Assembly (NCBI RefSeq): GCF_002087085.1
Contig: NZ_MWQY01000009.1
Span: 62,001 to 126,000 of the forward strand
DNA length: 64,000 nt
Source of the DNA: Marispirochaeta aestuarii
Lineage (GTDB): Bacteria; Spirochaetota; Spirochaetia; JC444; Marispirochaetaceae
Direction of reading: 5' to 3'
The position numbers and the translations under genes are program-made. Shown here in pieces: positions 1 to 64,000 of this stretch (position 1 is the stretch's first letter; every line of letters begins with the position of its first letter). A model generated the notes under the pieces. The model did no database searches. It was given only the letters and a program-made list of their open reading frames with translations, and was not told the origin of the DNA.

Positions 1-853
1 AAAAGTGATCGATCCTCTCCCAGGTGCCGCCGTAAAAATAGCTCCCCCCTTCCGGTATTTCCGACCAGAAGGCGTAAAAATCCTGAGCAGCAGCTGATTC
101 CCCCCCAACACAAATCACGGGAGGAGCAACGCAGTCCTCCTGTGTCCCCAGAGCGGTCGGATATTCCCGCCCCGTCTCCCAGGGGTCTTCGTTAAAGTCT
201 CCGGCAAAGAGAATGTTAATACCCGCGAAGTCCCTGTTCAGTTCCTCTGTCCGGCGCTGCAGCAGCAGGGCGGAGCGGAGGCGCTGTGGTTCGGTCGCTT
301 CGGCTCCTCCAAGGCGGGATTTCCAGTGGTTGTTCATGAGTACGATTCTCTCTCCCCGTTCATCGCCCTCCGGATTAAGCCATATCTCGAGAATATTGCG
401 CTCGGAGTCGCTCCCGCCGGGGCGATGAACCAGCAGCTTTTCCACCGGAATCCGGGAGAGCAGGCCGGTCTGAACAGCAGCGCCCTGGGCCCGGGGGGCG
501 GCATGGAAATCGTAGCCCCCCAGGGGGAGAAAATCCCGGGACAGCCGTTCCAGGGTTCCGCTGTTCTCCACCTCCTGGAGAAGGAGAATATCGGGCTCCT
601 CCGGGGCTTTCTGAATCGCCGCAGCCAGGGCGGCGAGCTTTCCAAGGTAGGTCTCGTTGGTCCATTCCCCCGAAGAGGGATCGTATTCGGGGTATTCTCC
701 GCCCTGCCGGACGTCATCGAAGAGGTTCTGACAATTATAACTTAAAATAACGAGCCGGTTGTCGCCGTTTCCAAAAGGATCCATGGGACAACCGGCGCAT
801 CCGGTAAGTACGAAGATAATCAACACTGAAGCCCGGCGGATATTCCTTTTCAC
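1..853 (-). CDS. Endonuclease/exonuclease/phosphatase-family lipoprotein (C-terminus off the window)
   Basis: I read a continuous minus-strand frame from a GTG at 853 to the window edge, about 284 codons, so the 3' end is missing. The N-terminus is a lipoprotein signal (MKRNIRRASVLIIFVLTGC, lipobox LTGC). The mature part shows the EEP-fold signatures: SYNCQNLFDD near the start, LLLQEVENSG (metal-binding Glu), MNNHWKSR, FAGDFNED (catalytic Asp/Asn) and, at the cut end, WERIDHF. Members of this fold are Mg-dependent phosphodiesterases such as DNases, and this one would act outside the cytoplasmic membrane. The substrate is unknown. It lies 51 bp downstream of purC on the same strand and may be cotranscribed with it. 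Confidence 0.8.
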   Translation of the reverse strand, partial: MKRNIRRASVLIIFVLTGCAGCPMDPFGNGDNRLVILSYNCQNLFDDVRQGGEYPEYDPSSGEWTNETYLGKLAALAAAIQKAPEEPDILLLQEVENSGTLERLSRDFLPLGGYDFHAAPRAQGAAVQTGLLSRIPVEKLLVHRPGGSDSERNILEIWLNPEGDERGERIVLMNNHWKSRLGGAEATEPQRLRSALLLQRRTEELNRDFAGINILFAGDFNEDPWETGREYPTALGTQEDCVAPPVICVGGESAAAQDFYAFWSEIPEGGSYFYGGTWERIDHF

Positions 854-904
854 AGAGGCACCTCCACAGGGAAGAACCGCGGAAAAGCCCCGGCGCTTCA
901 GGAA

Positions 905-1861
905 TCAGCGCATTTTCTTTACATATTCGTCAACGGCCGCAACCTCGTCCAGGCCGCCTGCTTCAGGTGTAAAGGTAGTTCCGGTAATACCTTCATAGGC
1001 GCCCACATAACGACGGGCCGTCTCGATACGGACCTCATCGGGGATCTCCGGAGCTTCTCCGTCTCCCATGAATCCCTTGTCCATGAGCCACTGACGAAGG
1101 TACTCCTTATCCAGCTTGTGGGGGTCCTTTCCCGCCCTGAACTGCTGATCATAGGAGTCGGCAAACCAGAAACGGCTTGAATCAGGGGTATGGACCTCGT
1201 CCACCAGGTACACCTGTCCGTTCAGGATACCGAATTCGTACTTTGTGTCCACCAGGATCAGCCCCTGACGGGCACAGTCGTCGGTTCCACGTCGGAAAAG
1301 AGCAATCGCCGCCTTCTGGACGGTGTCCCATACGGCGGGATCAACCAGCCCCTGACGCAGGATCTCCTCGGAAGAGATCGGTTCATCATGCAGTCCCTGT
1401 TCAGCCTTCGTGGAAGGGGTAATAAGGGGTGTTTCAAAGCGCTGGTTCATCTGCATACCCGAAGGCAGGGCGATCCCGGAGACGGGCTTGCCGGCCTTGT
1501 AATCCCGCCAGGCGGAACCGGTCAGGTATCCCCGGACAACGACCTCCACCGGGAGCATCTCGCATTTCCGTACCGCCACGGTTCGGGGGGTAACGCTCTC
1601 GATTATATGGTTGGGCAGGATGTCTTCGGTTCGGGAAAACCAGTGCAGCGCGACCTTGTTCAGGACCTCGCCCTTGCAGGGAATAGTGGACAAAACCCGG
1701 TCGAAGGCGGAGATGCGGTCCGATGTGGAGATAACCAGGGTGTCGCCAAGATCGATGATATCCCGGACCTTTCCGCTGAATACCCTGCTTCCGCAGGGCA
1801 GGGTTTCCGGAAGCCCCTGAAAGGTCCGCTTGATCTCTTTTTCCAGAAAAGAATAGGCCAT
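905..1861 (-). CDS. purC: SAICAR synthase (phosphoribosylaminoimidazole-succinocarboxamide synthase)
   Basis: The product adds aspartate to CAIR in de novo purine synthesis (cytosolic, ATP-dependent). Of 318 residues, the first part carries SGKVRDIIDLGD, the family nucleotide-binding segment, followed by SDRISAFDRVL, the conserved VVVRGYLTGSAWRDY and LILVDTKYEFG. The long form of about 300 residues resembles the yeast/plant-type enzyme rather than the short 240-residue bacterial form. I chose the ATG at 1861 (MAYSFLEKE) because it follows the clpP stop by one base; an upstream in-frame start would run into clpP. Translation is probably coupled to clpP. No other pur genes are in the window. 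Confidence 0.95.
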   Translation of the reverse strand: MAYSFLEKEIKRTFQGLPETLPCGSRVFSGKVRDIIDLGDTLVISTSDRISAFDRVLSTIPCKGEVLNKVALHWFSRTEDILPNHIIESVTPRTVAVRKCEMLPVEVVVRGYLTGSAWRDYKAGKPVSGIALPSGMQMNQRFETPLITPSTKAEQGLHDEPISSEEILRQGLVDPAVWDTVQKAAIALFRRGTDDCARQGLILVDTKYEFGILNGQVYLVDEVHTPDSSRFWFADSYDQQFRAGKDPHKLDKEYLRQWLMDKGFMGDGEAPEIPDEVRIETARRYVGAYEGITGTTFTPEAGGLDEVAAVDEYVKKMR

Positions 1862-1862
1862 A

Positions 1863-2450
1863 TTATTCCCCCAGTTCGGAACGGTTTGAGACAATCCGCT
1901 TGATCAGGCCGTAGTCTTCAGCCTCAGCGGCATTCATCCAGTAATCCCTGTCCGTATCCTTTTCAACCTTTGAGATATCCTGACCGGTCTCATCAGAGAT
2001 AAGCTTGTTGATCTTGGCCTTCAGCTTTTCAATCTCCCTGGCGTGTATCTCGATTTCCGTGGCAACCCCGCGTACGCCGCTCAAAGGCTGATGAATAAGA
2101 TAGTGGGAGTTGGGCAGCCCCAGACGCCTCTCTTTGGGGGCGGCCAGAAGAATCAGCGCTCCGGCACTGGCAACCAGTCCCATACCGATGGTATAGACTT
2201 TGGGAGAGACAAAGCGGATCATATCAAAGATGGCATAGCCTGCATCCGCGTCCCCGCCGGGGGAGTCGATAAATACCCTGATGGGATCATCCCCTTCTGT
2301 TTCAAGCAGGAGCAGCTGACGTATTACCCTCTCGGCAAGCTCCTTGTTGACCTCTCCCGAAAGAAGAATGTTCCGGGTCTTCAGCATCCGTTCAATAAGG
2401 GGTTCCGGACCTTTCTGTTTATCCTGTTCATTGTCATCTTCGAGACGCAT
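1863..2450 (-). CDS. clpP: ATP-dependent Clp protease proteolytic subunit
   Basis: This 195-residue serine peptidase forms the double-heptamer chamber that degrades substrates unfolded by ClpA/ClpX-type ATPases. The catalytic triad is visible: Ser in GLVASAGAL, His in YLIHQP and Asp in KDTDRDYWM. FIDSPGGDADAGYAIFD is the usual substrate-groove segment. The charged N-terminus (MRLEDDNEQDKQKG) departs from typical ClpP and may be processed. No Clp ATPase gene is adjacent; purC follows by one base. A sigma-70-like promoter lies upstream and the ATG is preceded by AGGAG. Confidence 0.95.
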   Translation of the reverse strand: MRLEDDNEQDKQKGPEPLIERMLKTRNILLSGEVNKELAERVIRQLLLLETEGDDPIRVFIDSPGGDADAGYAIFDMIRFVSPKVYTIGMGLVASAGALILLAAPKERRLGLPNSHYLIHQPLSGVRGVATEIEIHAREIEKLKAKINKLISDETGQDISKVEKDTDRDYWMNAAEAEDYGLIKRIVSNRSELGE

Positions 2451-2491
2451 TATTCTCTCCTAATAAAAACTCCCCACCGGGGTGGACTATA

Positions 2492-2521
2492 TACATACTA
2501 CCGTAAAGCACCTATTGTCAA
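2492..2521 (-). promoter_or_regulatory. Sigma-70-type promoter of clpP-purC
   Basis: On the minus strand a perfect TTGACA (2521-2516) is followed after 18 bp by TATGTA (2497-2492), about 40 bp ahead of the clpP start. It lies in the divergent gap between clpP and era. Predicted by eye only. Confidence 0.5.
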
Positions 2522-2551
2522 TCAAAGTTAACTAAGAGTAGGATCAGAGCC

Positions 2552-3448
2552 ATGAAAGCAGCCTTTGCGGCCATTATTGGACGCCCCTCGGTGGGAAAAT
2601 CAACATTGCTCAATACTTTATGCGGAAACAAGGTTTCCATTGTCGCGCCATCCCCCCAGACAACCAGGAACACGATCCGTGGAATTCATTCCGATGAGAG
2701 GGGCCAGATCGTCTTCCTGGACACCCCCGGATTCCATGATTCTGAAAAGAAGATGAACCGCTACCTCAAGGAAAACGCTCTTTCCGCCCTCCAGGAGATA
2801 GATCTGGTCGTCTACATGATTGATCCTACCCGGCCGGCGGGGGTGGAAGAAAAGACCCTCATGGCTCTTCTGGCTCCACGAAACAGGACAACCATCGCTG
2901 TTATAAACAAGAGCGACCTTCCGGGGGCCAGGATCGAACAGATCAGCGAACTCCTTCGCAGCGAGCTCGATCCGGCGGAGCTGCTTGTCCTGTCCGCCAG
3001 GACGGGAGAAGGGACAGAAAAACTGCTGGAGGTCCTGTACAGCCATGCACCGGAGGGGGAACCCTTCTATCCGCCGGAATACTATACTGACCAGGAGCCC
3101 GGTTTCAGGGCCTCGGAGATCATCAGGGAATGGGCGGTTAATCGCGTAAGCCAGGAGGTCCCCCACGCCATCTACGTGGAAATAGCCGACATGGAAGAAC
3201 GGGAGGTGCAGACCTCCGCAGGAGAAACCCGCTACAAGCTATGGATACGGGCCTTTCTGGTGGTGGAACGGGAGAGCCAGAAAGGCATCCTGGTGGGGAA
3301 GAAGGGCAAGCTGATAAGCGAAATCCGCAAGGGGGCCCGGAAGGACCTGGAGAAGATATTTCCCCACCGCGTAGAACTGGATCTTCGGGTAAAAGTCAAT
3401 CCAAAATGGCGAAACAAGGACCCGCTTTTAAAACGGCTCCTCTCATGA
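2552..3448 (+). CDS. era: GTPase Era
   Basis: Ribosome-assembly GTPase that binds the 3' end of 16S rRNA. The 298-residue length is normal. The N-terminal G domain shows GRPSVGKST (P-loop), DTPGFHD (G3), NKSD (G4) and SARTGEG (G5). The C-terminal KH RNA-binding domain has GILVGKKGKLISEIRKGAR and ends in RVKVNPKWRN. It is divergent from clpP-purC and not obviously in an operon. Confidence 0.96.
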   Translation: MKAAFAAIIGRPSVGKSTLLNTLCGNKVSIVAPSPQTTRNTIRGIHSDERGQIVFLDTPGFHDSEKKMNRYLKENALSALQEIDLVVYMIDPTRPAGVEEKTLMALLAPRNRTTIAVINKSDLPGARIEQISELLRSELDPAELLVLSARTGEGTEKLLEVLYSHAPEGEPFYPPEYYTDQEPGFRASEIIREWAVNRVSQEVPHAIYVEIADMEEREVQTSAGETRYKLWIRAFLVVERESQKGILVGKKGKLISEIRKGARKDLEKIFPHRVELDLRVKVNPKWRNKDPLLKRLLS

Positions 3449-3585
3449 TAAAAATTCGGTCACGAAATTCTCTCCATCCCGTATTCTCGGGATCGATATA
3501 GCCGTATATTACTGGTATAGACACCGACCGGCTGCGTCCGGGAGGGGCTTCCGACTCGGCCGATTATCGGTGGAGGAGGTGGAGT

Positions 3586-4404
3586 ATGGCGGTTATATGT
3601 ATTTCCCGCGAACTCGCTGCGAACGGTGAAGAGACGGCCAGAGAGCTTACGAAAATCAACGGATACCGTTTTATCGAACGCGAATTCATCGAATCCCGCA
3701 TGCTTGAAAAAAAGATCGAACCCCAGGACATCAGGCATTTTGATGAACACAAACCCGGTCCCTTGAGTCTGATGCCGGAACGGCGTTTACGCTTTCTGCA
3801 AATCCTCAAGGAGATAATCCTCGATGAAGCCTCAAAGGGGAACTGCATAATTCTTGGACGAGGGGCCGGCGCGATACTGCGGGGAATTCCGGGAATTGTT
3901 TCGGTTCGGCTCATCGCCCCCCATGATGTCCGGATACACCGCATAAAACTCGCTCACAAATGCGACGAACGGACAGCTGAACATCAGATTCGTCAGAGCG
4001 ACCACGACAGAAGAGGATTTCTGAAATACTTTTTCGACCTGAACTGGCAGGACGGGGATATCTACGATCTGACCGTAAATACCGCATCCCTCAATCCCGC
4101 GGGAACGGCCTTGCTCATCGACAAATATCGGGAGCTCACCGTCAGTTCTGCGGATGAGAAACTGGGTATCCAGCGCATGAGGGACAGAAAAATTGAAGCC
4201 GCGGTTATAACCGAGATTATTTATACCAGAAAAATCCGGGTTCAGGGTTTTTCCGCCGTAATGGACAAAGGCAGACTGATTCTGAACGGCGTGGCCTCTT
4301 CCAGGGAGGAAGCCCGGGAAGCAGAGGCAGCGGTACGCGGCATCGAGGGCGTTGAAGCTCTGGACAACCAGATTGCGGTCCTTCCCCACGCCACGGCGAG
4401 CTGA
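3586..4404 (+). CDS. Cytidylate-kinase-like protein fused to a BON domain
   Basis: This is a 272-residue protein. Residues 1 to about 190 match the cytidylate kinase-like family: ICISRELAANGEETARELT in place of a classical P-loop, then CIILGRGAGAILRGIPGIVSVRLIAP and a lid-like segment KCDERTAEHQIRQSDHDRRGFLKYFF. Residues of about 205-268 resemble a BON domain (ITEIIYTRKIRVQGF, LNGVASSREEAREAEAAVRGIEGVEALDNQIAV). BON domains usually bind phospholipid or sit in envelope or mechanosensitive proteins, so attachment to a cytosolic nucleotide-kinase fold is unusual. There is no signal peptide. The ATG is preceded by an AGGAGG-containing site. Real kinase activity is uncertain because the glycine-rich loop is not canonical. 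Confidence 0.8.
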   Translation: MAVICISRELAANGEETARELTKINGYRFIEREFIESRMLEKKIEPQDIRHFDEHKPGPLSLMPERRLRFLQILKEIILDEASKGNCIILGRGAGAILRGIPGIVSVRLIAPHDVRIHRIKLAHKCDERTAEHQIRQSDHDRRGFLKYFFDLNWQDGDIYDLTVNTASLNPAGTALLIDKYRELTVSSADEKLGIQRMRDRKIEAAVITEIIYTRKIRVQGFSAVMDKGRLILNGVASSREEAREAEAAVRGIEGVEALDNQIAVLPHATAS

Positions 4405-4410
4405 TTAATC

Positions 4411-4443
4411 GGGTATCCTTTCAGAAAGCCCCAAAGGATACCC
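4411..4443. terminator. Inverted repeat between convergent genes (likely bidirectional terminator)
   Basis: GGGTATCCTTT (4411-4421) and AAAGGATACCC (4433-4443) form a perfect 11-bp stem with an 11-base loop. It sits exactly between two convergent stop codons. There is no long T-run on either side, so it could be an mRNA-end stabiliser instead. Confidence 0.6.
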
Positions 4444-4454
4444 TCTATCAGCAC

Positions 4455-5594
4455 TTATTCAAAGAGAAATCCCCAGGATACGGGTACCTCGACCCTGTTC
4501 TCATAGGCGTCGAAAAAACTCACACCGGATTTATCAAAACGGGCATGGGTAACCTTTCCGAAGCTTTTGGTGATTCGTGCAACTCCCTGGATATACGGAA
4601 CGGTGAGAGCCTGATTCTCCTTCAACCGAAGGGATGTGGAAATACCGATTTCTGAAAGAGGGTTCTTTCTGGCGGAATATTTCAGTCCCTCGGCGAAATA
4701 GGACCGGACATCCTCCAGTCCGAGGCAGCAGGTCCTGCCGCTCCAGGGAACCTGATGCCGTCCGCGGTTCTCCATCCACAGGATGGTGGAATTGAGTATC
4801 TCCGGATTCTTTAAGGCAAACCAGAGGTAACCTTCGGACGGGGCGCCGGCACAGATCCAGGCGGGTTTCCCCTGGGCCCTGGGCTGGCGCTGGTAAATCT
4901 GCAGGACGTCTCCGAAACCTTCCCGGGCAGGAAAAACAGAGCAGTCCGCGTAGGGATCCTCCTTCCAGATGGTAGGGACCTTTTCGATACGGGTAAATCT
5001 GGCAGAAGGCGACAGGGAGTAGTACTCCTGAGTTCTGTACGCAGGTTCCCTCCTGGGAGCAACCATACCGAACCGGATCGGACTGTGGCTTATCAGGAAA
5101 CGTCCCTTTCCCGGCTCAGCGAGAATGGCATGGTGCCCGAGACTCAAGGGACCGGTGAAACCTTCGATGATATGCCGCTGGTAGATGACGGATTCATCCT
5201 TCTTTAAGAAGATCTCCTTTCTGACAGAACCCTCCCTGATCCTGGTCCTGATGCGTGTGGAAAGAAAGACATCCTCCCCTTCAATGGTTACCGTGGGAGA
5301 CTCCCACTGGCCGACAGCCGACTCGCCATGGGAGGGATGTTCCTCTTTGCGGTAGGCATTATCGATACCGAAGGGTACACAGAAAAAATCTCCCCGCATG
5401 GGCCGCAGCACCGGCCGTTCGGGTATCTGGTGCTCATCCTGCCAGGGACTGATAAAATACGGTTCCAGGGGCTTTTTTGAGGAATGGAAAAAGCTGACCG
5501 GGGCCATATGGCCCCCGGTTTCAGTCAGAAACAGTCTGACAGTATTGTTCTCCAGAAACCACCCGTTTTGACCGTGGGAGACGCTTTTTCTCAC
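4455..5594 (-). CDS. Uncharacterised protein, possible galactose-mutarotase-like fold
   Basis: The protein is 379 residues with no signal peptide or membrane segment. I do not recognise a catalytic motif with confidence. A beta-rich pattern with LFLTETGGHMAPVSFF near the start, YFISPWQDEH, FCVPFGIDN, IEGFTGPLSLGHHAIL in the middle and VPWSGRTCCLGLEDVRSYFAEGLK near the end recalls carbohydrate-binding mutarotase-like (aldose-epimerase superfamily) proteins encoded near sugar-utilisation genes. The neighbours are lysS upstream and a convergent kinase-like gene, neither informative. Function unknown; the fold assignment is an inference. Confidence 0.7.
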   Translation of the reverse strand: MRKSVSHGQNGWFLENNTVRLFLTETGGHMAPVSFFHSSKKPLEPYFISPWQDEHQIPERPVLRPMRGDFFCVPFGIDNAYRKEEHPSHGESAVGQWESPTVTIEGEDVFLSTRIRTRIREGSVRKEIFLKKDESVIYQRHIIEGFTGPLSLGHHAILAEPGKGRFLISHSPIRFGMVAPRREPAYRTQEYYSLSPSARFTRIEKVPTIWKEDPYADCSVFPAREGFGDVLQIYQRQPRAQGKPAWICAGAPSEGYLWFALKNPEILNSTILWMENRGRHQVPWSGRTCCLGLEDVRSYFAEGLKYSARKNPLSEIGISTSLRLKENQALTVPYIQGVARITKSFGKVTHARFDKSGVSFFDAYENRVEVPVSWGFLFE

Positions 5595-5649
5595 CTTTGT
5601 GCCCTCCTCATCTGTCCCGGGTCACCGAGTACCCCGCCGGGGAAAGAAA

Positions 5650-7227
5650 TCAATACTTCTCCAGTAAGGGAAGTATACGCTCCCTGCCGGCGCTCAGGAT
5701 AAATGCGGCCAGCCGGGGTCCCTTTTCTTTTCCGATAAGCGCCCGATATACCAGGGCAAAGAAATCCGGAGCTTCGAAGCCATGCCCGCCGGCAACAGCA
5801 TATATGGCCTCGCTCAAGGTTTTTTCATCGTAGTCCTGCAGATTGCCGACCACTTCCGCCAGAGCCTTCAAAGAGGACTTCTCTTCCCCGGAAAGTTCGA
5901 GGGGTGCAGTGTCCGCGGACTTCAGGGAGAAGCGGAAATCCTCGGGAGCATAGGAGGTAATCCAGTTCCAGGCGCATTCCGCACGCTTCCTGAGCCTCTC
6001 CTGCTGATACTCCTGTACATCCGGCAGGGCGGCTATGGTCTGGTCGATATCTCCGTTATAGGTCTGAAGCAGATTTGTCAGGTGGCGAATGGGAATTTGA
6101 TAGGGAATCTTTTCGGGAGCGGCCCCCACCTGGGACAGCTCGTAAATCCTGGCCTGCTTTTCCCACTTCTTGCGCTGTTTTTCCGTCTCCGGCTTATCGA
6201 AGAAGATGCGTTCACATTTGTCGTAGTCCTCATAAATCTTGAGAACATCCAGATCGAAGGAGATGGCGAACTCGGTATTCGGCCGGGTTCCTGCGAAGAG
6301 AAAACGTGTGACCTCGGGGGTGTAGATCTCGAGGACATCCGCGAGGCTGACGACCTCACCCGAGGACGATGATATCTTGCCTCCCCTGCCCTTGATGCGG
6401 ACAAAGTCGTACTGGAAGGTTACGGGGGACTCTCCGCCGTATACGGCCTGGACAATCTTCCTGGCGGTATCGAAGCTGCCCCCCTCGGAATGGTGGTCCT
6501 TTCCGGCGGGTTCAAAATCCACCCCTTCCCTGAACCAACGCATGGGCCAGTCGATGCGCCAGGGCAGCTTGACCGTGGATGCCTCCCGGAGATCCAGGGT
6601 CTCACTGTTGCCGCAGGAATCGCAGCTGTAGCTGACCGACCAGTCGCCGTCCCAGGAATCCACCCTTGTTGTGTCCCGGCCGCAGGCGGTACAGAAAACG
6701 GACAGAGGGATCCACTCATCAGGGAGAGGACTCGTGCGGTGCTCGTCAAGAATGGCCCGGACCGCTTCCTGATGCTCCAGGGCTGTGCGTATTTCCGAGG
6801 CGTATCCGGAGGCCCCATACTCCTTTGCCTGGTAGATATATTCGGGATTGATACCCACCAGGGGCAGCAGCTCTTCCACGGCTTTCTCATTGGCCCGGGC
6901 ATAGCTCTCTTCCCTGCCGTGGGGATCGGGAACTTCGGTAATGGATTTACGCAGGTATTTTTCCAGCTCCTGCGGATCGGGCATGTTCTTTGGAACCTTG
7001 CGGAATACGTCGAAGTCGTCCCAGGAATAGATGAAACGAACCTCTTTGCCCCGGTCCTTCAGTGCCCGGGCCACCAGTTCGGTGGAGATAATCTCCCGGA
7101 AATTGCCGATATGGACTGTACCGGAGGGGGTAATTCCGGAAGCACAGGTGTACACGGGCTTGTCGCCCTTTTCTCTGATGATCTTGTCTGCGTTGACGTC
7201 TGCCCAATGGGAAGTTTTCGGTGCCAT
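5650..7227 (-). CDS. lysS: Lysyl-tRNA synthetase, class I
   Basis: The enzyme charges tRNA-Lys. At 525 residues it is the archaeal-type class I enzyme, also known from spirochaetes and some alphaproteobacteria, and not the usual bacterial class II enzyme. The class I signatures are present: HIGN in GTVHIGNFREI near residue 40 and the KMSKS-like KISSSSG near residue 290. A zinc-ribbon-like pair, CTACGRD and CDSCGNSE, lies near residues 180-210. The C-terminal helical region (YAPEDFRFSLK onward) is the anticodon-binding part. The start follows the upstream lipoprotein gene by 45 bp. Confidence 0.95.
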   Translation of the reverse strand: MAPKTSHWADVNADKIIREKGDKPVYTCASGITPSGTVHIGNFREIISTELVARALKDRGKEVRFIYSWDDFDVFRKVPKNMPDPQELEKYLRKSITEVPDPHGREESYARANEKAVEELLPLVGINPEYIYQAKEYGASGYASEIRTALEHQEAVRAILDEHRTSPLPDEWIPLSVFCTACGRDTTRVDSWDGDWSVSYSCDSCGNSETLDLREASTVKLPWRIDWPMRWFREGVDFEPAGKDHHSEGGSFDTARKIVQAVYGGESPVTFQYDFVRIKGRGGKISSSSGEVVSLADVLEIYTPEVTRFLFAGTRPNTEFAISFDLDVLKIYEDYDKCERIFFDKPETEKQRKKWEKQARIYELSQVGAAPEKIPYQIPIRHLTNLLQTYNGDIDQTIAALPDVQEYQQERLRKRAECAWNWITSYAPEDFRFSLKSADTAPLELSGEEKSSLKALAEVVGNLQDYDEKTLSEAIYAVAGGHGFEAPDFFALVYRALIGKEKGPRLAAFILSAGRERILPLLEKY

Positions 7228-7272
7228 GAGAGCTACTATACCGCAGCAGCGGCAGGAACTTCAAGCAAGCGC

Positions 7273-8001
7273 TCAGTCGGGAAATACATTGATTATGTAG
7301 GTGTAACTGCCTGCGGGAAAATAACTGGAAGCAGCCGATCCGCTTTCGTCCGTCTGATACGCCATGGTCGCCTGACCGCTGTCATGATGGAAAATCATGT
7401 ACAGGAGACCCCAGTTGTCCGGCCCGTTTCCGAAAACAAAAGTCCCTTCTCCTCGAAGTTCGTCCTTAAGACCGTCAGCTGATATTTCCACTACCGCCAG
7501 GTCTCCGGAGAGACTGGTGGTGCGACCGTTTTCGTTTATGCCTTCAGGTGCGGAAAAGGGCAGATCGTAGTCGCTTGCGGTATACGAGTTATAGGTAAAC
7601 GAAGAACTGTAGCCATGAAACATGGTGGCACCGCTGCCGCTTCCGCCGTCAAGGGGAACAGCATTGGCGGAATCGAAAAACATACCGAGGAATTCCGACA
7701 CCCCATGCCAGGATTCGTTATCAAACTCCAGGGAGCGCAGGGCGGGGATATCCCTGCCGGTGGTATTCGGGGGACTGACCTCCAGAGGATTACCCGGACC
7801 GGCATATGCCCATGTACCGTAGGCAGTCTCTTCGCCATCGTAAAACTCCTGATAGTCAGATGGAGTTATGACCCTGAGTTCCGTTTCACTTACCACGGGC
7901 ATAAAGGCGGGAGAATAGAACAGGTATTCACAGCCGGCAAGGGAGAGTATTGATGCAAGGGCTGCAGGCAGAAATACTGCCTTGAAAATCAGCTTTTTCA
8001 T
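7273..8001 (-). CDS. Lipoprotein of unknown function
   Basis: The protein is 242 residues with a clear lipoprotein signal: MKKLIFKAVF followed by a hydrophobic stretch and the lipobox SLAGC. The mature region is acidic, Gly/Ser/Tyr-rich and probably beta-structured, with no domain I recognise. The ATG overlaps the TGA of the upstream gene (ATGA at 7998-8001), so the two are almost certainly translationally coupled and may act together at the envelope. Confidence 0.75.
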   Translation of the reverse strand: MKKLIFKAVFLPAALASILSLAGCEYLFYSPAFMPVVSETELRVITPSDYQEFYDGEETAYGTWAYAGPGNPLEVSPPNTTGRDIPALRSLEFDNESWHGVSEFLGMFFDSANAVPLDGGSGSGATMFHGYSSSFTYNSYTASDYDLPFSAPEGINENGRTTSLSGDLAVVEISADGLKDELRGEGTFVFGNGPDNWGLLYMIFHHDSGQATMAYQTDESGSAASSYFPAGSYTYIINVFPD

Positions 8002-9770
8002 TTGAGTTTCGCTCCGAACCCGATCATGGGAAATCCTCCCACGGGAGAAAAGTAGTACTCCGCTTCAAAGAAAAGCGTCATTTTCGGCAGCCGGGGAAGA
8101 TCCGTGGGGACCTCGATTCCCAGGGCAGGTCCCGCAGCTCCGGAAAACATCAAATCCTTCATGCCCACATGAAGAAGAGCGGCCAGGTATGGCTTAATCG
8201 GAACATCAAAAGGGGCCGCCGGAAAGAGCAGGGTCTTCGCCGTTGCGGAGGGAATGGGTTTGAGGGGTTCAAAGTAATCGCCGCTGATTCCCGCGTAAAT
8301 ATTGAAGGAGAGAAAATCCTTAAGAGCATCAAAACCGGCTCCGGCCATGAACCAGGCGCCGCCCCCCACCTGGGCCGCCGTGTAGGGTTTACTGATCCAG
8401 GGACGTCGTCGCTTCTCCGTATCCGGCAGTCCCTCTTCCTTGATCCTGCGGAGGGTGGCCCGGTTGTCCGCCGCCGCGGAAAAGGGAGATGCTATCAGAT
8501 CATACAGAACAAAGGACCAGAAGGGAATCTGCCAGAGGGCAACACTGAGATCGTCCTCCATGTAGTCCGTTTCGCTGGCCCACATAATCAACCCGAGGGA
8601 GAGGGCCGACCCTGCGCTGAGGATTCCGGAGGTCACGAGATCATCCTGCAGGGCATACCCGAAACGCGGGGCCGCAGCCAGCATCATGGGCCAGGGCGGC
8701 GGGCCGTCTTCAACCCCGGGCAGAAACATGAAGGCCATCTGTCCGGCGGTGAGCAGGACATTCGTGGCGGCCCCCAGCCAGACCCTGTTCAGGGCCGGCT
8801 GTATTGCAGGATCCCGGGGATCAGGATAGAGCTCGAAAAGCTGGTTCGGTTCCCTGAATTCAGCTTCCAGGGGGATAAGATGCTCTCCCTCGAGCAACAG
8901 CTGAGTTCCGAGGCCGGGAAAAGCAGGATCCGTTACAAGGGGCGTACGGCCGAGAAAGACCTCGCCGGAATAGACAGCCGCGTTCCTGGGCCGGGAGGTA
9001 ATTACATTTGACCCTTCCACGGGGACCGGAGGTGCAAGGCCGTCGTTCCAGTCTCCGAAATCAAGGCCCGGAGAGACCTGTACGGGAATCAGGTATTCCC
9101 GCCCCTCTTCTATGTCGAGGAGATAGCTGACAAGATGGTAGGGTTGGTTTTCTCCTGCTCCCGGGAGAATATAGACGGAAACCTTCCGTTCGCCGTACAG
9201 CACATCCCGCCGGGGGATATCGTCCCCCACGGGAATTCCGTCCACTTCTATTCTGTAGGAGAATCCCCGGGTCTGATTATCAAAAACAAGACGGCCATAG
9301 CCGACATGAATCCCGGTAAACTCCCGGGCAGCCTGGGCTGTCGCCATGTCCATGGCGTCAAAGAGGTCGAAAAAACTCCCGGCCTCAACTGCTTCATGGG
9401 GGGTTTCGGTATCATTGGCGGAATCCCAGGAGAAGGTCTGAATCCTATACCCTCCCCCGGGCAGCACCTCCAGGGAACCGTATAGTGCGTAATCGATGAA
9501 CCCCTCCTTAAGATCCTCAAAGGCTGTTTCGGAATCCAGGGGAGAGGCCGAATCCATGGGCACGACCTTGTACCGATCAAGGAGCTGAAGGGTTAAAACC
9601 AGGGTTTCCCCTGCAGTCTCGGCAAGGCTGATAATTCCCGGATCCGCCGAGGAGGTGCTGAAAGAGTAAACCCCTACCCGCGTACGCGCCTGCTGGGCAT
9701 ACAGTAGAAACCCCGGGAAAAATAAAAGAAACAAAACGACTGCCGCTGCAAAACTCTTTTTCTGTTTCAC
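7998..9770 (-). CDS. Exported protein with TolB/FlgO-like N-terminus and outer-membrane-like C-terminus
   Basis: This 590-residue protein has a signal peptide (KKSFAAAVVLFLLFFPGFLLYAQ). Residues of about 30-160 (RVGVYSFSTS, GETLVLTLQLLDRYKVV, YALYGSLEVLPGGGY) resemble the TolB/CsgG/FlgO-like domain that many spirochaete envelope proteins carry. The middle has PEGA-like carbohydrate-binding-type stretches (YRIEVDGIPVGDDI, GEVFLGRTPLV). Several hydrophobic segments follow (NVLLTAGQMAFMFLPG, ILSAGSALSLGLIMWA). The C-terminus (EAEYYFSPVGGFPMIGFGAK) looks like strands of a beta barrel. It is upstream of and overlaps the lipoprotein gene. Function not known. Confidence 0.75.
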   Translation of the reverse strand: MKQKKSFAAAVVLFLLFFPGFLLYAQQARTRVGVYSFSTSSADPGIISLAETAGETLVLTLQLLDRYKVVPMDSASPLDSETAFEDLKEGFIDYALYGSLEVLPGGGYRIQTFSWDSANDTETPHEAVEAGSFFDLFDAMDMATAQAAREFTGIHVGYGRLVFDNQTRGFSYRIEVDGIPVGDDIPRRDVLYGERKVSVYILPGAGENQPYHLVSYLLDIEEGREYLIPVQVSPGLDFGDWNDGLAPPVPVEGSNVITSRPRNAAVYSGEVFLGRTPLVTDPAFPGLGTQLLLEGEHLIPLEAEFREPNQLFELYPDPRDPAIQPALNRVWLGAATNVLLTAGQMAFMFLPGVEDGPPPWPMMLAAAPRFGYALQDDLVTSGILSAGSALSLGLIMWASETDYMEDDLSVALWQIPFWSFVLYDLIASPFSAAADNRATLRRIKEEGLPDTEKRRRPWISKPYTAAQVGGGAWFMAGAGFDALKDFLSFNIYAGISGDYFEPLKPIPSATAKTLLFPAAPFDVPIKPYLAALLHVGMKDLMFSGAAGPALGIEVPTDLPRLPKMTLFFEAEYYFSPVGGFPMIGFGAKLK

Positions 9771-9871
9771 TTACTATCAATAGTAGTCGCTTTTTCTAGC
9801 TTTCTCAAGAAAAAGTATCATGGAAGAATCTATGGGCACATCTCCATTTAAGGTGCCCCTGTTAAGCATAA

Positions 9872-10066
9872 TCAGGCAAACTCGTCTATCTGATGTTCCC
9901 GCCGCATTTCTTCTTCACGTCTCCGGGCTTCCTCTTCCTCCTGCCGGATACGCTCCTCTTCCCGGATGCGTTCTTCCTCCCGAATACGTTCATTATCGGG
10001 AGCCTCCCTCCTGGGCGAAACAGGAGACGAAACAGGTGTCATGGGGCCAATTTCTTCGACACTCAC
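9872..10066 (-). CDS. Small charged coiled-coil protein
   Basis: The peptide is 64 residues from a GTG with a strong AGGAGG seven bases upstream. Residues 24-58 are a near-uninterrupted run of R, E, I and Q with a repeat unit RIREEE, which predicts a long single helix or coiled coil; the ends ([14 protein letters not shown] and HQIDEFA) are not low complexity. It is divergent from rlpA (50 bp gap) and sits ahead of the envelope-protein pair at 7273-9770. An inverted repeat GGGCAC/GTGCCC at 9834-9858 could end its transcript. The good ribosome binding site makes me think it is translated despite its composition. Confidence 0.6.
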
Positions 10067-10116
10067 AGGCTGCCTCCTCTGGGATTTTTTCCCATTTCCT
10101 GTTAAATTTACTCACT

Positions 10117-10752
10117 ATGAAGAGTCCAGTCAAAGTTCTTGCCCTCCTTAGTTTCCTGATTGCCCTGTATTCCCTCCCGGGCTGGTCACAGGATCAGCTG
10201 TACAGGGAAAGCGGCGGTGCCTCCTGGTATGGTCCCGGCTTTCACGGGAGGATTACCGCAAGCGGAGAACGCTTCAATACCAACGACCTCACTGCAGCTC
10301 ACAAAACCCTGCCCTTCGGAACGCGGGTTCGGGTAACGAATACCGCCAACGGAAAAAGCGTCACAGTGCGTATCAACGATCGCGGACCTTTCGTTCAGGG
10401 AAGGATAATCGACCTGTCCAGGGCAGCGGCGGAACAGCTCGGCATGCTGGAGAGCGGTACGGCCCAGGTCCTGGTGGAAGAACTCGGGAGCCGGGGAGTC
10501 GCAGAAGCATCTCCCGCAGGAGAAAGGGCAAAACCCTCAGGCTCCGAAAAATCCGTTCAGGTGGCCTCCTTTGGAGACAGGAGCAATGCCGAAAGACTTG
10601 CATCACGCCTTGACGGGGCAGGTTTACAGGCGGAGATCCGCCAGGCTGGTAGTTTTTACCGGGTCATCGTTCCGGGCGTATCTGAAGAGAAGCTTGACGG
10701 AGTTCTGAAATCCCTTGACGAGCTCGGATTTTCCAATCCACTGGTTCGATAG
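10117..10752 (+). CDS. rlpA: RlpA-like septal ring lytic transglycosylase with SPOR domain
   Basis: This 211-residue secreted or periplasmic protein starts with a signal peptide ([20 protein letters not shown]). The double-psi beta-barrel domain ([51 protein letters not shown]) is typical of RlpA, which cleaves peptidoglycan strands lacking stem peptides. A C-terminal SPOR domain ([19 protein letters not shown] to LDELGF) directs such proteins to denuded glycans at division sites. I start at the ATG at 10117; an in-frame start further upstream would add a proline-rich, signal-less extension. The stop faces cheD, 23 bp away. Confidence 0.88.
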
Positions 10753-10775
10753 AAGAAAACATCCCCTGCTCCGGA

Positions 10776-11360
10776 TTATTCCAGGAGGCTGCGAAAATCC
10801 CGCTCACCATGGAAACGGTAGTAGAGCCGTCCCGTGGCGGGAAAGAAATAGAGGCTGCGGCCGGTCTTACCTCCGGTATCCTCAAACACGACGGAGATCC
10901 TGTGCTGCCGGAGCAGGGATCGGGCCATGTCAATATTCCCCGCTCCCACGCGAAAGAAGTCTTTACCCGCCGGAGCCACTTCTGACCCTCCGATGAGATA
11001 TGCCGAGAGACTGGAAGCGGGTATCCCCTGATTTGTAAGAACCTTGAGCATCTGTTTGAAAGCGCAGGTCATGTACCTGAATTTACCCGGTTCTCCGGAA
11101 AGTCTTTCACAATCCTCGGGGCAGTCCTTACTGCAGTCCAGGTTCTTCAAGCGCCGCTGAGGCAACTGGGCGTGACAGATTGCCCCGATTCCCGCCTTGC
11201 GGTTAAAAAGGGCCACTGCGACACAGGATCCCAGAAGGGTCCAGACCCGGGGCCCCGGGCCGCCGGTATGAATGTATAATTCGCCGGGATAGAGGGATAT
11301 ATCCTCCGTCTCGCCGGGAGGTACTGTCTTGATTATGGATTCCTTCACTGTATCAAGCAT
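10776..11360 (-). CDS. cheD: Chemoreceptor glutamine deamidase CheD
   Basis: CheD deamidates specific Gln residues in methyl-accepting chemotaxis proteins and often couples to CheC/CheY. The catalytic Cys is in LLGSCVAVALFN and the His in GAICHAQLP; the family's YLIGGSEV and GAGNIDMARSLL follow. An unusual insertion, NLDCSKDCPEDCERLSG, adds three cysteines after the His motif. The protein is 194 residues from the ATG at 11360, with no obvious Shine-Dalgarno sequence. No other chemotaxis gene is nearby. Confidence 0.9.
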   Translation of the reverse strand: MLDTVKESIIKTVPPGETEDISLYPGELYIHTGGPGPRVWTLLGSCVAVALFNRKAGIGAICHAQLPQRRLKNLDCSKDCPEDCERLSGEPGKFRYMTCAFKQMLKVLTNQGIPASSLSAYLIGGSEVAPAGKDFFRVGAGNIDMARSLLRQHRISVVFEDTGGKTGRSLYFFPATGRLYYRFHGERDFRSLLE

Positions 11361-11497
11361 ATACAAAAAGAGGATTAAAATACAGACACACAGAAATTAA
11401 TCAAAAACTAATACTTTCCTGACATTCTACCTTCACACTCGGCCCATGAAGATCAGCCGAAAACTCCAGATTGAATCGATCATCATCCTGATGCAGC

Positions 11498-12127
11498 TTA
11501 TCGGCGACCGATCCCCGCGCTGAGGACACAGCCTGCTTCGGTCATACGTTCCTCAATAACGAATCCGGAACCTGCAATAAGATCGAAGGTCTCCCTGTTC
11601 AGGTGACAGTTTCCGCTGATCCGCCGCCAGAATGGCGTCAGGGAGTGCTGGACCGCCCGGGTAAGAGGGGAGCATCCGAGCACATGCTCGAGGAAGAGGA
11701 TTCTGCCCCCCGGTTTCAACACACGCTGTATTTCTGCGAGTCCCGCAGCCGGATCTTCCACGGAGCAGAACAGCAGGGTGAATACCACGGTATCGAAGGT
11801 TTTATCCTCAAAGGGGAGACGGGAGACATCTGCCTCCACCACCTCTGCTTTATACCTGAAGGCCCGCCTGAGAAGAAGTCGGCCGGGTTTATGATCGCTG
11901 AGAATCAGCGAAGAAAGCTGTGCTTGATTGTAGTATTTCAGGTTTGCCCCTGTTCCTGCACCGGTTTCCAGCACATCTCCCTCTGCCCGGGGAATAATCC
12001 TTCTTCGCAGTCGCGCGATTCCCGCCGCTTCCAGAGGGACCATGAAAAGGTCGTACAGGCGGCTGGAAAGAAGTCTGTTTGAACCGGGCGAAGACGGAAC
12101 CCGGGAACCGGTGTCGGTATCCTTCAT
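11498..12127 (-). CDS. Class I SAM-dependent methyltransferase
   Basis: Motif I (VLETGAGTGANLKYY), motif II (VEADVSRLPFEDKTFDTVVFTLLFCSVED) and the post-motif VLKPGGRILFLEHV place it in the UbiE/phospholipid-N-methyltransferase-like group. At 209 residues it is a single Rossmann domain. The substrate is unknown; close relatives include lipid and small-molecule methylases. A TATAGT hexamer lies 9 bases ahead of the ATG with no Shine-Dalgarno sequence, suggesting a very short leader. Confidence 0.85.
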   Translation of the reverse strand: MKDTDTGSRVPSSPGSNRLLSSRLYDLFMVPLEAAGIARLRRRIIPRAEGDVLETGAGTGANLKYYNQAQLSSLILSDHKPGRLLLRRAFRYKAEVVEADVSRLPFEDKTFDTVVFTLLFCSVEDPAAGLAEIQRVLKPGGRILFLEHVLGCSPLTRAVQHSLTPFWRRISGNCHLNRETFDLIAGSGFVIEERMTEAGCVLSAGIGRR

Positions 12128-12242
12128 AAGAGTTAAAGTACTATATTCGCAGGCAAAAATGTAGCAGCCTGGCGCAAAATATCCTGCCCCGGAGATGTCA
12201 TCCCTTCCGGCATAATCCGGATGCAGACGGCATCAAAGCGCC

Positions 12243-12548
12243 TTACAGACTCAGTATGATATAGGCGGAGGCAATGGAGCTGAGGACAGGAATGATAAGT
12301 CCTCCCCGCACCCAGGCGACAAGGGCAGCCGCAGCGACTCCCGCGATACCGGCGACGGGACGCTCCGGAAAGGACAACAGCACTGCGGGAAAAATCAGAG
12401 CCCCCAGCGCGGCGACGGGCATTACCGCAAGAAGCCGGCGGAGAAATCCGGGTATATTTTCCGGAAAACCGACAAGGAAGGGGATCGCCCGGGGAAGATA
12501 GGTTGCCAGAGCGGCGCCGGCTATAATCATCACAATATCGCTTCTCAC
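12243..12548 (-). CDS. azlD: AzlD-family branched-chain amino acid transport subunit
   Basis: The protein is about 101 residues, with GAALATYLPRAIPFLVG, RLLAVMPVAALGALIFPAVLL and a hydrophobic C-terminus; four membrane segments are expected. AzlD pairs with AzlC to form a branched-chain amino acid or azaleucine exporter. I chose a GTG at 12548 that overlaps the azlC stop (GTGA), the usual coupling for this pair; the ATG at 12530 is an alternative. The length is as expected. Confidence 0.85.
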   Translation of the reverse strand: MRSDIVMIIAGAALATYLPRAIPFLVGFPENIPGFLRRLLAVMPVAALGALIFPAVLLSFPERPVAGIAGVAAAALVAWVRGGLIIPVLSSIASAYIILSL

Positions 12549-13261
12549 AGGGCCTCCCGGTACTCCGGCGATGGGGGAATATAGAAAGCACCGAAAAGAG
12601 CCGCCGCAATCAGGGCCACGACGAAGGACCAGCCGATGGAGAGACCGGCTCCGTATACCATTACGCAGTTGATTGCTGCGGCCAGTCCGGCTACCACCAG
12701 GTTCCTGCTTTCCCGCTTGACCTCCGGGACAAGAAGGGCTGCAAAGAGGGCATATAAGGTTCCCCCCACCGCCGCCTGAACAGGCCCGGGCAGTACCGCA
12801 CCGAAGAGATACCCGGTGACAGTCCCGGAAATCCACCCGGCGTAGGAAACAGCTTCGAGTCCGGCCATAAACCGGGGTTCAAGGTAAGACTCACGGAGAG
12901 AGGCAACCGCAAAAACCTCGTCGGTATTACCGAAAGCCGCAAGACCGCGCAGCAGAAGACCGCAGCGCAGTTTGGGACGCAGGGAGGCGCTCATCAGGAG
13001 GTAGCGCAGGTTGACAAGAAGCACACCGGTAATAATCTCATAGAGGGCCGACCCGGTTAAGGTTAAATTAAGGGCCAGAAACTGGGAGGCCCCCGCGAAG
13101 TTGGTCATGGAAAAAAGAAGAACAGCGGGAAAATCCAGGCCTCCGTTGCGGGCAAGAAGACCGAAGGCGACAGCCGCCGGAAAGTAGCCGATAAAAATCG
13201 GCACTCCCTGGAGCAGCCCCTGTCTGAAAGATGATTGACGCATTATGTTGTCCACCGGCAT
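12545..13261 (-). CDS. azlC: AzlC-family branched-chain amino acid permease
   Basis: This 238-residue membrane protein has the family core GVPIFIGYFPAAVAFGLLA, MTNFAGASQFLALNL and LVNLRYLLMSASL, with later helices rich in Gly and Ala. It is the large subunit of the AzlCD exporter in the inner membrane. The start could be 13261 or the internal ATG at 13243; neither has a strong ribosome site. It is divergent from the thioredoxin-like gene. Confidence 0.9.
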   Translation of the reverse strand: MPVDNIMRQSSFRQGLLQGVPIFIGYFPAAVAFGLLARNGGLDFPAVLLFSMTNFAGASQFLALNLTLTGSALYEIITGVLLVNLRYLLMSASLRPKLRCGLLLRGLAAFGNTDEVFAVASLRESYLEPRFMAGLEAVSYAGWISGTVTGYLFGAVLPGPVQAAVGGTLYALFAALLVPEVKRESRNLVVAGLAAAINCVMVYGAGLSIGWSFVVALIAAALFGAFYIPPSPEYREAL

Positions 13262-13286
13262 GGGCTACACGTTACAGATATCCAGC

Positions 13287-13315
13287 TTGCCGTGTCAATC
13301 TGATTGAGGTATAGT
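13287..13315 (+). promoter_or_regulatory. Promoter giving a near-leaderless thioredoxin-like mRNA
   Basis: TTGCCG (13287-13292), a 17-bp spacer and TATAGT (13310-13315). Transcription would begin about 13321-13323, at most a few bases before the start codon at 13327, so no Shine-Dalgarno sequence would be transcribed. Confidence 0.45.
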
Positions 13316-13326
13316 CTTCCTTGAAT

Positions 13327-13653
13327 ATGATTAGCCTGAAGAATCTTGAAGAAGCTGAACGACTGATCAGCGAAAACCCCATGGCCCTGCTCTATCTCAG
13401 CAGGCCGGACTGCGGTGTCTGCACGGCGATCAGGCCCAAGGTGGAAGGACTTCTGAAGGAATACCCACGGATCAGAGCCGGGTACGTCGATCTTGATCAG
13501 ATCCCCGAAGCGGCGGGAAGATTCTCCGTTTATACCATCCCCGCTATCCTGGTCTACGCCGAAGGGAAGGAGACCGTCCGGGAGGCCCGTTACATTAGCC
13601 TGGACGATCTGGAGACCAGGATCGCCCGGCCCTACAGGTTCCTGTTTTCCTAG
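13327..13653 (+). CDS. Thioredoxin-like protein
   Basis: This cytosolic protein of about 108 residues has the redox motif CGVC in LYLSRPDCGVCTAIRP, then VDLDQIPEAAGRFSVYTIPAILVY, which contains the cis-Pro (TIPA) of thioredoxin folds. It probably handles thiol-disulfide exchange. TTG at 13321 is an alternative start; I prefer the ATG because the promoter would make the TTG the first transcribed codon. The stop faces the convergent gene at 13663 by 9 bp. Confidence 0.85.
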   Translation: MISLKNLEEAERLISENPMALLYLSRPDCGVCTAIRPKVEGLLKEYPRIRAGYVDLDQIPEAAGRFSVYTIPAILVYAEGKETVREARYISLDDLETRIARPYRFLFS

Positions 13654-13662
13654 AAGCCGGCA

Positions 13663-14844
13663 TCAGGGTACACCGGCACCCTGCTTCCCCTCTTCCCGGT
13701 GAAGTCCCTGGTATACATCGGTTCTGTCCACATAGACGCTTACACTGCAGGAGTTCGTGTAACGGGATTCAATGCTCAGACGAAGGGAGCTGAGGCCGAT
13801 CTCTGTTTCAATGGAAGAATCCGGCTTTGCGGTATCCAGGGAGAAACTGTGTTCTTCTCCTTCGTAGCTGTACACAACATTGAGAGTCCCCCTGGATTCG
13901 CTGAATCGCGCCTCCCCGGAAACAGCTGCCGCAACGGAATTTCCCTTTCTGTCCGTAAAGGAAAGATCATCCCTGAAACTCATTTCATTTTTCCCGTCGG
14001 AATAGAGGGTTTCGCTCAGACGGAACAGCTGCTGCAGATCGTAGAGGATGGAATTGAAATGACGCTCGTTGGCCCGCAGGACGGAACGACCTCCGGGACT
14101 CACCTGAACCTTTGCAGACCAGTTGTGAAAGCTTATCTCCGGAAGCCTGACGACACCGAAGTCTCCACCGAGATCTGTCTCCACCACGTGGGTCCCCGGA
14201 CTGATGCCGGTAATTGCAAAGGGGACCCTTGAGTCACCGGTGGTATAACCGATAAAGTCCCCGTCCACTCGTATCTCCGCGTCCACGAGATTGGAATAGA
14301 GCAGGATCTCCCCGGGTTTTTCATCCTGGAAAGACAAGATTGAACGACCGCTGTCAGGGTCGGTAAAACTGATCCTTCCCCCGTTGATGGCTGCCACCGA
14401 CTTTTCGGCGAGGCGATGAAGAGTATTCTCCGTGGCCCCCCGCTCCGAGACCGCCCGTACCGAGCCGGATTCCACATCGGTTATGGTCAGGGAAAAGAGT
14501 ACGTCCCCGCCCATGAAAACATAACTTCCGTGAATCAGAACATCGGCCCCCACCAGGCGTCCGATCTGAACCGACTTCTCCTCCCTGGTAAGACCGGTCA
14601 GGGCCAGTCGTTGCTCCTCCAGCACATCATCAATGCTGCTGCGGTTTACAAGGACAATACCCGGTGCGCGGGAAAGGTCAAAGAGCAGCAGGCCCTCGAC
14701 GATACCCGCCAGGTAATCGTAGCGGGGATCCCCGCCGGCGTTTTCTATTCCCGACAGCGCAACAGCACTCTCGCTCCATGCGGAGAAAACCGGCATGGCG
14801 GCAATCAGGAGCAGCAGAAGGAGGACAGAAGATATTCTTTTCAC
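13663..14844 (-). CDS. Exported CsgG/TolB-like protein with PEGA-like domain
   Basis: The protein is 393 residues. A signal peptide (MKRISSVLLLLLLIAAMPVFSA) is followed by a CsgG/FlgO-type domain: YDYLAGIVEGLLLFDLSRAPGIVLVNRSSIDDVLEEQ, GRLVGADVLIHGSYV, TITDVESG. A PEGA-like unit follows (ILLYSNLVDAEIRVDGDFIGYTTGDSRVPFAITGISPGTHVVE), then an unassigned beta-rich C-terminus. It probably sits at the periplasmic face of the envelope. It resembles the first part of the product of 7998-9770, suggesting a small family in this genome. Confidence 0.75.
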   Translation of the reverse strand: MKRISSVLLLLLLIAAMPVFSAWSESAVALSGIENAGGDPRYDYLAGIVEGLLLFDLSRAPGIVLVNRSSIDDVLEEQRLALTGLTREEKSVQIGRLVGADVLIHGSYVFMGGDVLFSLTITDVESGSVRAVSERGATENTLHRLAEKSVAAINGGRISFTDPDSGRSILSFQDEKPGEILLYSNLVDAEIRVDGDFIGYTTGDSRVPFAITGISPGTHVVETDLGGDFGVVRLPEISFHNWSAKVQVSPGGRSVLRANERHFNSILYDLQQLFRLSETLYSDGKNEMSFRDDLSFTDRKGNSVAAAVSGEARFSESRGTLNVVYSYEGEEHSFSLDTAKPDSSIETEIGLSSLRLSIESRYTNSCSVSVYVDRTDVYQGLHREEGKQGAGVP

Positions 14845-14910
14845 GTAAAAACCTCACTTTTACATGAATCAGCTTAGCCGGAAATCGAGCCTTTAGCAAT
14901 AATTCTTTGC

Positions 14911-14939
14911 TTGACAGGGTGAAGGGGCGATTCTATGGT
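14911..14939 (+). promoter_or_regulatory. Promoter of the FAD oxidoreductase operon
   Basis: A perfect TTGACA (14911-14916), 17 bp, then TATGGT (14934-14939). The predicted transcription start falls on the ATG at 14945, implying a leaderless mRNA. Confidence 0.5.
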
Positions 14940-14944
14940 TGAAT

Positions 14945-16414
14945 ATGATGAAAAGATACGATGTCGTCGTTATCGGCGCAGGCGTCAGCGGCGCTGCCAT
15001 TGCCAGGCGGCTTTCGGCCTACCGGCTTTCCATTGCCCTTCTGGAGAAGGAGATCGATGTGAGCTTCGGGGTCTCCAAGGCCAATTCCGGAGTGATTCAC
15101 GGTGGATTCCACCACTCGCCGGATCTGCTGAAATCGAGGCTCGAGATTCAGGGAAACCTGATGTATGACAAGCTGCAGCGGGAACTCCACTTTCCCTTCC
15201 GACGCTGCGGTATACTGGTTGCCGCCTTTTCCACTGAAGAGATGCGTATTGTTCAGGAGCTCTACAATCGGGGCGTTGCCAATGGAGCGATCGGCATAGA
15301 ACTGTGCAACGGCGACAGGATGCATATGCTGGAACCCAAACTGAATTCCGATGTGATGGGAGGACTTTTCGCCCCCGGCGGCGGAATCGTGGAACCCTAC
15401 CGTCTGGTATTCAGCCTGGTTGAATCAGCAGTCCTGAACGGAGTGGATCTTCATACGAATTTCGATGTGGCGGGAGTAGAAAAATCAGGAAAAACCGGAT
15501 CCGAAGACCGGGAATATGTTCTGCACGGTTCTGATGGACAAAGCATCAGGGGCCGATGGGTAATCAATGCCGCCGGACTCTTTGCCGACCGGATCTCCGG
15601 ACTTTTCGGTGCCGAGGACTTCCGCATACATCCCCGCAAAGGGGAGGAGTTTCTGCTGGACCGGGAGGCCTCGGCCCATACCGGCAGGGTGATTTTTCCG
15701 GTTCCGAATCCGGTTTCCAAGGGCATGCTGGTCATTCCCACAGTGGAAGGCACAACCATGATAGGACCCACCGCCCTAGAAACCGACGACAAGGAAGATC
15801 TTGCTACCAGCAGCGAGAATTTTGAAAAGGTCTTTTACTCAGCCCGAAGGCTGATCCCCTCCGTGTCAGAGCGGGACATCATTACCTCCTTTGCAGGCCT
15901 GCGGCCCTCCCTGGAGGACGGAGATTTTTATATCGCCCGTTCCGAAAAGGCGGAAAGATTCGTTCAGGTTGCGGGAATCCAGTCTCCCGGACTGACCGCG
16001 GCCCCGGCAATCGCAGAATATGTCAAAGACCTGCTGAAGCAGGGGGGACTCGAGCTGACTGAAGATCCGGATTATCAGGGAGAAATTCCCGCAGTCCCCA
16101 GATTCCGCAGCATGAGCCTTCATGAGCAGGACGCCGCCGTAAAGGCGGATCCCGCCTATGGAAATATAATCTGCCGCTGCGAAAACGTAAGCGAGGCGGA
16201 GGTCGTTGCAGCCATCCGACGGGGTCATACCAGCCTGGACGGCATAAAATTCTACACCCGCGCCGGAATGGGCCGATGCCAGGGAGGCTTCTGCAGCTAT
16301 AAAATCCTGCAGATTCTCAGAAGGGAAACAGGTCTGCCCTGGGAGAAGATAACAAAACGGGGGAGGAAGAGCTGGATTGTCCGGGAGCGGATCAGTCCCG
16401 CGAAAACATCATGA
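14945..16414 (+). CDS. FAD-dependent dehydrogenase with C-terminal BFD-like [2Fe-2S] domain (GlpA-like)
   Basis: The protein is about 489 residues. The N-terminal FAD site is VVVIGAGVSGAAIARRL, followed by a DAO-type fold with SGVIHGGFHH, APGGGIVEPYRL, WVINAAGLFADRIS and SFAGLRPS. Residues of about 395-455 (NIICRCENVSEAEVVAAI, GMGRCQGGFCS) form the CxC...CxxxxC iron-sulfur BFD-like domain seen at the end of GlpA, the anaerobic glycerol-3-phosphate dehydrogenase large subunit. It overlaps the next gene by ATGA. The three-gene set resembles an anaerobic alternative to GlpABC, but the substrate (glycerol-3-phosphate or another 2-hydroxyacid) is inferred. I start at the ATG at 14945; TTG 14939 is possible. 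Confidence 0.85.
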   Translation: MMKRYDVVVIGAGVSGAAIARRLSAYRLSIALLEKEIDVSFGVSKANSGVIHGGFHHSPDLLKSRLEIQGNLMYDKLQRELHFPFRRCGILVAAFSTEEMRIVQELYNRGVANGAIGIELCNGDRMHMLEPKLNSDVMGGLFAPGGGIVEPYRLVFSLVESAVLNGVDLHTNFDVAGVEKSGKTGSEDREYVLHGSDGQSIRGRWVINAAGLFADRISGLFGAEDFRIHPRKGEEFLLDREASAHTGRVIFPVPNPVSKGMLVIPTVEGTTMIGPTALETDDKEDLATSSENFEKVFYSARRLIPSVSERDIITSFAGLRPSLEDGDFYIARSEKAERFVQVAGIQSPGLTAAPAIAEYVKDLLKQGGLELTEDPDYQGEIPAVPRFRSMSLHEQDAAVKADPAYGNIICRCENVSEAEVVAAIRRGHTSLDGIKFYTRAGMGRCQGGFCSYKILQILRRETGLPWEKITKRGRKSWIVRERISPAKTS

Positions 16415-17700
16415 AGCACACCGAGTTTGATGCCGTGGTTATCGGCGGCGGAGCCTCCGGATTATCCGCTGCTGCGGAGATGAGCCGCGGAGGAGCTTCC
16501 GTGGCTGTAGTGGAGAGGGAAGAGACCCTGGGGGGCATTCTCAATCAGTGTATTCATAACGGGTTCGGTCTTCACCAGTACAACGAGGAGCTTACCGGTC
16601 CCGAATACGCCGAACGCTGCATCCGGGACCTGGATGGACTCTCCGTTAAGGTGTTTACCGGCATGACCGTTACCCTGATGGAGACGGAAGAGGGAACTCA
16701 GCTGCTCTACGGTTTTTCCAGGGAATCGGGAATGGTCCGTTTCCGCTGCAGAGCCATCGTGCTTGCCATGGGCTGCAGGGAACGCAACCGGGGCAACCTG
16801 GGCACCCCCGGGACGCGTCCTTCGGGTATTTTTACCGCCGGCCTTGCCCAGCGCCTGGTCAATATTGACGGTATGGTTCCGGGCCGGGAATGTGTTATTG
16901 TGGGCTCCGGCGATATCGGTCTTATAATGGCCCGCCGGATGACCTGGATCGGGGCCAGGGTTCGGGGAGTAATAGAAATCCAGCCCTACCCCGCCGGAAT
17001 AACCCGCAACATTGTGCAATGTCTCCGGGACTTCGATATTCCCCTCTACCTGTCCCACAGCATAACGCGAATATATGGCAAGGACAGGATCAGCGGCGTC
17101 GATGTCGCACCGGTGAGAAATGCCGGCGGTGAAGCTTCCGGGGCTTTCCATATACCCTGCGATACCCTGCTGCTCTCCGTCGGCCTGGTCCCGGAGAATG
17201 AGATCTCAAGAAAGGCCGGAGTGCGGCTCCATCCTGAAACAGGCGGTCCGGTTGTTGACGCACGGTACATGACCTCGGTAACGGGGATCTTTGCCTGCGG
17301 AAATGTTCTACACGTTCACGATCTGGTGGATTACGCCTCGGAAGAGGCCAGACACTGCGGCCAGGCGGTTCTCGATTATCTGTCCGGAGTCTCCGCCGGA
17401 GAACAACTCCGGGTCGGTGCGGGACGCAATGTCAAGTATGTGGTTCCGGGACGTTTTGCCCTGACCGGGAAAAACCGCTTTTATCTGCGCAGCATGATTA
17501 CCGGAACCGGAGCTCGTCTGTGCGTCCGGCTCGGCGGAATCGAAGTCCTCCGCCGGAAACTGCCCTATGTTCAGCCCTCGGAGATGATCAGTTTTGATCT
17601 CGCGGCCGATGAGGATGCGATTTCCTCCCGTTTTACCACCGGAGGGGACGAGACTGATCTGGAGGTTTCCCTGGAAATCCCCGAAAAGGAGGGGGCATGA
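16411..17700 (+). CDS. NAD(P)/FAD-dependent oxidoreductase
   Basis: This 429-residue flavoprotein has two dinucleotide sites: VVIGGGASGLSAAAEMSRGG for FAD and CVIVGSGDIGLIMARRMTW for NAD(P). LGGILNQCIHNGFGLH, near residue 45, is conserved in the subfamily paired with GlpA-like proteins and holds a Cys near the flavin. GIFACGNVLHVHDLVDYASEEA is the C-terminal FAD-contact segment. It most likely passes electrons between the partner dehydrogenase and NAD(P). It overlaps both neighbours by 4 bp (ATGA), indicating tight stoichiometric expression. Confidence 0.87.
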   Translation: MKHTEFDAVVIGGGASGLSAAAEMSRGGASVAVVEREETLGGILNQCIHNGFGLHQYNEELTGPEYAERCIRDLDGLSVKVFTGMTVTLMETEEGTQLLYGFSRESGMVRFRCRAIVLAMGCRERNRGNLGTPGTRPSGIFTAGLAQRLVNIDGMVPGRECVIVGSGDIGLIMARRMTWIGARVRGVIEIQPYPAGITRNIVQCLRDFDIPLYLSHSITRIYGKDRISGVDVAPVRNAGGEASGAFHIPCDTLLLSVGLVPENEISRKAGVRLHPETGGPVVDARYMTSVTGIFACGNVLHVHDLVDYASEEARHCGQAVLDYLSGVSAGEQLRVGAGRNVKYVVPGRFALTGKNRFYLRSMITGTGARLCVRLGGIEVLRRKLPYVQPSEMISFDLAADEDAISSRFTTGGDETDLEVSLEIPEKEGA

Positions 17701-18056
17701 AAAAAGACCTGATCTGCATCAGCTGTCCCATCGGCTGCAGGCTCACGGTGGAAGGGGAGAATCCCGAAAAGATATCCGTCAGCGGTAACCGCTGTCCCCG
17801 GGGGGAAATTTACGGCAGGGAAGAAGCCCTTGCTCCCAGTCGCATGGTCACAGCCACGGTGGCTATAGAATCTGAAAAACTAGCCCGTCTGCCGGTAAAG
17901 ACTGACAGGCCCATCGGCAGGGAGCATATTCCGTCACTGCTGAATCAGCTCTACGCCCTGGAGCTTGTGCCCCCGGTATACTGCGGAGATATCATTCTCG
18001 ATGATTTTGCGGAATCCGGGGTCAGGATCCTGGCGACCAGGACAATAGAAGCATAG
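17697..18056 (+). CDS. DUF1667 protein with four-cysteine site
   Basis: The protein is 119 residues and starts in the 4-bp overlap with the previous gene. The N-terminus ICISCPIGCRLTVE (CxxCxxxC) and SGNRCPRGEIYG supply four Cys, likely an iron-sulfur site. The rest (VKTDRPIGREHIPSLLNQLYAL, PVYCGDIILDDF) is the conserved family part. DUF1667 proteins are found as the third member of this flavoprotein set and may be the electron-transfer subunit in place of GlpC. Its function has not been demonstrated to my knowledge. Confidence 0.85.
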   Translation: MKKDLICISCPIGCRLTVEGENPEKISVSGNRCPRGEIYGREEALAPSRMVTATVAIESEKLARLPVKTDRPIGREHIPSLLNQLYALELVPPVYCGDIILDDFAESGVRILATRTIEA

Positions 18057-18073
18057 AAAAGAGAACAGGATCC

Positions 18074-18098
18074 CCCTGCCGGGGTATGTCCGGCAGGG
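18074..18098. terminator. Stem-loop between convergent DUF1667 and rraA-like genes
   Basis: CCCTGCCGG (18074-18082) and CCGGCAGGG (18090-18098) form a 9-bp GC stem with a 7-base loop. A T-run (18110-18117) lies a little further on. Probably terminates the plus-strand operon and perhaps both directions. Confidence 0.6.
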
Positions 18099-18107
18099 AA
18101 AACCGGA

Positions 18108-18824
18108 CTATTTTTTTGCCCGCAGACGGCCCATTTCGGCCCTCCACTCCTTCAACTGGGAAAGATCCACCTCTCTGCCTTCAGCAAGAGCCTTTCTGCA
18201 GTTTTCCAGTACCGGCATCTCCGCGTCTCCCGCCAGTTTGCAGGCTGCGGCCAGTTCCGGAGCGATTTCCCGGGGAATCAGCACAACACCGTGCCGGTCG
18301 GCAGCCAGCAGGTCCCCCGGATTGACCGTAACGCCGCCGATGCTTACAGGAGTATTGTACTCCTCAATGTGGATGTAGGCGTGGGTCACCAGGGTACATT
18401 TAGCGAAGAATCCGAACCCAAGTTCCTTCACCTCGTTGAGGTCCCGCACACCGCCGTTGGTTATTACCCCCACAGCCCCCAGGGCCTTATGGGTGGTGGC
18501 GTTTACCTCGCCCCAGAAGGAACCCACCGGTTCCGGATCAAGGTCCTGGATAAGGGCGATGGCAGGACGGGGGGTCTTCTGCAGCACCTCAAAATACTTC
18601 ATCCAGTTTTCCAGCTGCTCCTGAGTGGGGGGTGTAGATGCGGAAACCTTGGCCGTACAGGCATAGCCGATCATTGTTTTGCCGTAGGGCAGTATACACT
18701 TTATCTCCGGGGTCATGGCCCCTTCCGTGCGGGGACGGACATTGAACCTCTCTATCGCGTTGGCGATAGTAGGGGTATCAAACATCCGTAATCCCTCAAT
18801 CTGTTGTTGCGTCAGTTCAGACAA
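18108..18824 (-). CDS. RraA-family protein (aldolase/demethylmenaquinone-methyltransferase-like)
   Basis: The protein is about 238 residues. The fold's signature GGVRDLNEV (metal and substrate site) and GDLLAADRHGVVLIP are present, and TPTIANAIERF near the N-terminus matches family members. Such proteins include 4-hydroxy-4-methyl-2-oxoglutarate/oxaloacetate aldolases and the RNase E inhibitor RraA. Next to an enolase-superfamily dehydratase and a carboxylate transporter, an aldolase or decarboxylase of a sugar-acid product is more likely. I chose TTG at 18824 because GGAGG lies 8 bases upstream. It is GC-richer than the genes upstream in the same transcription unit. Confidence 0.82.
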   Translation of the reverse strand: MSELTQQQIEGLRMFDTPTIANAIERFNVRPRTEGAMTPEIKCILPYGKTMIGYACTAKVSASTPPTQEQLENWMKYFEVLQKTPRPAIALIQDLDPEPVGSFWGEVNATTHKALGAVGVITNGGVRDLNEVKELGFGFFAKCTLVTHAYIHIEEYNTPVSIGGVTVNPGDLLAADRHGVVLIPREIAPELAAACKLAGDAEMPVLENCRKALAEGREVDLSQLKEWRAEMGRLRAKK

Positions 18825-18890
18825 TTCAGTTACCTCCGAAAATATTATCAAACACGAAAACTGTATAAAGACTCCAGGATCTTTATTGTT

Positions 18891-20081
18891 TTAATTAGAA
18901 AATACATGACGCTGAGTTGTATGGGCATTCAGCCAATCCCAATCGTATACTACACCAAGTCCTGGATCATCGGGAATAGGTACACACCCATCCGCGCCGA
19001 TGGAATCTATATCGTCCTTGTATCCACAGGCATAGCAAGGTGGTAGAATATTGGGTAGCTTAGGACCCACAGTTGCGATTTCGTAGAAATTGGTATTTTG
19101 CACAGCACCTACAACCTGACGATGAGCCGGGCCACAAGCATGTACTTCTACATCAAGTCCAAAAGCTTCGGCCATCCGTGCCGTCTTAATAGCTCCAGTA
19201 ATACCCATATCGTACTCAGGATCAGTTCTAACAAAGTCTGTCCCATCTGCAAGAATAAAATCACATTTAGATTCCAAAGCCCGGACGTGCTCGGTAATCA
19301 ATAGCGGTGTTTTAATCAGTGAGCGAAGTTTTCTGTGAGAAAATGATGACATTGAGTTATCTTTGTAAGGATCTTCATACCAAAAGTATTCTGCATCATC
19401 GCAAGCCCTCCCAACATAAAGCGCATCTCCAAAGGTTTGAAGGTCAGATGCCGCGTCGTACATTAAGGTCAGACTCTCACCTATTTGTTCACGGAGCTTT
19501 TGAATCAGGGTTGCTTCAACCTTTGCGTCCCCTTCAAACCAACCATGATGCTTAAAGGCTTTGTACCCCATTTCGCGGCACTGGACAGCAAAATCACAGT
19601 AGGCATCATAGCTGTCAAGCATTCCAGTGTGATCCCCATGATAGGTGCTTGCATAGGCAAGTATTTCACTGCGGTATCTGCCTATCATATCAGCTACGGA
19701 CTTTCCACTCTGTTTTCCCGCCAAATCCCAAAGTGCAATATCGACTGGTCCTTGGCCCATATGATCAGTATGACAGAGACGGCGGTTCCACTCCTTATAG
19801 AAAAACTCCCTTTCATCCGGATCTCTGCCAGGTAAATCAGCAACGAGTTGCAGGGTTTGAGCCAGTGCCGATCTGGTGCCACCCCACTGAGTAACGTATT
19901 CACCCCTCGAGCCATCATCACATACGATTATGATAGCGTATTTAGACATCGGCATTCTTCCACCTTTCAGATATCCTACATGGTTATGAGCATCTTGAAA
20001 GGCTATACCGATATTTTCAACAATATAGGTAAAATCAAATACTTCGACTCGTTCAATTCGTGACACTGCCTTCTCCGCCAT
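18891..20081 (-). CDS. Enolase-superfamily sugar-acid dehydratase-like enzyme (mandelate racemase group)
   Basis: The protein is 396 residues. The metal ligands of the superfamily barrel can be placed at Asp209 (LMYDAAS), Glu236 (WYEDP) and Glu264 (ITEH). The KxxxH-like GYKAFKHHGW near 173-181 supplies a possible catalytic Lys/His, and VHACGPAH near 325 lies on the opposite face. The N-terminal capping domain is complete. Members dehydrate or racemise sugar acids; substrate unknown. It overlaps tctA by 29 bp and precedes the RraA-like gene, so the operon appears to import a carboxylate, dehydrate it and then cleave it. AT-rich codon use. Confidence 0.85.
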   Translation of the reverse strand: MAEKAVSRIERVEVFDFTYIVENIGIAFQDAHNHVGYLKGGRMPMSKYAIIIVCDDGSRGEYVTQWGGTRSALAQTLQLVADLPGRDPDEREFFYKEWNRRLCHTDHMGQGPVDIALWDLAGKQSGKSVADMIGRYRSEILAYASTYHGDHTGMLDSYDAYCDFAVQCREMGYKAFKHHGWFEGDAKVEATLIQKLREQIGESLTLMYDAASDLQTFGDALYVGRACDDAEYFWYEDPYKDNSMSSFSHRKLRSLIKTPLLITEHVRALESKCDFILADGTDFVRTDPEYDMGITGAIKTARMAEAFGLDVEVHACGPAHRQVVGAVQNTNFYEIATVGPKLPNILPPCYACGYKDDIDSIGADGCVPIPDDPGLGVVYDWDWLNAHTTQRHVFSN

Positions 20082-21573
20082 TTTGTTCAGATAGCATCTT
20101 TGTTTCCTTGAAATTGTTCCTAATAGACACTATCAATGAGACGAGGGCTACAGAAAGGAAAATAATAGATATGGGCTTCTGAATAAACGGTAGATAACTG
20201 CCATCGCTAAGCTGCAATCCCCTTCGCAGGTTCAGTTCAGCAATCGGACCAAGAATAAAACCTAAAACCACCGGAGGAAGAGGAAATTTTAACTTCATCA
20301 GCAGATATCCGGCTAATCCAAAAACGAGTAAACAGATGACATCGAACATCCTATTATTTGCCGCATAGGCACCAACAACACAAAGCATCATAATTATAGA
20401 AAATAAAATGTGTCTAGGGATTGCTAGAAGCCGTACGAACCCCCTCATCCCAAAAAACTCAAGAATCAGCATAGCGACATTGGCTACAATAAGGGCAGCA
20501 AAAATACTGTAGACTATGTATCCGTTTGTAGTAAAAAGAAGCGGGCCCGGCCGGATTCCATGGATCATTAGACCACCAAGGAGCATTGCGGTTACAGTAT
20601 CTCCTGGAATTCCTAGGGTTAATAGAGGGACTAGAGCTCCTCCTACAGAAGCATTGTTCGCAGATTCAGATGCGACAATTCCGTCCATGATGCCTGTCCC
20701 AAATTTTTCAGGATGGCGGGATTGATTTTTTGCTGTGATATAAGCCACGATATTTGAAGTAGATCCTCCGATACCTGGTAGTATACCTATTCCCGTCCCT
20801 ATAAGGCTTGATCTGATCCAGTTGATTGTCTGTTGGGCGAACTCCTTTGGACTGAATCCGAATCCCCTAATTCTGTAGTCAGCGATCTCATCTTTTGTAA
20901 TTGCTTTTCCCTTGCGTTCAGAATTCTTTAGGATTTCCCCAACCGCATATAAACCTATGAGAAGGGGTAGAAGACCGAATCCTCCATCTAAAACATGTAC
21001 ACCAAATGTGAAGCGCGGATAACCGTCCAGAGGCGCAACACCTACAAGAGAAAATCCAACTCCAATGCCCCCCGCTATCAACCCTTTTACCAGTGACCCT
21101 TGAGAAAGACTGGCTATCATGGTTAAAGCAAAGACTGTGATTGAAAAATAATCATAGGATGAAAACTTTAGAGCGATGCGCGCTAGTGGCGGTGAAACAA
21201 AAATCAGGATTAAGATACTAATTAAACCTCCCAGAAAGGAGTACACAATACCGATACCAAGAGCTTTACCCGCCTCTCCCTTTGCCGCCATTGGATGTCC
21301 GTCAAAGGTTGTTGCAATAGATGCCGGAGTGCCTGGAATCTTCAGCAGAATGGCGGTTATTAACCCTCCGGAAATACCTCCGATATAAAGTCCAAGCAAC
21401 AGAGAGATCCCGTTGATCGGCTGCAAACCAAAGGTAATAGGTAAGCATAGTGCGACTGCCATCGTTGCTGTCATACCCGGTATGGCACCGAAGATGATCC
21501 CGATTGATACACCGATGAAGATCAATAGTAGCGTTTTTATGTTCAGTACTGCAAGAATACCTGTCAGTAGCAT
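20053..21573 (-). CDS. Tripartite tricarboxylate transporter large permease (TctA family)
   Basis: This 506-residue membrane protein has about 11-12 hydrophobic segments. Family signatures include IFGAIPGMTATMAVALCLPITFGL near the N-terminus, LLKIPGTPASIATTFDGHPMA, IGILPGIGGSTSNIVAYITA and LTLGIPGDTVTAMLLGG. It moves carboxylates across the inner membrane using the ion gradient, fed by the binding protein TctC. It is the first of two TTT systems in this window; the other is in the citrate locus. The substrate here is probably a sugar acid, judging from the enolase-superfamily neighbour. Confidence 0.93.
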   Translation of the reverse strand: MLLTGILAVLNIKTLLLIFIGVSIGIIFGAIPGMTATMAVALCLPITFGLQPINGISLLLGLYIGGISGGLITAILLKIPGTPASIATTFDGHPMAAKGEAGKALGIGIVYSFLGGLISILILIFVSPPLARIALKFSSYDYFSITVFALTMIASLSQGSLVKGLIAGGIGVGFSLVGVAPLDGYPRFTFGVHVLDGGFGLLPLLIGLYAVGEILKNSERKGKAITKDEIADYRIRGFGFSPKEFAQQTINWIRSSLIGTGIGILPGIGGSTSNIVAYITAKNQSRHPEKFGTGIMDGIVASESANNASVGGALVPLLTLGIPGDTVTAMLLGGLMIHGIRPGPLLFTTNGYIVYSIFAALIVANVAMLILEFFGMRGFVRLLAIPRHILFSIIMMLCVVGAYAANNRMFDVICLLVFGLAGYLLMKLKFPLPPVVLGFILGPIAELNLRRGLQLSDGSYLPFIQKPISIIFLSVALVSLIVSIRNNFKETKMLSEQNGGEGSVTN

Positions 21574-21585
21574 ATCATTATCTCC

Positions 21586-22065
21586 TCACCCCAGAATTCC
21601 CGCCGGCAAGAGCAGATTGAAAACATTCACGAACAAAAAATAGACAGCAGTCGGCAAACCTGTAGATAAAATAAGAAAAAGCAGAATGTTACGATGATTC
21701 CTAGGTGCAAGGATATACATCTCTCCGAACAGGAATACTGCAGACATTATAATGAATCCTAAAACTTTAAGAAGAAATATATATGAAATAAGCAAGATAA
21801 CCGATGCCACAAAAGTGCGTACCTCTAAGGGGCCTTCGTCTTTGTCTTTCTTTTCCTTTGTTTTCTTTATATTCAGTTCATACAGTGAGTTAGAAATTAA
21901 AATTAAGCTCAGTATACTGATGTAGATACCAACAGCTTTTGGTAAATATTCAGGCCCCACACCGGCAAGGCGTGTCTTATCAATACCAAAAGAAGCGATA
22001 AGGACAGCTAAGCCTAAAATTAGTGAAAAAAAACCTGACCAGATATCTTTTTTTTGTTGCACCAT
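21586..22065 (-). CDS. Tripartite tricarboxylate transporter small permease (TctB family)
   Basis: The protein is 159 residues with four hydrophobic segments: GFFSLILGLAVLIASFGI, VGIYISILSLILISNSLY, FVASVILLISYIFLLKVLGF and ILLFLILSTGLPTAVYFLF. A Lys/Glu-rich cytosolic loop (NIKKTKEKKDKDEG) lies between the second and third. Size and topology match TctB. It lies 12 bp ahead of tctA. Confidence 0.87.
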   Translation of the reverse strand: MVQQKKDIWSGFFSLILGLAVLIASFGIDKTRLAGVGPEYLPKAVGIYISILSLILISNSLYELNIKKTKEKKDKDEGPLEVRTFVASVILLISYIFLLKVLGFIIMSAVFLFGEMYILAPRNHRNILLFLILSTGLPTAVYFLFVNVFNLLLPAGILG

Positions 22066-22133
22066 ATCATGTCCTTACTATTCAAATAACATCCCTGCTT
22101 GAAAAGCATCAGGCAGGGATATATGGATAAGAT

Positions 22134-23114
22134 TTAGTTTACTTTGAGAAGTTCAGCATACTTCATGATTACTTCGCGTTGACCATTTAATGCATCAAGC
22201 GCATCATTGCCGCGAAGGTAAAAGGGCTTCTGAAAATAAGCTTTATGGATCTCTTCTTGGTATTGAGGATTCTTGGCGACCTCTTCCGCTGCATCAGCCC
22301 AAGTTTCTACTATCTCCCGGGACGTTCCTTTTGGAAAGGCAAAGAAATAGAGCATATCCAAAGTAGAATCGGGAAATCCCAGCTCAGCAACAGTTGGTAC
22401 ATCAGGGGCCTCTTCTATTCGTTCGGAACCGAGACTTGCCAGAGCTTTCACATCTCCGCTGTCAATATAATCCTTCATCATGCCATACGCATTAGGAATA
22501 ATATCTACATGACCACCCATAAGGGCAGCAAGCCGATCTGAACCGCCTCCGAAGTCTGCCAACTTGAATTTGACTCCCTGTTCATACAGGGTTACTCCGG
22601 CGAGATAGGTTGTAGCCCCGGTGTTCGCAGCAAAGGTTATTGCATCGGGGGTTTTCTTCGTTGCTGCAACGACATCGTCGAATGAATTGTAGGGTGCGGA
22701 TCCGTCAGCGTAGAGGAGTACTCCTGCACTTTTTGCCCCGATACATGAAATCTCATAGTCATTGGCGTTTTTATCCCACAAGCCTGCTGCTTCACTAACC
22801 ATCATAGCTGAATGGTGCCACAGTACAGTATATCCATCGGGATCACTGTCAAGAACGTGCCTCATTCCTATCGTCCCTCCGCTACCAGTAACATTTGTAA
22901 CGACAACTGGGACTCCAAGAATATCCTTCAGATATTTTGCGTAAACACGTGCGTTATAATCTGTATCTCCGCCGGGGTTAAAAGCTACAACAATCTGCAC
23001 AGACTTTGCAGGCCATGCTTTTTCTGACTGTTCCTGTTCTCCATTAGCGAAAAGTGATGCTGCTAAAAATACCAAAAGTAGCCCTATTCCAAAACTTCGA
23101 TTTTTTGTGATCAT
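22134..23114 (-). CDS. TTT-system solute-binding protein (Bug/TctC family)
   Basis: The protein is about 326 residues. The N-terminus MITKNRSFGIGLLLVFLAASLFANG is a signal peptide. The Bug-family pattern follows: WPAKSVQIVVAFNPGGDTDYNAR, VVVTNVTGSGGTIGMRHV, then DRLAALMGGHVDIIPN. It captures a carboxylate in the periplasm for the permease pair. I start at the ATG at 23114, which has AGGAGG six bases upstream, rather than an earlier in-frame codon. It is the first gene of the tctC-tctB-tctA-enolase-rraA unit. Confidence 0.92.
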   Translation of the reverse strand: MITKNRSFGIGLLLVFLAASLFANGEQEQSEKAWPAKSVQIVVAFNPGGDTDYNARVYAKYLKDILGVPVVVTNVTGSGGTIGMRHVLDSDPDGYTVLWHHSAMMVSEAAGLWDKNANDYEISCIGAKSAGVLLYADGSAPYNSFDDVVAATKKTPDAITFAANTGATTYLAGVTLYEQGVKFKLADFGGGSDRLAALMGGHVDIIPNAYGMMKDYIDSGDVKALASLGSERIEEAPDVPTVAELGFPDSTLDMLYFFAFPKGTSREIVETWADAAEEVAKNPQYQEEIHKAYFQKPFYLRGNDALDALNGQREVIMKYAELLKVN

Positions 23115-23456
23115 ACAATACCTCCTGTCTTTTTTGCATGCTAACAGTAACCTCCCTAAAATACACACTATATAATTTTGCATGCAATATTTATGCTAAT
23201 TGTACAATTGAAATTTATTTTCTGCAAGAAAAACTTCAAATTAAACTCATTTATATGGATATTTACTAAAAAGCAAAAGATTATCTAATATGCCAATCTC
23301 TGAAAAACAGTTAAATTGGTCTTAACCAATCCTGTCGTCAAAGAAAGATAGTTGTTAAACATATTGCTGTTTTAGTTCAGATGCCCTCAACACTAATATG
23401 CTGTTCTGCTATCTATCATTTTCGTTCATATTCCACAGAACATTCCCTTAGAATCC
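23115..23456. other. Intergenic region (342 bp) upstream of the TTT operon
   Basis: AT-rich, with no reading frame of note. It holds the palindrome TTGCATGCAA (23178-23187), a second TTGCATGC (23134-23141) and a copy of the ATGCAATATT motif. The part beyond about 23220 shows nothing I can assign. Confidence 0.6.
23175..23196. promoter_or_regulatory. Candidate GntR operator, copy A (upstream of the TTT operon)
   Basis: ATTTTGCATGCAATATT (23175-23191), about 60 bp ahead of the tctC start. It matches 16 of 17 bases of copy B at 24481 and shares ATGCAATATTTAT with copy C at 24730. Confidence 0.5.
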
Positions 23457-24464
23457 TTACCAGCAATTACATAGAGCTTCTATGTTTTCAATGGAGACAT
23501 CCACTCCGGCAACACTCTGACCAATAAGTCCTCCGCCATTAACAGTGAGCATCTCCTTCATTTTTGACGCACTTTTGTAAATTTCCTCCGGACCTTTGAA
23601 GGCTAGGACATTCTGACGATCGATCTCTCCCCAAAAACATATTTTTCCCCTGAAATTCCTGCTGATCTCATCAAGGTCCATTATCCAGATCTGACTATTA
23701 ACCGCATCTACCCCAAGATCAATTAAATCCTTGTATAAATTATATATGTAGCCGTCGCTATGGAAAAAAATGTATTTACCCTTGGCTTGTATCTTATCTA
23801 TGATCTTCCGGTAGATGGGTTTGAACATCGCTGTGAAGTCTTTAGGCGATATGAGTAGACTTATCTGAGATCCCCAGTCTTCTGTAAAAAAGATACCATC
23901 TACATCTTTATCAAGCCAGTAATCAAGGTATCGATCAAAATACTCAGCTATTTTATCCAAGAAGATAAAAAGCCCCCTCTCTTTTAAACCGATATCCATG
24001 AAGAGGTTTTCTGTCCCCCGGACAAACTGCATGCGCTGAAAAGGCTCAACCTTAGCACCGATTACAAAACGGCCTTTGTTACGAGATTGCTCTATCTTTT
24101 TGTTAATCAGATCATTATGCTCCTCCCATTCAGAATCCAACCAAAGGTAGGGAGGAGACCAATTATTCACATCATCAAGATCCTTCAAAGCTGGTTCTTT
24201 TACCTCTCCCACCATTCCATCGGCAAGGACAAGCCATGAACTGCCCCAGGTATCAACGTAACGCCCGCGTTGTGTCGATCGGCTATAAAAGTTTCTATCC
24301 CCGGGACCGGCAATAAGATCAATATCGTTTGGATAGCGCTGAATAAGATTATCAAGCTGCTGACCATAGCGGTTCCGTGTAGCCTGGTGGAACCAGAGAT
24401 TAAGAGGGATCTTGCCCGGACTTTTAAATTTCAATGCAGCAATAACTCTTTCCCTGCTTGTCAT
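23457..24464 (-). CDS. Uroporphyrinogen-decarboxylase-family protein (HSDG subtype)
   Basis: The protein is about 335 residues from the ATG at 24464, which has a GGAGGGG site 4-10 bases upstream. MTSRERVIAALKFKSPGKIPLNLWFH is the family N-terminus. The motif corresponding to the zinc/corrinoid-methyl-transfer HxCG of MtaA-type enzymes reads FHSDGYI here, with Asp for Cys. The C-terminal GGGLIGQSVAGVDVSIENIEAL is also family-like. Such proteins are often methyltransferases acting on corrinoid proteins rather than haem enzymes. No corrinoid protein is encoded nearby, so the reaction is unknown. AT-rich island gene. Confidence 0.82.
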   Translation of the reverse strand: MTSRERVIAALKFKSPGKIPLNLWFHQATRNRYGQQLDNLIQRYPNDIDLIAGPGDRNFYSRSTQRGRYVDTWGSSWLVLADGMVGEVKEPALKDLDDVNNWSPPYLWLDSEWEEHNDLINKKIEQSRNKGRFVIGAKVEPFQRMQFVRGTENLFMDIGLKERGLFIFLDKIAEYFDRYLDYWLDKDVDGIFFTEDWGSQISLLISPKDFTAMFKPIYRKIIDKIQAKGKYIFFHSDGYIYNLYKDLIDLGVDAVNSQIWIMDLDEISRNFRGKICFWGEIDRQNVLAFKGPEEIYKSASKMKEMLTVNGGGLIGQSVAGVDVSIENIEALCNCW

Positions 24465-24480
24465 GTACCCCTCCAGATCT

Positions 24481-24508
24481 ATTTTGAATGCAATATTAAA
24501 CATGCAAC
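24481..24508. promoter_or_regulatory. Candidate GntR operator, copy B
   Basis: ATTTTGAATGCAATATT (24481-24497) followed by an inverted-looking ATGCAA (24502-24507). It lies 17 bp upstream of the start of the minus-strand URO-D gene, so binding would block its transcript. Confidence 0.5.
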
Positions 24509-24729
24509 TATTTGTTGTATATAAAATTTCGGTTATTATTTGTAAATTATTGTTATCGATTACCTTCAAAGCAGTTTGCTCAAATGATCTTACAAATAGT
24601 GTCAACACATGTAACTTTCATTATGAGGAATAATTCTCGGAATTCACGATTTTTTTTAATAGACTATCATAATCTACTTTACGGCATGGCACCAACATAG
24701 TACAATCACTGCACACAAACAAATACTGT

Positions 24730-24742
24730 ATGCAATATTTAT
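24730..24742. promoter_or_regulatory. Candidate GntR operator, copy C
   Basis: ATGCAATATTTAT, identical over 13 bases to copy A. It lies 56 bp ahead of the plus-strand URO-D gene. Confidence 0.45.
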
Positions 24743-24797
24743 TTGATGTCATTTTTGAAGTGTCTTGACAAATAAGAACTAGTTAATAGGAGAAGGA

Positions 24798-25979
24798 ATG
24801 AAAACTAATCGTCAGATCAATCGAATACGTGGGCTGATGGATAAGTACCTGGAAATAGTACACAGCGACCGCAACAAACAGAACCTAAAGATGTGGAAGG
24901 AAGTTGGATCATGGAATCGAGACAAACCCCGTGGATTTGTACCTCTTAAACCAAATGGACACTTGCCCTATGTTATTGAACTGGATATTTCCCTGTGGAG
25001 AAAGCTTACAAACGATACAAATCTTGTTGAATATTACTCTGATCCCTACACCCACATGGAATTTCAGCTACAGCGAAGTCTGAACCATCACCAACTTTAT
25101 AAGGACAACTTTGTTTTTACCGACGAACTGTACATTTGGTTCGGTGTTATAACGGAACTTAGCCTTTTTGGAAGTGAAGTTGTTTGGCAGGAGCATAAAG
25201 AGGGTTGGATCAAAGAGCCGATTCTCAGCTCACTGGAACAGGTAGAAAAACTGACACCTCCAGATTTCTATAAAAGCGGGTTGATGCCTAAAATTCATGA
25301 ATTCTATCAAGTGATGAACGAAGTTGCTGATGGAAAGCTCAAAGTACTATTTCCGGAACTTGCCCGAGGCCCCTTCTGTATGGCTGTTCATTTGCGCGGG
25401 ATTTCAGATCTTTTCTGTGATGTTCTGGTGAATCCTGAGGGTGTGCACAAGCTGATGCGTTTTATTGTTGACAGCGAGATAGAATGGACCAAAGAGCGTA
25501 CCAGGTTTACCGGAGAAGAACCTACACGATTGAAGCTTTTTAATGATGAGATTGATTGCCCTTCAATCGGTCCCCAGATTTACAATGACCTGATTTTTCC
25601 CTATGAGGAGGAACTTGCAAAAATATCTGGAGGTGTTCGCTACTGGCATAGCTGCGGAAATATATCTGCCTTTCTACCAAAAATAAACAAACTCCCGAAT
25701 CTAGAGGTTTGTCATGTAGGCCCCTGGACATCGTATGAAGAGGCGGATGCTATTTTTGGAAGTAAAACTGCTTTGGAAATATGTCTACATCCGGTAAACG
25801 ATATTGTCATGGCTGATACCGGACAAATGAGATCGAAATTAGAAGACATTATCAACAAGTGCCCTCATGAGAACTACTCTGTACGAGCTGATGCCCTTAT
25901 GCCACAAGGAGACGATCTTGAATCGCAGTTAAGTAAAATCAAAGAATGGGAAGAAATAGCCCGTGAATATTTCGGATAG
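24798..25979 (+). CDS. Uroporphyrinogen-decarboxylase-family protein (HSCG subtype)
   Basis: The protein is 393 residues. Unlike its divergent neighbour it keeps the metal-binding motif, RYWHSCGNIS near residue 285, as in methylcobamide:CoM methyltransferase-like and O-demethylase-associated proteins. The upstream part (LYIWFGVITELSLFGSEV, LFPELARGPFCMAVHLRGISDLFCDVLVNPEGVHKLM) is typical of the barrel. LHPVNDIVMADTGQMRSKLEDII ends the domain. ATG follows AGGAGAAGGA. Likely a C1 (methyl) transferase acting on an imported substrate; no corrinoid protein is in view. The decayed dehydrogenase follows 9 bp later and was probably cotranscribed. Confidence 0.82.
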   Translation: MKTNRQINRIRGLMDKYLEIVHSDRNKQNLKMWKEVGSWNRDKPRGFVPLKPNGHLPYVIELDISLWRKLTNDTNLVEYYSDPYTHMEFQLQRSLNHHQLYKDNFVFTDELYIWFGVITELSLFGSEVVWQEHKEGWIKEPILSSLEQVEKLTPPDFYKSGLMPKIHEFYQVMNEVADGKLKVLFPELARGPFCMAVHLRGISDLFCDVLVNPEGVHKLMRFIVDSEIEWTKERTRFTGEEPTRLKLFNDEIDCPSIGPQIYNDLIFPYEEELAKISGGVRYWHSCGNISAFLPKINKLPNLEVCHVGPWTSYEEADAIFGSKTALEICLHPVNDIVMADTGQMRSKLEDIINKCPHENYSVRADALMPQGDDLESQLSKIKEWEEIAREYFG

Positions 25980-25988
25980 GAAGGGAAA

Positions 25989-26909
25989 ATGGCCTACGAA
26001 GTTTACGTTCCCCAAGATATTGACAAAACGGGAAAAGGATATTATTGAGCGTGGTGATGAGATAGTCATGGGAATAGAGATTACTTCTGCAATTTTTATG
26101 GATGAAATCTCCGGTCATGACGCATCTTTACTTGGAACAGCTAAGAGCACAAGGGAGATAATGGAGAATTGTTAGATAATCAAGGTAATTTCGCGTTATT
26201 GCGTTAGCTATGATAATGTAGATATTGAAGCAGTTAAGGATTTGAGGATACTTGTCACCTCTTCAGCTGTAGGATATGTGATTATTATAGCTGAACATAC
26301 CATCAATTACTGATAGCCTGTGCCCATTATTTCCATAATGGAGATCTATCAACTAGGAACGGCGATTGAGATTTCAGAAATCATAGCATAGGAGCAGATC
26401 TGGAAGGCAAATACTCGTATTGATCGGCTTGGGGAAGATTGCATCCAAAGTGGCAAAAAGTCAATCCTTGGCCTGGAAAAGGAAGTCGGAGCGTACGATC
26501 CTTTTGTAGTACCTGATCAGGTTCCTTAAGGGGGGCAAGATCAAAAATAACCGTGTCGATGTCTTTAACAAAGCCGATTTTGTCAGCGTTCACGTATCGG
26601 TCACCTCCGGTACCCGAGAAAGTATCGAGAAAAGGGAGTTCTCTTAATGAAAAGAGTGCATTCTTCATAAATTGTGGAAGCGTCGCAGTGATAATAGAAA
26701 ATTATCTTATACAAGCACTTAATGAAAACTGGATTGCTGGTACCGCATTGGATGTTTTCAATCCTGAACCGCCGGGATCTGTTAGCCCAGTGCTACACCT
26801 TGAAAATGTCATACTCTCACCTCACAACGCTGTAACAACGAAAGAGTCTGCCATACGTGTAGCGTTAGGCAGGGCCCGGGGAATTGATGATGTGTTAAGC
26901 GGGACGTAG
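25989..26909 (+). pseudogene. Decayed D-2-hydroxyacid dehydrogenase (SerA-like)
   Basis: Pieces of one dehydrogenase follow in order across three frames. MAYEVYVPQDIDKTGKGYY ends at a TGA (26046); one frame over, ERGDEIVMG through TAKSTREIMENC ends at a TAG, then continues KVISRYCVSYDNVDIEAVKDL and AEHTI; after a damaged middle, LGKIASKVAK and ILGLEKEVGAYDPFV mark the NAD-binding Rossmann region with another shift; finally SAFFINCGSVAVIIENYLIQ, NWIAGTALDVFNPEPPG, NVILSPHNAVTTKES and GIDDVLSGT. At least two stops and four shifts are needed. The original ribosome site (GGAAGGG) survives. Normal length is about 320 residues, consistent with the 921-bp span. It was probably the third gene of the URO-D unit. 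Confidence 0.9.
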
Positions 26910-27096
26910 TTTTCAATTTCCATTAGTCATACCAGAAAACATCAGGAAGGATAAATATATTCTGAAATATTTAGTGGTCTACAAACCCAGTCGTAGAGGC
27001 GAATGGAGAATTTCTATTTACTGAACAGAACATAGCGGCCAGTTCATCGAATGAATGAAATGATAAAATTCAGTATCAGTATACAAGGAGGCGATA

Positions 27097-27714
27097 ATGA
27101 ACGTTGTTGAATATGAAGACCTCGAGGAGGGGGTATATGACAGTATACTTTCTTTTTTGTTGCAGAGAAAGCTTAAAGCTGGTGATAGGCTAAATCAACT
27201 CCTCCTAGTCCGGGAGCTATCCATATCAAGAACCCCAATCAATTCTGTGCTTTCTCACCTGGAAGGACAGATGATAGCAGGAAAAGCTCCCCGTCATGGT
27301 TATTCTGTAAGAAATTACAGTCGAGAGGAACTGTGCGGGATTTGCAATCTTTTTGAGTTGATAGGTATAGATATACTTAACCAGGTGTGCCAGTTAAGTG
27401 ACATAAATCTTGGGAGAATATACCGTATAATAAACACTCAGGAATCTAATGATGACAACGGTCGTTCCTTCGAATTCCTCTACAAATTTTTTCAAGCAAT
27501 CGTTGTCAACTGTGCCAATGAAGTCCTTGAAAACATATTCTGTTCTCTTTTAGTGATCATGATTACGAATGGATTGCTCGATTCTACTGAATGGGAGGAA
27601 CATCTATCTTTTGCAAAGGATCTTTTTAGCGCCCTCGAAAGAAGGGATGCTAAAAAAACTATAGAAAGGTTTAGTTCGTTAATTTATAAATTCAAAAAAT
27701 CAATCAGTAACTGA
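27097..27714 (+). CDS. GntR-family transcriptional regulator
   Basis: The protein is 205 residues. The winged-helix N-terminus (YEDLEEGVYDSILSFLLQRKLKAGDRLNQLLLVRELSISRTPINSVLSHLEGQMI) is clear GntR type. The C-terminal helical part (LCGICNLFELIGIDILNQV onward) aligns in position with an FCD effector domain but lacks the usual Asp-His metal ligands, so the effector may differ. ATG has AAGGAGG upstream. It is convergent with the second GntR gene and the two overlap by 15 bp at their 3' ends. It probably controls the island, but which regulator binds the repeated motif is not known. Confidence 0.85.
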   Translation: MNVVEYEDLEEGVYDSILSFLLQRKLKAGDRLNQLLLVRELSISRTPINSVLSHLEGQMIAGKAPRHGYSVRNYSREELCGICNLFELIGIDILNQVCQLSDINLGRIYRIINTQESNDDNGRSFEFLYKFFQAIVVNCANEVLENIFCSLLVIMITNGLLDSTEWEEHLSFAKDLFSALERRDAKKTIERFSSLIYKFKKSISN

Positions 27715-28407
27715 ATTTGATGAATCAGTGAAAAGCAGATCAAACTTTAAATCGCCTTTAGTAAGATGCTCTGAAAGTGATTTTCTGGAACGCATATGAT
27801 GCTCCATCATGAGTTTCTGAGCAAGTGCAGCCTCTCGTCGGCGCATTGCATCAATAATTTCAAGATGTTCAACTATAGTTTCGTCAGGGGAACGCATAAC
27901 ACCCATGTTAAGAGAGGTAGTGAGCATATTAAAAGTCTTAATGAAGCGGATGAACATGCGATTACCAGATTTCATGAGAATAGACCGATGGAATTCCCGA
28001 TCTACTCGTAGATATTCAACGGCATCCCCTTTAGTATGTACTTCTTTGAGTCGTTCACCAAAGTCGATTAGACCAAAGAGTTCGTCATCATCGAGATTTT
28101 CAATGCACCGTCGCAACGCCATACTCTCCATGGCAGCCCGTGCTTCATAAAAATCAATCAAATACTGGGGAGTATATTCCCGGGCAAAAAAACCACTATT
28201 GCCTCGTTTTTCTATCAGATCCTCCCCTACCAGCCGTTTTACTGCCTCGTTTACTGGAGTCAGACTAACACGCAATTGTCGACACAACTCAGATTTATCG
28301 ATCCGATCCCCCGGAAGAATTGACCGCTCGATCAACATTCGTTTTATTTCACTATAAACCCGGTCTCCGATATAGACCTTTTTGATCGGGGATTTTCCCA
28401 TGCTCAT
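27700..28407 (-). CDS. GntR-family regulator with FCD domain
   Basis: The protein is 235 residues. The winged helix (YIGDRVYSEIKRMLIERSILPGDRIDKSELCRQLRVSLTPVNEAVKRLVGEDLIEKRGNSGFF) is complete. The FCD domain follows, with FYEARAAMESMALRRC, LRVDREFHRSIL (Asp and His of the metal site) and a later His in VEHLEIIDAM. Such regulators respond to carboxylates, which fits the TTT transporter and sugar-acid enzymes. ATG 28407 or 28401 are both possible. Two copies of ATAAAATAGGAT flank its upstream region. Confidence 0.9.
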   Translation of the reverse strand: MSMGKSPIKKVYIGDRVYSEIKRMLIERSILPGDRIDKSELCRQLRVSLTPVNEAVKRLVGEDLIEKRGNSGFFAREYTPQYLIDFYEARAAMESMALRRCIENLDDDELFGLIDFGERLKEVHTKGDAVEYLRVDREFHRSILMKSGNRMFIRFIKTFNMLTTSLNMGVMRSPDETIVEHLEIIDAMRRREAALAQKLMMEHHMRSRKSLSEHLTKGDLKFDLLFTDSSNSVTD

Positions 28408-28467
28408 AAAATAGGATTATTCCCTCTAATAGTAAAAAATGCAACACCGTTTTCTATAAAATAGGAT
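28406..28467. repeat. Direct repeat ATAAAATAGGAT, two copies 50 bp apart
   Basis: Copies at 28406-28417 and 28456-28467 are identical over 12 bases. The first overlaps the start codon of the FCD regulator. Two sites about five helical turns apart upstream of a regulator suggest autoregulation through looping, but the repeat is short. Confidence 0.4.
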
Positions 28468-28500
28468 GGCGGAACCGTTAAGCCCCGCCAAACACAGAAA

Positions 28501-29604
28501 TCACCCCTTTACACTGCCTGCCATAAGACCACGGACAAAGAAACGCTGCAGACCGAAGAAGACGATCAAAGGAAGTATCATGCTCAGAAAGGCACCGGAG
28601 GTCAGCAGATGCCAGTCCTGCCCCTTTTCGCCAACCATGGCAGCCAGGGCACTGGTTACAACCCGGTTTTTGTCTCCCAGGAAGACCAGGGCAACAAGGT
28701 AATCATTCCAGACCCAGAGGAACTGAAAGATTGCAAAGCTCGCCAGGGCCGGAACGGACAAAGGCAGAACCAGGCGCACAAAGGTAGTAAAGGGTGTTGC
28801 GCCATCGAGATAGGCTGATTCAAAGATGTCCCGGGACAGGGTACTGATGTAGTTGTACAGCAGGTAGATTGCCAGAGGCAGACCAAAGCCCGTGTGCGCC
28901 ATCCACATACCCAGGAAGGTACCGGTAATTCCCCAGTTGGTAAAATCCCGCAATATGGGTATCAGGGCAATCTGTAGCGGTACGACCAGAAGTGCCACCA
29001 CCATGGTAAAGAAGGGTCTGCGCATGGGGAACTCCATCCAGGCGAAGGCATAGGCCGCAAAAGCTGCGATAAGAATGGGGATTATTGTAGCGGGAATACT
29101 GACTGCCAGTGAGTTCAGAACAGCATCGGCAAAATTGCTCCCCTGCCGTGATATCGTGTTACCCTGGGCATCTACAAAAGAAACCTCTCCGCCGGAGAGA
29201 ACATCCTTGTAGTTCTGCATAGTCAGGTTAGCACCGAAGCCGATCCATTTTTCCTCATACACCCTGATCGTTCTTGAGCGCTTATTTCCGATCCAGCGAA
29301 TCTGCTTGCCCTCTTCTACACTTATACCCTGTCGCCACTGTTCAAAAGAGGCCGTGTGGTCTTCGATGGTAATGGGCGCATCGGGATTCGTATCCTCAGG
29401 CAGCTCGTACTCATGGGTAAGGACCCAGTCTTTGTGGGGCAGCACCGTCCACCAGCCAGACCCGTAAATATCCTTGGAATCCCGAAAGGAGGTAACAAAA
29501 ATCCCCAGGGTGGGAACCGTCCAGCTAAGCACGATCGCAACAAGAATAAGTTCTACAAGCAGCTTGCCCGGAGAGAACAGTTTTTTTTCCGCTCTTTTTT
29601 TCAT
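28501..29604 (-). CDS. Carbohydrate ABC transporter permease (MalG-like)
   Basis: The protein is 367 residues. Helix 1 (LVELILVAIVLSWTVPTLGIFVTSF) is followed by a large extracytoplasmic insert (residues of about 45-160), longer than in typical 280-residue MalG proteins. The EAA loop for the ATPase is FESAYLDGATPFTTFVRLVLPLSVPALA. LMAGSVKG ends the protein, as in most MalG-like permeases. It overlaps the MalF-like gene by ATGA. No ATPase gene lies in the operon; a shared MsiK-like ATPase encoded elsewhere must serve it. Confidence 0.93.
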   Translation of the reverse strand: MKKRAEKKLFSPGKLLVELILVAIVLSWTVPTLGIFVTSFRDSKDIYGSGWWTVLPHKDWVLTHEYELPEDTNPDAPITIEDHTASFEQWRQGISVEEGKQIRWIGNKRSRTIRVYEEKWIGFGANLTMQNYKDVLSGGEVSFVDAQGNTISRQGSNFADAVLNSLAVSIPATIIPILIAAFAAYAFAWMEFPMRRPFFTMVVALLVVPLQIALIPILRDFTNWGITGTFLGMWMAHTGFGLPLAIYLLYNYISTLSRDIFESAYLDGATPFTTFVRLVLPLSVPALASFAIFQFLWVWNDYLVALVFLGDKNRVVTSALAAMVGEKGQDWHLLTSGAFLSMILPLIVFFGLQRFFVRGLMAGSVKG

Positions 29605-30683
29605 TTCAACACACTCCTGGCACGGAATTGCTTCAGGTTATAGATAAGGACCGGTATGATAACCACCAGCAGAATAATAGCGATAGCCGATGCACGGCCC
29701 GAATTATTGTAGGAAAACTGCTGCAGGTAGAACTCATTGGCAATAACATTGGTTCCGTAGTTTCCACCGGTCATAACCCGGACGATATCAAAGAGTTTGA
29801 GGCTGAAAATCAGGATCGTCGTGGTTACTGTAACAATGGTAGGCATGATGGACGGAATCGTAATATTGAAAAAAATCCGTATGGGTCCTGCACCATCCAC
29901 TCTGGCGGCTTCGTTGATGGATTCCGGAATACCCTTTATTGCCGCCGAGATTATCACCATCGCGTAGCCTGTCTGCAGCCATACCATAATGATAATCAGA
30001 AAAAAGTTGTTCCAGAAGGGAACCAGCAGCCAGGCCTGGGCTTCGCCGCCGAAGGCTGTGACGATGGCATTCAGCAGACCGATTTCAGCGATATTGATCC
30101 CTTCGCCCTTATAGGCGTAGATAAACTTCCAGATAACACCTGCACCGACAAAGGAGATTGCCATGGGCATGAATATCAGGGATTTGATGACCTTCTCGAA
30201 GCGGCTCTTGTCTGCCAGTACCGAGATTATGAGACCAAGAATAACACAGGCGGATGTTCCGAAAACAATCCAGAGCAGGTTGTTTCTGAAGCTTTCCAGC
30301 ATGATGGGATCAGTAAAGGCGAACTTGTAATTATCAAGAAATACGAATTCTCTTCCCGCGGCATCCATAAAACTCAGCGCAAGGGAGCGCAGGGTCGGAA
30401 GAACCAGGGCCCATAGCAGAAAAATAACCGCCGGACCTGCAAACACAAAGGCCACTGCAATTGAACGTATACTTCTGGGCATGGACTGGGCTATCTGGTT
30501 GAGTACAAAATAGAGAAGTGCCACAGAGCCGAGACCCCAGACAACAGCGAAAAAGGTCATCAAAACCTTGGCATTCTGCAGATTCTGCAACAGCAGGAAT
30601 CCTCCGATGAGTACTACAGCCGTCAGTACAAGAAGTACAAACAGTACCGCGTAGCGCCGCGAAGGCGTAAGGTCTTCCAGCAT
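29601..30683 (-). CDS. Carbohydrate ABC transporter permease (MalF-like)
   Basis: This 360-residue inner-membrane protein has two extra N-terminal helices before the core and the EAA motif INEAARVDGAGPIRIFFNITIPSIMPTIV. LFDIVRVMTGGNYGTNVIANEFYLQQF near the C-terminus is typical of MalF-type sugar permeases. It pairs with the product of the overlapping downstream gene. A stable hairpin separates it from the binding-protein gene. Confidence 0.93.
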   Translation of the reverse strand: MLEDLTPSRRYAVLFVLLVLTAVVLIGGFLLLQNLQNAKVLMTFFAVVWGLGSVALLYFVLNQIAQSMPRSIRSIAVAFVFAGPAVIFLLWALVLPTLRSLALSFMDAAGREFVFLDNYKFAFTDPIMLESFRNNLLWIVFGTSACVILGLIISVLADKSRFEKVIKSLIFMPMAISFVGAGVIWKFIYAYKGEGINIAEIGLLNAIVTAFGGEAQAWLLVPFWNNFFLIIIMVWLQTGYAMVIISAAIKGIPESINEAARVDGAGPIRIFFNITIPSIMPTIVTVTTTILIFSLKLFDIVRVMTGGNYGTNVIANEFYLQQFSYNNSGRASAIAIILLVVIIPVLIYNLKQFRARSVLK

Positions 30684-30713
30684 ACTTGCCTCCTCCTATA
30701 AAAAGGTTGAGCC

Positions 30714-30738
30714 GCAGGGGGGCATACAGCCCCCCTGC
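30714..30738 (-). other. Stable stem-loop between binding-protein and permease genes
   Basis: GCAGGGGGG (30714-30722) and CCCCCCTGC (30730-30738) make a 9-bp GC stem with a 7-base loop. No T-run follows. Such hairpins after a binding-protein gene protect its mRNA or attenuate the downstream permease genes. Confidence 0.6.
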
Positions 30739-30764
30739 GACGGGAGAAATACAGGTAGCCTGTA

Positions 30765-32099
30765 TCAGTTCGGCCAGGAGGCGTCGATGGCCTTCAAAGC
30801 CTCATCCAAGGGTTTTGATCCGGATACATAGGCGGTCATCTCTTTCCAGAAAGTACCGGCACCTACAGCCCCTGGCATTAAATCCGAGCCGTCGAAACGG
30901 ACACTGGTGGCGTTCTGAATGACCTCCGCAACCTTGCGGTCAACTACGTTGCTGTACCAGCTGAGGTCGGAATCCTTGTGGGGAGAGATCGCTCCACCGG
31001 CCCGGACCCAGCCCTCAACGGAAGCACCGGTGGCAAAGTACTGCATTACCATGCGTACCTCCGGCCGGTCGTCGAACATTGCATAGATATCTCCTGCAAC
31101 CAGAACAGGCCGACCGTACTGGGGGTCCACACTGGGCAGATAGAAGAAGTCGTAGTCTTCACCGGCTGTCAGGTTTTCGGGAAAGAAGGAGGTAATAAAG
31201 TTGCCCTGCTTGTGAAGCCAGGCTTTGGGCGGATCTTCGAACATGACCTTGGGGGCATCCCCAAAACTGGTTGTGGCTATGCTCTTGCGGCCGCCGTAGA
31301 CCATACCGTCGGCGAACCAGATATCCGCCATGGTCTCGATTGCCTTGCGGACCTCGGGGGAGTTGAATTTCAATTCGCCGGCAACCCACCTGTCATAGTT
31401 CTCCAGGCTTGTGGTGCGCAGCATCATCTCTTCCACCCAGTCGGTGGCCGGCCAGCCGGTTGCGGCACCGGACTCGATGCCCACGGCCCATGGGCTGTCG
31501 CCGTCTGACAGAATGGTGTTCTGCAGTTCAACCAGCTCCTCCCAGGTTTCAGGAACCTGGTAACCGGCTTCGTCGAAGGCCTTTTTGTTGTACCATACCA
31601 GGGATTTACCGTTAACACGGCCCCAGACACCCGCCATAATGGGTCCATCCGGGGATTCCATGGTGGCCATATCGAGCCAGCTCTGAATGTAGTTCGACCG
31701 GACCTTGTCCATATCCAGTACCTTGTTCAAGTCAATGACATAACCTTTGCCCGCAAAGGTCTCGAGCAGACCGGGCTGGGGAAAATCAACGATATCCGGA
31801 GGATTCCCACCTTCAACACTGATGGAGATGGAAGCCTCGAACTCCTTGCTTCCCTCATACTGAATATCGATTCCGGTTTCTTCTTCGAAGGATTTTATGG
31901 ATTCCTCGAATTTGATGGCATCGTTATCCGTAAAAGGTCCTGCCATGGTAACGACCTTTCCCCTGACCTCTGCATAGGGATCATCGGCAGCAGTCTGTTC
32001 CGGCTCTGCCGGGGCCGAGGCTGCCTCTTCGCTCTTGCTGCATGATGTGAAGGCCATGAGGAGACCTGCAATCATGATGAGAAACATGATTTTTTTCAT
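30765..32099 (-). CDS. Extracellular sugar-binding lipoprotein (ABC transporter, family 1)
   Basis: The protein is about 444 residues. MKKIMFLIMIAGLLMAFTSC is a lipoprotein signal (lipobox FTSC), followed by an Ala/Glu-rich linker. FEEETGIDIQYEGSKEFEASI and VEGGNPPDIVDFPQPGLL are typical of oligosaccharide-binding proteins, as is YNKKAFDEAGYQVPETWEELVELQ. It delivers a sugar to the two permeases. I start at the ATG at 32099, with AAGGAG eight bases upstream. The adjacent beta-phosphoglucomutase-like gene points to an alpha-glucoside taken apart by a phosphorylase, though no phosphorylase is in the window. Confidence 0.93.
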   Translation of the reverse strand: MKKIMFLIMIAGLLMAFTSCSKSEEAASAPAEPEQTAADDPYAEVRGKVVTMAGPFTDNDAIKFEESIKSFEEETGIDIQYEGSKEFEASISISVEGGNPPDIVDFPQPGLLETFAGKGYVIDLNKVLDMDKVRSNYIQSWLDMATMESPDGPIMAGVWGRVNGKSLVWYNKKAFDEAGYQVPETWEELVELQNTILSDGDSPWAVGIESGAATGWPATDWVEEMMLRTTSLENYDRWVAGELKFNSPEVRKAIETMADIWFADGMVYGGRKSIATTSFGDAPKVMFEDPPKAWLHKQGNFITSFFPENLTAGEDYDFFYLPSVDPQYGRPVLVAGDIYAMFDDRPEVRMVMQYFATGASVEGWVRAGGAISPHKDSDLSWYSNVVDRKVAEVIQNATSVRFDGSDLMPGAVGAGTFWKEMTAYVSGSKPLDEALKAIDASWPN

Positions 32100-32128
32100 G
32101 TTTATCACTCCTTTTGCTTTTTTTTAAT

Positions 32129-32143
32129 CCCTCCAACGGAGGG
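32129..32143. other. Short GC hairpin between lacI-type regulator and binding-protein gene
   Basis: CCCTCC (32129-32134), AAC, GGAGGG (32138-32143). In the minus-strand transcript it is followed by A-rich, not T-rich, sequence, so it is not a standard terminator. Confidence 0.4.
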
Positions 32144-32157
32144 TTTTCCACCACATA

Positions 32158-33195
32158 CTAATTCCTCCGGTTTACACCGCAGGATTCCCTTATTACCAGT
32201 TCCGGCTTGATCATCTCCTGAAGCGGATGCTCACCGTTACCATCCACAAGACGCACAAGACGTTCGCAGGCATCACTTACCAGCCGTTCCCGGGGCTGGT
32301 GTACCGTTGTAAGGGAGGGCCTGAAAATCCGTCCGAATTCGATATCGTCATATCCCACAACAGCAACGTCATCAGGTACGGTCAGGCCCATATCCAGCAG
32401 AGCAGCGATCGCCCCCAGAGCCATGATGTCCGCTTCTGCGAATATGCCGTCGATATCGCTCAGAATACCCCGGTGATCCATGATGGTCTGGTAGCCGAAC
32501 TCATAGGTGCAGGAACCGTACAGGATGTTCCGGTTCATAACGGGAATATCATATTCGGCTAGGGCTTTTTTATAACCGGACATCCGCTCGATAAACTGGA
32601 GCTCCGATGAATCTTCGTTGATGCAGAGGATGTTCCTCCGTCCATCCCGTATAAGATGTTCGGTGGCCAGATACCCTCCGTATTCATGGTCCACAAAGAT
32701 ATAATTCATATCGTTATAGCTTACGTTCTGGGGTTTGAAATGAAGAACGACGTTCGGAACCCGCCGAAGATTGATAAACTGCCAGTCCTCGCTGCTGATA
32801 TTCGGATGGATGAGCAGAAGTCCGTCGACCTTGCGCCGGTTAACCAGCTTCTGGATATTACTCTCTCCGGTGTAGCTGTTTCTGGCGAAGGTGATGATCG
32901 TATCCATGGACGCCTTCTCCAGACTCTGTCGGACAGACCGCATGAGAAGCTCCATGTAATAAAAAGAGCCGAAACGCTCGAAAATCTCCGGACAGATAAC
33001 ACCGATGGTGCCTGTTCGATTGGTGGAAAGACTGCGGGCGTTGGCGTTGAACTCGAAATTAAGATCCCGGGCAATGCGCTTGATCAGCCGTTTGGTCTTT
33101 TCCGATACATTCGGGCTGTCATTCAGACAGCGGGATACCGTCGAGTGACTGACCCCTGCGATTCTTGCAATGTCCTTTATTGTTACCTTTTTCAT
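32158..33195 (-). CDS. LacI-family transcriptional regulator
   Basis: The protein is about 345 residues. The helix-turn-helix MKKVTIKDIARIAGVSHSTV and the hinge helix region (ANARSLSTNRTGTIGVICPEIF) are standard. The periplasmic-binding-like effector domain follows (VDGLLLIHPNIS, GYLATEHLIRDGRRNILCI, DIDGIFAEADIMALGAI, VVGYDDIEFGRIFRPSLTTV). It probably represses its own operon and the divergent phosphoglucomutase gene through the palindromes at 33212 and 33379. The start at 33195 has no Shine-Dalgarno sequence; a GTG at 33207 is possible. Confidence 0.94.
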   Translation of the reverse strand: MKKVTIKDIARIAGVSHSTVSRCLNDSPNVSEKTKRLIKRIARDLNFEFNANARSLSTNRTGTIGVICPEIFERFGSFYYMELLMRSVRQSLEKASMDTIITFARNSYTGESNIQKLVNRRKVDGLLLIHPNISSEDWQFINLRRVPNVVLHFKPQNVSYNDMNYIFVDHEYGGYLATEHLIRDGRRNILCINEDSSELQFIERMSGYKKALAEYDIPVMNRNILYGSCTYEFGYQTIMDHRGILSDIDGIFAEADIMALGAIAALLDMGLTVPDDVAVVGYDDIEFGRIFRPSLTTVHQPRERLVSDACERLVRLVDGNGEHPLQEMIKPELVIRESCGVNRRN

Positions 33196-33211
33196 CAATA
33201 TTTGCACAGGT

Positions 33212-33229
33212 TATGCACACGTCTGCATA
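33212..33229. promoter_or_regulatory. LacI-type operator at the regulator's own promoter
   Basis: TATGCACACGTCTGCATA is an 18-bp palindrome (one mismatched pair) centred on CG. It lies just downstream of the predicted transcription start of the minus-strand operon, a roadblock position. Confidence 0.65.
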
Positions 33230-33238
33230 CCTGTAATC

Positions 33239-33267
33239 ACTGTAACGCCGCCGGAGCCGGTTGTCAA
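33239..33267 (-). promoter_or_regulatory. Promoter of the lacI-type regulator and ABC operon
   Basis: Minus strand: TTGACA (33267-33262), 17 bp, TACAGT (33244-33239). The start of transcription would fall near 33232, beside the operator. Confidence 0.6.
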
Positions 33268-33377
33268 GAAATTTATCAGTACATAAATCTTTACTATTAT
33301 GAGAGTTAAGAAATATTTCCGATATTCTTCAGCTGATTATTCATTCAGGACTTCCAGGGATGAAACAGGCGCAAACT

Positions 33378-33406
33378 TTGCACACGTGTGTATTATTGTA
33401 TATATT
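33378..33406 (+). promoter_or_regulatory. Promoter with embedded operator for the phosphoglucomutase-like gene
   Basis: TTGCAC (33378-33383), 17 bp, TATATT (33401-33406). The -35 box overlaps the palindrome TGCACACGTGTGTA (33379-33392), which shares TGCACACGT with the operator at 33212. The two operator centres are 165 bp apart. Confidence 0.6.
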
Positions 33407-33428
33407 TATTGCATACAAGGAGGAGAGC

Positions 33429-34079
33429 ATGATCAGCGCTGTAATATTCGACCTGGACGGTGTCATAGTTTCCACTGACGAGTATCACTTTCAGGCATGG
33501 AAAGAACTGGCAAAGGAGCTGGGTATAGACTTTTCACGGGAAGACAACAGCCGGCAGCGGGGGGTCAGCCGCATGGAGAGTCTGGAGGTTCTTCTGGAAA
33601 AAACTGAACAAACTTTCAGCAATGACGAAAAGCTCGCCATGGCCGAGAAAAAAAACAGCATATACCGTGATCTTCTGGACCGGCTTTCTCCTGACCAGAT
33701 ACTTCCCGGGGCACTGAACTTTGCTGAAGAGTCACGCAAACTGGGTTTGAAAATCGCTGTCGGCTCCTCCAGCAGAAATACCCCGTTTATTTTAAAAAAG
33801 ATCGGTCTGTCCGACTATTTCGATGCCGTGGCTGACGGAAACGATATTCAGCGCTCCAAACCTGACCCACAGGTTTTTCTGATCGCCGCAGAACGTCTTG
33901 CGGTACGCCCTGCGGAGTGTCTTGTAGTCGAGGATGCCGACGCGGGAGTGGAAGCCGCAAAGGCCGGCGGAATGTTTGCTCTGGCCCTGGGCGCCGCAAA
34001 GGGCCATCCGGGAGCTGACCTGAGAGCCGATTCCCTGGAAAGACTCAGTATAGAGAAGCTGCTTCGGGAGCTGGGCTGA
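33429..34079 (+). CDS. pgmB: HAD-family beta-phosphoglucomutase-like phosphatase/mutase
   Basis: The protein is 216 residues. Motif I is FDLDGVIVSTDEYHFQAW (nucleophile and acid Asp in DLD), then a four-helix cap with RQRGVSRMESLEVLLE, the beta-PGM substrate-specificity loop. Motif II is AVGSSSRN, motif III K in RSKPDPQVF, motif IV VVEDADAGVEAAKAGG. Beta-phosphoglucomutase converts beta-glucose-1-phosphate to glucose-6-phosphate in disaccharide phosphorolysis. ATG follows AAGGAGGAG. An earlier in-frame ATG (33360) would include the operator and is unlikely. Confidence 0.88.
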   Translation: MISAVIFDLDGVIVSTDEYHFQAWKELAKELGIDFSREDNSRQRGVSRMESLEVLLEKTEQTFSNDEKLAMAEKKNSIYRDLLDRLSPDQILPGALNFAEESRKLGLKIAVGSSSRNTPFILKKIGLSDYFDAVADGNDIQRSKPDPQVFLIAAERLAVRPAECLVVEDADAGVEAAKAGGMFALALGAAKGHPGADLRADSLERLSIEKLLRELG

Positions 34080-34094
34080 TACCTTTTACTCACC

Positions 34095-34124
34095 TTGCTC
34101 CCGGGATTGCCGTAATGCTATAGT
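34095..34124 (+). promoter_or_regulatory. Promoter of the TPR-protein gene, near-leaderless
   Basis: TTGCTC (34095-34100), 18 bp, TATAGT (34119-34124), then only seven bases to the ATG at 34132 and no Shine-Dalgarno sequence. Confidence 0.4.
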
Positions 34125-34131
34125 TGAACAT

Positions 34132-36516
34132 ATGCTTGATCGAACTTCTGCCCTTATCCAGTGGGGGCGTTACTATACCGGAAGCGGAATCGAAACCGGG
34201 ATGTCCTTTACAGCTGCTGCTGATGAATACAGGCAACGCATTGAATCCGGTACAGCAGATACGGAAACGATGAATCGCGCTGCGGAGTTTCTCTTTTTCA
34301 GCGGTCGCGTCAATCTTCTGCGGGAGCTTGAACCCCTTATGACCGGGAATGATTCACCGGCAGGACCCGACGTCTTTGCCCTCTGCGCCTACGCCTGGGG
34401 GGGAACAGATATTTCCCGGGCGGCGGAACTCATTACCAAGGCAACAGGTCTCTACCCCGATGACCCCGAACTCAGCAACGATTTTCTACGCTTCAAACTG
34501 ATTCAGGGAACATTGGCTCTGCCGGATATCGATGAAGAATCGGAACTGCCCGCCGGTGTTGAGAGTTTTGCCGGACTCCGATCCAGCATCTACCTTCTTT
34601 TTTACCTGGCAGATAACAATCTTCTGGAATCCCTTCCTCCGGAAATCGAAGCTGCGGTGGAAGCCCTTGAAAGCCTTGCTTCAAGCAGGACCGAACGAAG
34701 GGAAGCACTCCTTGTTAAGGTCGATTATGCCGGTATGCAGGAAAACGAGGAAGCGGAAACCCTGGCCATGGATGAAGCCCTGAGGGAGTTCCCGGAAGAC
34801 TTTGAGGTCGTAAGTGCCGCAGTGCGGCTGGGAACACGCAGGCTCTCGCTGCATCGGGGGGGAGACCAGGACAGGATTCTTGAATACGCCGACAGATTGT
34901 GCAGCTTGCGCCCCTGGCACCCTGAAGGCCACTCCCTGTATGGCACCCTGATGCTGCTCATGTCGTCTGAAGAAATTTCCTCATCACGGAAGCTCTCCCC
35001 TTCCGAGCTGCTTCAGAGGGGGATAGAAGCCTTCGAGCAGAGTCTTGCCATCGAAGTGCAGGATCAGCGCAGCTGGGAAGAACTCTTTTTGTCCCTCACC
35101 TCATTATACAAACTCATGGAATCCCCGGCAGAAATTGAAGATATTCAGAAAAGAACCCGGGACCACCTGGAACTTCTGCCGGAGGATTTCCGCTCCCAGG
35201 CCGATTTTCTGGCAGAGATAGGAAGAAGCCTCTTTGAAAGCGGCATGGAAGAGGAAGGAGATTCTGTTGTTCGCCGGGCAGTGGAACTGGCACCCTTTGA
35301 TCCGGGAGTAATGCATGCTTCCGGTACAGTGGCCTTTCTCAGGGGGCTGCGCAGCGACAACTCCCATGAACGTCAGGAACTCCTCTATGCTGCGGCTCAT
35401 GCCTTCCGAAGGTCCTGGAAAACAGAGGAGGATCCCTTCGAAAAAAGCCGTTACCTGATAACCCTGGGGAGTGTGTATAACGAACTGGGAGAAACGGAAG
35501 AGGAGCTGGAAGTCCTCACCGAAGGACTCAGGGAGGAACTTCCGGAGGATGAAATATACCTGCGGATCTCCGAGCTGCTGCACCAGAAAGGAGATATACA
35601 CGGAGCCGTAAAAGCCCTCGAGGAGGGATTCAGGCTGCTGCCGTCTTCTGCAGATCTGGGTATAGAAACAGCCAGGTGCTATTCCAGGGACGGCCGTTTT
35701 ACCGAGGCCCTTGAGATAATGGACGACCTTCTTAAACGTTATCCCAATACTCCATGGATCTGGAACCAGGCAGGGATAATTCAGATAGAAAAGGGAAACA
35801 GCGTCTTCCCCAATTCCGAAGAACAGCAGACAGCATACGAGACCGCCGTCAGGGCCTATGACCAGGCCAGGAGAATGTCCCCCGAGGAGTATACATACCT
35901 GGGCAATTACGGTGATGCCCTCCGTCTGTGCGGAAAGCTGGCTGCTTCACAGAAAATCCTGAAAAAAGCCGTTGAACTCAATAAATCTGATGCCTTCAGC
36001 CTGAACTCCCTGGGACTTGTCTACAGCGAGAAGGCCAGGCAGGAGAAATCGAAGGAAAAACAGGAGGAACTGATCCTGGAGGCGGAGCGCTTTTTTTACA
36101 GAGCGGCGGAATCCGATCCGGAGAACCAGATATTCCTGATTAACCTGGCGGACCTCTATTTTGACCTGGGCTTCTTCGAAGACACAATCGATATATACCA
36201 GAGGATAATAGAGACCGATGAGGCCCCCTGGCAGTATTACGATATAATCGGGCTGTGTTATTACAATACAGGGCACCTGGATGAGGCTATCCACTGGTTC
36301 AGCCTGGCCATGGAAAAGGAACCCCAGGCACCGGAGGTGGTCAACTCCCTGGGTCTCTGCTATTTCGGAACAGGAAAAATCGACGAAGCCATCGAATACT
36401 TCAAGCAGGCCTCCCTGCTGGACCCGGAAAACCCGGTATACCTGGACAACATCGTTATGGCCCAGTACAACCAGATCGGATACTCCGCGGACCCCGGTGA
36501 TTACCCCAGAATGTAA
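34132..36516 (+). CDS. Large TPR-repeat protein
   Basis: The protein is 794 residues, acidic and helical throughout, with no signal peptide. TPR units are easiest to see in the last 300 residues: LGSVYNELGETEEELEVL, LHQKGDIHGAVKALEEGF, ARCYSRDGRFTEALEIM, YGDALRLCGKLAASQKIL, LNSLGLVYSEKARQ, LADLYFDLGFFEDTID, IGLCYYNTGHLDEAIHWF and LGLCYFGTGKIDEAIEYF. TPR arrays act as protein-binding scaffolds; no catalytic domain is present. It stands alone between pgmB and a tRNA gene, so no partner is suggested by context. Confidence 0.88.
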   Translation: MLDRTSALIQWGRYYTGSGIETGMSFTAAADEYRQRIESGTADTETMNRAAEFLFFSGRVNLLRELEPLMTGNDSPAGPDVFALCAYAWGGTDISRAAELITKATGLYPDDPELSNDFLRFKLIQGTLALPDIDEESELPAGVESFAGLRSSIYLLFYLADNNLLESLPPEIEAAVEALESLASSRTERREALLVKVDYAGMQENEEAETLAMDEALREFPEDFEVVSAAVRLGTRRLSLHRGGDQDRILEYADRLCSLRPWHPEGHSLYGTLMLLMSSEEISSSRKLSPSELLQRGIEAFEQSLAIEVQDQRSWEELFLSLTSLYKLMESPAEIEDIQKRTRDHLELLPEDFRSQADFLAEIGRSLFESGMEEEGDSVVRRAVELAPFDPGVMHASGTVAFLRGLRSDNSHERQELLYAAAHAFRRSWKTEEDPFEKSRYLITLGSVYNELGETEEELEVLTEGLREELPEDEIYLRISELLHQKGDIHGAVKALEEGFRLLPSSADLGIETARCYSRDGRFTEALEIMDDLLKRYPNTPWIWNQAGIIQIEKGNSVFPNSEEQQTAYETAVRAYDQARRMSPEEYTYLGNYGDALRLCGKLAASQKILKKAVELNKSDAFSLNSLGLVYSEKARQEKSKEKQEELILEAERFFYRAAESDPENQIFLINLADLYFDLGFFEDTIDIYQRIIETDEAPWQYYDIIGLCYYNTGHLDEAIHWFSLAMEKEPQAPEVVNSLGLCYFGTGKIDEAIEYFKQASLLDPENPVYLDNIVMAQYNQIGYSADPGDYPRM

Positions 36517-36568
36517 GTCCGATTCGATTGACAAAATACCCCCGCTTATGCTTTTATATACGCCTGTC

Positions 36569-36642
36569 GGGCCTATAGCTCAGTTGGTTAGAGCAACGGA
36601 CTCATAATCCGTGGGTCGTAGGTTCAAGTCCTACTGGGCCCA
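36569..36642 (+). tRNA. tRNA with CAT anticodon, probably tRNA-Ile(CAT) (lysidine type)
   Basis: The cloverleaf folds completely over 74 nt: acceptor GGGCCTA/TGGGCCC with one G-T pair, D stem GCTC/GAGC, anticodon stem ACGGA/TCCGT with loop CTCATAA, T stem GTAGG/CCTAC with loop TTCAAGT, discriminator A. CCA is not encoded. It is not the initiator (no C1-A72 mismatch, no GGG/CCC anticodon stem). The GGGCCTATAGCTCAG start is usual for the minor Ile tRNA modified by TilS, but elongator Met cannot be excluded. TTGACA at 36528 and TTTATA at 36553 may be its promoter. Confidence 0.93.
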
Positions 36643-36645
36643 GAA

Positions 36646-36680
36646 AAGAGGTTGCCTCCTCAGGAGGCGGCCTCTTTTTC
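36646..36680 (+). terminator. Intrinsic terminator of the tRNA gene
   Basis: AAGAGG-TT-GCCTCC, loop TCA, GGAGGC-GG-CCTCTT, ending in TTTTTC. It begins four bases after the tRNA. Confidence 0.85.
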
Positions 36681-36871
36681 TTTATACGGGACATGGTACA
36701 ACCGGTCATGGTTTTGTCCTGAATCTACTTAGCTGAAGGTAACGTGCGCCCGGCCGGAATCCCGCGGAAGGTTGTCGTATTTTACTTCGGCGTCATTCGA
36801 AAAAATGAGCTGTATGCCGGTAAGAAAACATCCGGCACCACAGCTCCCTTCGCAAAACTTCTCAGGAAATC

Positions 36872-37738
36872 TTATTTCAGCCTGCCTCCGTAAACGGGAA
36901 ACATGCTGGCCTCTCCATAGTCCTTGATCTGCTCCATGTTTTTTAAGGTTTCCATGTCTTCTTTGGATATGGAAAAATCAACCTCAGCATTGTTCTTCAT
37001 GTGGGCCGGATTCGCTGTTTTTGGCAGCGGCAGAAGTCCAAGCTCGAGGCAGTAGCGGAGACCAAGCTGGGGTATGGAAACACTGTATTTTTCGGCAATA
37101 TCACGTACTGCCTGATTTTTCATCAGCTCTCCATGGGCGACCGGGGAATAGGCTTCTACAAGAATGTCGTTTTCCTGACAATAGTCGATCAGCTCTTTTG
37201 GAGTGTTGGTAATATGTGCCAGTATCTGGTTGACCATCGGTTTTACCGTGCAGGATTCAAGAATATTCTCCAGATCTTCCTTCTGAAAATTGGAGACTCC
37301 GATGGCGCGCAGCTTGCCTGCTTTATAGGCTTCTTCAAGGGCTCTCCATGCTTCACGATTCCCTTGTGCATAGGGATCGTCCTCGTGGAATTCCATCCAA
37401 GGTCGAGGGCTATGGATAATCATCATATCAATGTAATCCAGCCCCATCGTTTTACGAGAATTATCAATGGATGCCACAGCCTCTTCATATGACTTGACTT
37501 CAGCAGCGAGCTTGGTTGTCACAAACAGATCTTCCCTTTGTACGCCGCAGGCCCTGACACCTTCACCTACACCCCGTTCATTCTGATACGCCTGGGCGGT
37601 ATCAATATGCCGATACCCCATCTCCGCAGCATCTTTTACGGCCTGTACAACATCGTCATCGCTGATAAACCATGTACCCAAACCCAGCTTGGGAATCTCT
37701 ACACCATTCGACAGGGTAAAATTTTCCTTTAAAATCAT
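36872..37738 (-). CDS. Aldo/keto reductase
   Basis: The protein is 288 residues. The AKR tetrad is visible: Asp and Tyr in YRHIDTAQAYQNE, Lys in FVTTKLAAE and His in MMIIHSPRP. LRAIGVSNFQKEDLENIL and LLPLPKTANPAHMKNNAEVDF (cofactor site) follow. It reduces aldehydes or ketones with NADPH in the cytosol. It belongs to the AraC-linked cluster 36.8-41 kb, where the regulator is of the AraC_N type that in E. coli (YqhC) controls aldehyde reductases including the AKR DkgA. A role in reactive-aldehyde detoxification is therefore an inference. Confidence 0.92.
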   Translation of the reverse strand: MILKENFTLSNGVEIPKLGLGTWFISDDDVVQAVKDAAEMGYRHIDTAQAYQNERGVGEGVRACGVQREDLFVTTKLAAEVKSYEEAVASIDNSRKTMGLDYIDMMIIHSPRPWMEFHEDDPYAQGNREAWRALEEAYKAGKLRAIGVSNFQKEDLENILESCTVKPMVNQILAHITNTPKELIDYCQENDILVEAYSPVAHGELMKNQAVRDIAEKYSVSIPQLGLRYCLELGLLPLPKTANPAHMKNNAEVDFSISKEDMETLKNMEQIKDYGEASMFPVYGGRLK

Positions 37739-37803
37739 ACTATAATCTCCTCTTGTCTTTTGTTTTCTTGTCAGCCGTTGCTGACGCGTTAGTGTTCATT
37801 CTT

Positions 37804-38247
37804 TTATTGTTCTCCCAGTTTGCCGTAGTACTCGTCTGAAACAGGTTCAAGCCACTCGTTACCGGTCTCGTCACCGGGAATCTCTAGCGAGATATGACTG
37901 AACCAGCTGTCGGACTTCGCTCCGTGCCAGTGTTTTACTCCCGTCGGGATATACACAAAGGAACCTTCAGCAAGACTGACGGGGTCTTTCCCCTCTTCCT
38001 GATACCAGCCCTCTCCCGCCGTACAGATCAGCATCTGCCCGCCGCCGCTTTTAGCATGATGAATGTGCCAGTTATTCCGGCATCCCGGTTCAAATGTAAC
38101 GTTAGCCAGAAACAGGGGAGTCTCTCCCGGTTTTACCAGGAAATTGAGAAATGAATCCCCAATAAAATATTGGGCGAACATCTCATTCGGCATGCCTGTT
38201 CCGAACATATTTGCTTTTTCGAATTCGTTCTTATTCGAGTATTTCAT
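37804..38247 (-). CDS. Cupin-domain protein
   Basis: The protein is about 147 residues from the ATG at 38247. Cupin motif 1 is WHIHHAKSGGGQMLICTAGEGWYQEEG (two His and a downstream Glu), and motif 2 is GSFVYIPTGVKHWHGA, giving the His3/Glu metal site. The family is found with carboxymuconolactone decarboxylase and aldo/keto reductase genes, as here, but its substrate is unknown. The two-half-site motif at 38305 lies 58 bp upstream. The gene precedes the aldo/keto reductase on the same strand, with 65 bp between. Confidence 0.88.
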   Translation of the reverse strand: MKYSNKNEFEKANMFGTGMPNEMFAQYFIGDSFLNFLVKPGETPLFLANVTFEPGCRNNWHIHHAKSGGGQMLICTAGEGWYQEEGKDPVSLAEGSFVYIPTGVKHWHGAKSDSWFSHISLEIPGDETGNEWLEPVSDEYYGKLGEQ

Positions 38248-38304
38248 CGTTCTATTCAGCTCCTCGCATAGTCTTCGCGTATAAAATACCGATTTACCCG
38301 GCAA

Positions 38305-38347
38305 CAAAGAATGTCTATTTCTCCATAATAGCTGCCTATTCCTGCAT
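38305..38347. promoter_or_regulatory. Candidate AraC-regulator site upstream of the cupin gene
   Basis: CAAAGAATGTCTATT (38305-38319), 13 bp, TGCCTATTCCTGC (38333-38345). The same two blocks recur with identical spacing at 39461. Inside them TGTCTATT and TGCCTATT are direct half-sites 21 bp apart, two helical turns, as AraC-type proteins prefer. Confidence 0.65.
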
Positions 38348-38450
38348 TGTTTTGAGTTTTTGTGCTTATTTATTCGAATATTCTTGCATAATTAATGTAT
38401 GATAGATATCTAAACAGATCACAATTAAGGAACCTTTTTTTACGTCAATC

Positions 38451-38630
38451 TTACAGAGACTGTTTGCCGACTTCGATCTTTTTGCGATAGTTCAAGGACA
38501 GAAGCCCGGCCTCCACGATAATCAAGGAATACATGCTCATCCGAAACCAGTTTTCCGCACTCTTCGTCCCCGGAGATGCTATTCCCTCGATATTGCCCGT
38601 GCCCTTCAGTACAGTGACGGGATTGTCCTG
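38451..38630 (-). other. Open frame after the CMD gene stop (possible remnant or extension)
   Basis: Directly after the TGA of the carboxymuconolactone decarboxylase gene the same frame stays open for 59 codons to a TAA at 38451. It includes DNPVTVLKGTGNIEG and a hydrophobic MYSLIIVEAGLLSL. I do not recognise it. It may be the tail of a lost gene or of a longer ancestral protein. No start codon with a good ribosome site is present. Confidence 0.3.
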
Positions 38631-39389
38631 TCACGCATCATCCGGCAATGCTTCCTTTAAGGAGTTCAAGGCATTCAGGGTTCTCGGGAAACCGACATAC
38701 GGCAGGCACTGGGTAATGGCGGAGATAAGCGTATCCTTACTGTTGCCGACACTGGTATTCCCGTATATATGGGACTTCACCTGACTTTCGCATCCCCCTA
38801 GAGAAATAAGAATACACAGCGTTAGCAGCTCCCGTGTCTGTACATCCAGCCCGCTTCGCGTATAGATGTCTCCGAAGCAGCAGGCAGACAGATAATTCTG
38901 TATGTGTTTCAGGTTATCCGGGGCATTCCTGTGCATCTGATCGATGACATCCCCGAAGATGGATTTCTGGACCTTCAGTCCCTCATCAAAACGGGTTTCC
39001 TCTGTTACCCGCTTCTGGCTTTCAACAGGGAGAGTAATACCGGCCTGCTCGAAAACCGCGTTCGCACGGTTCAGGACGTTGAGAGTTTTGGGGAATCCGA
39101 TGTAGGGAGCGCATTGATACATGGCTTCTTTTATCTCCACCGGTGAGACTCCAGCGTTAAGCGCGGCGAAAACATGGGCCGAAACCTGGTCCAGTGTCTG
39201 GCTCGCGGTTAAAACAACCAGGATGATCAGTTCTCTCGTCGCATCTTTCAGGTCTCCCTGATAATACACTTCACCGAATATAAAGCAGTTCAGCATTTCC
39301 TGGAAGTCCGGATCAGACGCTGCGGCGGAAGCTGTCACGTTCCCAAACAACTCTTTATATTTCTTCTGACTCCGTTCAATTCTGTTCAT
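38631..39389 (-). CDS. Carboxymuconolactone-decarboxylase-family protein, two-domain
   Basis: The protein is about 252 residues from the ATG at 39389, which has AGGAGG nine bases upstream. It carries two AhpD/CMD-like repeats: LNCFIFGEVYYQGDLKDATRELIILVVLTA to YIGFPKTLNVLN, and LSACCFGDIYTRSGLDVQTRELLTLCILISLGGCESQVKSH to YVGFPRTLNALN. The AhpD-type CxxC is not intact. CMD proteins act as lactone decarboxylases or peroxide-linked thiol reductases; which applies here is unknown. Divergent from the AraC gene, with the shared motif at 39461 between them. Confidence 0.9.
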   Translation of the reverse strand: MNRIERSQKKYKELFGNVTASAAASDPDFQEMLNCFIFGEVYYQGDLKDATRELIILVVLTASQTLDQVSAHVFAALNAGVSPVEIKEAMYQCAPYIGFPKTLNVLNRANAVFEQAGITLPVESQKRVTEETRFDEGLKVQKSIFGDVIDQMHRNAPDNLKHIQNYLSACCFGDIYTRSGLDVQTRELLTLCILISLGGCESQVKSHIYGNTSVGNSKDTLISAITQCLPYVGFPRTLNALNSLKEALPDDA

Positions 39390-39460
39390 AAACTCCTCCT
39401 GATTAAGCTTCTTACAGGTTCCCATTGAATACCATGTAAATATAAAGGAATAATCGGCTG

Positions 39461-39506
39461 CAAAGAATGTCTATTCAGCCACATCTCTTGCCTATTCCTG
39501 CGTAAT
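39461..39506. promoter_or_regulatory. Candidate AraC-regulator site between CMD and araC-type genes
   Basis: CAAAGAATGTCTATT (39461-39475), 13 bp, TGCCTATTCCTGCGTAAT (39489-39506). It is the second copy of the motif at 38305, in the same orientation relative to the minus-strand gene it precedes. It lies 72 bp ahead of the CMD gene and 75 bp ahead of the AraC gene, so it may serve both. Confidence 0.65.
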
Positions 39507-39580
39507 TATGTTATATTATGTTCTAATATGCGGTTTTTTATACATAATAACCCTGACAACAAATCACCATCAAGGACGAC

Positions 39581-40465
39581 ATGAATACTACTATTTTAAC
39601 TATGAAAGATATTTTACTGGAAAAACTCCCCGCGGAAGGAATCATTGAAACTGGCATTAAGGGTGTTGGTCTGTTCAGACGGGACAATCCTTATAAAAAG
39701 CGGCCTCAATTGTACAACCCGCAAATTATCCTGTTAGTCCAGGGGAAAAAGAATATCTATCTGGGTGACAAGACCTTTGTGTATGATCCCCAGCACTACT
39801 ATGTTCAAACGGTTCCCCTTCCAGTGGAATGTGAAGCAGTCATCGAAGAAGGCAAACCAATGCTGGGAATGGTTATAATGATTGATCCTCAAACCATCGG
39901 AGAAATTTTATTCGAGATGGACACGGAAATCCCGCCCGCAACCAGGAAGATGCGCAACAGCCTGTACAACGCATCAATGTCCGATGCAATAACAGACGCT
40001 GCATTAAGGCTGTTAAAAACTCTCGACTCAAAGAATGAAACACGAGTATTGGGACCAATTTTTCTCAAGGAAATACTCTTCAAGATAATCTCCGGAGAAA
40101 ACGGTGAAATTCTGAGAGAACTGGCAATTAACAACAGAGGATTTTATCAAATATCCCGGGTAATCAGTAAAATTCATGAAAATTACTCTCGTCCCATTGA
40201 AATTCAGGCCCTTGCCAGGGAGGCGGGAATGAGTTCCACCGCTTTTCACGCCTCCTTCAAAGCCATGACCAGTACATCTCCTCTTCAGTACATCAAGAAT
40301 ATCAGGCTTCATAAAGCGAAAGAAATCATACAGAATGAGGGAGAAAAAGCGAACGCAGCCGCTATGCGTGTCGGTTATGAAAGTTCTTCCCAGTTCAGCA
40401 GAGAATATAAACGTACCTTCGGGACAACGCCGGCAAAGGACAGGCAGACTGGCTCTGTTTATTAG
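39581..40465 (+). CDS. AraC-family regulator with AraC_N-type effector domain (YqhC-like)
   Basis: The protein is 294 residues. The N-terminal cupin-like AraC_N domain shows KGVGLFRRDNPYKKRPQLYNPQIILLVQGKK and DPQHYYVQTVPLPVECE. The C-terminal DNA-binding part has HENYSRPIEIQALAREAGMS (first HTH) and AAAMRVGYESSSQFSREYKRTFGTTP (second HTH). This type includes E. coli YqhC, an aldehyde-responsive activator of reductase genes. It sits in the middle of the AKR/cupin/CMD/cyclophilin-like cluster and the paired motif occurs next to it. Confidence 0.9.
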   Translation: MNTTILTMKDILLEKLPAEGIIETGIKGVGLFRRDNPYKKRPQLYNPQIILLVQGKKNIYLGDKTFVYDPQHYYVQTVPLPVECEAVIEEGKPMLGMVIMIDPQTIGEILFEMDTEIPPATRKMRNSLYNASMSDAITDAALRLLKTLDSKNETRVLGPIFLKEILFKIISGENGEILRELAINNRGFYQISRVISKIHENYSRPIEIQALAREAGMSSTAFHASFKAMTSTSPLQYIKNIRLHKAKEIIQNEGEKANAAAMRVGYESSSQFSREYKRTFGTTPAKDRQTGSVY

Positions 40466-40487
40466 AATACATCATCTGCCAACGGTA

Positions 40488-40964
40488 TTACTTCTTCTCT
40501 ATCCGAACCGTACCTGCCATATCCTTAATATACTGTTCCCCTGATACGGAACGCCCCAAAGCGTAGAGCCCCGCTGCAGAGCCGAAGTCGCCGTAGAACA
40601 TTACTACGTCTCCCCAGGGAGCATAATACGCGAGACTTCCCACAGTATTATTCGACGCCAGGGGTGTGCCGGCAGTATCAAGTTTGTCGGGCGGATAGAA
40701 AATCTTTTCGTTACCACCGAAGTCCTCAACCTTGACGCTCAAAGGCAGCTGGTCATACAGCTCTCTGGATGCCCGGCTGTTGTTCAGTTCAAATACTGTT
40801 GTTTTTCCATTTGCCGTTAGCTCGATTATCATCATGTTTTGTTCCTCTTTCACAAATCCTGTTTCTTCATTCAACGATGGAGTTGCTGCTGCTTTTTCGC
40901 TGACCCAGGTAACGGGAAAAAATATTATGCCTAGGAAAATTAACAAGAAAACTATACGTTTCAG
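40488..40964 (-). CDS. Exported cyclophilin-like-fold protein, apparently CTG-initiated
   Basis: The protein is about 158 residues. The C-terminal 110 residues match the small cyclophilin-like family: IELTANGKTTVFELNNSRASRELYDQLPLSVKVEDFGGNEKIFYPPDKLDT and NNTVGSLAYYAPWGDVVMFYGDF. For the start, TTG at 40946 would cut the signal peptide; a CTG at 40964 gives MKRIVFLLIFLGIIFFPVTW, a complete signal peptide, with AAAGGAG seven bases upstream. I therefore prefer CTG, a rare start. Family members accompany AKR and CMD genes in many anaerobes; their function is unknown. Confidence 0.78.
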   Translation of the reverse strand: MKRIVFLLIFLGIIFFPVTWVSEKAAATPSLNEETGFVKEEQNMMIIELTANGKTTVFELNNSRASRELYDQLPLSVKVEDFGGNEKIFYPPDKLDTAGTPLASNNTVGSLAYYAPWGDVVMFYGDFGSAAGLYALGRSVSGEQYIKDMAGTVRIEKK

Positions 40965-41335
40965 ATTATGACTCCTTTACAAGTATAAATATTATATTTT
41001 TCAGGAATAATTACCACTCTGGTGCATCTGTTGCTCTTTTGCGTGCCTCTTAGTCTATATACCTGGAAAATATATATTTCCCTGCAATAAACAGAGTCAG
41101 AGGTGAGAAATAGAGACAATACAGCTCAAATAGGAAATTCAGAAAGACATGACACATGTAAGAATGGAGCTATGATCCTTGCGGCCGAGCCTCCGATAGT
41201 ATTTTCAACTCCCCGAACTACAGCATCCGGAAAAAGTATCCGGGAATGACATTCCGGTTGAGCCCGGAGAATATATGATGATACAATCTCGAGAAGAGAT
41301 CACGGTTCTTATCATATCCAAACCGGAGGAAACCT
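40965..41335. other. Divergent intergenic region, 371 bp
   Basis: It separates the cyclophilin-like gene from the aminotransferase. AT-rich up to about 41150, more GC-rich after. I see a GGAGG ribosome site at 41325-41329 for the aminotransferase and no riboswitch-like fold or clear promoter. Confidence 0.5.
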
Positions 41336-42451
41336 ATGGAAAACAAGCTGAAGGGAATCGAAGAGATATTGCTCATGGGTCCCGGACCATCCCTCACCTA
41401 TCCCGAAGTATACGAAGCCATGGCCAGGCCGACCCTCGGCCACCTGGACCCCTACTTTATCGAAATCATGGACGGTATCAAGGAGATGCTCCAGGCTGTT
41501 TTCCGCACAAAACACTCCCTTACCATTCCTGTCTCCGGGACCGGTTCGGCCGGCATGGAGACTGTTCTCGTCAACCTGATAGAGCCGGGGGATCCGGTGC
41601 TTATTATAATCAACGGTGTCTTCGGCAAACGGCAGCTGGATATAGCCCAAAGATTGGGGGCGGAAGCGGATGCCCTGGAGTTTACCTGGGGAAAACCCGT
41701 GGACCCCGATACCGTTGCCCAATCCCTGAAGAACAGGAAGTATAAAATCGTCTCCATGGTGCATGCGGAAACCTCAACCGGGGTATGCAATCCCGCGGAA
41801 GAGGTGGGAGAACTGGTGGCATCCCGGGGAGACGGCGCCTTTTACCTGCTGGACACGGTTACCAGTCTTGGAGGCATGGAGGTGGACGTGGACGGATGGA
41901 AGGTGGATGCCGTCTACAGCGGAACCCAGAAATGCCTCTCCTGCCCTCCCGGCCTTGCCCCGGTCTCCTTCAGCCAGCGGGCCGTTGACAGCATCATGAA
42001 TCGCAGGACCAAGGTACCAAACTGGTACCTGGACATGAGCATGGTGGCCAACTACTGGGCCGGAAAAAAACGGGCCTACCACCATACTGCCCCCATCAAC
42101 ATGCTCTACGGACTCTACCAGGCCCTTTATCTTGTACTGGACGAGGGGCTCGAAAAGGTCTACAGACGCCACACGCGGGCCCATGAACATCTGGTGGAAG
42201 GCCTTGAAAAGCTGGGCATGAGCATGGTCGTGGAGCCTCCCTATCGCCTTCCCATGCTGAACGCGGTCCGGATACCAGAAGGCATAGACGATGCCGAGGC
42301 ACGAAAGCGCCTGCGTTACGAACACAACATCGAGATCGGCGGGGGGCTGGGCGACTTTGCCGGCAAGGTCTGGCGCATCGGGCTGATGGGAAACACCGCC
42401 CGTCCGGAGCATGTCGACCGGCTGCTGAAGGCACTGAAGGCGATTATTTAA
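41336..42451 (+). CDS. Class V aminotransferase (alanine-glyoxylate type)
   Basis: This 371-residue PLP enzyme begins ILLMGPGPSLTYPEVYEAMARPTLGHLDPYF, characteristic of serine/alanine-glyoxylate aminotransferases. VSGTGSAGMETVL precedes the cofactor pocket, HAETSTGVCNP and LLDTVTSLGGMEVDVDGW give the pyridine-ring Asp, and the Schiff-base Lys is in YSGTQKCLSCPPGL. It most likely transfers an amino group from Ala or Ser to glyoxylate. The ATG has a GGAGG site. The following radical SAM gene is 72 bp away and may be cotranscribed. Confidence 0.93.
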   Translation: MENKLKGIEEILLMGPGPSLTYPEVYEAMARPTLGHLDPYFIEIMDGIKEMLQAVFRTKHSLTIPVSGTGSAGMETVLVNLIEPGDPVLIIINGVFGKRQLDIAQRLGAEADALEFTWGKPVDPDTVAQSLKNRKYKIVSMVHAETSTGVCNPAEEVGELVASRGDGAFYLLDTVTSLGGMEVDVDGWKVDAVYSGTQKCLSCPPGLAPVSFSQRAVDSIMNRRTKVPNWYLDMSMVANYWAGKKRAYHHTAPINMLYGLYQALYLVLDEGLEKVYRRHTRAHEHLVEGLEKLGMSMVVEPPYRLPMLNAVRIPEGIDDAEARKRLRYEHNIEIGGGLGDFAGKVWRIGLMGNTARPEHVDRLLKALKAII

Positions 42452-42523
42452 CCAGGGGTCGTCACTCCCTTTTCATTGCCGTTTTTCGGAAGCAGGGGTA
42501 TACTGGAGTATCAAGGTACAGCC

Positions 42524-44011
42524 ATGAACCTTCTTTTAGTATACCCGGAGTTTCCCGAGACGTTCTGGAGCTATAAAAGGGCCCTGAAGTTCGTCCTGAA
42601 AAAATCCGGAAGCCCTCCCCTGGGACTCCTCACAGTCGCCGCCATGCTGCCCGCCGACTGGAATATTGAACTTGTCGACATGAACGTCTCTTCCCTCAGG
42701 ACGACCAGTATCCGCAGGGCGGATCTTGTGTTTGTGGGGGGAATGTCCGTACAAAAGGATTCAGCCCGAAGAGTCATCCAGCGCTGCGCCGGAATGGGTG
42801 TAAAAACCGTGGCGGGGGGTCCTCTTTTTACCACGGGATGGGAGAGTTTTCCAGAGGCAGATTATTTTGTTCTGAACGAAGCGGAACTGACCCTGCCTGG
42901 GTTCCTGCAGGATATTCAACACGGTTCAGCAAAGCGTATCTATTCCACGAAGAAATGGGCGGACCTTGCCGATACTCCCCTGCCCCGCTGGGACCTGATA
43001 AAAACAAAGAAGTACGCCTCCCTGTCGATCCAGCACTCCCGGGGCTGTCCCTTTAACTGCGAGTTCTGCGACATAACCCTGCTGTACGGCAGGCAGACAC
43101 GCATTAAAACGAGTTCCAGGATTACCGCTGAACTGGACAATATTTACTCCACCGGATGGAGGGATAACGTTTTTTTTGTGGATGACAACTTCATTGGAAA
43201 CAAATCAGTCCTGAAAAAGGAGACCCTGCCGGCCATTATCCGCTGGATGGAGAAACACCGCTACCCGTTTACCTTCAACACCCAGGCTTCCATAAACATC
43301 GCCGATGACGAAGAGCTGCTGCATCTCATGGGTAAAGCAGGATTCAACAGGGTTTTTGTCGGAATTGAAACCCCGAACGAAGCCAGCCTGAAGGAGTGCT
43401 CGAAGGTACAGAATATAAACCGGGACATGCTCGCTTCCATACGGAAGATCAATAAGCACGGAATCGAGGTCCAGGGAGGATTCATCGTCGGTTTCGACAG
43501 CGATCCTGCAAGTATTTTCGAGGACCAGATCCGCTTTATCCAGGAGAGCTCGGTAGTAACCGCCATGGTCGGCCTTCTGACCGCGTTGAAAGGAACACAG
43601 CTTTACCAGAGACTGAAGAGGGAAAACCGCCTTACAGCTGAAGAAACCGGGAACAATACGGATCTGTCGATAAATTTCAGACCCGCAATGAAACTGGATA
43701 CCCTTCTAAAAGGATATAAAAGCATTGTCTCCACCATCTATTCACCAAAATACTATTACAAACGTGTTAAAGAGTTTCTCAAGATATATTCCCCGCCTAT
43801 CAGGAAATTCTTCAGATTTCGCCCGGTCCATATCTTTGCACTGATACGATCAGTCATACTCCTCGGGATCATCGGGAAAGAGAGGCTGCAATACTGGAAG
43901 CTGATGCTGTGGACAATCCTCCGGCGGCCGCGCTGTTTTCCGCTGGCTACAACCCTGGCTATCTACGGTTTTCACTACCGCAAGGTCTTTGAAAAGCTGC
44001 CGCGGGTGTAA
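42524..44011 (+). CDS. B12-binding radical SAM protein (HpnP-like, DUF4070 type)
   Basis: The protein is about 495 residues from the ATG at 42524. The N-terminus MNLLLVYPEFPETFWSYKRA and LGLLTVAAMLPADWNIELVDMNV form a cobalamin-binding-type domain. The radical SAM Cys triplet is in HSRGCPFNCEFCDI (CxxxCxxC). DDNFIGNKSVLKKETLPAII and GGFIVGFDSDP belong to the barrel, and the C-terminal 120 residues match DUF4070. The set includes HpnP, the hopanoid C-2 methylase, but relatives act on other lipids and no hopanoid genes are here. A methyl transfer to an unactivated carbon is the likely chemistry. Confidence 0.87.
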   Translation: MNLLLVYPEFPETFWSYKRALKFVLKKSGSPPLGLLTVAAMLPADWNIELVDMNVSSLRTTSIRRADLVFVGGMSVQKDSARRVIQRCAGMGVKTVAGGPLFTTGWESFPEADYFVLNEAELTLPGFLQDIQHGSAKRIYSTKKWADLADTPLPRWDLIKTKKYASLSIQHSRGCPFNCEFCDITLLYGRQTRIKTSSRITAELDNIYSTGWRDNVFFVDDNFIGNKSVLKKETLPAIIRWMEKHRYPFTFNTQASINIADDEELLHLMGKAGFNRVFVGIETPNEASLKECSKVQNINRDMLASIRKINKHGIEVQGGFIVGFDSDPASIFEDQIRFIQESSVVTAMVGLLTALKGTQLYQRLKRENRLTAEETGNNTDLSINFRPAMKLDTLLKGYKSIVSTIYSPKYYYKRVKEFLKIYSPPIRKFFRFRPVHIFALIRSVILLGIIGKERLQYWKLMLWTILRRPRCFPLATTLAIYGFHYRKVFEKLPRV

Positions 44012-44068
44012 TTTCTTTATAGTGGTTCTCACAGCTCACAGAAAGATTTTTCCCCTGCTCATCAGAAA

Positions 44069-45193
44069 TCACGAATCCGCCGCCCATTCCGTTTCATGCC
44101 GGCGCGCATATTCAGAAGGCGAAAGGCCTGTAGTTTCCTTAAAAACCCGGTTAAATGTACTCTTGGAAGAAAATCCTGCTTCCAGGGCCAATTCCAGAAT
44201 ACTGTGATTATTCAGTGCCCCTTCTTCGATACGCTCCCGAAAGTACTGCAGGCGGTAATCGTTGACCAGGGAACAGAAGGACTGTTTATAAACATGGTTA
44301 ATCACATACGAAACGCGATTCGGGTGTATATCAATTCGCTTGGCCAGTTTTCGCAGGGATAGTCTGGAATCAAGAAAAACACCTGCATCAAAAGCTTTGC
44401 GTATCTGTTCAGTGATCAGCTGACTGTCCTGGTCCGAAATATGCGGCTCTTTGCTGCGATCGGCGGTAAAAGCCCTGTCGTATCCTGCAAGCAGCTGAGG
44501 TGCTGCAAGAGCAAGAAGTGAGATCACATACACGAGTATCGCCATTGCCGCAGCCAATATGAGGAATGGGAGTTCTCCCCCCGCGGCAAGCCGGGCATTT
44601 GCCGGCGGGTTCACAGCAACAAAGGCAAAAGCGACAAGAACCAGGGACGGCAACACAACCAGGAGCTGCAGCCAGAGCCGAGTATGACCGGCAAGATTCC
44701 TGCCATCTTTGCCGAATACAGTCCGAAAGGCGAAGACCAGACAGAGGGCGTTTACAACAACTTTAAGTGCGTTTCGTATCGGAAGCCAGTGCGGTGGGAA
44801 TCCCGCGAAAACAGAAAGCACGAACTCCTTATACTCCGGAAAATCCATACCTATTACTGTTATGGCAACTGCGGTGGTTTCCGAAATATACGGAACAAGA
44901 TACACGATCGAAGGCCTCGGCAATCGGGTACTTCCGGTACTGATATTCCTGATAAACCACCAGAGCAGCGGTCCAAAGAGAAAAGGCAGCGGAGTAGTTA
45001 TCGGCCACAGCCAGGGGGCCCTTAGAAGGGTTTCAGGGTTCCAGGAAGGAATCGTACCCAGTCGCAGGGAAAAGACCAGGACAAGCAGGGCCAGGGGCAG
45101 ATTAGCATAATGCCGAAAGCGTAAACCTATCAGTACGAGCAGCAGAAGTCCCTGAGCCGCACCCAAACCTGCAAGAAACTCTAGAAAAGACAC
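44069..45193 (-). CDS. Membrane-anchored AraC-family regulator
   Basis: The protein is 374 residues. The first 240 hold seven hydrophobic segments (for example FLAGLGAAQGLLLLVLIGL, LALLVLVFSLRLG, LLVVLPSLVLVAFAFVAV and FLILAAAMAILVYVISLLAL). The last 110 are an AraC DNA-binding domain: LRKLAKRIDIHPNRVSYVINHVY and ILELALEAGFSSKSTFNRVFKETTGLSPSEYARR. Regulation from the membrane by an unknown signal is implied. The genes on either side are an exported lipoprotein and the radical SAM protein, with no clear target. Confidence 0.88.
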   Translation of the reverse strand: MSFLEFLAGLGAAQGLLLLVLIGLRFRHYANLPLALLVLVFSLRLGTIPSWNPETLLRAPWLWPITTPLPFLFGPLLWWFIRNISTGSTRLPRPSIVYLVPYISETTAVAITVIGMDFPEYKEFVLSVFAGFPPHWLPIRNALKVVVNALCLVFAFRTVFGKDGRNLAGHTRLWLQLLVVLPSLVLVAFAFVAVNPPANARLAAGGELPFLILAAAMAILVYVISLLALAAPQLLAGYDRAFTADRSKEPHISDQDSQLITEQIRKAFDAGVFLDSRLSLRKLAKRIDIHPNRVSYVINHVYKQSFCSLVNDYRLQYFRERIEEGALNNHSILELALEAGFSSKSTFNRVFKETTGLSPSEYARRHETEWAADS

Positions 45194-45225
45194 ATCCCGA
45201 GTATAACCCGGGACGCTTCAAAAGG

Positions 45226-45780
45226 CTATTTAAAAAACGTTGGAGCTGCAATCGCTCCATCGGCAAGCCGCTCTACGTTAAAGTAACCGTTAGTGATAGT
45301 CAGGGTATTCGTACTGCCGTATTCTTCGAGGGTCCCGCTGAAGGAACCTCTGACAGCTCCACCGACTTCTCCGGAATAGGACTCCAGGATAAAGGTGAAA
45401 TCCCGGTCGCTGACGGCATAGTAGTCGGTGATCCCGTCGATGGTAAATCCTACACCTCCGACATCTTCCGCTCCAGTAAGAGTATAGGTTCCGGGAGTAT
45501 TGTTTACGAAGCGAAATGCAAAGTATGGCCCCTGATCCATATTCGTAACACCCTCGCCGGAAGCGGTAATGTAATACACATTCAGGCTTGAATGTTTAGC
45601 GCCATTGGCGCCTGAGTCGAAGACATCGTCAGCAGTAAATCCGTTGGTTAAAACATAATCCGTACCGTTTGCCGTAAAAGACACGTAAAAATTCGTATCA
45701 TCCCCGGCTCCGCCGGAACTGCAGCAGGTCAGAATGAGCGCCAGACATCCGGCACATACAGATAATGTTGCTTTTTCCAT
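45226..45780 (-). CDS. Small exported lipoprotein of unknown function
   Basis: The protein is 184 residues. The signal ends with a lipobox-like ILTCCSSGG. The mature part is rich in Gly, Thr, Tyr and Asp (FYVSFTANGTDYVLTNG, FAFRFVNNTPGTYTLTGA, GSFSGTLEEYGSTNTLTITNGYFNV), a beta-sandwich-like composition as in DUF6252-type proteins. I cannot assign a role. The start has a GGAGAGAGGGT site. Confidence 0.72.
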   Translation of the reverse strand: MEKATLSVCAGCLALILTCCSSGGAGDDTNFYVSFTANGTDYVLTNGFTADDVFDSGANGAKHSSLNVYYITASGEGVTNMDQGPYFAFRFVNNTPGTYTLTGAEDVGGVGFTIDGITDYYAVSDRDFTFILESYSGEVGGAVRGSFSGTLEEYGSTNTLTITNGYFNVERLADGAIAAPTFFK

Positions 45781-45867
45781 ACCCTCTCTCCTTCATTTTC
45801 GATGAATGAAAAAAGAGTATCCCATATACAGCGAGAGATCGTCCCAATATGTAATATGGGACCACTT

Positions 45868-47346
45868 TTACCCTGGAACAAAGCCCAGCCAGGCGCTCCC
45901 CGCTTCGTAGTCCTCGATCAGCTGGATCTCCCGGGAATCCGCAAAGCTCCCAAGCAGCGATTGAATACGGCGTTTCATTATTTCCAGACAATTCTCGGCC
46001 AGATCATGCCGGAACCCACGATCGGCCAGGGTCATTACCATCTGCACAGAAATCAGGCGTCCCAGGATACGGCCTAGATCAACCTTTTTTCGCTGAGAAA
46101 GACCGCTTTTCAGGGAGAAATCCAGGGATTCCCTCATCCAGGATGATGCGCGGGAAGTAAGATCAGAGTTCTTCAGATACCGATATAGATTGGATTCCTT
46201 CAGGCGATTCATTGATTTGAGCACGGTTTCGGCAATTTGTTCATAAAGGATGTCGTTGGAGCCCTCGAATATCTGAAAAGGTCTGCTGTCAACCAGGGAC
46301 TGCCCTGCAATGTGATCCCGACGATACCCTTTGGCACCGACCAGCTGTAAAACTGTCTGCGCTGCAGACTGCATCATGTCGGTTATAACACTCTTGACGG
46401 CATTTGCCGGCAGAGCAAGACCGGAACAATCCTTTTCCACCCCCGCCGTACCCGTGGAGTAGGCGCACATGGCGGAACTTACCGTGTAGTAGGACTGCAG
46501 CACCGCCATGCGGTTCTGCACCTGATCGTAACCGGACAGGGATTTCCCTCCGACCTTTCGACTGCGTACATGCTGCCGCGCCTCGTCCAGAAGACGTTTC
46601 AGAAAGCCCATGGCCATTCCCGGAAACTGAAGCCGGCTTCGATGCAGAAGATCCAGCAGCATCCGGACACCGCTGCCCTCCGGTTTGAGGCGCCTCTCTG
46701 CCGGCAGGCGGGAATCTATCCTGTTGCGTCCGTAGGGGATCATCTCCAGGCCAAGGCTGTCGTAATACTCTTCCACTTCAATACCGCCCAGGCTTTTGTC
46801 CCACACGAAGAAATTGATGCTGCGATCCAGGCCCCCGTCTTCCGTTTCTCCCCGGGCGGTCAACAGCCAGTAGTCGGCCCGACCGGTAAGCCCTCCCCAG
46901 TGTTTTGTACCCCGCAGACGGTAGCCGCCTTCTTCCTGCCGGAAACTGCTCTGCATCTGCAGGGCATCGGTGCCGAAATCCGGCTCGGTAATCATCAGTC
47001 CGCCCATACTCCGGTGATGCAGAAAATCATTAAAGACTTTTTCCTGGAGGTTCTCTTCGGCGTATTTGGAAACGGGCTGTAAAAAAAGGGCGCCGTTTAT
47101 TCCCGTAATCAGCGAGAATGGCAGGGATTCATAGGAACAGGTTTCCAGTACCGTCAGGCACTCATGTACCTTCTGCCCCCGTCCGCCGAATCTGGAGGGA
47201 ATAAAAACCGAGAACGGCGAGGCATCCAGGAGCCCTGTACTCCAGTCTTCCGGCGGACTGATAAGGGGATTCTGAAATGCCGATTTGAGCTTAGCTTTCA
47301 GGTTTCTGATATATTCCGGGAAATCCGGAAGATTACTGTTTTTCAT
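45868..47346 (-). CDS. Acyl-CoA-dehydrogenase-family protein
   Basis: The protein is 492 residues. Family landmarks are ITEPDFGTDALQMQSSFR (FAD/substrate loop), GTKHWGGLTGRADYWLLTARG, RLQFPGMAMGFLKRLLDEARQHVRSRKVGGKSL, GAKGYRRDHIAGQSLVDSRPFQIFEGSNDILYEQIAE (catalytic Glu region) and a C-terminal extension of about 110 residues longer than standard enzymes. It is 71 bp downstream of citX on the same strand. No CoA ligase or ETF gene is close. ATG 47346 has AAGGTGA upstream. Substrate unknown; a link to citrate metabolism rests only on position. Confidence 0.85.
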   Translation of the reverse strand: MKNSNLPDFPEYIRNLKAKLKSAFQNPLISPPEDWSTGLLDASPFSVFIPSRFGGRGQKVHECLTVLETCSYESLPFSLITGINGALFLQPVSKYAEENLQEKVFNDFLHHRSMGGLMITEPDFGTDALQMQSSFRQEEGGYRLRGTKHWGGLTGRADYWLLTARGETEDGGLDRSINFFVWDKSLGGIEVEEYYDSLGLEMIPYGRNRIDSRLPAERRLKPEGSGVRMLLDLLHRSRLQFPGMAMGFLKRLLDEARQHVRSRKVGGKSLSGYDQVQNRMAVLQSYYTVSSAMCAYSTGTAGVEKDCSGLALPANAVKSVITDMMQSAAQTVLQLVGAKGYRRDHIAGQSLVDSRPFQIFEGSNDILYEQIAETVLKSMNRLKESNLYRYLKNSDLTSRASSWMRESLDFSLKSGLSQRKKVDLGRILGRLISVQMVMTLADRGFRHDLAENCLEIMKRRIQSLLGSFADSREIQLIEDYEAGSAWLGFVPG

Positions 47347-47417
47347 GCACACTCACCTTGCTTGCCGAAGTTGCATCCAGTTCCTTGTTCGACAGCGTTT
47401 GAGTCTACAATATATTA

Positions 47418-47939
47418 CTATTTTTGTAATGTATACCCCTGATCACTCCCACAGGCATCCAAAAGGGACTGGATCATCCGCAGCAGCTCATCGAGTTCAT
47501 GCCGCCGGCTGCGTGCGCACTCATGGGCAGGTCTGTCGCAGGCAAGGCAGCGCCGGGGTTCCAGTCCCAGGGCACGGCGGTCAGGCTGCGGAGCATCCGG
47601 GACGTGCAGGTCGAAGTCAAAGAGGCGTCCCAGGGGATGGGCTTCCTCGATGCCGACGGCCGCTTTTTTGAGACTAAGGGATTCCCCCTCCACCACCCCA
47701 TACCATTCAAAGCCGCTGGAAGCTCTGCAGGTCTTTTCATGCAGAGGGGAAAATGTCTCCCGGGCTACGCGGATACCGGCGCTGAATACCTGCTCAGCCC
47801 ACTTTGGGGTCTTGTCAGGTCCAGGAATGTTCAGGGTCAGAACGATGAGGGGCAGTCTGTACCGCACGAGAAAGCTCTTTATTCTTCGGGATCTTGTTTC
47901 CCTGGCAGTCAGGATCTCCTGCAGTTCAAGCGCGGCCAT
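47418..47939 (-). CDS. citX: Apo-citrate lyase phosphoribosyl-dephospho-CoA transferase
   Basis: CitX attaches the triphosphoribosyl-dephospho-CoA prosthetic group to CitD. The protein is 173 residues. It shows LTLNIPGPDKTPKWAEQVFSAG, FEWYGVVEGESLSLKKAAVGIEEAHPLGRLFDFDLH and the Cys-rich CLACDRPAHECARSRRHELDEL. It overlaps the end of citG by 14 bp. The last step of holo-citrate lyase maturation is thus encoded with the enzyme. Confidence 0.93.
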   Translation of the reverse strand: MAALELQEILTARETRSRRIKSFLVRYRLPLIVLTLNIPGPDKTPKWAEQVFSAGIRVARETFSPLHEKTCRASSGFEWYGVVEGESLSLKKAAVGIEEAHPLGRLFDFDLHVPDAPQPDRRALGLEPRRCLACDRPAHECARSRRHELDELLRMIQSLLDACGSDQGYTLQK

Positions 47940-48864
47940 GTATCCTCAGCTCCTTTTCTGCTTCATGGACAAAAATGGTTCCCGCCAGAAGATCGGCACA
48001 ACCACCGGGACTCAATCCCCGGAGGATGAACTCCCTGTTCATGGCGTAAAGGTAATTTCTACCTGCTTCTGTACGGACGCCGCCGAGAGCGACAGCTGCA
48101 AGGCTCGAGGACTGCACGAATCTCAGGGCTTCGAGTCCTCCCCGGTGAACGACTGTTGAATCCTCTGCGCTGCACATTATGGCAAGCAATGCCTGAAGGG
48201 ACGCGTCGTTCACGGAATACCCGCTGCCGAGCATGGCGGTATAGACCGGTAAGCCGCATTCAAAGATTACTGGAAAGCCGGCTTCAGCTTCGCCTCGAAC
48301 ACCGGTGATTCCATGGGAGAGAAATAGCCTTTCACCATGACTGAGTTCATTTTTATTATGCAGCCCATTGCCCAGCTCCTTGTACACCATACCCCGGGTC
48401 ATGATACGGATCCCCTTCTGCAGCCCCGGAATACCTGAAGCCCCTTCAGAGGAAGCGGCAGCGACCAGGAGCATAAGCACAAAGATCTGCCCCTTGTGAG
48501 TATTCACCCCTCCCGTGGCGGAAAACATGGCGGTTTCAGCCTCACAGCCGATTTTCCGGACCTTCCGCCACAGAACCTCATCCGGGCTTTTTCCCGCCGC
48601 CAGCGCCCCAGTGGCGGCAAAGTACGGAACCACCGCTTCGATGCTCCGGCGGAAGCAGGCATAGTCCATATCCGCATGCGCACCCTGGTCAGATCTGTCC
48701 ACCAGGCCCGGCTTCGGTGTGGTGTCGAGCTCCTGCAGCATGGCATACCGTGCAACAGCGGAGAGCTGTACATGCCGGGAAACTACCCGGTCCGGGGAGG
48801 ACCGGGTAACGGAGCCAGGCTCAGGTCTTTGCAGCGATGTTCTTTCTTTTAACGATAAAATCAC
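47926..48864 (-). CDS. citG: Triphosphoribosyl-dephospho-CoA synthase
   Basis: CitG makes the citrate lyase cofactor precursor from ATP and dephospho-CoA. Signatures are LDTTPKPGLVDRSDQGAHADMDY and GCEAETAMFSATGGVNTHKGQIFVL, then STVVHRGGLEALRFVQ and the C-terminal LSPGGCADLLAGTIFVHE. The start is uncertain: GTG 48864 (used here) or TTG 48882, both inside the end of tctA and without a good ribosome site, so coupling to tctA is likely. Either gives 312-318 residues, slightly longer than the usual 290. Confidence 0.9.
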   Translation of the reverse strand: MILSLKERTSLQRPEPGSVTRSSPDRVVSRHVQLSAVARYAMLQELDTTPKPGLVDRSDQGAHADMDYACFRRSIEAVVPYFAATGALAAGKSPDEVLWRKVRKIGCEAETAMFSATGGVNTHKGQIFVLMLLVAAASSEGASGIPGLQKGIRIMTRGMVYKELGNGLHNKNELSHGERLFLSHGITGVRGEAEAGFPVIFECGLPVYTAMLGSGYSVNDASLQALLAIMCSAEDSTVVHRGGLEALRFVQSSSLAAVALGGVRTEAGRNYLYAMNREFILRGLSPGGCADLLAGTIFVHEAEKELRIHGRA

Positions 48865-50326
48865 GTAGCACCGGCCCCACAATAGAGATAATGGTCAGAG
48901 CGAACAGCACGATACAGAGGGGAGAGGCAAAGAAGATTTTCAGGCTGCCGTTGGATATGACAAAGGCCTGCCGGAAGGACTGCTCCATATCGTTTCCGAT
49001 TATCACCGCCAGAATCAGAGGCGTTGCCGGAACCTTGGCGGCTGACAGAAAGTACCCCACCACACCGAAAATTATCAGCAGATAAAAGTCGATCACACTG
49101 TAGCTGATGGCGTAGGTACCCACAAAGGCAAGACCGAGCACTATGGGATAGAGGATCTTCGGCGGAACCGACAGCACTCTTACCAGGGCACCTGCCATGG
49201 GAATGTTTATAAAAGCGAGGATGATATTTCCCACGAACATGCTCGCAATGAGGGCCCAGACAATGGTGGACTGCTGCTGGAACAGCATGGGCCCCGGCTG
49301 AAGTCCAAGCATGAGAAGGGCTCCCATCATGACGGCGGTGGTCCCGGATCCCGGTATCCCCAGGGTCAGCATCGGAATCATGGCTCCCACTGATGCGGCA
49401 TTATTGGCGGACTCCGGAGCTGCGACCCCTTCGATGGCTCCTTTTCCAAACTCTTCGGGATGGTCGGAGAGGTTCTTTTCGTTGTTGTAGGAGAGCAGTG
49501 AGGCCATGGTTCCTCCGGCGCCAGGCAGGGCTCCGATGAAGAAGCCGAAGGGCGAGGAGCGCAGGATGGGCCACATACAGCGTTTCCACTGGGCCATGCT
49601 TATCCAGATCTTCCCGAATTTTGTCTGGGCCTTTTTATGTCCCTCCGCAATGTTCCGGAAGCTCTTGAAGACTTCCCCCAGGGCAAAGACGGCGATGATT
49701 ACGACCAGAAAATCAATTCCCGCTTCCAGTTCCAGTATGCCGAAGGTAAAGCGCTTGATTCCTGACTGCCCGTCTATACCGATGGTGGCAATCATCAATC
49801 CCAGCAGGGTGGCAATAAAGCCCTTCAGACTGTCTCCCTTGCTCATGGAAGCGGTGGCAGAAAGGGCAAAGACAAAGAGCATGAAGTATTCGGCGGGACC
49901 GAATCTGAGGGCGAAGCGGGCCACAGGAAGAGCAACCGCCACCATAAGGATTGTCGCTATTACCCCGCCGATAAAGGATGCAATGGCGGATATGGCCAGG
50001 GCCGCCTCCGCTTCACCTTTCAGCGTCATGGGATACCCGTCAAAGGTTGCGGCCACTGCGGCCCCGTCTCCGGGGGTATTGATCAGGATCGAGGACCTGG
50101 ATCCCCCGTACATGGCGCCGTAGTAGACACCCGCCATGGTAATGAGGGACGCCGTAGGGCCCATCACAAAAGTCAAAGGCAAAAGGACTGCCACACCCGT
50201 GGCGGGTCCCAGACCGGGGAGCATACCGATGACCGTTCCGAGGATTCCCCCGATGGTAACCCACAGTATGTTCAGCGGCTGTATTGCAATACCCAGTCCC
50301 TGGAACAGAAAATTCAGTGTTTCCAT
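48821..50326 (-). CDS. tctA: TTT-system large permease, citrate locus
   Basis: This 501-residue multi-helix protein has [47 protein letters not shown] and [23 protein letters not shown], the family's paired LPGxGP-type motifs. With TctB and TctC it imports citrate or another tricarboxylate driven by cation symport. It is the GC-rich homologue of the island copy at 20053-21573, but diverged, so not a recent duplicate. Embedded between citF and citG, its substrate is almost surely citrate. Confidence 0.95.
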
Positions 50327-50335
50327 GGTGAACTC

Positions 50336-50800
50336 CTAAAACCAGATGATCGGTGTTTGCGGAAGATAGACCCCCAGGGTCTTGGCAAACAGCAGATAGA
50401 TAAAAAGACTGAAGGTGAGCGAAACCACCGTATTGATCCTCCATTTGGCTGCTCCGTTGAACAGGAACAACTCCAGCTGCAGAAAAACGAAGGTGGAAAG
50501 CACATACCCCAGGGGTTTGAACAGCAGGGCGTAAAGAACCCCGAAGATACAGGTAAATACGATCTTCGACAGAAAAGGATTCCTGGGTTCGTGCTCTGCT
50601 TTTCCATTTTTTCTTATCCGGCTAAACTCCCGCAGCAGGAGATATGCGGAACAGATCACCATCAGGAACCCCAGACCCGCGGGAAAAACCTTGGGTGCAT
50701 GAGGAATACCGACGCTTGCTTCGGGCAGATTCAGGCTCAGCCAGCTTACAACAAGTCCGATAACAAAGGAGACTGTTCCGGAAATCAGTGTCATATTCAT
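50336..50800 (-). CDS. tctB: TTT-system small permease, citrate locus
   Basis: The protein is 154 residues with four hydrophobic segments: ISGTVSFVIGLVVSWLSL, GLGFLMVICSAYLLLREF, IVFTCIFGVLYALLFKPLGYVLSTFVFL and VVSLTFSLFIYLLFAKTLGV. It is the usual small partner of TctA, 9 bp upstream of it. A stable hairpin precedes the gene. Confidence 0.9.
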   Translation of the reverse strand: MNMTLISGTVSFVIGLVVSWLSLNLPEASVGIPHAPKVFPAGLGFLMVICSAYLLLREFSRIRKNGKAEHEPRNPFLSKIVFTCIFGVLYALLFKPLGYVLSTFVFLQLELFLFNGAAKWRINTVVSLTFSLFIYLLFAKTLGVYLPQTPIIWF

Positions 50801-50820
50801 TGTTTTCCTCGCAAGAAAGA

Positions 50821-50853
50821 GCGGAGCGGCTCCCCTTTACTGGGCCGCTCCGC
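50821..50853 (-). other. Stem-loop between tctC and tctB
   Basis: GCGGAGCGGC (50821-50830) and GCCGCTCCGC (50844-50853) form a perfect 10-bp GC stem with a 13-base loop and no T-run. It should raise TctC over TctB/TctA, as the hairpin at 30714 does for the sugar system. Confidence 0.65.
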
Positions 50854-50872
50854 AGAATTGTACTGGACAGAA

Positions 50873-51877
50873 TCAGTCGGCAAGCATGCCGATTTCATCG
50901 AGAATGCCGCGATATGACTGGTCTACCTTTTTCAGGAACTCAAGATATTCGGGTCCTTGCATGTAGTAATCATCCCAGCCGTTCTTGATCTTCGCCTGCT
51001 TCCACTCTTCGGTTTTGACCATCTGGTTCAGGGTATTTACCCAGAAATCAACGGCGTACTGGGGCATTTCGGGAGGCCCGAACAGTCCGCGCCAGTTGAC
51101 GAAGGTTTCATGAATCCCGGCTTCCATACAGGTGGGAATGGCGGCGACTACGCCTTCTCCAACCCGGTGGTCAGCAGTCTGAGCCAGAGCTTTGAGGTCT
51201 CCGCTCTCGATGAGTCCGCGGACCTCGGACAAACCGGTGGAGAAGAGGTCGATATGACCGCCCATGACCTGGGCTGCACCGGAATCGTTGAAGTTTACAT
51301 AGTCGATCTGCCGCAGGTTCTTGACTCCCGCTGCTTTTGCCATGATCAGGAACTGGATATGGTCCATGGAACCCGCGGAAGAGGTACCGCCGATCTTAAC
51401 GCTTTTGGGGTCCTTTTTCAGGGCATTCATAACATCCATGATGCTGTTGTATTTGGAATCCGCTTTGACAACGAATACCGCATAATCCGCTATCAGGTTT
51501 GCCAGGGGAGTCACATTCTCGTAGTTGAGATCCGTGGAACCGGAAAGCTTGGTAAGGATGAGAGGCGGCGAATACACAGTAATGATGTTGTCCGCCTTGG
51601 GTTTTTCCTGAAGGCTTGCAAGATGTACCGCCCCGCCGGCACCCGGGTTGTTACGGACAGGCATGGGAACTTTTACCAGACCCGTATCCTTGAGAACCTT
51701 GGCAACGGTACGGATAGTCAGGTCCCATCCGCCGCCGGCACCGGAGGGTGCAACGAAATCCAGGGCCCCTTTGGGGTACTGAACCTCTCCGCCTTCTCCC
51801 TGCCCTTCGGCAAGTATCGGGGCTGCCAGGGCAAAACAGACAGCAAGAACCAGCAGGCTTACAATGATTTTTTTCAT
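50873..51877 (-). CDS. tctC: TTT-system solute-binding protein, citrate locus
   Basis: The protein is 334 residues. The signal peptide MKKIIVSLLVLAVCFALAAPILA precedes the Bug fold: YPKGALDFVAPSGAGGGWDLTIRTVAK, PVRNNPGAGGAVHLASLQ, IGGTSSAGSMDHIQFL and GAAQVMGGHIDLFSTG. The binding protein presents citrate to TctAB. It follows citF by 54 bp, across an inverted repeat. Confidence 0.94.
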   Translation of the reverse strand: MKKIIVSLLVLAVCFALAAPILAEGQGEGGEVQYPKGALDFVAPSGAGGGWDLTIRTVAKVLKDTGLVKVPMPVRNNPGAGGAVHLASLQEKPKADNIITVYSPPLILTKLSGSTDLNYENVTPLANLIADYAVFVVKADSKYNSIMDVMNALKKDPKSVKIGGTSSAGSMDHIQFLIMAKAAGVKNLRQIDYVNFNDSGAAQVMGGHIDLFSTGLSEVRGLIESGDLKALAQTADHRVGEGVVAAIPTCMEAGIHETFVNWRGLFGPPEMPQYAVDFWVNTLNQMVKTEEWKQAKIKNGWDDYYMQGPEYLEFLKKVDQSYRGILDEIGMLAD

Positions 51878-51902
51878 ACAGACTCCTTATTGGGTATTTT
51901 TA

Positions 51903-51917
51903 CGCAGCCAGGCTGCG
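51903..51917 (-). other. Short inverted repeat between citF and tctC
   Basis: CGCAGC (51903-51908), CAG, GCTGCG (51912-51917): a 6-bp stem. In the minus-strand transcript it is followed by TAAAAATA. Possible processing or partial termination site. Confidence 0.4.
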
Positions 51918-51931
51918 CGTATGCACTAGAA

Positions 51932-53470
51932 TTAATCCGCGACGTTGCGTATGACATCGATTATTGTTCCGTCCCGGTATTCCACGAGTCCTACGACCTT
52001 GTCACCGAACTTTATGGGTTCCGGGGTCCCCGCCACCCGTTCGGCCCGTTCCTTCAGTTCCTGAATGGTGTACAGAGGCAGCTTGCTGCCGTGGAAATAG
52101 TCGACCAGGTCCTTGCGCCGGGGATTGATGGCAATTCCCCTGTCGGTAACCAGGATATCCACGCTCTCTCCGGGGGTAACGACAGTCAGGACCCTGTCCA
52201 CAACACTGGAGATCCTTCCCCGGATCAGCGGGGCGACTACCACGGAAAGGCCGGAACCGACGGCGGTATCGGAATGACCACCGGAGGCCCCCATGATGAT
52301 GCCGTCGGAACCGGTAAGCACGTTGACGTTGAAGTTCGTATCGATTTCCAGGGCACTGAGGACCACAACATTCAGCTTGTTTACTGCGCAGCCCTTGTTC
52401 AGGGGGTTCGCGTAGTAGGAGGCGTCGATCTCCGTGTGCATGGGGTTTACGGCGATGGAGTTCACCGCATCCAGATCAAAGCTCTGGACATCCAGCATCC
52501 TCTTTATGAGCCCCTCCTGGTGCATCCTGACTATCTGGCTGGTTATTCCCCCAAGGGCCCAGCTGCAGGTGACCCCGCGCCTGCGCATGTAATCCGAAAG
52601 GTAGCGGGTTGTCGCCAGGGAGGCGCCGCCGGAACCGGTCTGCAGGGAGAAACCGTCTTCAAAATAGGGGGAATAGGCGATTACATCAGCAGCGTTCTGG
52701 GCGATCAGGAGGTCCTTGGGGTTACTGGTTATACGGGTCGCCCCTGTGGCTATGCGGCTTGAGTCCCCCACGGAATCCACGACAACGATATGGTCCACCA
52801 GGTCCTGATCGATACTGAAGGGAGTGTTCGGGTATTCCACCAGATTGTCCGTAATAAGTACGACCCTGGAGGCATGCTTGGCGTCGACAATCGCATAGCC
52901 CAGGGACCCGCAGGCGGATGTCCCGGTAAAGCCGTTGGCATTTCCGTATACATCGCTGGAGGGTACCCCTAAAAACGCGACATCGATCTTTATCTGGCCC
53001 GTCTCCACGGCCCTGGCACGGCCGCCGTGGGAATGAAACAGGACCGGCACATCCATGATTCCAGCGGAGATCTGCTCACCGAGCCTGCTCCTGAGGCCGC
53101 TGGTTATTATGCGGCTTATGACCCTGTTCTTAATATGCGGAAGCAGTTCGTCATGGACAGTCGTCAGGGAAGAACTTGCCAAAGTCAGGTTTTTTATTCC
53201 CAGGTTGGCAATGACATCCAATACCATGTTGACGACCTTGTCGCCGTTGCGGAAATGGTGATGGAACGAGATCGTCATGCCGTCTTTAAGCCCGGTTTTC
53301 AGAACCGCCTGCTCCACCGTATCCAGCAGTTTGTTCAGCCGGGGAAGGTTGCGGTTTCCCTTTTCCTGACGCACCAGCGGGGTATTGGCAAAGGCCCCCT
53401 GGAAGGGTTTCAGCTTTTCACAGCCGGGTATTGAATCCGGGATTTCCCGGCCAATCGCGTTCTCAGACAT
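51932..53470 (-). CDS. citF: Citrate lyase alpha subunit
   Basis: CitF is the citrate:acetyl-ACP transferase of the lyase complex, making citryl-ACP from citrate and acetyl-ACP. At 512 residues it has the expected length. It shows GMTISFHHHFRNGDKVVNMV, LFHSHGGRARAVETGQIKIDVAFLGVPSSDVYGNANGFTG, QTGSGGASLATTRYLSDYMRRRGVTCSWALGG and GSDGIIMGASGGHSDTAVGS, the conserved CoA-transferase-fold segments. It overlaps citE by 8 bp. Confidence 0.97.
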   Translation of the reverse strand: MSENAIGREIPDSIPGCEKLKPFQGAFANTPLVRQEKGNRNLPRLNKLLDTVEQAVLKTGLKDGMTISFHHHFRNGDKVVNMVLDVIANLGIKNLTLASSSLTTVHDELLPHIKNRVISRIITSGLRSRLGEQISAGIMDVPVLFHSHGGRARAVETGQIKIDVAFLGVPSSDVYGNANGFTGTSACGSLGYAIVDAKHASRVVLITDNLVEYPNTPFSIDQDLVDHIVVVDSVGDSSRIATGATRITSNPKDLLIAQNAADVIAYSPYFEDGFSLQTGSGGASLATTRYLSDYMRRRGVTCSWALGGITSQIVRMHQEGLIKRMLDVQSFDLDAVNSIAVNPMHTEIDASYYANPLNKGCAVNKLNVVVLSALEIDTNFNVNVLTGSDGIIMGASGGHSDTAVGSGLSVVVAPLIRGRISSVVDRVLTVVTPGESVDILVTDRGIAINPRRKDLVDYFHGSKLPLYTIQELKERAERVAGTPEPIKFGDKVVGLVEYRDGTIIDVIRNVAD

Positions 53471-54359
53471 GTAACTCCTCCTCGGGGATACGCTGGCCCG
53501 AAGCCTTGGCCATTTCGATTACCCGTTCGGCCCGGTCGACCATGGGCTTGTCCACCATCTTGCCGTCCACGGTAATAACACCCGTGTTGCGCTTCTTCGC
53601 TTCCGCAATGCCGCGCATGACCCGGAGGGCGGCCTCAACTTCCGCCTCGGTGGGGGCGAAAACATCGTGGACCGGCCGGATCTGCCGGGGAGATATGATG
53701 GACTTGCCGTCGAAGCCGAGCTGTTTGGCCATGCGGACCTCTTCCACAAAGCCTTCCTCATCGTTCAGGTCGGAAAACACCGTATCCAGGGCATAGATTC
53801 CCGCGGCCCGGGCGGCAGTTACCAGGGCGGAACGGGCATAGAAGATCTCCGAACCTGCCCGGCTCCTGGAGGTTTTCATGTTGGTGACATAATCCTCCGC
53901 TCCAAAGGCAATGCCGATGAGCCGGGAACTTGCGGTGGCTATCTGGTAGGCGTTCAGGATTCCCAGGGGACTTTCGATGGCGGCCATCAGGGCGATGCTG
54001 CCCTCTTCAAGGCCAGCGGCTTTCTCCTCCTGCCGAATAAGCTCCTCCACATCCTGGATGTCCCGGGCGGTCTCGGTCTTGGGAAGCCGGATTATATCGG
54101 GTCCAGCGTTGACCATGGCTTTAATGTCGTCCCGGCCGTAGGGCGAATCCAGGCCGTTGATCCTGACCACCGTTTCTGTGCCTTCGTAGTTCAGGGTGCG
54201 CAGAGCGTGGAAAACCAGGAGCCTGGCGCTGTCTTTTTCGTTTACGGCGATGGAATCTTCCAGATCGAACATTATCGCGTCGGAACGGTATATATGGGCA
54301 TCCTTGACCATGGCGGCATTGCCCCCGGGAACGTACAGCATTGTTCTTCGCAGTTTCAT
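53463..54359 (-). CDS. citE: Citrate lyase beta subunit
   Basis: CitE cleaves citryl-ACP to oxaloacetate and acetyl-ACP. The protein is 298 residues. MKLRRTMLYVPGGNAAMVKDA, DAIMFDLEDSIAVNEKDSAR, VRINGLDSPYGRDDI, MAAIESPLGILNAYQIA and GIAFGAEDYVTNMKTSRS give the Mg-binding Glu and Asp residues of the HpcH/CitE barrel. It follows citD by 4 bp and overlaps citF. Confidence 0.97.
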   Translation of the reverse strand: MKLRRTMLYVPGGNAAMVKDAHIYRSDAIMFDLEDSIAVNEKDSARLLVFHALRTLNYEGTETVVRINGLDSPYGRDDIKAMVNAGPDIIRLPKTETARDIQDVEELIRQEEKAAGLEEGSIALMAAIESPLGILNAYQIATASSRLIGIAFGAEDYVTNMKTSRSRAGSEIFYARSALVTAARAAGIYALDTVFSDLNDEEGFVEEVRMAKQLGFDGKSIISPRQIRPVHDVFAPTEAEVEAALRVMRGIAEAKKRNTGVITVDGKMVDKPMVDRAERVIEMAKASGQRIPEEELHV

Positions 54360-54363
54360 AGGC

Positions 54364-54654
54364 TCAGCGTCTCCACCGCATCTGGCTTATGCCCGCGGCA
54401 CGGTATGCTGCCGCTTCCAGGCGGGCCCTGACGGTGCAGTCCAGGGCACCCTTGTCCTGCAGGCTTACATGAACATCCTTTATTCCAAGACCTTCCAGGA
54501 CTTCGTTGACTACGGCGATAATCCGGTTTCCGAACTGCTTTTTTACGATGCTCTCCAGCTCGATCTTTATGCCCGGATCCGTGGGGGGACTGACGGTAAC
54601 AAGAACATCGCTGGACTCCAGAGTCCCGGCAATGCCTTTTTTGGTGATCTTCAC
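54364..54654 (-). CDS. citD: Citrate lyase acyl-carrier protein
   Basis: The protein is 96 residues. GTLESSDVLVTVSPP near residues 10-24 contains the Ser that carries the phosphoribosyl-dephospho-CoA arm; IKIELESIVKKQFGNRI and GALDCTVRARLEAAAYRA complete the family pattern. It overlaps citC by ATGA. Confidence 0.95.
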   Translation of the reverse strand: MKITKKGIAGTLESSDVLVTVSPPTDPGIKIELESIVKKQFGNRIIAVVNEVLEGLGIKDVHVSLQDKGALDCTVRARLEAAAYRAAGISQMRWRR

Positions 54655-55691
54655 GCAGATCCTCCTTGAAGTTTGTTGCGGATATCCTCCGCTTCCGCGG
54701 AAGTCAGGTATGTGTAGGTACTGGGAGGTACGATTTTCGCCGTCTCTTCTGTTTTACCGGCGGCAATGAGGCGCCGGACCTCGGATGCACTGATGGCAGT
54801 ATTGTCAGATTCCCGGCGCTCAATCTCCACGACATCGAGACGGTATTCCGGCAGGATTTCGTGCATGCTCTGGTTGTAGCGCCTGGTTACCGGGCAGAAG
54901 GGTTCCTGGCCGACATAGCGGCGCCGGATTCCGGCGGCAGGGGCGATTTTCTCCCCAAAGATCGTCAGGTCCAGGCGGGTATGGGCATCGAAAATCTTTC
55001 CCTTGTCCTTGATGAAGTAGCTGGGGAACGTGGCGTTGGAGATAATATAGTCCCCGCCGGGGATCACCCGTACATTCTCAAGGTCCTGCACCCCATCCTC
55101 AATCAGCTTTTTCCGGACGTGAAAGGGAAACACCGAGCGATCCTCCTGAACAACAAATAAAAGAACCAGGGGATTTTCTCCGGCAGCACGTTCCACAAGG
55201 TATCGATGTCCCAGGGTAAAGGGGTTGCAGTTCATTACCAGGGAAGCTGCGGGCAGGCCCATGGGATTGAGCCTGGAGAGTCCGGAAAGAAACAGACTGA
55301 AGTTACGGCTGTTGTCTTCCAGGAGGAGGACCTCCTCCGTGGAGGCTATCTCGGTATATCCCAGGGCGTTGAAATGCGCCCTGTTCTGCGGCAGTGTGTA
55401 AATAAACAGGGAATCGATGCCCCGGTTATGGGCCCGGACCTTCAGATAGGTCAGGACTTTGGCGGTAAGATCTTCGCCCCGGTGCTCCTCATCGACGACG
55501 ACACCTTTTACAACCTTTCCGGAAAGGGATCCGGTGGCCACCATGGTCTCACCGTTGAAGATACCGATGGAATACTCAATATCGTCCTCATAGTCGAGGC
55601 CGTGGCGGGCCAGAAACCTGACCACCTGTTCCCTCTCCGTCGGAACCCGGGGCGACAGGCTCCGGACAATTACATTTGCTCCCCAATCCAT
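54651..55691 (-). CDS. citC: [Citrate (pro-3S)-lyase] ligase
   Basis: CitC acetylates the thiol of holo-CitD with acetate and ATP, switching the lyase on. The protein is 346 residues. The N-terminal part is GNAT-like (VKGVVVDEEHRGEDLTAKVLTYLKVRAHNRG). The nucleotidyltransferase part has MNCNPFTLGHRYLVERAA (the TxGH motif) and later TAISASEVRRLIAAG. It is the first structural gene after the regulator pair, and the palindrome at 55748 lies 57 bp upstream of its ATG. Confidence 0.96.
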   Translation of the reverse strand: MDWGANVIVRSLSPRVPTEREQVVRFLARHGLDYEDDIEYSIGIFNGETMVATGSLSGKVVKGVVVDEEHRGEDLTAKVLTYLKVRAHNRGIDSLFIYTLPQNRAHFNALGYTEIASTEEVLLLEDNSRNFSLFLSGLSRLNPMGLPAASLVMNCNPFTLGHRYLVERAAGENPLVLLFVVQEDRSVFPFHVRKKLIEDGVQDLENVRVIPGGDYIISNATFPSYFIKDKGKIFDAHTRLDLTIFGEKIAPAAGIRRRYVGQEPFCPVTRRYNQSMHEILPEYRLDVVEIERRESDNTAISASEVRRLIAAGKTEETAKIVPPSTYTYLTSAEAEDIRNKLQGGSA

Positions 55692-55747
55692 GAGTACAGT
55701 GTGGGGCAGGAAATTTCAGCTGTAAGTAAGAGTATCTTTGATTTCTT

Positions 55748-55765
55748 TGTAGGATTTTTCCTACA
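55748..55765. promoter_or_regulatory. Candidate response-regulator operator ahead of citC
   Basis: TGTAGGA-TTTT-TCCTACA is a perfect palindrome of 7-bp arms, directly after the response-regulator stop codon and 57 bp ahead of citC. Symmetric half-sites of this size suit a dimeric NarL/LuxR-type regulator, the type encoded immediately upstream. It lacks a following T-run, so it is a poor terminator. Confidence 0.6.
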
Positions 55766-56404
55766 TCAGCCCATGGGCATCAGCTTGTGCCTGAAGACAT
55801 ACTGGGTAAGCTGAGCATTGTTTTTCAGGTTCATCTTCTCCAGCAGCCGGCTGCGGTAGGTACTTACGGTTTTTACGCTTATGTAGAGTTCGTCGGCAAT
55901 CTCCGAAAGGGTTTTTCCCGATGCTATGGAGAGCATGACCTGGGTTTCCCGTTCAGACAGAAGCTCATGAGGCAGGGCGGTACCGGGGTGCCGGATGGTC
56001 TCCAGCAGAATACTGGAGGTCGTTTCGTTCATGTAATGTTCCCCCCGGGCCACCTGACGCAGTGCCCGGACAAGCTCTTCCGGTGCTGTCGCTTTATTCA
56101 GGCAGCCCGCCGCGCCGAGTCTCAGGGCCCGGGCCGCGTACTGGGTCTCCGGCTGTATGCTCAGCATCAATACAGGCAGGTCGGGGAACTCCTGCTTTAC
56201 CTCCGCCAGGACAATCATTCCGTCCTTGTCCGGCAGGCTTATATCCAGGATAAGAACATCAACGGGGTTCTTTCGCAGCATGGAAAGTACATCGCAGCCC
56301 TTCCCGGTTTCGTATATTCCGGAGACCGAAAGGGACTCTTCCATGAGCTGAATAAGCCCCCGGCGCAGTACCGGGTGGTCGTCTGCTATCAGTACACGCA
56401 GCAT
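55766..56404 (-). CDS. NarL/LuxR-type response regulator of the citrate locus
   Basis: The protein is 212 residues. The receiver domain has DDHPVLRRGL (acidic pair), the phospho-acceptor Asp in DVLILDISLPDKDG and the Lys in LNKATAPEEL. The output domain is a LuxR HTH: ELLSERETQVMLSIASGKTLSEIADELYISVKTVSTYRSRLLEKM. It is 4 bp after the sensor gene and directly ahead of citC, so it probably activates citrate genes. Citrate is usually sensed by CitA-type PAS kinases with CitB; this pair is of a different type. Confidence 0.95.
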   Translation of the reverse strand: MLRVLIADDHPVLRRGLIQLMEESLSVSGIYETGKGCDVLSMLRKNPVDVLILDISLPDKDGMIVLAEVKQEFPDLPVLMLSIQPETQYAARALRLGAAGCLNKATAPEELVRALRQVARGEHYMNETTSSILLETIRHPGTALPHELLSERETQVMLSIASGKTLSEIADELYISVKTVSTYRSRLLEKMNLKNNAQLTQYVFRHKLMPMG

Positions 56405-56408
56405 GTCA

Positions 56409-59400
56409 TCATCCTGTTACAGGGACTCTCAGGAAAACGGTGGTTCCCAGGGGAGTGGAATGGATCGATATTTCACCGCCAAGATGCTTGGCCCGTTCCT
56501 GCATACCGATTATACCATAGGATTCAGCGTCGGTAAGTTTGTTTTTCGCCATACCTACTCCGTCATCATGGACAGTCACGTAGAGAATGCCCTCATTAGT
56601 CACAAGGGACAACGAGGCACTGGCAGCGTTTGAATGCCGGACTATATTCGTTACCGTCTCCTGAATAATGCGGAATACCGCCGTGGCCCGCTCCACATTC
56701 ATCTCCGGGGTGGGACCGACGGAACGCTGAAAACGCAGAGACGAATGGCGCTCCGTCTCGTCCAGGAGCCAGTCCACAGCTTCACCGAGGCTGAGATTGT
56801 CCAGGATAACCGGACGCAACCGAGTCGCAAGGTCCTTTGACCAGTCCAGGGTTTCGTTGATAATGCCGAGCATCGATTCGTAGCGGGCCTGACGCTGTTC
56901 AAGCATTGAAGCAGCGTTTCTTGAGAGCCAGAAGATATGCATCTTGAGGGTTGTAAGCAGCTGCCCCAGTTCGTCATGTACATCCCTGGCGATGGCCTTG
57001 CGTTCCTCCTCCCGGATGTCCTGCACATAGTTGGAGAACTGCTGGAGCATGCGGTTCCGCTTATCGAGGCCGGCAATCCGGATCCTGCCGATAACAAAGA
57101 AAACCGAAACAAGCAGCCCCCCCATCAACAGGGCAAAGTACCAGGTCTGGTAAAAGGGGGGTACCACGGTTATTTCGAGATCAGCATAGTTGTTGCTCCA
57201 GACCCCGTTACTGTTGGTGCCCATAACCTGAAGAATGTAGGACCCCGGAGGAAGACTGGAATAGTAGAAGGTGTTCTCTGTCCTCAGATAATGCCAGTCG
57301 GTATCAAAGCCGTTAAGCCTGACGGCATATTTGTTTTTCCCGGAATCGGCATAATCCAGGGATGCAAAGGAGAAACCGATAAAACTGTCCCCGGGATAAA
57401 TGGTCAGACTCTCTGTCAGACAGATATTCCTTTCCAGATAGACCCGGTCCCGCACCGGCAATCCCACCGGGATTTCCTTATTGAACAGGCTGAAGCCGGT
57501 GATCCGGATATCCGGGGAATAGGAGTTGACATGGATTTTTTCCGGATCGAAGCTCAGAAGACCCCGGGCTGTTCCGAACAGAAGGTTTCCATCGGAGCTG
57601 CGAAAATAGGCGTTCCGGCCGAACTGGTTGGAGAGGGTGCCATCGGATCTCCACAAGTTGGTAATCTGCTCGGTTATAAGGTCAAAGCGGGACAAGCCGT
57701 TGGCGGTACTGACCCAGAGGAACCCGCTGTCATCCGGAAGGATACCGAAAACATTGTCGTCGGACAGACCGTCCTGTACCCGGAAAGCATGAAAACTCCC
57801 TTTTTCCCGATCAAAACGGTTTAAACCGCCTCCGGAGGTTCCCACCCAGAGATTCCCTTCGCCGTCCTCGGATATGCAGTTTACGCTGTTGTCGCTGAGG
57901 CTGCGGAGGTCCCCGGGGTCCCGGGTATAATTGCGGAACCGGTCCTCTCCCCGGATCTTCATGCTCAATCCCCCGTCCCAGGTACCTATCCAGAGATTAC
58001 CAGCGGAGTCCTCGTAGAGGGCCCGAATCGAGTTTCCCAGCAGGGATTCCGGGCGACCGGGAATATTCATGAAACGCTCGAATCGGTTCTCTTCAGGAAG
58101 AAACCGGTTCAGTCCGCCTCCTTCGGTCCCGATCCAGAGATACCCCTCCCGGTCCACCTGAAGAGCCCATACTACGTTCGAACTGAGAGCAGAGGGATTA
58201 TCGGGGTCCGCGTAATACCGAAGAAAACGGCCGTCCCTTCTTCTGTACTGCATGAGCCCGTCGCCGTCGCTGCCGATCCAGATATTGCCTTCAGGATCCT
58301 CCGCCAGGGAGTAGAGATGGTTGCTGTTTATGCCCTGCGGGTCACTTTCGGAATGAAGATAGTGGCGTAGAGTCCCCTGCCGGTCCATCCGCAGGAGGCC
58401 CTGGCCGTCGGTGGTTATCCAGAGATCGCCCTCCCCGGATTCGAGAATCTTCCTGACATCGTATCCGCCCTGGAGCAGATAGGTAAAACCCCTGGCCCGG
58501 GGATTATAGCGGTCGACTCCGCCTCCCCTGGTGGCCACCCAGACGATACCGGATTTATCCACATAAATATCTCGGATAAAATCGCTGCTCAGGGAAAAGT
58601 CGTTGTTCTGATCATGGACAACGGTACGGGTCGTGTAGCCTCCGTCCACAAGCACCAGTCCGCTCCGTTCCGTACCTGCCCAGATAGTACCGAAATCGTC
58701 CTCAGCAATGCAGCGTACGCTTTTTTCCCCGAATACCTGCCGGAACGAGGGCTCCCCTGACGCAGAATCGGCGACATAAAGCCCCTCGTTCTCAAGACCC
58801 ACCCAGATCCTTCCCAGGGAATCTTCAAATACCTCCCGGACGGTGGACTTGTCAAAGAAGTTGTTCAGAGAAAACCCGTCCCGGAAGAGGGAAAGCCCTC
58901 CCCCCTGGGTCCCGATCCACATACGATCTCTTGAATCCCCGAGAAGAACCCTGATAACATCACTTTCGAGGCCTTCAATTCCCGAGTGGGAATAGCGGAT
59001 GAATTGTTCCGTTTCCGGTAAAAAGATCGCAATGCCCGCATCCCCGGTTCCGATCCAGATTCGTCCGGCGGAATCCTCTTCCAGACAGAAGACCTTCTGG
59101 CTCGGAAGGGAGTTGGGGTTTCCCGGTTCCGCCTGGTAGACAGAGAAGGAACCGTCGGAAAAGTCATACCGGTTGAGTCCTCCTCCGTCGGTCCCGATCC
59201 AGAGGCGCTGTCTGGAATCCTCGAATATGTCAAAGATAACCGAACCGGAGATACTCTCGGGACGCGCCTGTTCCGGCTTGAAAACCTGAATGTTCCGGCC
59301 GTCGTAGCGATTAAGTCCCGAGAAGGTACCGAACCACATGAAGCCCAGATAATCCTGATAAACCGCGAAAACTGAGTTGTTGGAGAGTCCCTCCCGCAGG

Positions 59401-59492
59401 GAGAGATGGATAAACTGCATTGGCTCCTCGGCATACTGCGGGACCGGTGCCAGCAATACGCCGAGAAGAACCAGAAGCATGGTCTTCTTCAC
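56409..59492 (-). CDS. Two-component sensor kinase with beta-propeller, Y_Y_Y and HisKA_3 domains
   Basis: The protein is 1027 residues from a GTG at 59492. A signal peptide (MKKTMLLVLLGVLLAPVPQYA) is followed by about 14 reg_prop repeats (for example GLMQYRRRDG, GNIWIGSDGDGL, GYLWIGTEGGGLNRF, GNLWVGTSGGGLNRF) forming two seven-bladed propellers outside the membrane. A Y_Y_Y domain (to PPFYQTWYF) precedes one membrane helix (FALLMGGLLVSVFFVIG). In the cytoplasm a HisKA_3 box has the phospho-His in IARDVHDELGQLL near 836, then a HATPase domain (ETVTNIVRHSNAAS, DDGVGMAKN). There is no receiver domain. Propeller sensors of this kind are common for polysaccharides in Bacteroidetes; linkage to citrate lyase genes is unusual. 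Confidence 0.95.
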   Translation of the reverse strand: MKKTMLLVLLGVLLAPVPQYAEEPMQFIHLSLREGLSNNSVFAVYQDYLGFMWFGTFSGLNRYDGRNIQVFKPEQARPESISGSVIFDIFEDSRQRLWIGTDGGGLNRYDFSDGSFSVYQAEPGNPNSLPSQKVFCLEEDSAGRIWIGTGDAGIAIFLPETEQFIRYSHSGIEGLESDVIRVLLGDSRDRMWIGTQGGGLSLFRDGFSLNNFFDKSTVREVFEDSLGRIWVGLENEGLYVADSASGEPSFRQVFGEKSVRCIAEDDFGTIWAGTERSGLVLVDGGYTTRTVVHDQNNDFSLSSDFIRDIYVDKSGIVWVATRGGGVDRYNPRARGFTYLLQGGYDVRKILESGEGDLWITTDGQGLLRMDRQGTLRHYLHSESDPQGINSNHLYSLAEDPEGNIWIGSDGDGLMQYRRRDGRFLRYYADPDNPSALSSNVVWALQVDREGYLWIGTEGGGLNRFLPEENRFERFMNIPGRPESLLGNSIRALYEDSAGNLWIGTWDGGLSMKIRGEDRFRNYTRDPGDLRSLSDNSVNCISEDGEGNLWVGTSGGGLNRFDREKGSFHAFRVQDGLSDDNVFGILPDDSGFLWVSTANGLSRFDLITEQITNLWRSDGTLSNQFGRNAYFRSSDGNLLFGTARGLLSFDPEKIHVNSYSPDIRITGFSLFNKEIPVGLPVRDRVYLERNICLTESLTIYPGDSFIGFSFASLDYADSGKNKYAVRLNGFDTDWHYLRTENTFYYSSLPPGSYILQVMGTNSNGVWSNNYADLEITVVPPFYQTWYFALLMGGLLVSVFFVIGRIRIAGLDKRNRMLQQFSNYVQDIREEERKAIARDVHDELGQLLTTLKMHIFWLSRNAASMLEQRQARYESMLGIINETLDWSKDLATRLRPVILDNLSLGEAVDWLLDETERHSSLRFQRSVGPTPEMNVERATAVFRIIQETVTNIVRHSNAASASLSLVTNEGILYVTVHDDGVGMAKNKLTDAESYGIIGMQERAKHLGGEISIHSTPLGTTVFLRVPVTG

Positions 59493-59537
59493 GCCTGAAT
59501 AGTATCGTATAATGAGCGGTACTTCAAACAGGAAATG

Positions 59538-59553
59538 ACCGGGAATCCCCGGT
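59538..59553 (-). terminator. Weak stem-loop after the DUF1847 gene
   Basis: ACCGGG (59538-59543), AATC, CCCGGT (59548-59553). It begins right after the stop of the redox/RiPP operon on the minus strand and lies before the sensor-kinase gene. The T content after it is low. Confidence 0.4.
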
Positions 59554-59555
59554 TC

Positions 59556-60101
59556 TTACAGCCCTTTCAACGGTGAATGTCCGTGTACGCGGTCTTTCAC
59601 CGCCAGGGTCGTTACGTCGCCCTCGATGTACCGGTTGAAGAGGATATCGTGGCCCAGGCAGAGTCCCATGGTTACCGTAAGATCCGGCCCCGCGGCATTC
59701 AGCTGGGCAGCCTGCCCCAGGGGGTTGCAGGAAACCCCCTTGAGTTCGCTTTTGCTGTTGACCAGGTTCTGCGGCAGGGCACCGACGGTGCAGGATACGG
59801 CCTCGACCTTTGCCCCGGACTCCCTGAGGCGGACGCGGGCACGGGCGGCCTGCTTCTCCATTCCGTAGCAGTAGGCAAGACCGACCTTTTTTAGTCCCTG
59901 GTCGCGGATATATTCAACCAGCTCCTGCACCCTGTCGAGAGTTCCAGCCCTGCCGCCGTCAACAAGGCGGGCAGCGCTTTCCACGATGCTTGCGTTCCGG
60001 TCCTCGCGATAATCACAGACCAGGGAATCCGGGTCGAAGGTTTCCGCTCCGCAGCTCACGGTGCTGCGGCAGGATCTGGCGGTACAGAGGGTGCAGTTCA
60101 C
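59556..60101 (-). CDS. DUF1847 cysteine-rich protein
   Basis: The protein is 181 residues from a GTG with GGGAGG six bases upstream. Nine or so Cys include MNCTLCTARSCRSTVSCG at the N-terminus, SLVCDYRED, GLAYCYGMEKQA, VEAVSCTVGALP, GVSCNPLGQA and GLCLGHDILF. This is the DUF1847 pattern; the clustered Cys suggest binding of zinc or an iron-sulfur cluster. It follows the thioredoxin-reductase fusion by 15 bp, closing the putative RiPP operon, and could handle metal or thiol chemistry there. Function unknown. Confidence 0.8.
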   Translation of the reverse strand: MNCTLCTARSCRSTVSCGAETFDPDSLVCDYREDRNASIVESAARLVDGGRAGTLDRVQELVEYIRDQGLKKVGLAYCYGMEKQAARARVRLRESGAKVEAVSCTVGALPQNLVNSKSELKGVSCNPLGQAAQLNAAGPDLTVTMGLCLGHDILFNRYIEGDVTTLAVKDRVHGHSPLKGL

Positions 60102-60116
60102 AGCAGGCCTCCCTGC

Positions 60117-61400
60117 TTATTCCATCTCTTTGGTAACCGCAATGGCTGCTATTGTGCCGTCGGAAACCGCGGTGGTTATCTGCCGGTAGCGTTTGGATTT
60201 AACGTCTCCCGCAGCGAAAACCCCGGGAAGGTTTGTACGCATCTCCTCGTCGGTCTGCAGGTACCCCCACTGGTCCAGTTTCAGCCGGTCGTCGAACATC
60301 TCTATATTGGGCATAAAGCCTACGAAAACAAAAATTCCGTTGGTCCGGACCTCCCTGCGCTCCCCGGTCTTGAGATCTTCCACAACGACTCCCATATCCA
60401 TGCTGCCGTACTTCCTGAACTCCCTCGGTTCATGCTCGAACAGGAACTCGATTGCCGGATCGGCAAAGGCCTTCTCCTGAGCCTCCCTGTTGGCCTGCAA
60501 ATGGTCGAACTGGTGTACCACGGTGATCTTTTTGGCGAATTTGCTGATAAACAGGCTCTCTTCGATGGCGGAGTTGCCGCCCCCGATAACCACAACCTCT
60601 TTATCCTGGAAATACTTGGCGTCGCAGGTGGCGCAGTAGGAGATACCGTTTCCGGCGTATTCCTGCTCTCCGGGAACACCCAGGGGCCGCGGCCGGGAGC
60701 CGGTGGCAATGACCAGCTTCCGGGCTTTGATGGTCTCGTAGCCGTCTATTTTGAGACACCTGCAGTCCAGATCCACGTAGTCGATCTCCACTGCCGCCCG
60801 GAACTCGACACCGTTGGCTTTAGCCTGCTCACTCATATAATGGGAAAGCATGTAGCCGTTCTGAGCCTCCACAAAGCCCGGGTAGTTGGAAACCTGGTGG
60901 GTAGTGGCAACGTAGCCGCCGGGAAGGGCTATATCCACGAGGATGGTCTTTAACCTGGCCTGGGCGAGATAAACACCTGCGGTAAGACCCGCGGGGCCGC
61001 CGCCGAGGACGACCACGTCCGTTTCGGTGGTCTTCTCTTCAATCTTAGCGCGGATCTCTTTTACCTTTTCCTCCGGCAGCAGGGCGTCGAGGTTCCGCAT
61101 GATGTCGGACCGCTTGATTCCCCCCGCAAGCCTGTCTCCAACGATCTCCCCGTCTTTATAAAAAAGCAGAGTGGGTGATCCGGTAACATCCAGCTTCTTT
61201 GCGAGTTCACGGTTTTCCTGACGGAATATCTTTACAAAAGCCACATCGTCCCCATACAGCTCGCTTAAGGGTTCGAATTTGGTAGCCAGCGCCTCACAGG
61301 GAGGGCATTCCGTGGAATAAAAGTCCAGTACCGCCAGCGGTTTGTTCAGTACCGCCGCCTCATACTGGTCCTGATTGATCTCTGTAATTTTTCCAGCCAT
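60117..61400 (-). CDS. Thioredoxin-thioredoxin reductase fusion
   Basis: The protein is 427 residues. Residues 1 to about 110 are a thioredoxin domain (LAVLDFYSTECPPCEAL with CPPC; TGSPTLLFYKDGE with cis-Pro). Residues from about 130 are an FAD/NADPH thioredoxin reductase: VVVLGGGPAGLTAGVYLAQA, GISYCATCDAKYFQDKEVVVIGGGNSAIEES (redox CATC and NADPH site) and GVFAAGDVKSKRYRQITTA. Most fusions have the thioredoxin at the C-terminus; here it is N-terminal. The ATG overlaps the maturase stop (TAATG), so the two are coupled. It could reduce disulfides of the peptide or the maturase. Confidence 0.93.
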   Translation of the reverse strand: MAGKITEINQDQYEAAVLNKPLAVLDFYSTECPPCEALATKFEPLSELYGDDVAFVKIFRQENRELAKKLDVTGSPTLLFYKDGEIVGDRLAGGIKRSDIMRNLDALLPEEKVKEIRAKIEEKTTETDVVVLGGGPAGLTAGVYLAQARLKTILVDIALPGGYVATTHQVSNYPGFVEAQNGYMLSHYMSEQAKANGVEFRAAVEIDYVDLDCRCLKIDGYETIKARKLVIATGSRPRPLGVPGEQEYAGNGISYCATCDAKYFQDKEVVVIGGGNSAIEESLFISKFAKKITVVHQFDHLQANREAQEKAFADPAIEFLFEHEPREFRKYGSMDMGVVVEDLKTGERREVRTNGIFVFVGFMPNIEMFDDRLKLDQWGYLQTDEEMRTNLPGVFAAGDVKSKRYRQITTAVSDGTIAAIAVTKEME

Positions 61401-62716
61401 TATTTGTCTCCTGGTATAGTAAAATAGAGGGGTATTCCCATGCTCAGCAGCTTGTCCGTGGGCCGGCAATCCGGTGACAGAATTTTACCCTTTGTGTTTT
61501 TCGCCACTGCGGCACAGCCGCCGCCGCAGGTAAGCTGCAGATTGCAGTTCGCACATTCGGGAATGGAGGTGACGTCCCGGTCTTCCCACTCCTCTATGGC
61601 CTCGTCCCTCCGGGATATTTCCGGATAAAAAGTTCCCAGTTCCTCTCCCTTTTTACCCACCGTGGCCGTACAGGCGTAGACCTTTCCGGTATAGTCCAGG
61701 GCCCATTCGGTCTTGGTCCCGGGACAGGAGTCAAAGAGGGGGTCCGGCAGTTCTCCGTGTTCAAAAAGGAATTTGGTCACCGAATACGCGGGCCGATGGA
61801 ACTCCAGAAACTCTGGGTTCTCTTTTATCAGCGCATAGAGTTCCTCATACAGGCTGATCCGGGAGTAGAGCTTCTTCTGATCGATCTGACAGGTATGAAG
61901 TTCGTAATTTCTGCCGAGCTGGGTCTTGAAGAGAGGATTCCCTGTCCATCCCCGTGCGATGGCGAACCGGGCGAGCTCCGGCAGATGGGGCAGATTCTCC
62001 CTGTCCACAACTGCCCGCAGGTTGATCGGGATTCCCGCCGCCAGAGCCGCGTCGATCCCCCGGACGATCCGGTCAAAGGTGGCACCGCCTCCATGCAGGG
62101 GACGCCGTCTGTCATGGACCACCCCCACCCCGTCGAGGGTAACCTGGACCTCCCGGATACTAGCTGAGGATAAAAGGGGAATATAGTTCTCCAGCTCATA
62201 CCCGTTGGTCACAACCGCTACGCTCAGCTTACGATCCGCCGCCTTTGTCAGGATTCTCTCCAGCACATTCCGGGAAGCTGAGGAAGGGAGGAGGGGCTCG
62301 CCGCCGAAAACAGTTATGTACTTTTTTCGTCCCGCCAGTTCCGTATCGAGCCAGCGGAAAAAAGCATCGGTAAGCTCCGGATTACGGCTGTCGTTCGCGT
62401 GGTCATAACTCTCCTGGTAACAGTAGGAGCAGGCAAAGTTGCAGGCATAGGTGGGGACAAAGAAAACCTGAACCTCCTCCGCTTCCCTGGCTTCGATAAA
62501 AGAGAGGTAAGCATTGCGATAACGCCTGTTTTCTTCCCCTTCATCAGACAGGTAACCCTTTTCAATGAACTCCGTCGGATCCGCGATGTTTCCCTTTTCA
62601 TACTCCCGGGCCAGTTCCGGGGAAAGGATATCCGCCTGCTTTGACAGGGGATTCAGCAGGATATAATTATCCGAGTCCTTCAGTTTCCTGAAGATGTTAT
62701 GTTTCGAGCGGGTCAT
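61400..62716 (-). CDS. Radical SAM/SPASM peptide maturase
   Basis: The protein is about 438 residues from the ATG at 62716 with AGGAAGAG upstream. The N-terminus (KHNIFRKLKDSDNYILLNPLSKQADILSPELAREY) resembles the RiPP-recognition-like lead domain of peptide-modifying enzymes. The radical SAM motif is PTYACNFACSYCYQES (CxxxCxxC), with the SAM-contact segment FGGEPLL. The C-terminal SPASM domain supplies auxiliary cluster Cys: FDSCPGTK, KVYACTATVGKK, ECANCNLQLTCGGGC and SPDCRPTD. Such enzymes make thioether, C-C or epimer changes on short peptides. The Cys-bearing peptide gene 62 bp upstream is the natural substrate. Confidence 0.9.
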   Translation of the reverse strand: MTRSKHNIFRKLKDSDNYILLNPLSKQADILSPELAREYEKGNIADPTEFIEKGYLSDEGEENRRYRNAYLSFIEAREAEEVQVFFVPTYACNFACSYCYQESYDHANDSRNPELTDAFFRWLDTELAGRKKYITVFGGEPLLPSSASRNVLERILTKAADRKLSVAVVTNGYELENYIPLLSSASIREVQVTLDGVGVVHDRRRPLHGGGATFDRIVRGIDAALAAGIPINLRAVVDRENLPHLPELARFAIARGWTGNPLFKTQLGRNYELHTCQIDQKKLYSRISLYEELYALIKENPEFLEFHRPAYSVTKFLFEHGELPDPLFDSCPGTKTEWALDYTGKVYACTATVGKKGEELGTFYPEISRRDEAIEEWEDRDVTSIPECANCNLQLTCGGGCAAVAKNTKGKILSPDCRPTDKLLSMGIPLYFTIPGDK

Positions 62717-62746
62717 TTTCTCTTCCTGAGCTTTGTAATCTAAAGT

Positions 62747-62770
62747 TCCCGGGGGAGTACTCCCCCGGGA
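62747..62770. other. Perfect 24-bp palindrome between peptide and maturase genes
   Basis: The half TCCCGGGGGAGT is followed by its exact complement. It begins 8 bp after the peptide stop. As RNA it gives a very stable hairpin without a T-run, so a transcript barrier or stabiliser that makes peptide mRNA outnumber maturase mRNA is likely. Confidence 0.65.
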
Positions 62771-62778
62771 TGCAGGTC

Positions 62779-62886
62779 CTAATCGTGGCAGCCCGCGACA
62801 ATCTTTGAGGTCTTGGCGCAGCACTGGGCTACGGCCTGACCGGAAGAAGGAGTCTTCTTCACCAGGGAAAGCATTTTTTTCTTCAT
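62779..62886 (-). CDS. Putative RiPP precursor peptide, 35 residues
   Basis: The frame runs from ATG 62886 with AAGGAG 7 bases upstream to TAG 62779. The basic leader begins MKKKMLSLVKKTPSSG and the core AVAQCCAKTSKIVAGCHD has three Cys (adjacent pair plus one near the C-terminus) and a terminal HD. Small size, leader/core layout and position directly ahead of a radical SAM/SPASM gene are the marks of a modified-peptide precursor. A TATAAT box lies 25 bp upstream. It may belong to one of the named short-peptide families matched with SPASM maturases (for example CbpA-type), which I could not test. Confidence 0.8.
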   Translation of the reverse strand: MKKKMLSLVKKTPSSGQAVAQCCAKTSKIVAGCHD

Positions 62887-62910
62887 GCCTGTCTCCTTAT
62901 CTCCTCTTCA

Positions 62911-62916
62911 ATTATA
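62911..62916 (-). promoter_or_regulatory. TATAAT box for the precursor-peptide gene
   Basis: A perfect TATAAT on the minus strand, just downstream of the methyltransferase stop. No good -35 hexamer is seen at 17 bp, so an activator may be needed. Confidence 0.35.
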
Positions 62917-62921
62917 TAGTA

Positions 62922-63599
62922 TCAGCTTTTCTTTCCGGGCTTGTATCCCCGGATAGTCCAGCTGGATACTTCAATTTCTCCCTTGGGGTAGGGAGCGCTC
63001 TCTTCCAGAACGCTGATTTCGGCGAAGCCGGCGTTCTGAAGATGCATAAGGTATTCATCACGGGTTACGGAACCCGCCCAGCATTCCGCGACCGCCTCCG
63101 GGTCGTTACGGTATTTTTCCGGGACCGGCGCGGTACTGTAAATGTCGCTCACCACAAAACGTCCACCGGGCTTGAGTATGCGGAATACCTCGTTCCAGAC
63201 CTTCTGTTTGTCCTCGGCATGATTGATGGTGCAGTTGCTGATAACCAGATCAACCGTTGCATCATCGAGCTTCAGGTGTTCCAGGTCGGTTTTAATTACC
63301 TGTCCGTTGCTGATGCCGAATTTCTCCAGGTTGCGTTCAGCTTTGCGGATCATACCATCGGATATATCGATTCCGATAACCCGCCCGCCCGTACCTGTCT
63401 CTTCCGCGAGGCGTATCAGGTCGAGACCCCGGCCGCTGCCCAGATCGACGCAGGTCTCTCCAGGGGCAGCTGCCGCATGGTTGATGGCACCTCCACAGGA
63501 GAGACAGCAGGATGTTTCTGCCAGCTCACTGTATCGTACATTTATACTGCTGACCGTGCTTTGCGACTGTGCAGTGCAGCAGGATTGTGTTTCCGTCAT
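62922..63599 (-). CDS. ArsM-like SAM-dependent methyltransferase
   Basis: The protein is about 225 residues from the ATG at 63599 (GGGAG upstream). Motif I is TCVDLGSGRGLDLIRLAEE; motif post-I is VIGIDISDGMIRKAERN. DLVISNCTINHAEDKQKVWNEVFRILKPGGRFVVSDIY recalls the NCVINL segment of arsenite methyltransferases. Cysteines occur at positions like ArsM's: MTETQSCCTAQS and SCCLSCGG near the N-terminus, SNC in the middle, AECWAGS later. It may methylate arsenic, thiols or the modified peptide. Located between the MarR regulator and the peptide gene on the same strand. Confidence 0.8.
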   Translation of the reverse strand: MTETQSCCTAQSQSTVSSINVRYSELAETSCCLSCGGAINHAAAAPGETCVDLGSGRGLDLIRLAEETGTGGRVIGIDISDGMIRKAERNLEKFGISNGQVIKTDLEHLKLDDATVDLVISNCTINHAEDKQKVWNEVFRILKPGGRFVVSDIYSTAPVPEKYRNDPEAVAECWAGSVTRDEYLMHLQNAGFAEISVLEESAPYPKGEIEVSSWTIRGYKPGKKS

Positions 63600-63636
63600 A
63601 TCATCTCCCTGTATAGTTCTCTTTGAAGTCCGGGTA

Positions 63637-64000
63637 TCATACAACCTGCAGCAGAAGTTTCATGCCCTGTCGAACCTGTTCGATCTGCCTGGTGTCAAGC
63701 TTTTCAAGGAAATCACGTTCGCAGGTGTCCTTTATCCGGCTGAGATCCTTCAGATGCTCCTTCCCTGCAGAGGAAAGTCGTATTATTGAGCTGCGCCGGT
63801 CATCGGCATCCTGTTCCGAAACGAGCAGTCCCCGGTCAAGAAGGCCTCCGATAATACGGCTTCCTCTGGATGTTGAGACCCCGAGCCTCATGGACAGCTC
63901 CTTTGAGCTCATGCTGATATTATTCAGCAGGAAAATCGTCATGACCTCCCGGGGGGAAAGTCCGTATCTGCTGCCGATTTTTTCCTCGATATTACAGCGG
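63637..64000 (-). CDS. MarR-family regulator (N-terminus off the window)
   Basis: The frame stays open to the window edge, so the start lies beyond 64000. Visible parts are IEEKIGSRYGLSPREVMTIFLLNN and the winged helix SSKELSMRLGVSTSRGSRIIGGLLDRGLLVSEQDADDRRSSIIRLSSAGKEHLKDL, the standard MarR DNA-binding region with DxRxS in the wing. MarR proteins sense small molecules or redox state. Being first in the operon with the methyltransferase and peptide genes, it probably controls them. Confidence 0.9.
   Translation of the reverse strand, partial: RCNIEEKIGSRYGLSPREVMTIFLLNNISMSSKELSMRLGVSTSRGSRIIGGLLDRGLLVSEQDADDRRSSIIRLSSAGKEHLKDLSRIKDTCERDFLEKLDTRQIEQVRQGMKLLLQVV

Follow-up and report, generated by a model that had tools for sequence, protein, structure and literature searches.

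Two exact copies of the two-part sequence CAAAGAATGTCTATT-N13-TGCCTATTCCTGC lie in the window (the whole stretch of 64,000 nucleotides of Marispirochaeta aestuarii DNA analyzed here), and the question raised by this locus is which protein, if any, reads them and to what effect. The copies occupy positions 38305-38345 and 39461-39501, both on the + strand; the first is found upstream of a cupin-AKR (aldo-keto reductase) unit, and the second sits between a CMD (carboxymuconolactone decarboxylase-family) gene on the - strand and an araC-type gene on the + strand. The initial annotation had noticed the motif ahead of both units in the same orientation, and this observation holds, with both copies exact, 0 exact matches in 100 shuffles, and none expected by chance, except that the second site had been extended to 39506 and truly ends at 39501. 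Our analysis points with high confidence to the repeats being operators of the adjacent AraC_N regulator (39581-40465), which would bind them head to tail and activate the enzyme units, probably upon an aldehyde trigger.

The Twin Sites and Their Neighborhood

The conserved blocks of the two copies are identical at 28/28 bases, and their N13 spacers agree at 4/13 bases, i.e., at chance level; thus, the spacers are not made of ‘13 different bases’ as originally described. The first block (15 bases) and the second block (13 bases) start 28 bp apart, so the previously proposed 28-bp phasing is correct as a distance between block starts, but the functional period is a direct repeat of 21 bp. The latter distance, also present in the initial annotation, is confirmed by the starts of TGTCTATT and TGCCTATT. 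When the half-sites and their spacing were searched for across the entire genome (4.2 Mb, 97% complete) with up to two mismatches, just the two window copies came up, and a looser search with three mismatches added one match of poor quality. Similarly, a model of the regulator family trained without the window (described in the next section) scored the two sites 37.3 and 28.1, the only scores of at least 12 across the 64 kb, with a top score of 19.8 on ~300 kb of shuffled sequence.

The features of the locus are collected in Table 1, where the cupin and CMD genes begin at ATGs that make them shorter than the longest ORFs. The regulator had been called YqhC-like, and rightly so: it scores 131.5 bits against AraC_N (PF06719; cut-off 24.2), also contains HTH_18, and is 42% identical to E. 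coli YqhC. Judging from sequence, the targets include a predicted NAD(P)H-dependent aldehyde reductase, namely the DkgA/YvgN-type AKR behind operator 1. The cupin resembles TM1010 and (R)-mandelonitrile lyase-type cupins, and the CMD protein scores under the cut-off of the PcaC model. The window cluster contains no Fe-ADH (yqhD), and we therefore refer to the system as YqhC-like and not as a yqhD system. The scan of the 64 kb with the family model found no operator belonging to the cyclophilin-like gene itself. This gene, here displaced behind the regulator, is part of the operon at the related locus L018, lies close to operators at other loci, and is likely a regulon member in relatives.

Table 1. 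Genes, operator half-sites, and predicted promoter elements at the twin-site locus, in window coordinates.
Feature	Position	Strand	Basis
AKR gene, DkgA/YvgN type	36872..37738	-	Pfam Aldo_ket_red; DkgA model, YvgN chains
Cupin gene, 147 aa, ATG 38247	37804..38247	-	Pfam Cupin_2
Predicted -10 TATTTT, cupin-AKR promoter	38283..38288	-	17 bp from -35; family -10 signal
Predicted -35 TTCTTT, cupin-AKR promoter	38306..38311	-	abuts half-site; family -35 signal at this offset
Operator 1, promoter-proximal half-site TGTCTATT	38312..38319	+	exact copy; family half-site at spacing 21
Operator 1, distal half-site TGCCTATTCCTGC	38333..38345	+	fits family motif TCTTGCCTAATCCTAC
Two-domain CMD gene, 252 aa, ATG 39389	38631..39389	-	Pfam CMD
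Predicted -10 TATATT, CMD promoter	39439..39444	-	family register
Predicted -35 TTCTTT, CMD promoter	39462..39467	-	family register
Operator 2, promoter-proximal half-site TGTCTATT	39468..39475	+	exact copy; spacing 21
Operator 2, distal half-site TGCCTATTCCTGC	39489..39501	+	exact copy; family motif
AraC_N (YqhC-like) regulator gene, ATG 39581	39581..40465	+	Pfam AraC_N and HTH_18; alignment, tree
Cyclophilin-like gene	40488..40946	-	Pfam Cyclophil_like2

A Direct Repeat Common to AraC_N Loci

The 57 AraC_N loci that we assembled, one of them the window, come from genomes of Spirochaetota, Paraburkholderia, and others, from E. coli, and from plasmids belonging to Pseudomonadota, Bacillota, Planctomycetota, and Cyanobacteriota. 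The window, L018, E. coli, and Klebsiella were set aside, and EM motif discovery on the sequences upstream of the regulators in the remaining ~53 loci yielded de novo the family motif TCTTGCCTAATCCTAC, present in 88% of loci. The four held-out loci score 20.6-21.0, compared with a best score of 17.0 among ~1100 shuffled sequences, and 37/56 loci lie above the 99% null; since AraC_N loci are related, these counts are not independent events, though several phyla are spanned. A clear site beside the regulator is missing in about one-third of AraC_N loci, some of which have one elsewhere in the locus. Nearly all good matches share the orientation seen in the window and are often located 75-80 bp from the regulator start.

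Scanning for a second half-site at distances of 14-29 bp revealed clear peaks at two spacings, 20 bp (z 6.4) and 21 bp (z 9.7), but none at the distances next to them; the value at 27 bp was weaker (z 3.6). The operator is thus a direct repeat with a period of 20 or 21 bp. A Spirochaetota clade (L055-L066) with regulators that are 44-50% identical has the 20-bp spacing; the window and L018 nest within this clade yet have 21 bp, a lineage-specific spacer difference of 1 bp. The first target genes behind AraC_N sites encode mostly reductases: the 44 first-gene proteins comprise 16 SDR, 8 AKR, 4 Fe-ADH, and 3 proteins with a zinc-dehydrogenase domain, and also include 3 CMD, 3 cupin, and 3 DUF2255 proteins.

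Promoter Register and Proposed Mechanism

In a test of 36 sequences, E. coli among them, the enzyme strand carries a -35-like hexamer that starts at the first base past the half-site (z 5.9), followed at offset 23, after a 17-bp spacer, by a -10 (z 11.7). In the window, this register reads AATAGACA-TTCTTT-N17-TATATT for CMD and AATAGACA-TTCTTT-N17-TATTTT for cupin-AKR, with a weak -35 (TTCTTT). It follows from the family register that the outer CAAAGAA of the repeat is the -35 of the enzyme promoter in reverse complement. The initial proposal of an AraC-type operator is supported, but the outer CAAAGAA belongs to the promoter and is not a half-site. In the same frame, the E. coli site reads TTGAGA / CACAAT, and the yqhD promoter is reported with a -35 TTGAGA and a -10 CACAAT in PMC6115493 (citing Lee et al. 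2010). This match tests the frame from outside, as E. coli was absent from the motif-finding set, although it is one of the 36 sequences of the register test. A fixed promoter in the regulator direction, with its -35 in the distal half-site, was considered and rejected: TTGCCT-N18-TATATT is present in the window, but no clear peak for a -10 stands at that place across the family (z at most 2.7).

The araI1-I2 half-sites of E. coli AraC form a direct repeat 21 bp apart, of which the promoter-proximal half touches the -35. AraC differs from the window regulator in its half-site sequence and ligand, and a DNA-looping site was not seen in the window. The sites of the window have the AraC class II layout, i.e., a direct repeat at 21 bp, an abutting -35, and 17 bp to the -10, which suggests activation. 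In the mechanism we propose, two regulator subunits would sit head to tail on the 21-bp repeat TGTCTATT-N13-TGCCTATTCCTGC, both on the same face of the DNA. Since the promoter-proximal half-site lies directly against the -35, a regulator bound there can contact RNA polymerase, and this contact would lead to class II activation of CMD and cupin-AKR. As with E. coli YqhC, the trigger would probably be reactive aldehydes or related electrophiles. Binding, the direction of regulation, and the inducer are all proposed by analogy with YqhC, and the aldehyde signal is additionally suggested by the presence of the AKR and the conserved targets.

Comparison with Related Systems

The E. coli yqhC / yqhD-dkgA system resembles the window in having a regulator with AraC_N and HTH domains and a DkgA-type AKR among its targets. 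The likeness extends to the divergent gap, which has the 21-bp direct repeat, orientation, and -35/-10 register of the window; the operator common to the window and the yqhC-yqhD gap has held-out scores of 20.6 and 20.8. The two systems differ in that E. coli has one operator and the Fe-ADH YqhD, whereas the window has two operators and no adjacent YqhD, with CMD and cupin instead. The locus L018, from a Spirochaetaceae MAG (JANXYQ010000084), encodes a regulator 67% identical, and an AKR and a cupin 72-77% identical, to those of the window, and its operator has the 21-bp spacing and occupies the same place. Unlike the window, L018 has one operator for one CMD-cyclophilin-cupin-AKR operon with araC, and its CMD is single-domain.

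The dyad stands before the CMD-cupin-AKR unit in L018 and in a second syntenic genome, G027, and the two-part motif recurs in the E. coli yqhC-yqhD gap. The G027 operator (L145, 5726-5762) is near-perfect (score 37.8), and the cupin and AKR behind it are 80-83% identical to those of the window. No PF06719 protein was found in this genome, which is 99% complete, and its site may be a recently orphaned operator. At the place of araC, G027 has a PucR-like gene, according to our reading of the ORF. The CMD-cupin-AKR cluster was not found at the Paraburkholderia (L019) and Mucilaginibacter (L020) loci, nor was a close regulator found in the sampled genomes of the Mucilaginibacter class.

Cupin loci serve as a control. 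A dyad scoring at least 28 is present at these loci in 3/3 genomes having a close AraC_N regulator (the window's own genome, G167, and G250) and in 1/27 in the other genomes, the exception being G027; seven of these other genomes were checked for PF06719 and lack it, the rest were covered by a protein search of the phylum sample, and G336 has a distant AraC_N paralog only. The genome G167 (L113) has two operators at a distance of ~20 kb from its regulator. Between two and four operators surround one regulator in L058, L059, L064, and the Planctomycete plasmid L092. In L092, one operator faces a small gene followed by a cupin and another faces an AKR, much like the window. Thus, relatives commonly have more than one operator for a single regulator, making the duplication in the window an ordinary one.

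Regulator Phylogeny and Cys84

The window regulator falls in a supported group of 31 rows in the tree (100/99), which contains YqhC plus seven mostly SDR-facing rows and whose inner forks are open. Cys84 (codon 84, window 39830-39832), within the sequence LPVECE, is a conserved feature of the window clade, shared with E. coli YqhC and a small number of other regulators (20/56); in the rest of the AraC_N set, position 84 mostly holds a different residue, for instance Gly or Ser. None of the 18 regulators with Cys84 faces an SDR gene, versus 11/22 without it (Fisher p 0.0003), a comparison that ignores kinship and uses a strict pattern for SDR assignment by which some SDRs are missed. The genes faced by regulators with Cys84 are instead those for AKR, Fe-ADH, cupin, and CMD proteins. 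From its pattern of conservation, Cys84 is a possible lead, as a candidate electrophile sensor residue. Against a direct role of aldehydes, the published view is that they may affect YqhC only indirectly (PMC4132294). The group-specific Cys84 offers a concrete residue for studying how YqhC senses aldehydes.

Alternative Explanations

It is doubtful, if conceivable, that the regulator, once bound to the sites, acts as a repressor of the enzymes, or that it senses a non-aldehyde signal such as quinones, other electrophiles, or a catabolic substrate. AraC_N paralogs with the same operator do face SDR, transporter, or LtrA genes, and the CMD gene could hint at aromatic catabolism. However, a half-site set against a weak -35 in a fixed register is the layout of an activator, and E. 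coli YqhC, which has the same layout, is an aldehyde-induced activator. Along the same lines, Cys84 is common to the window regulator and YqhC, and the split in SDR targets described above (0/18 versus 11/22, kinship ignored) goes with this residue. A different transcription factor could also bind the sites, the neighboring regulator being incidental, and the operator in G027, scoring 37.8 in a genome with no PF06719 protein, speaks for this view. We consider it very unlikely, as the motif emerged de novo from loci picked solely by their regulator, often lies 75-80 bp from the regulator start, and is missing at 26/27 cupin loci of genomes without a close regulator. The twin sites are very probably docking sites for the neighboring regulator.

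Two further readings concern the repeat itself. The 28/28 identity of the conserved blocks exceeds what a degenerate family consensus needs, as would be expected of a single promoter segment copied recently or of a mobile repeat. Such an origin is highly improbable, with the spacers identical at chance level (4/13), two copies only in the genome, each before a promoter, and blocks conserved across phyla. The operator might instead be a palindrome, with the direct repeat incidental, given that PMC6115493 describes the yqhD site of E. coli as combining a SoxS-like sequence with a 24-bp palindrome. E. coli and Klebsiella indeed have a palindrome overlapping the distal half-site, but they are the only 2/37 loci to do so at p 0.05, the window not being among them, and the 20/21-bp direct repeat is family-wide, which leaves this reading scarcely credible.

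Possible Scope of the Direct-Repeat Rule

The YqhC aldehyde switch is already known, and the window probably holds a further case, in a spirochaete; the family-wide direct-repeat/-35 rule seems new in detail. It is evenly balanced, in our judgment, whether the AraC_N family of Spirochaetota, Pseudomonadota, Bacillota, and Planctomycetota follows one code, a 20/21-bp TGCCTRATYCT repeat fixed to the -35 of the target, with the Cys84 branch (LPxECE, including YqhC) exerting electrophile-sensing control of aldehyde reductases. If true, this one-code reading would supersede the account of the E. coli site as SoxS-like plus palindrome. Given its defined promoter register, the striking repeat becomes an operator that can be tested, extending the YqhC-type regulon to spirochaetes, and the motif allows regulons to be predicted from sequence for a large and little-studied family of regulators.

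Among Bacillota, the araC / CMD-AKR divergon on plasmids of Priestia megaterium (L103, L142) resembles the window in its CMD (~60-64% identical), in a regulator divergent to CMD and AKR, and in the L103 operator, which has the window's spacing. It differs in having one operator and a regulator just 32% identical, without Cys84. The CMD gene on several Priestia plasmids (L103, 2484-3224) seems frameshifted into two pieces in some records and is intact in others.

Follow-up and report, generated by a model that had tools for sequence, protein, structure and literature searches.

The inverted repeat TGTAGGATTTTTCCTACA, located between a response-regulator gene and citC in Marispirochaeta aestuarii, is very probably (roughly 0.88) the principal portion of an operator with three half-sites that the adjacent LuxR/NarL-type response regulator (RR) would bind in its phosphorylated form to activate the cit and tct genes. 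This reading draws on the conservation of the site, its fixed geometry, its co-occurrence with the RR and the coherence of its target genes, all of which can be read from the sequences compared. It would provide citrate fermentation in environmental spirochaetes with a regulator, binding code and target set, and would connect a sensor kinase of the propeller type with what is likely a small-molecule pathway. Searches of the open-licence literature returned no described regulator of citrate fermentation in environmental spirochaetes, no report joining TGTAGG/CCTACA with a response regulator and none joining a two component regulator propeller with citrate lyase.

The palindrome and its gene neighbourhood

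Within the window (the whole 64,000-nucleotide stretch of DNA analysed), the palindrome reads TGTAGGAAAAATCCTACA on the minus strand of the genes, that is TGTAGGA-AAAA-TCCTACA, with 7-bp arms, a 4-bp centre and no mismatches. It abuts the TGA stop codon (55768-55766) of the RR ORF, and 56 bp separate it from the citC ATG (55691-55689) on the same strand. The perfect symmetric site that the first-pass annotation had placed just after a NarL/LuxR-type regulator gene is therefore present as described. Its claim that the site has no second copy in the window also holds for exact copies, and the exact palindrome occurs once in the whole M. aestuarii genome (4.21 Mb, 78 contigs, 97% complete). When two or three mismatches were allowed, four matches were found in the window against a shuffle mean of 2.0, with 16 of 100 shuffles reaching four; the three further matches are chance-like. 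Twelve more places with one or two mismatches elsewhere in the genome were dismissed as background, because a reversed control pattern had more matches (20, against 13 including the exact one).

Perfect 7-N4-7 inverted repeats are not rare, the window containing eight where about four (64000/4^7) are expected by chance, and palindromicity by itself is not significant; conservation was therefore needed as the deciding test. The eight repeats are what could be said for a chance inverted repeat. That explanation is refuted by the conservation data given below, in which letters, position and geometry stay the same across several families while the centre varies, and its probability is negligible.

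The RR (212 residues) is a LuxR/NarL-type (GerE) response regulator: its Pfam matches at 0.001 are solely Response_reg (84.5 bits, cut-off 30.2), GerE (64.1 bits, cut-off 23.5) and a sub-cut-off Sigma70_r4_2. The helix-turn-helix sequence KTVSTYR is kept among its orthologues, with KTISTYR in 2 of 12. The neighbouring sensor histidine kinase has 1027 residues. In the target operon, tctA, tctB and tctC had no match in an NCBIfam scan and were named by homology, gene order and the first-pass annotation, while CitG (265 against 272.3) and CitE (441.4 against 443.4) scored just under their cut-offs. At the cit locus L006 of G047, a genome of another family, CitC is 91% and the RR 93% identical to those of the window, compared with 62% and 74% in G001, from the window's own genus. 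These identities suggest that the cit cluster and its operator were horizontally transferred.

Table 1. Features of the cit locus in the window, and of related non-coding blocks in other genomes (given as locus:coordinates)
Feature	Position	Strand	Basis
citX, citG, tctA, tctB, tctC, citF, citE and citD, rest of target operon (coordinates given: citX 47418, citG 47926, tctA 48821, tctB 50336, tctC 50873, citF 51932, citE 53463, citD 54364)	47418..54666	-	ORFs, family matches, homology and gene order
citC, first gene of target operon	54651..55691	-	ORF and domain/family matches
Likely -10, CACACT (3/6 to TATAAT), 21 nt past third half-site	55698..55703	-	conserved position
Likely -35, CTTACA (4/6 to TTGACA), overlapping third half-site	55721..55726	-	inferred from 17-bp spacing
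Third half-site, TCTTACT	55725..55731	-	alignment of operators
Half-sites 1 and 2 of the operator	55748..55765	-	window sequence and conservation in relatives
RR (receiver and GerE/LuxR HTH), presumed operator-binding protein	55766..56404	-	Pfam, NCBIfam, homology
Sensor histidine kinase (two-component regulator propeller, Y_Y_Y, HisKA_3, HATPase_c)	56409..59492	-	Pfam
Non-coding block in six delta-proteobacterial/Syntrophaceae bins	L177:9821-9906, L181:3462-3547, L193:9805-9890, L194:9810-9895, L214:4011-4098, L217:9823-9907

Conservation of the palindrome and a third half-site

Among 60 genomes including M. aestuarii, five contained exact palindromes, six in all. Five of these palindromes precede a CitC match by 54-77 bp, and the sixth is on the same contig of G048. 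A search of 394 genomes of the class retrieved 21 exact palindromes in 15 genomes, compared with six for the reversed control pattern. The genes behind them are citC in nine places, tctC in four, oadB in two, a chemoreceptor gene in one and others in five, the last being about the number that the control predicts. Conservation upstream of citC in relatives, which had been proposed as a check, was thus found, and the CitC proteins concerned are 36-91% identical. Genes in the relatives, many of which are metagenome bins, were identified by a simple ORF script, homology labels and Pfam rather than taken from annotation.

Alignment of the operators revealed a third half-site, TCTTACT in the window, lying exactly 16 bp downstream of the palindrome on the minus strand; it was absent from the first-pass annotation. 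The consensus operator is TGTAGGA-N4-TCCTACA-N16-TCYTACW. Since the third half-site also helped to accept degenerate sites, the clean test is the set of exact palindromes. There it stands at exactly 16 bp in all 16 places at citC, tctC, oadB or the chemoreceptor gene (15 with TCYTACW, and ACTTACT with one mismatch in G002), and in none of the other five exact-palindrome places. These five (in G331, G365, G311 and, twice, G353), which were inspected by eye, were set aside as background.

Across the 35 operators kept, the information content is 0.8-2.0 bits in the columns of the half-sites, mostly 0.3 bits or less in the 16-bp gap (maximum 0.59) and no more than 0.18 in the 12 upstream columns, although the arms were picked by similarity, so that their conservation is partly built in. 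The conserved arms are TGTAGG-N6/7-CCTACA, with TGTAAG or CTTACA arms now and then, and the centre is N6 in 17 operators and N7 in 18. The pattern TGTARG-N6/7-CYTACA-N15-18-CYTAC was found at 27 places in 19 of 388 genomes, compared with 10 for a control: 14 at citC, seven at tctC, two at oadB, one at the chemoreceptor gene and three elsewhere (G210, G030:C6 and G227). The matches in G030:C6 and G227 were treated as background. In G210 (L138:2051-4572), a diverged RR (42% identity) is followed 4 bp past its gene by TGTAGGGATTTTCCTACA, with a KaiC-like ATPase gene downstream. A slightly wider tripartite pattern matched the M. aestuarii genome only at the window site. No second tripartite site in the window exceeded 9 of 12 arm bases, and hence there is no such autoregulation site at the kinase gene.

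Co-occurrence with the response regulator

An RR orthologue (E ≤1e-55) was found in 21 of 58 genomes, and 34 citC loci were fetched from 33 genomes. Every one of the 19 RR-positive genomes in this set has an operator in front of citC or of tctC. In 16, the sequence preceding citC matches at least 11 of 12 arm bases, and in the remaining three (G078, G111 and G198) the operator is at tctC, with 10/12 in G198. None of the 14 RR-negative genomes exceeds 9/12 arm bases upstream of citC or has a tripartite match anywhere. Fisher's test gives 9.8e-7 for 16/19 against 0/14, a value that overstates independence because the genomes are related. L017, a second, distant citC locus of the RR-positive G047, has no operator (8/12).

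A second comparison covered the best 80 of 198 loci with RR relatives, among which 20 also hold citC. In 19 of these 20, a site with at most two arm mismatches is accompanied by a third half-site matching in at least five of seven positions; the twentieth (L172) has three arm mismatches and a perfect third half-site. One of the citC-holding loci, L162, belongs to a metagenome bin labelled Holophagaceae.

The operator might instead serve another LuxR-type regulator. Such regulators are numerous, and the first RR search gave 90 candidate places in the M. aestuarii genome alone; however, the site co-occurs with this RR subfamily (19/19 against 0/14) and is found in the same gene neighbourhood.

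Target genes

Citrate fermentation proceeds from citrate uptake through citrate lyase to oxaloacetate decarboxylase, and the operator is found before genes for each of these steps. In four genomes (G048, G129, G120 and G162), where citC and tctC lie apart, an operator copy stands before each of them. Copies also precede oadB in G111 and G078, with fumarase genes on the other side in G111, where the neighbours were scanned. G217 has copies before citC and before an oadA-oadB pair (PYC_OADA and biotin domains; OadB 60%), and G280 and L163 have copies before tctC. The oad genes of M. aestuarii itself are without an operator, none being found in the 10 kb around its oadB. In total, at least 13 sites have no RR gene in front of them: five at citC, four at tctC, two at oadB, one at oadA and one at the chemoreceptor gene. 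The operator thus appears to travel with its target genes, separate tctCBA and oad operons bearing their own copies. The chemoreceptor gene, encoding a HAMP/MCP protein in G162 (L074:3457-5533), is preceded by a full tripartite operator, and its product is a candidate citrate-regulated, perhaps citrate-sensing, receptor.

The palindrome could alternatively form an RNA hairpin in the kinase-regulator transcript, as its 3' end, a stabiliser or an attenuator. In favour of this are the place of the palindrome right at the RR stop codon, its ability to fold into a 7-bp stem and its position behind the RR gene in many relatives too. Against this, at least 13 sites lie elsewhere, the third half-site is co-conserved although outside the stem, and the folding z-score of -0.06 is no better than that of shuffles. 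Neither the T-tract of an intrinsic terminator nor compensatory changes were found at the site: the 27 changed arm pairs in the 35 operators comprise none that is compensatory, 10 wobble and 17 mismatched pairs, and therefore the site is not a conserved RNA hairpin. This pattern indicates that sequence rather than pairing is conserved, and leaves a transcript hairpin very improbable. The only Rfam match nearby, RT-4, is at chance level (20.8 bits, cut-off 73.5) and off the site.

The first-pass annotation had considered the palindrome suited, as the site of a dimeric regulator encoded next to it, to the activation of citCDEF-tctCBA-citGX. Conservation and the coherence of the targets support this proposal, with the amendment that the operator exceeds the palindrome.

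Promoter geometry and a probable leaderless citC mRNA

The best TATAAT-like hexamer lies 21 or 22 nt past the third half-site in 27 of the 35 operators; in 1,000 shuffles of the downstream sequence this number averaged 6.3 and never exceeded 14. The core promoter predicted at this place in the window (Table 1) is weak and was not listed by a strict promoter scan. The citC ATG of the window is 6 nt past the -10 element, and 22 of 26 citC loci have an in-frame ATG 32-35 nt past the third half-site. Since this is 5-8 nt past the -10 element, the citC mRNA is probably leaderless. Of the other loci, L149 has a GTG alone, at 33, and L153, L156 and G127 lack any start codon at a leaderless distance. 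The tctC and oadB operators are instead followed by a leader with a GGAG-type ribosome site.

With this geometry, the centre of the palindrome would be at about -65, upstream of the transcript, as would fit a DNA-level activator site; as a rule, a site at such a distance upstream of a transcript suits an activator. Sequence alone cannot separate activation from repression, but the position of the operator, upstream of and overlapping a poor -35 element, argues against a repressor site. Altogether, we consider it unlikely that the operator serves another regulator or repression.

For the three-half-site activator operator, we infer the binding and phosphorylation of the RR, an activating rather than repressing effect, the transcription start and the signal as follows. 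The propeller-type kinase would phosphorylate the RR upon citrate or a related signal. One RR dimer would occupy the palindrome and a further subunit or dimer the third half-site, and the bound RR would bring RNA polymerase to a promoter whose core elements are poor. The genes switched on would be citCDEF-tctCBA-citGX in M. aestuarii; in relatives they would also include separate tctCBA, oadB or oadAB and, once, a chemoreceptor gene.

Distant homologues

Six delta-proteobacterial/Syntrophaceae bins encode a more distant RR homologue, behind which come TGTAGG-N6-CCTACA and, 178-194 nt past the RR match, a nearly invariant non-coding block of 85-88 nt that ends in a hairpin and a T-run (Table 1). 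The block contains ACCTCCTTTA, identical in sequence to the 3' tail of 16S rRNA; the three of the six blocks scanned had no Rfam match at the gathering cut-off. By analogy with rsmY/Z, which are driven by GacA, the block is a candidate small RNA that the RR may drive. Two Ignavibacteria/Bacteroidetes bins (L174:9660-9865 and L191:9643-9850) have TGTAGTA-N4-TACTACA-N16-TTCTACA after an RR homologue and, next to follow, a conserved non-coding stretch with GGATGCC...GGCATCC and a T-run at its end; the former is a candidate symmetric change of specificity and the latter a candidate for another small RNA. A third such bin (L211:9789) has a looser N7 form of the TGTAGTA-type site. At L166:9800-11818, in a delta-proteobacterial bin, an RR homologue and a degenerate TGTAGGA-type site are followed by a pyruvate-formate-lyase-like gene.

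We lean, with some reserve, towards a wider picture in which a GacA-like but separate RR subfamily reads a three-half-site code that would coordinate citrate lyase, uptake, oxaloacetate decarboxylase and chemotaxis in spirochaetes, with a leaderless citC, and has distant members in other phyla with similar sites, apparently driving small RNAs.

Comparison with known regulators

The best NCBIfam match of the RR is the GacA/UvrY/SirA family (NF007018), at 146.8 bits against a cut-off of 280, and by this curated cut-off the RR is not a member. The layout of the palindrome is the same, 6-N6-6, with G for A at one position here: GacA binds TGTAAG-N6-CTTACA (PMC4950607, PMC9911603), and UvrY, which likewise binds an 18-nt palindrome of this kind, also crosslinks to a second place near -35 (PMC4682653). 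At csrC, a TGTAAG half-site lies 16 bp from the palindrome on its upstream side (PMC4682653), whereas the extra half-site of the spirochaete operator is on the promoter side. The recurrence of the fixed 16-bp half-site in the csrC promoter hints at a geometry shared by GacA-like regulators. GacA/UvrY boxes have N6 centres, while about half of the spirochaete operators kept (18/35) have N7. The main targets of GacA/UvrY/SirA are genes for CsrA/RsmA-binding small RNAs (rsmY/rsmZ and csrB/csrC), whereas behind the spirochaete operator lie citC, tctC, oad genes and one for a chemoreceptor. GacS/BarA is a hybrid kinase, in contrast to the propeller-type kinase found here.

Citrate lyase or tricarboxylate transport genes are likewise under two-component control in the CitA-CitB and TctD-TctE systems, which use CitB-type or OmpR-type regulators. 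The RR described here differs in combining a receiver with GerE, Pfam finding neither a CitB-type nor an OmpR-type DNA-binding domain, and its kinase in being a propeller protein. The pairing of a HisKA_3 kinase with a LuxR-type RR is also seen in MctS-MctR, NarXL, UhpBA and VraR. The second NCBIfam match is MctR for the RR and MctS for the kinase; all these matches score far under the cut-offs of the families (for the RR, MctR 127 of 300 and NarL 115 of 250), and VraR is the closest solved chain to the RR by sequence.
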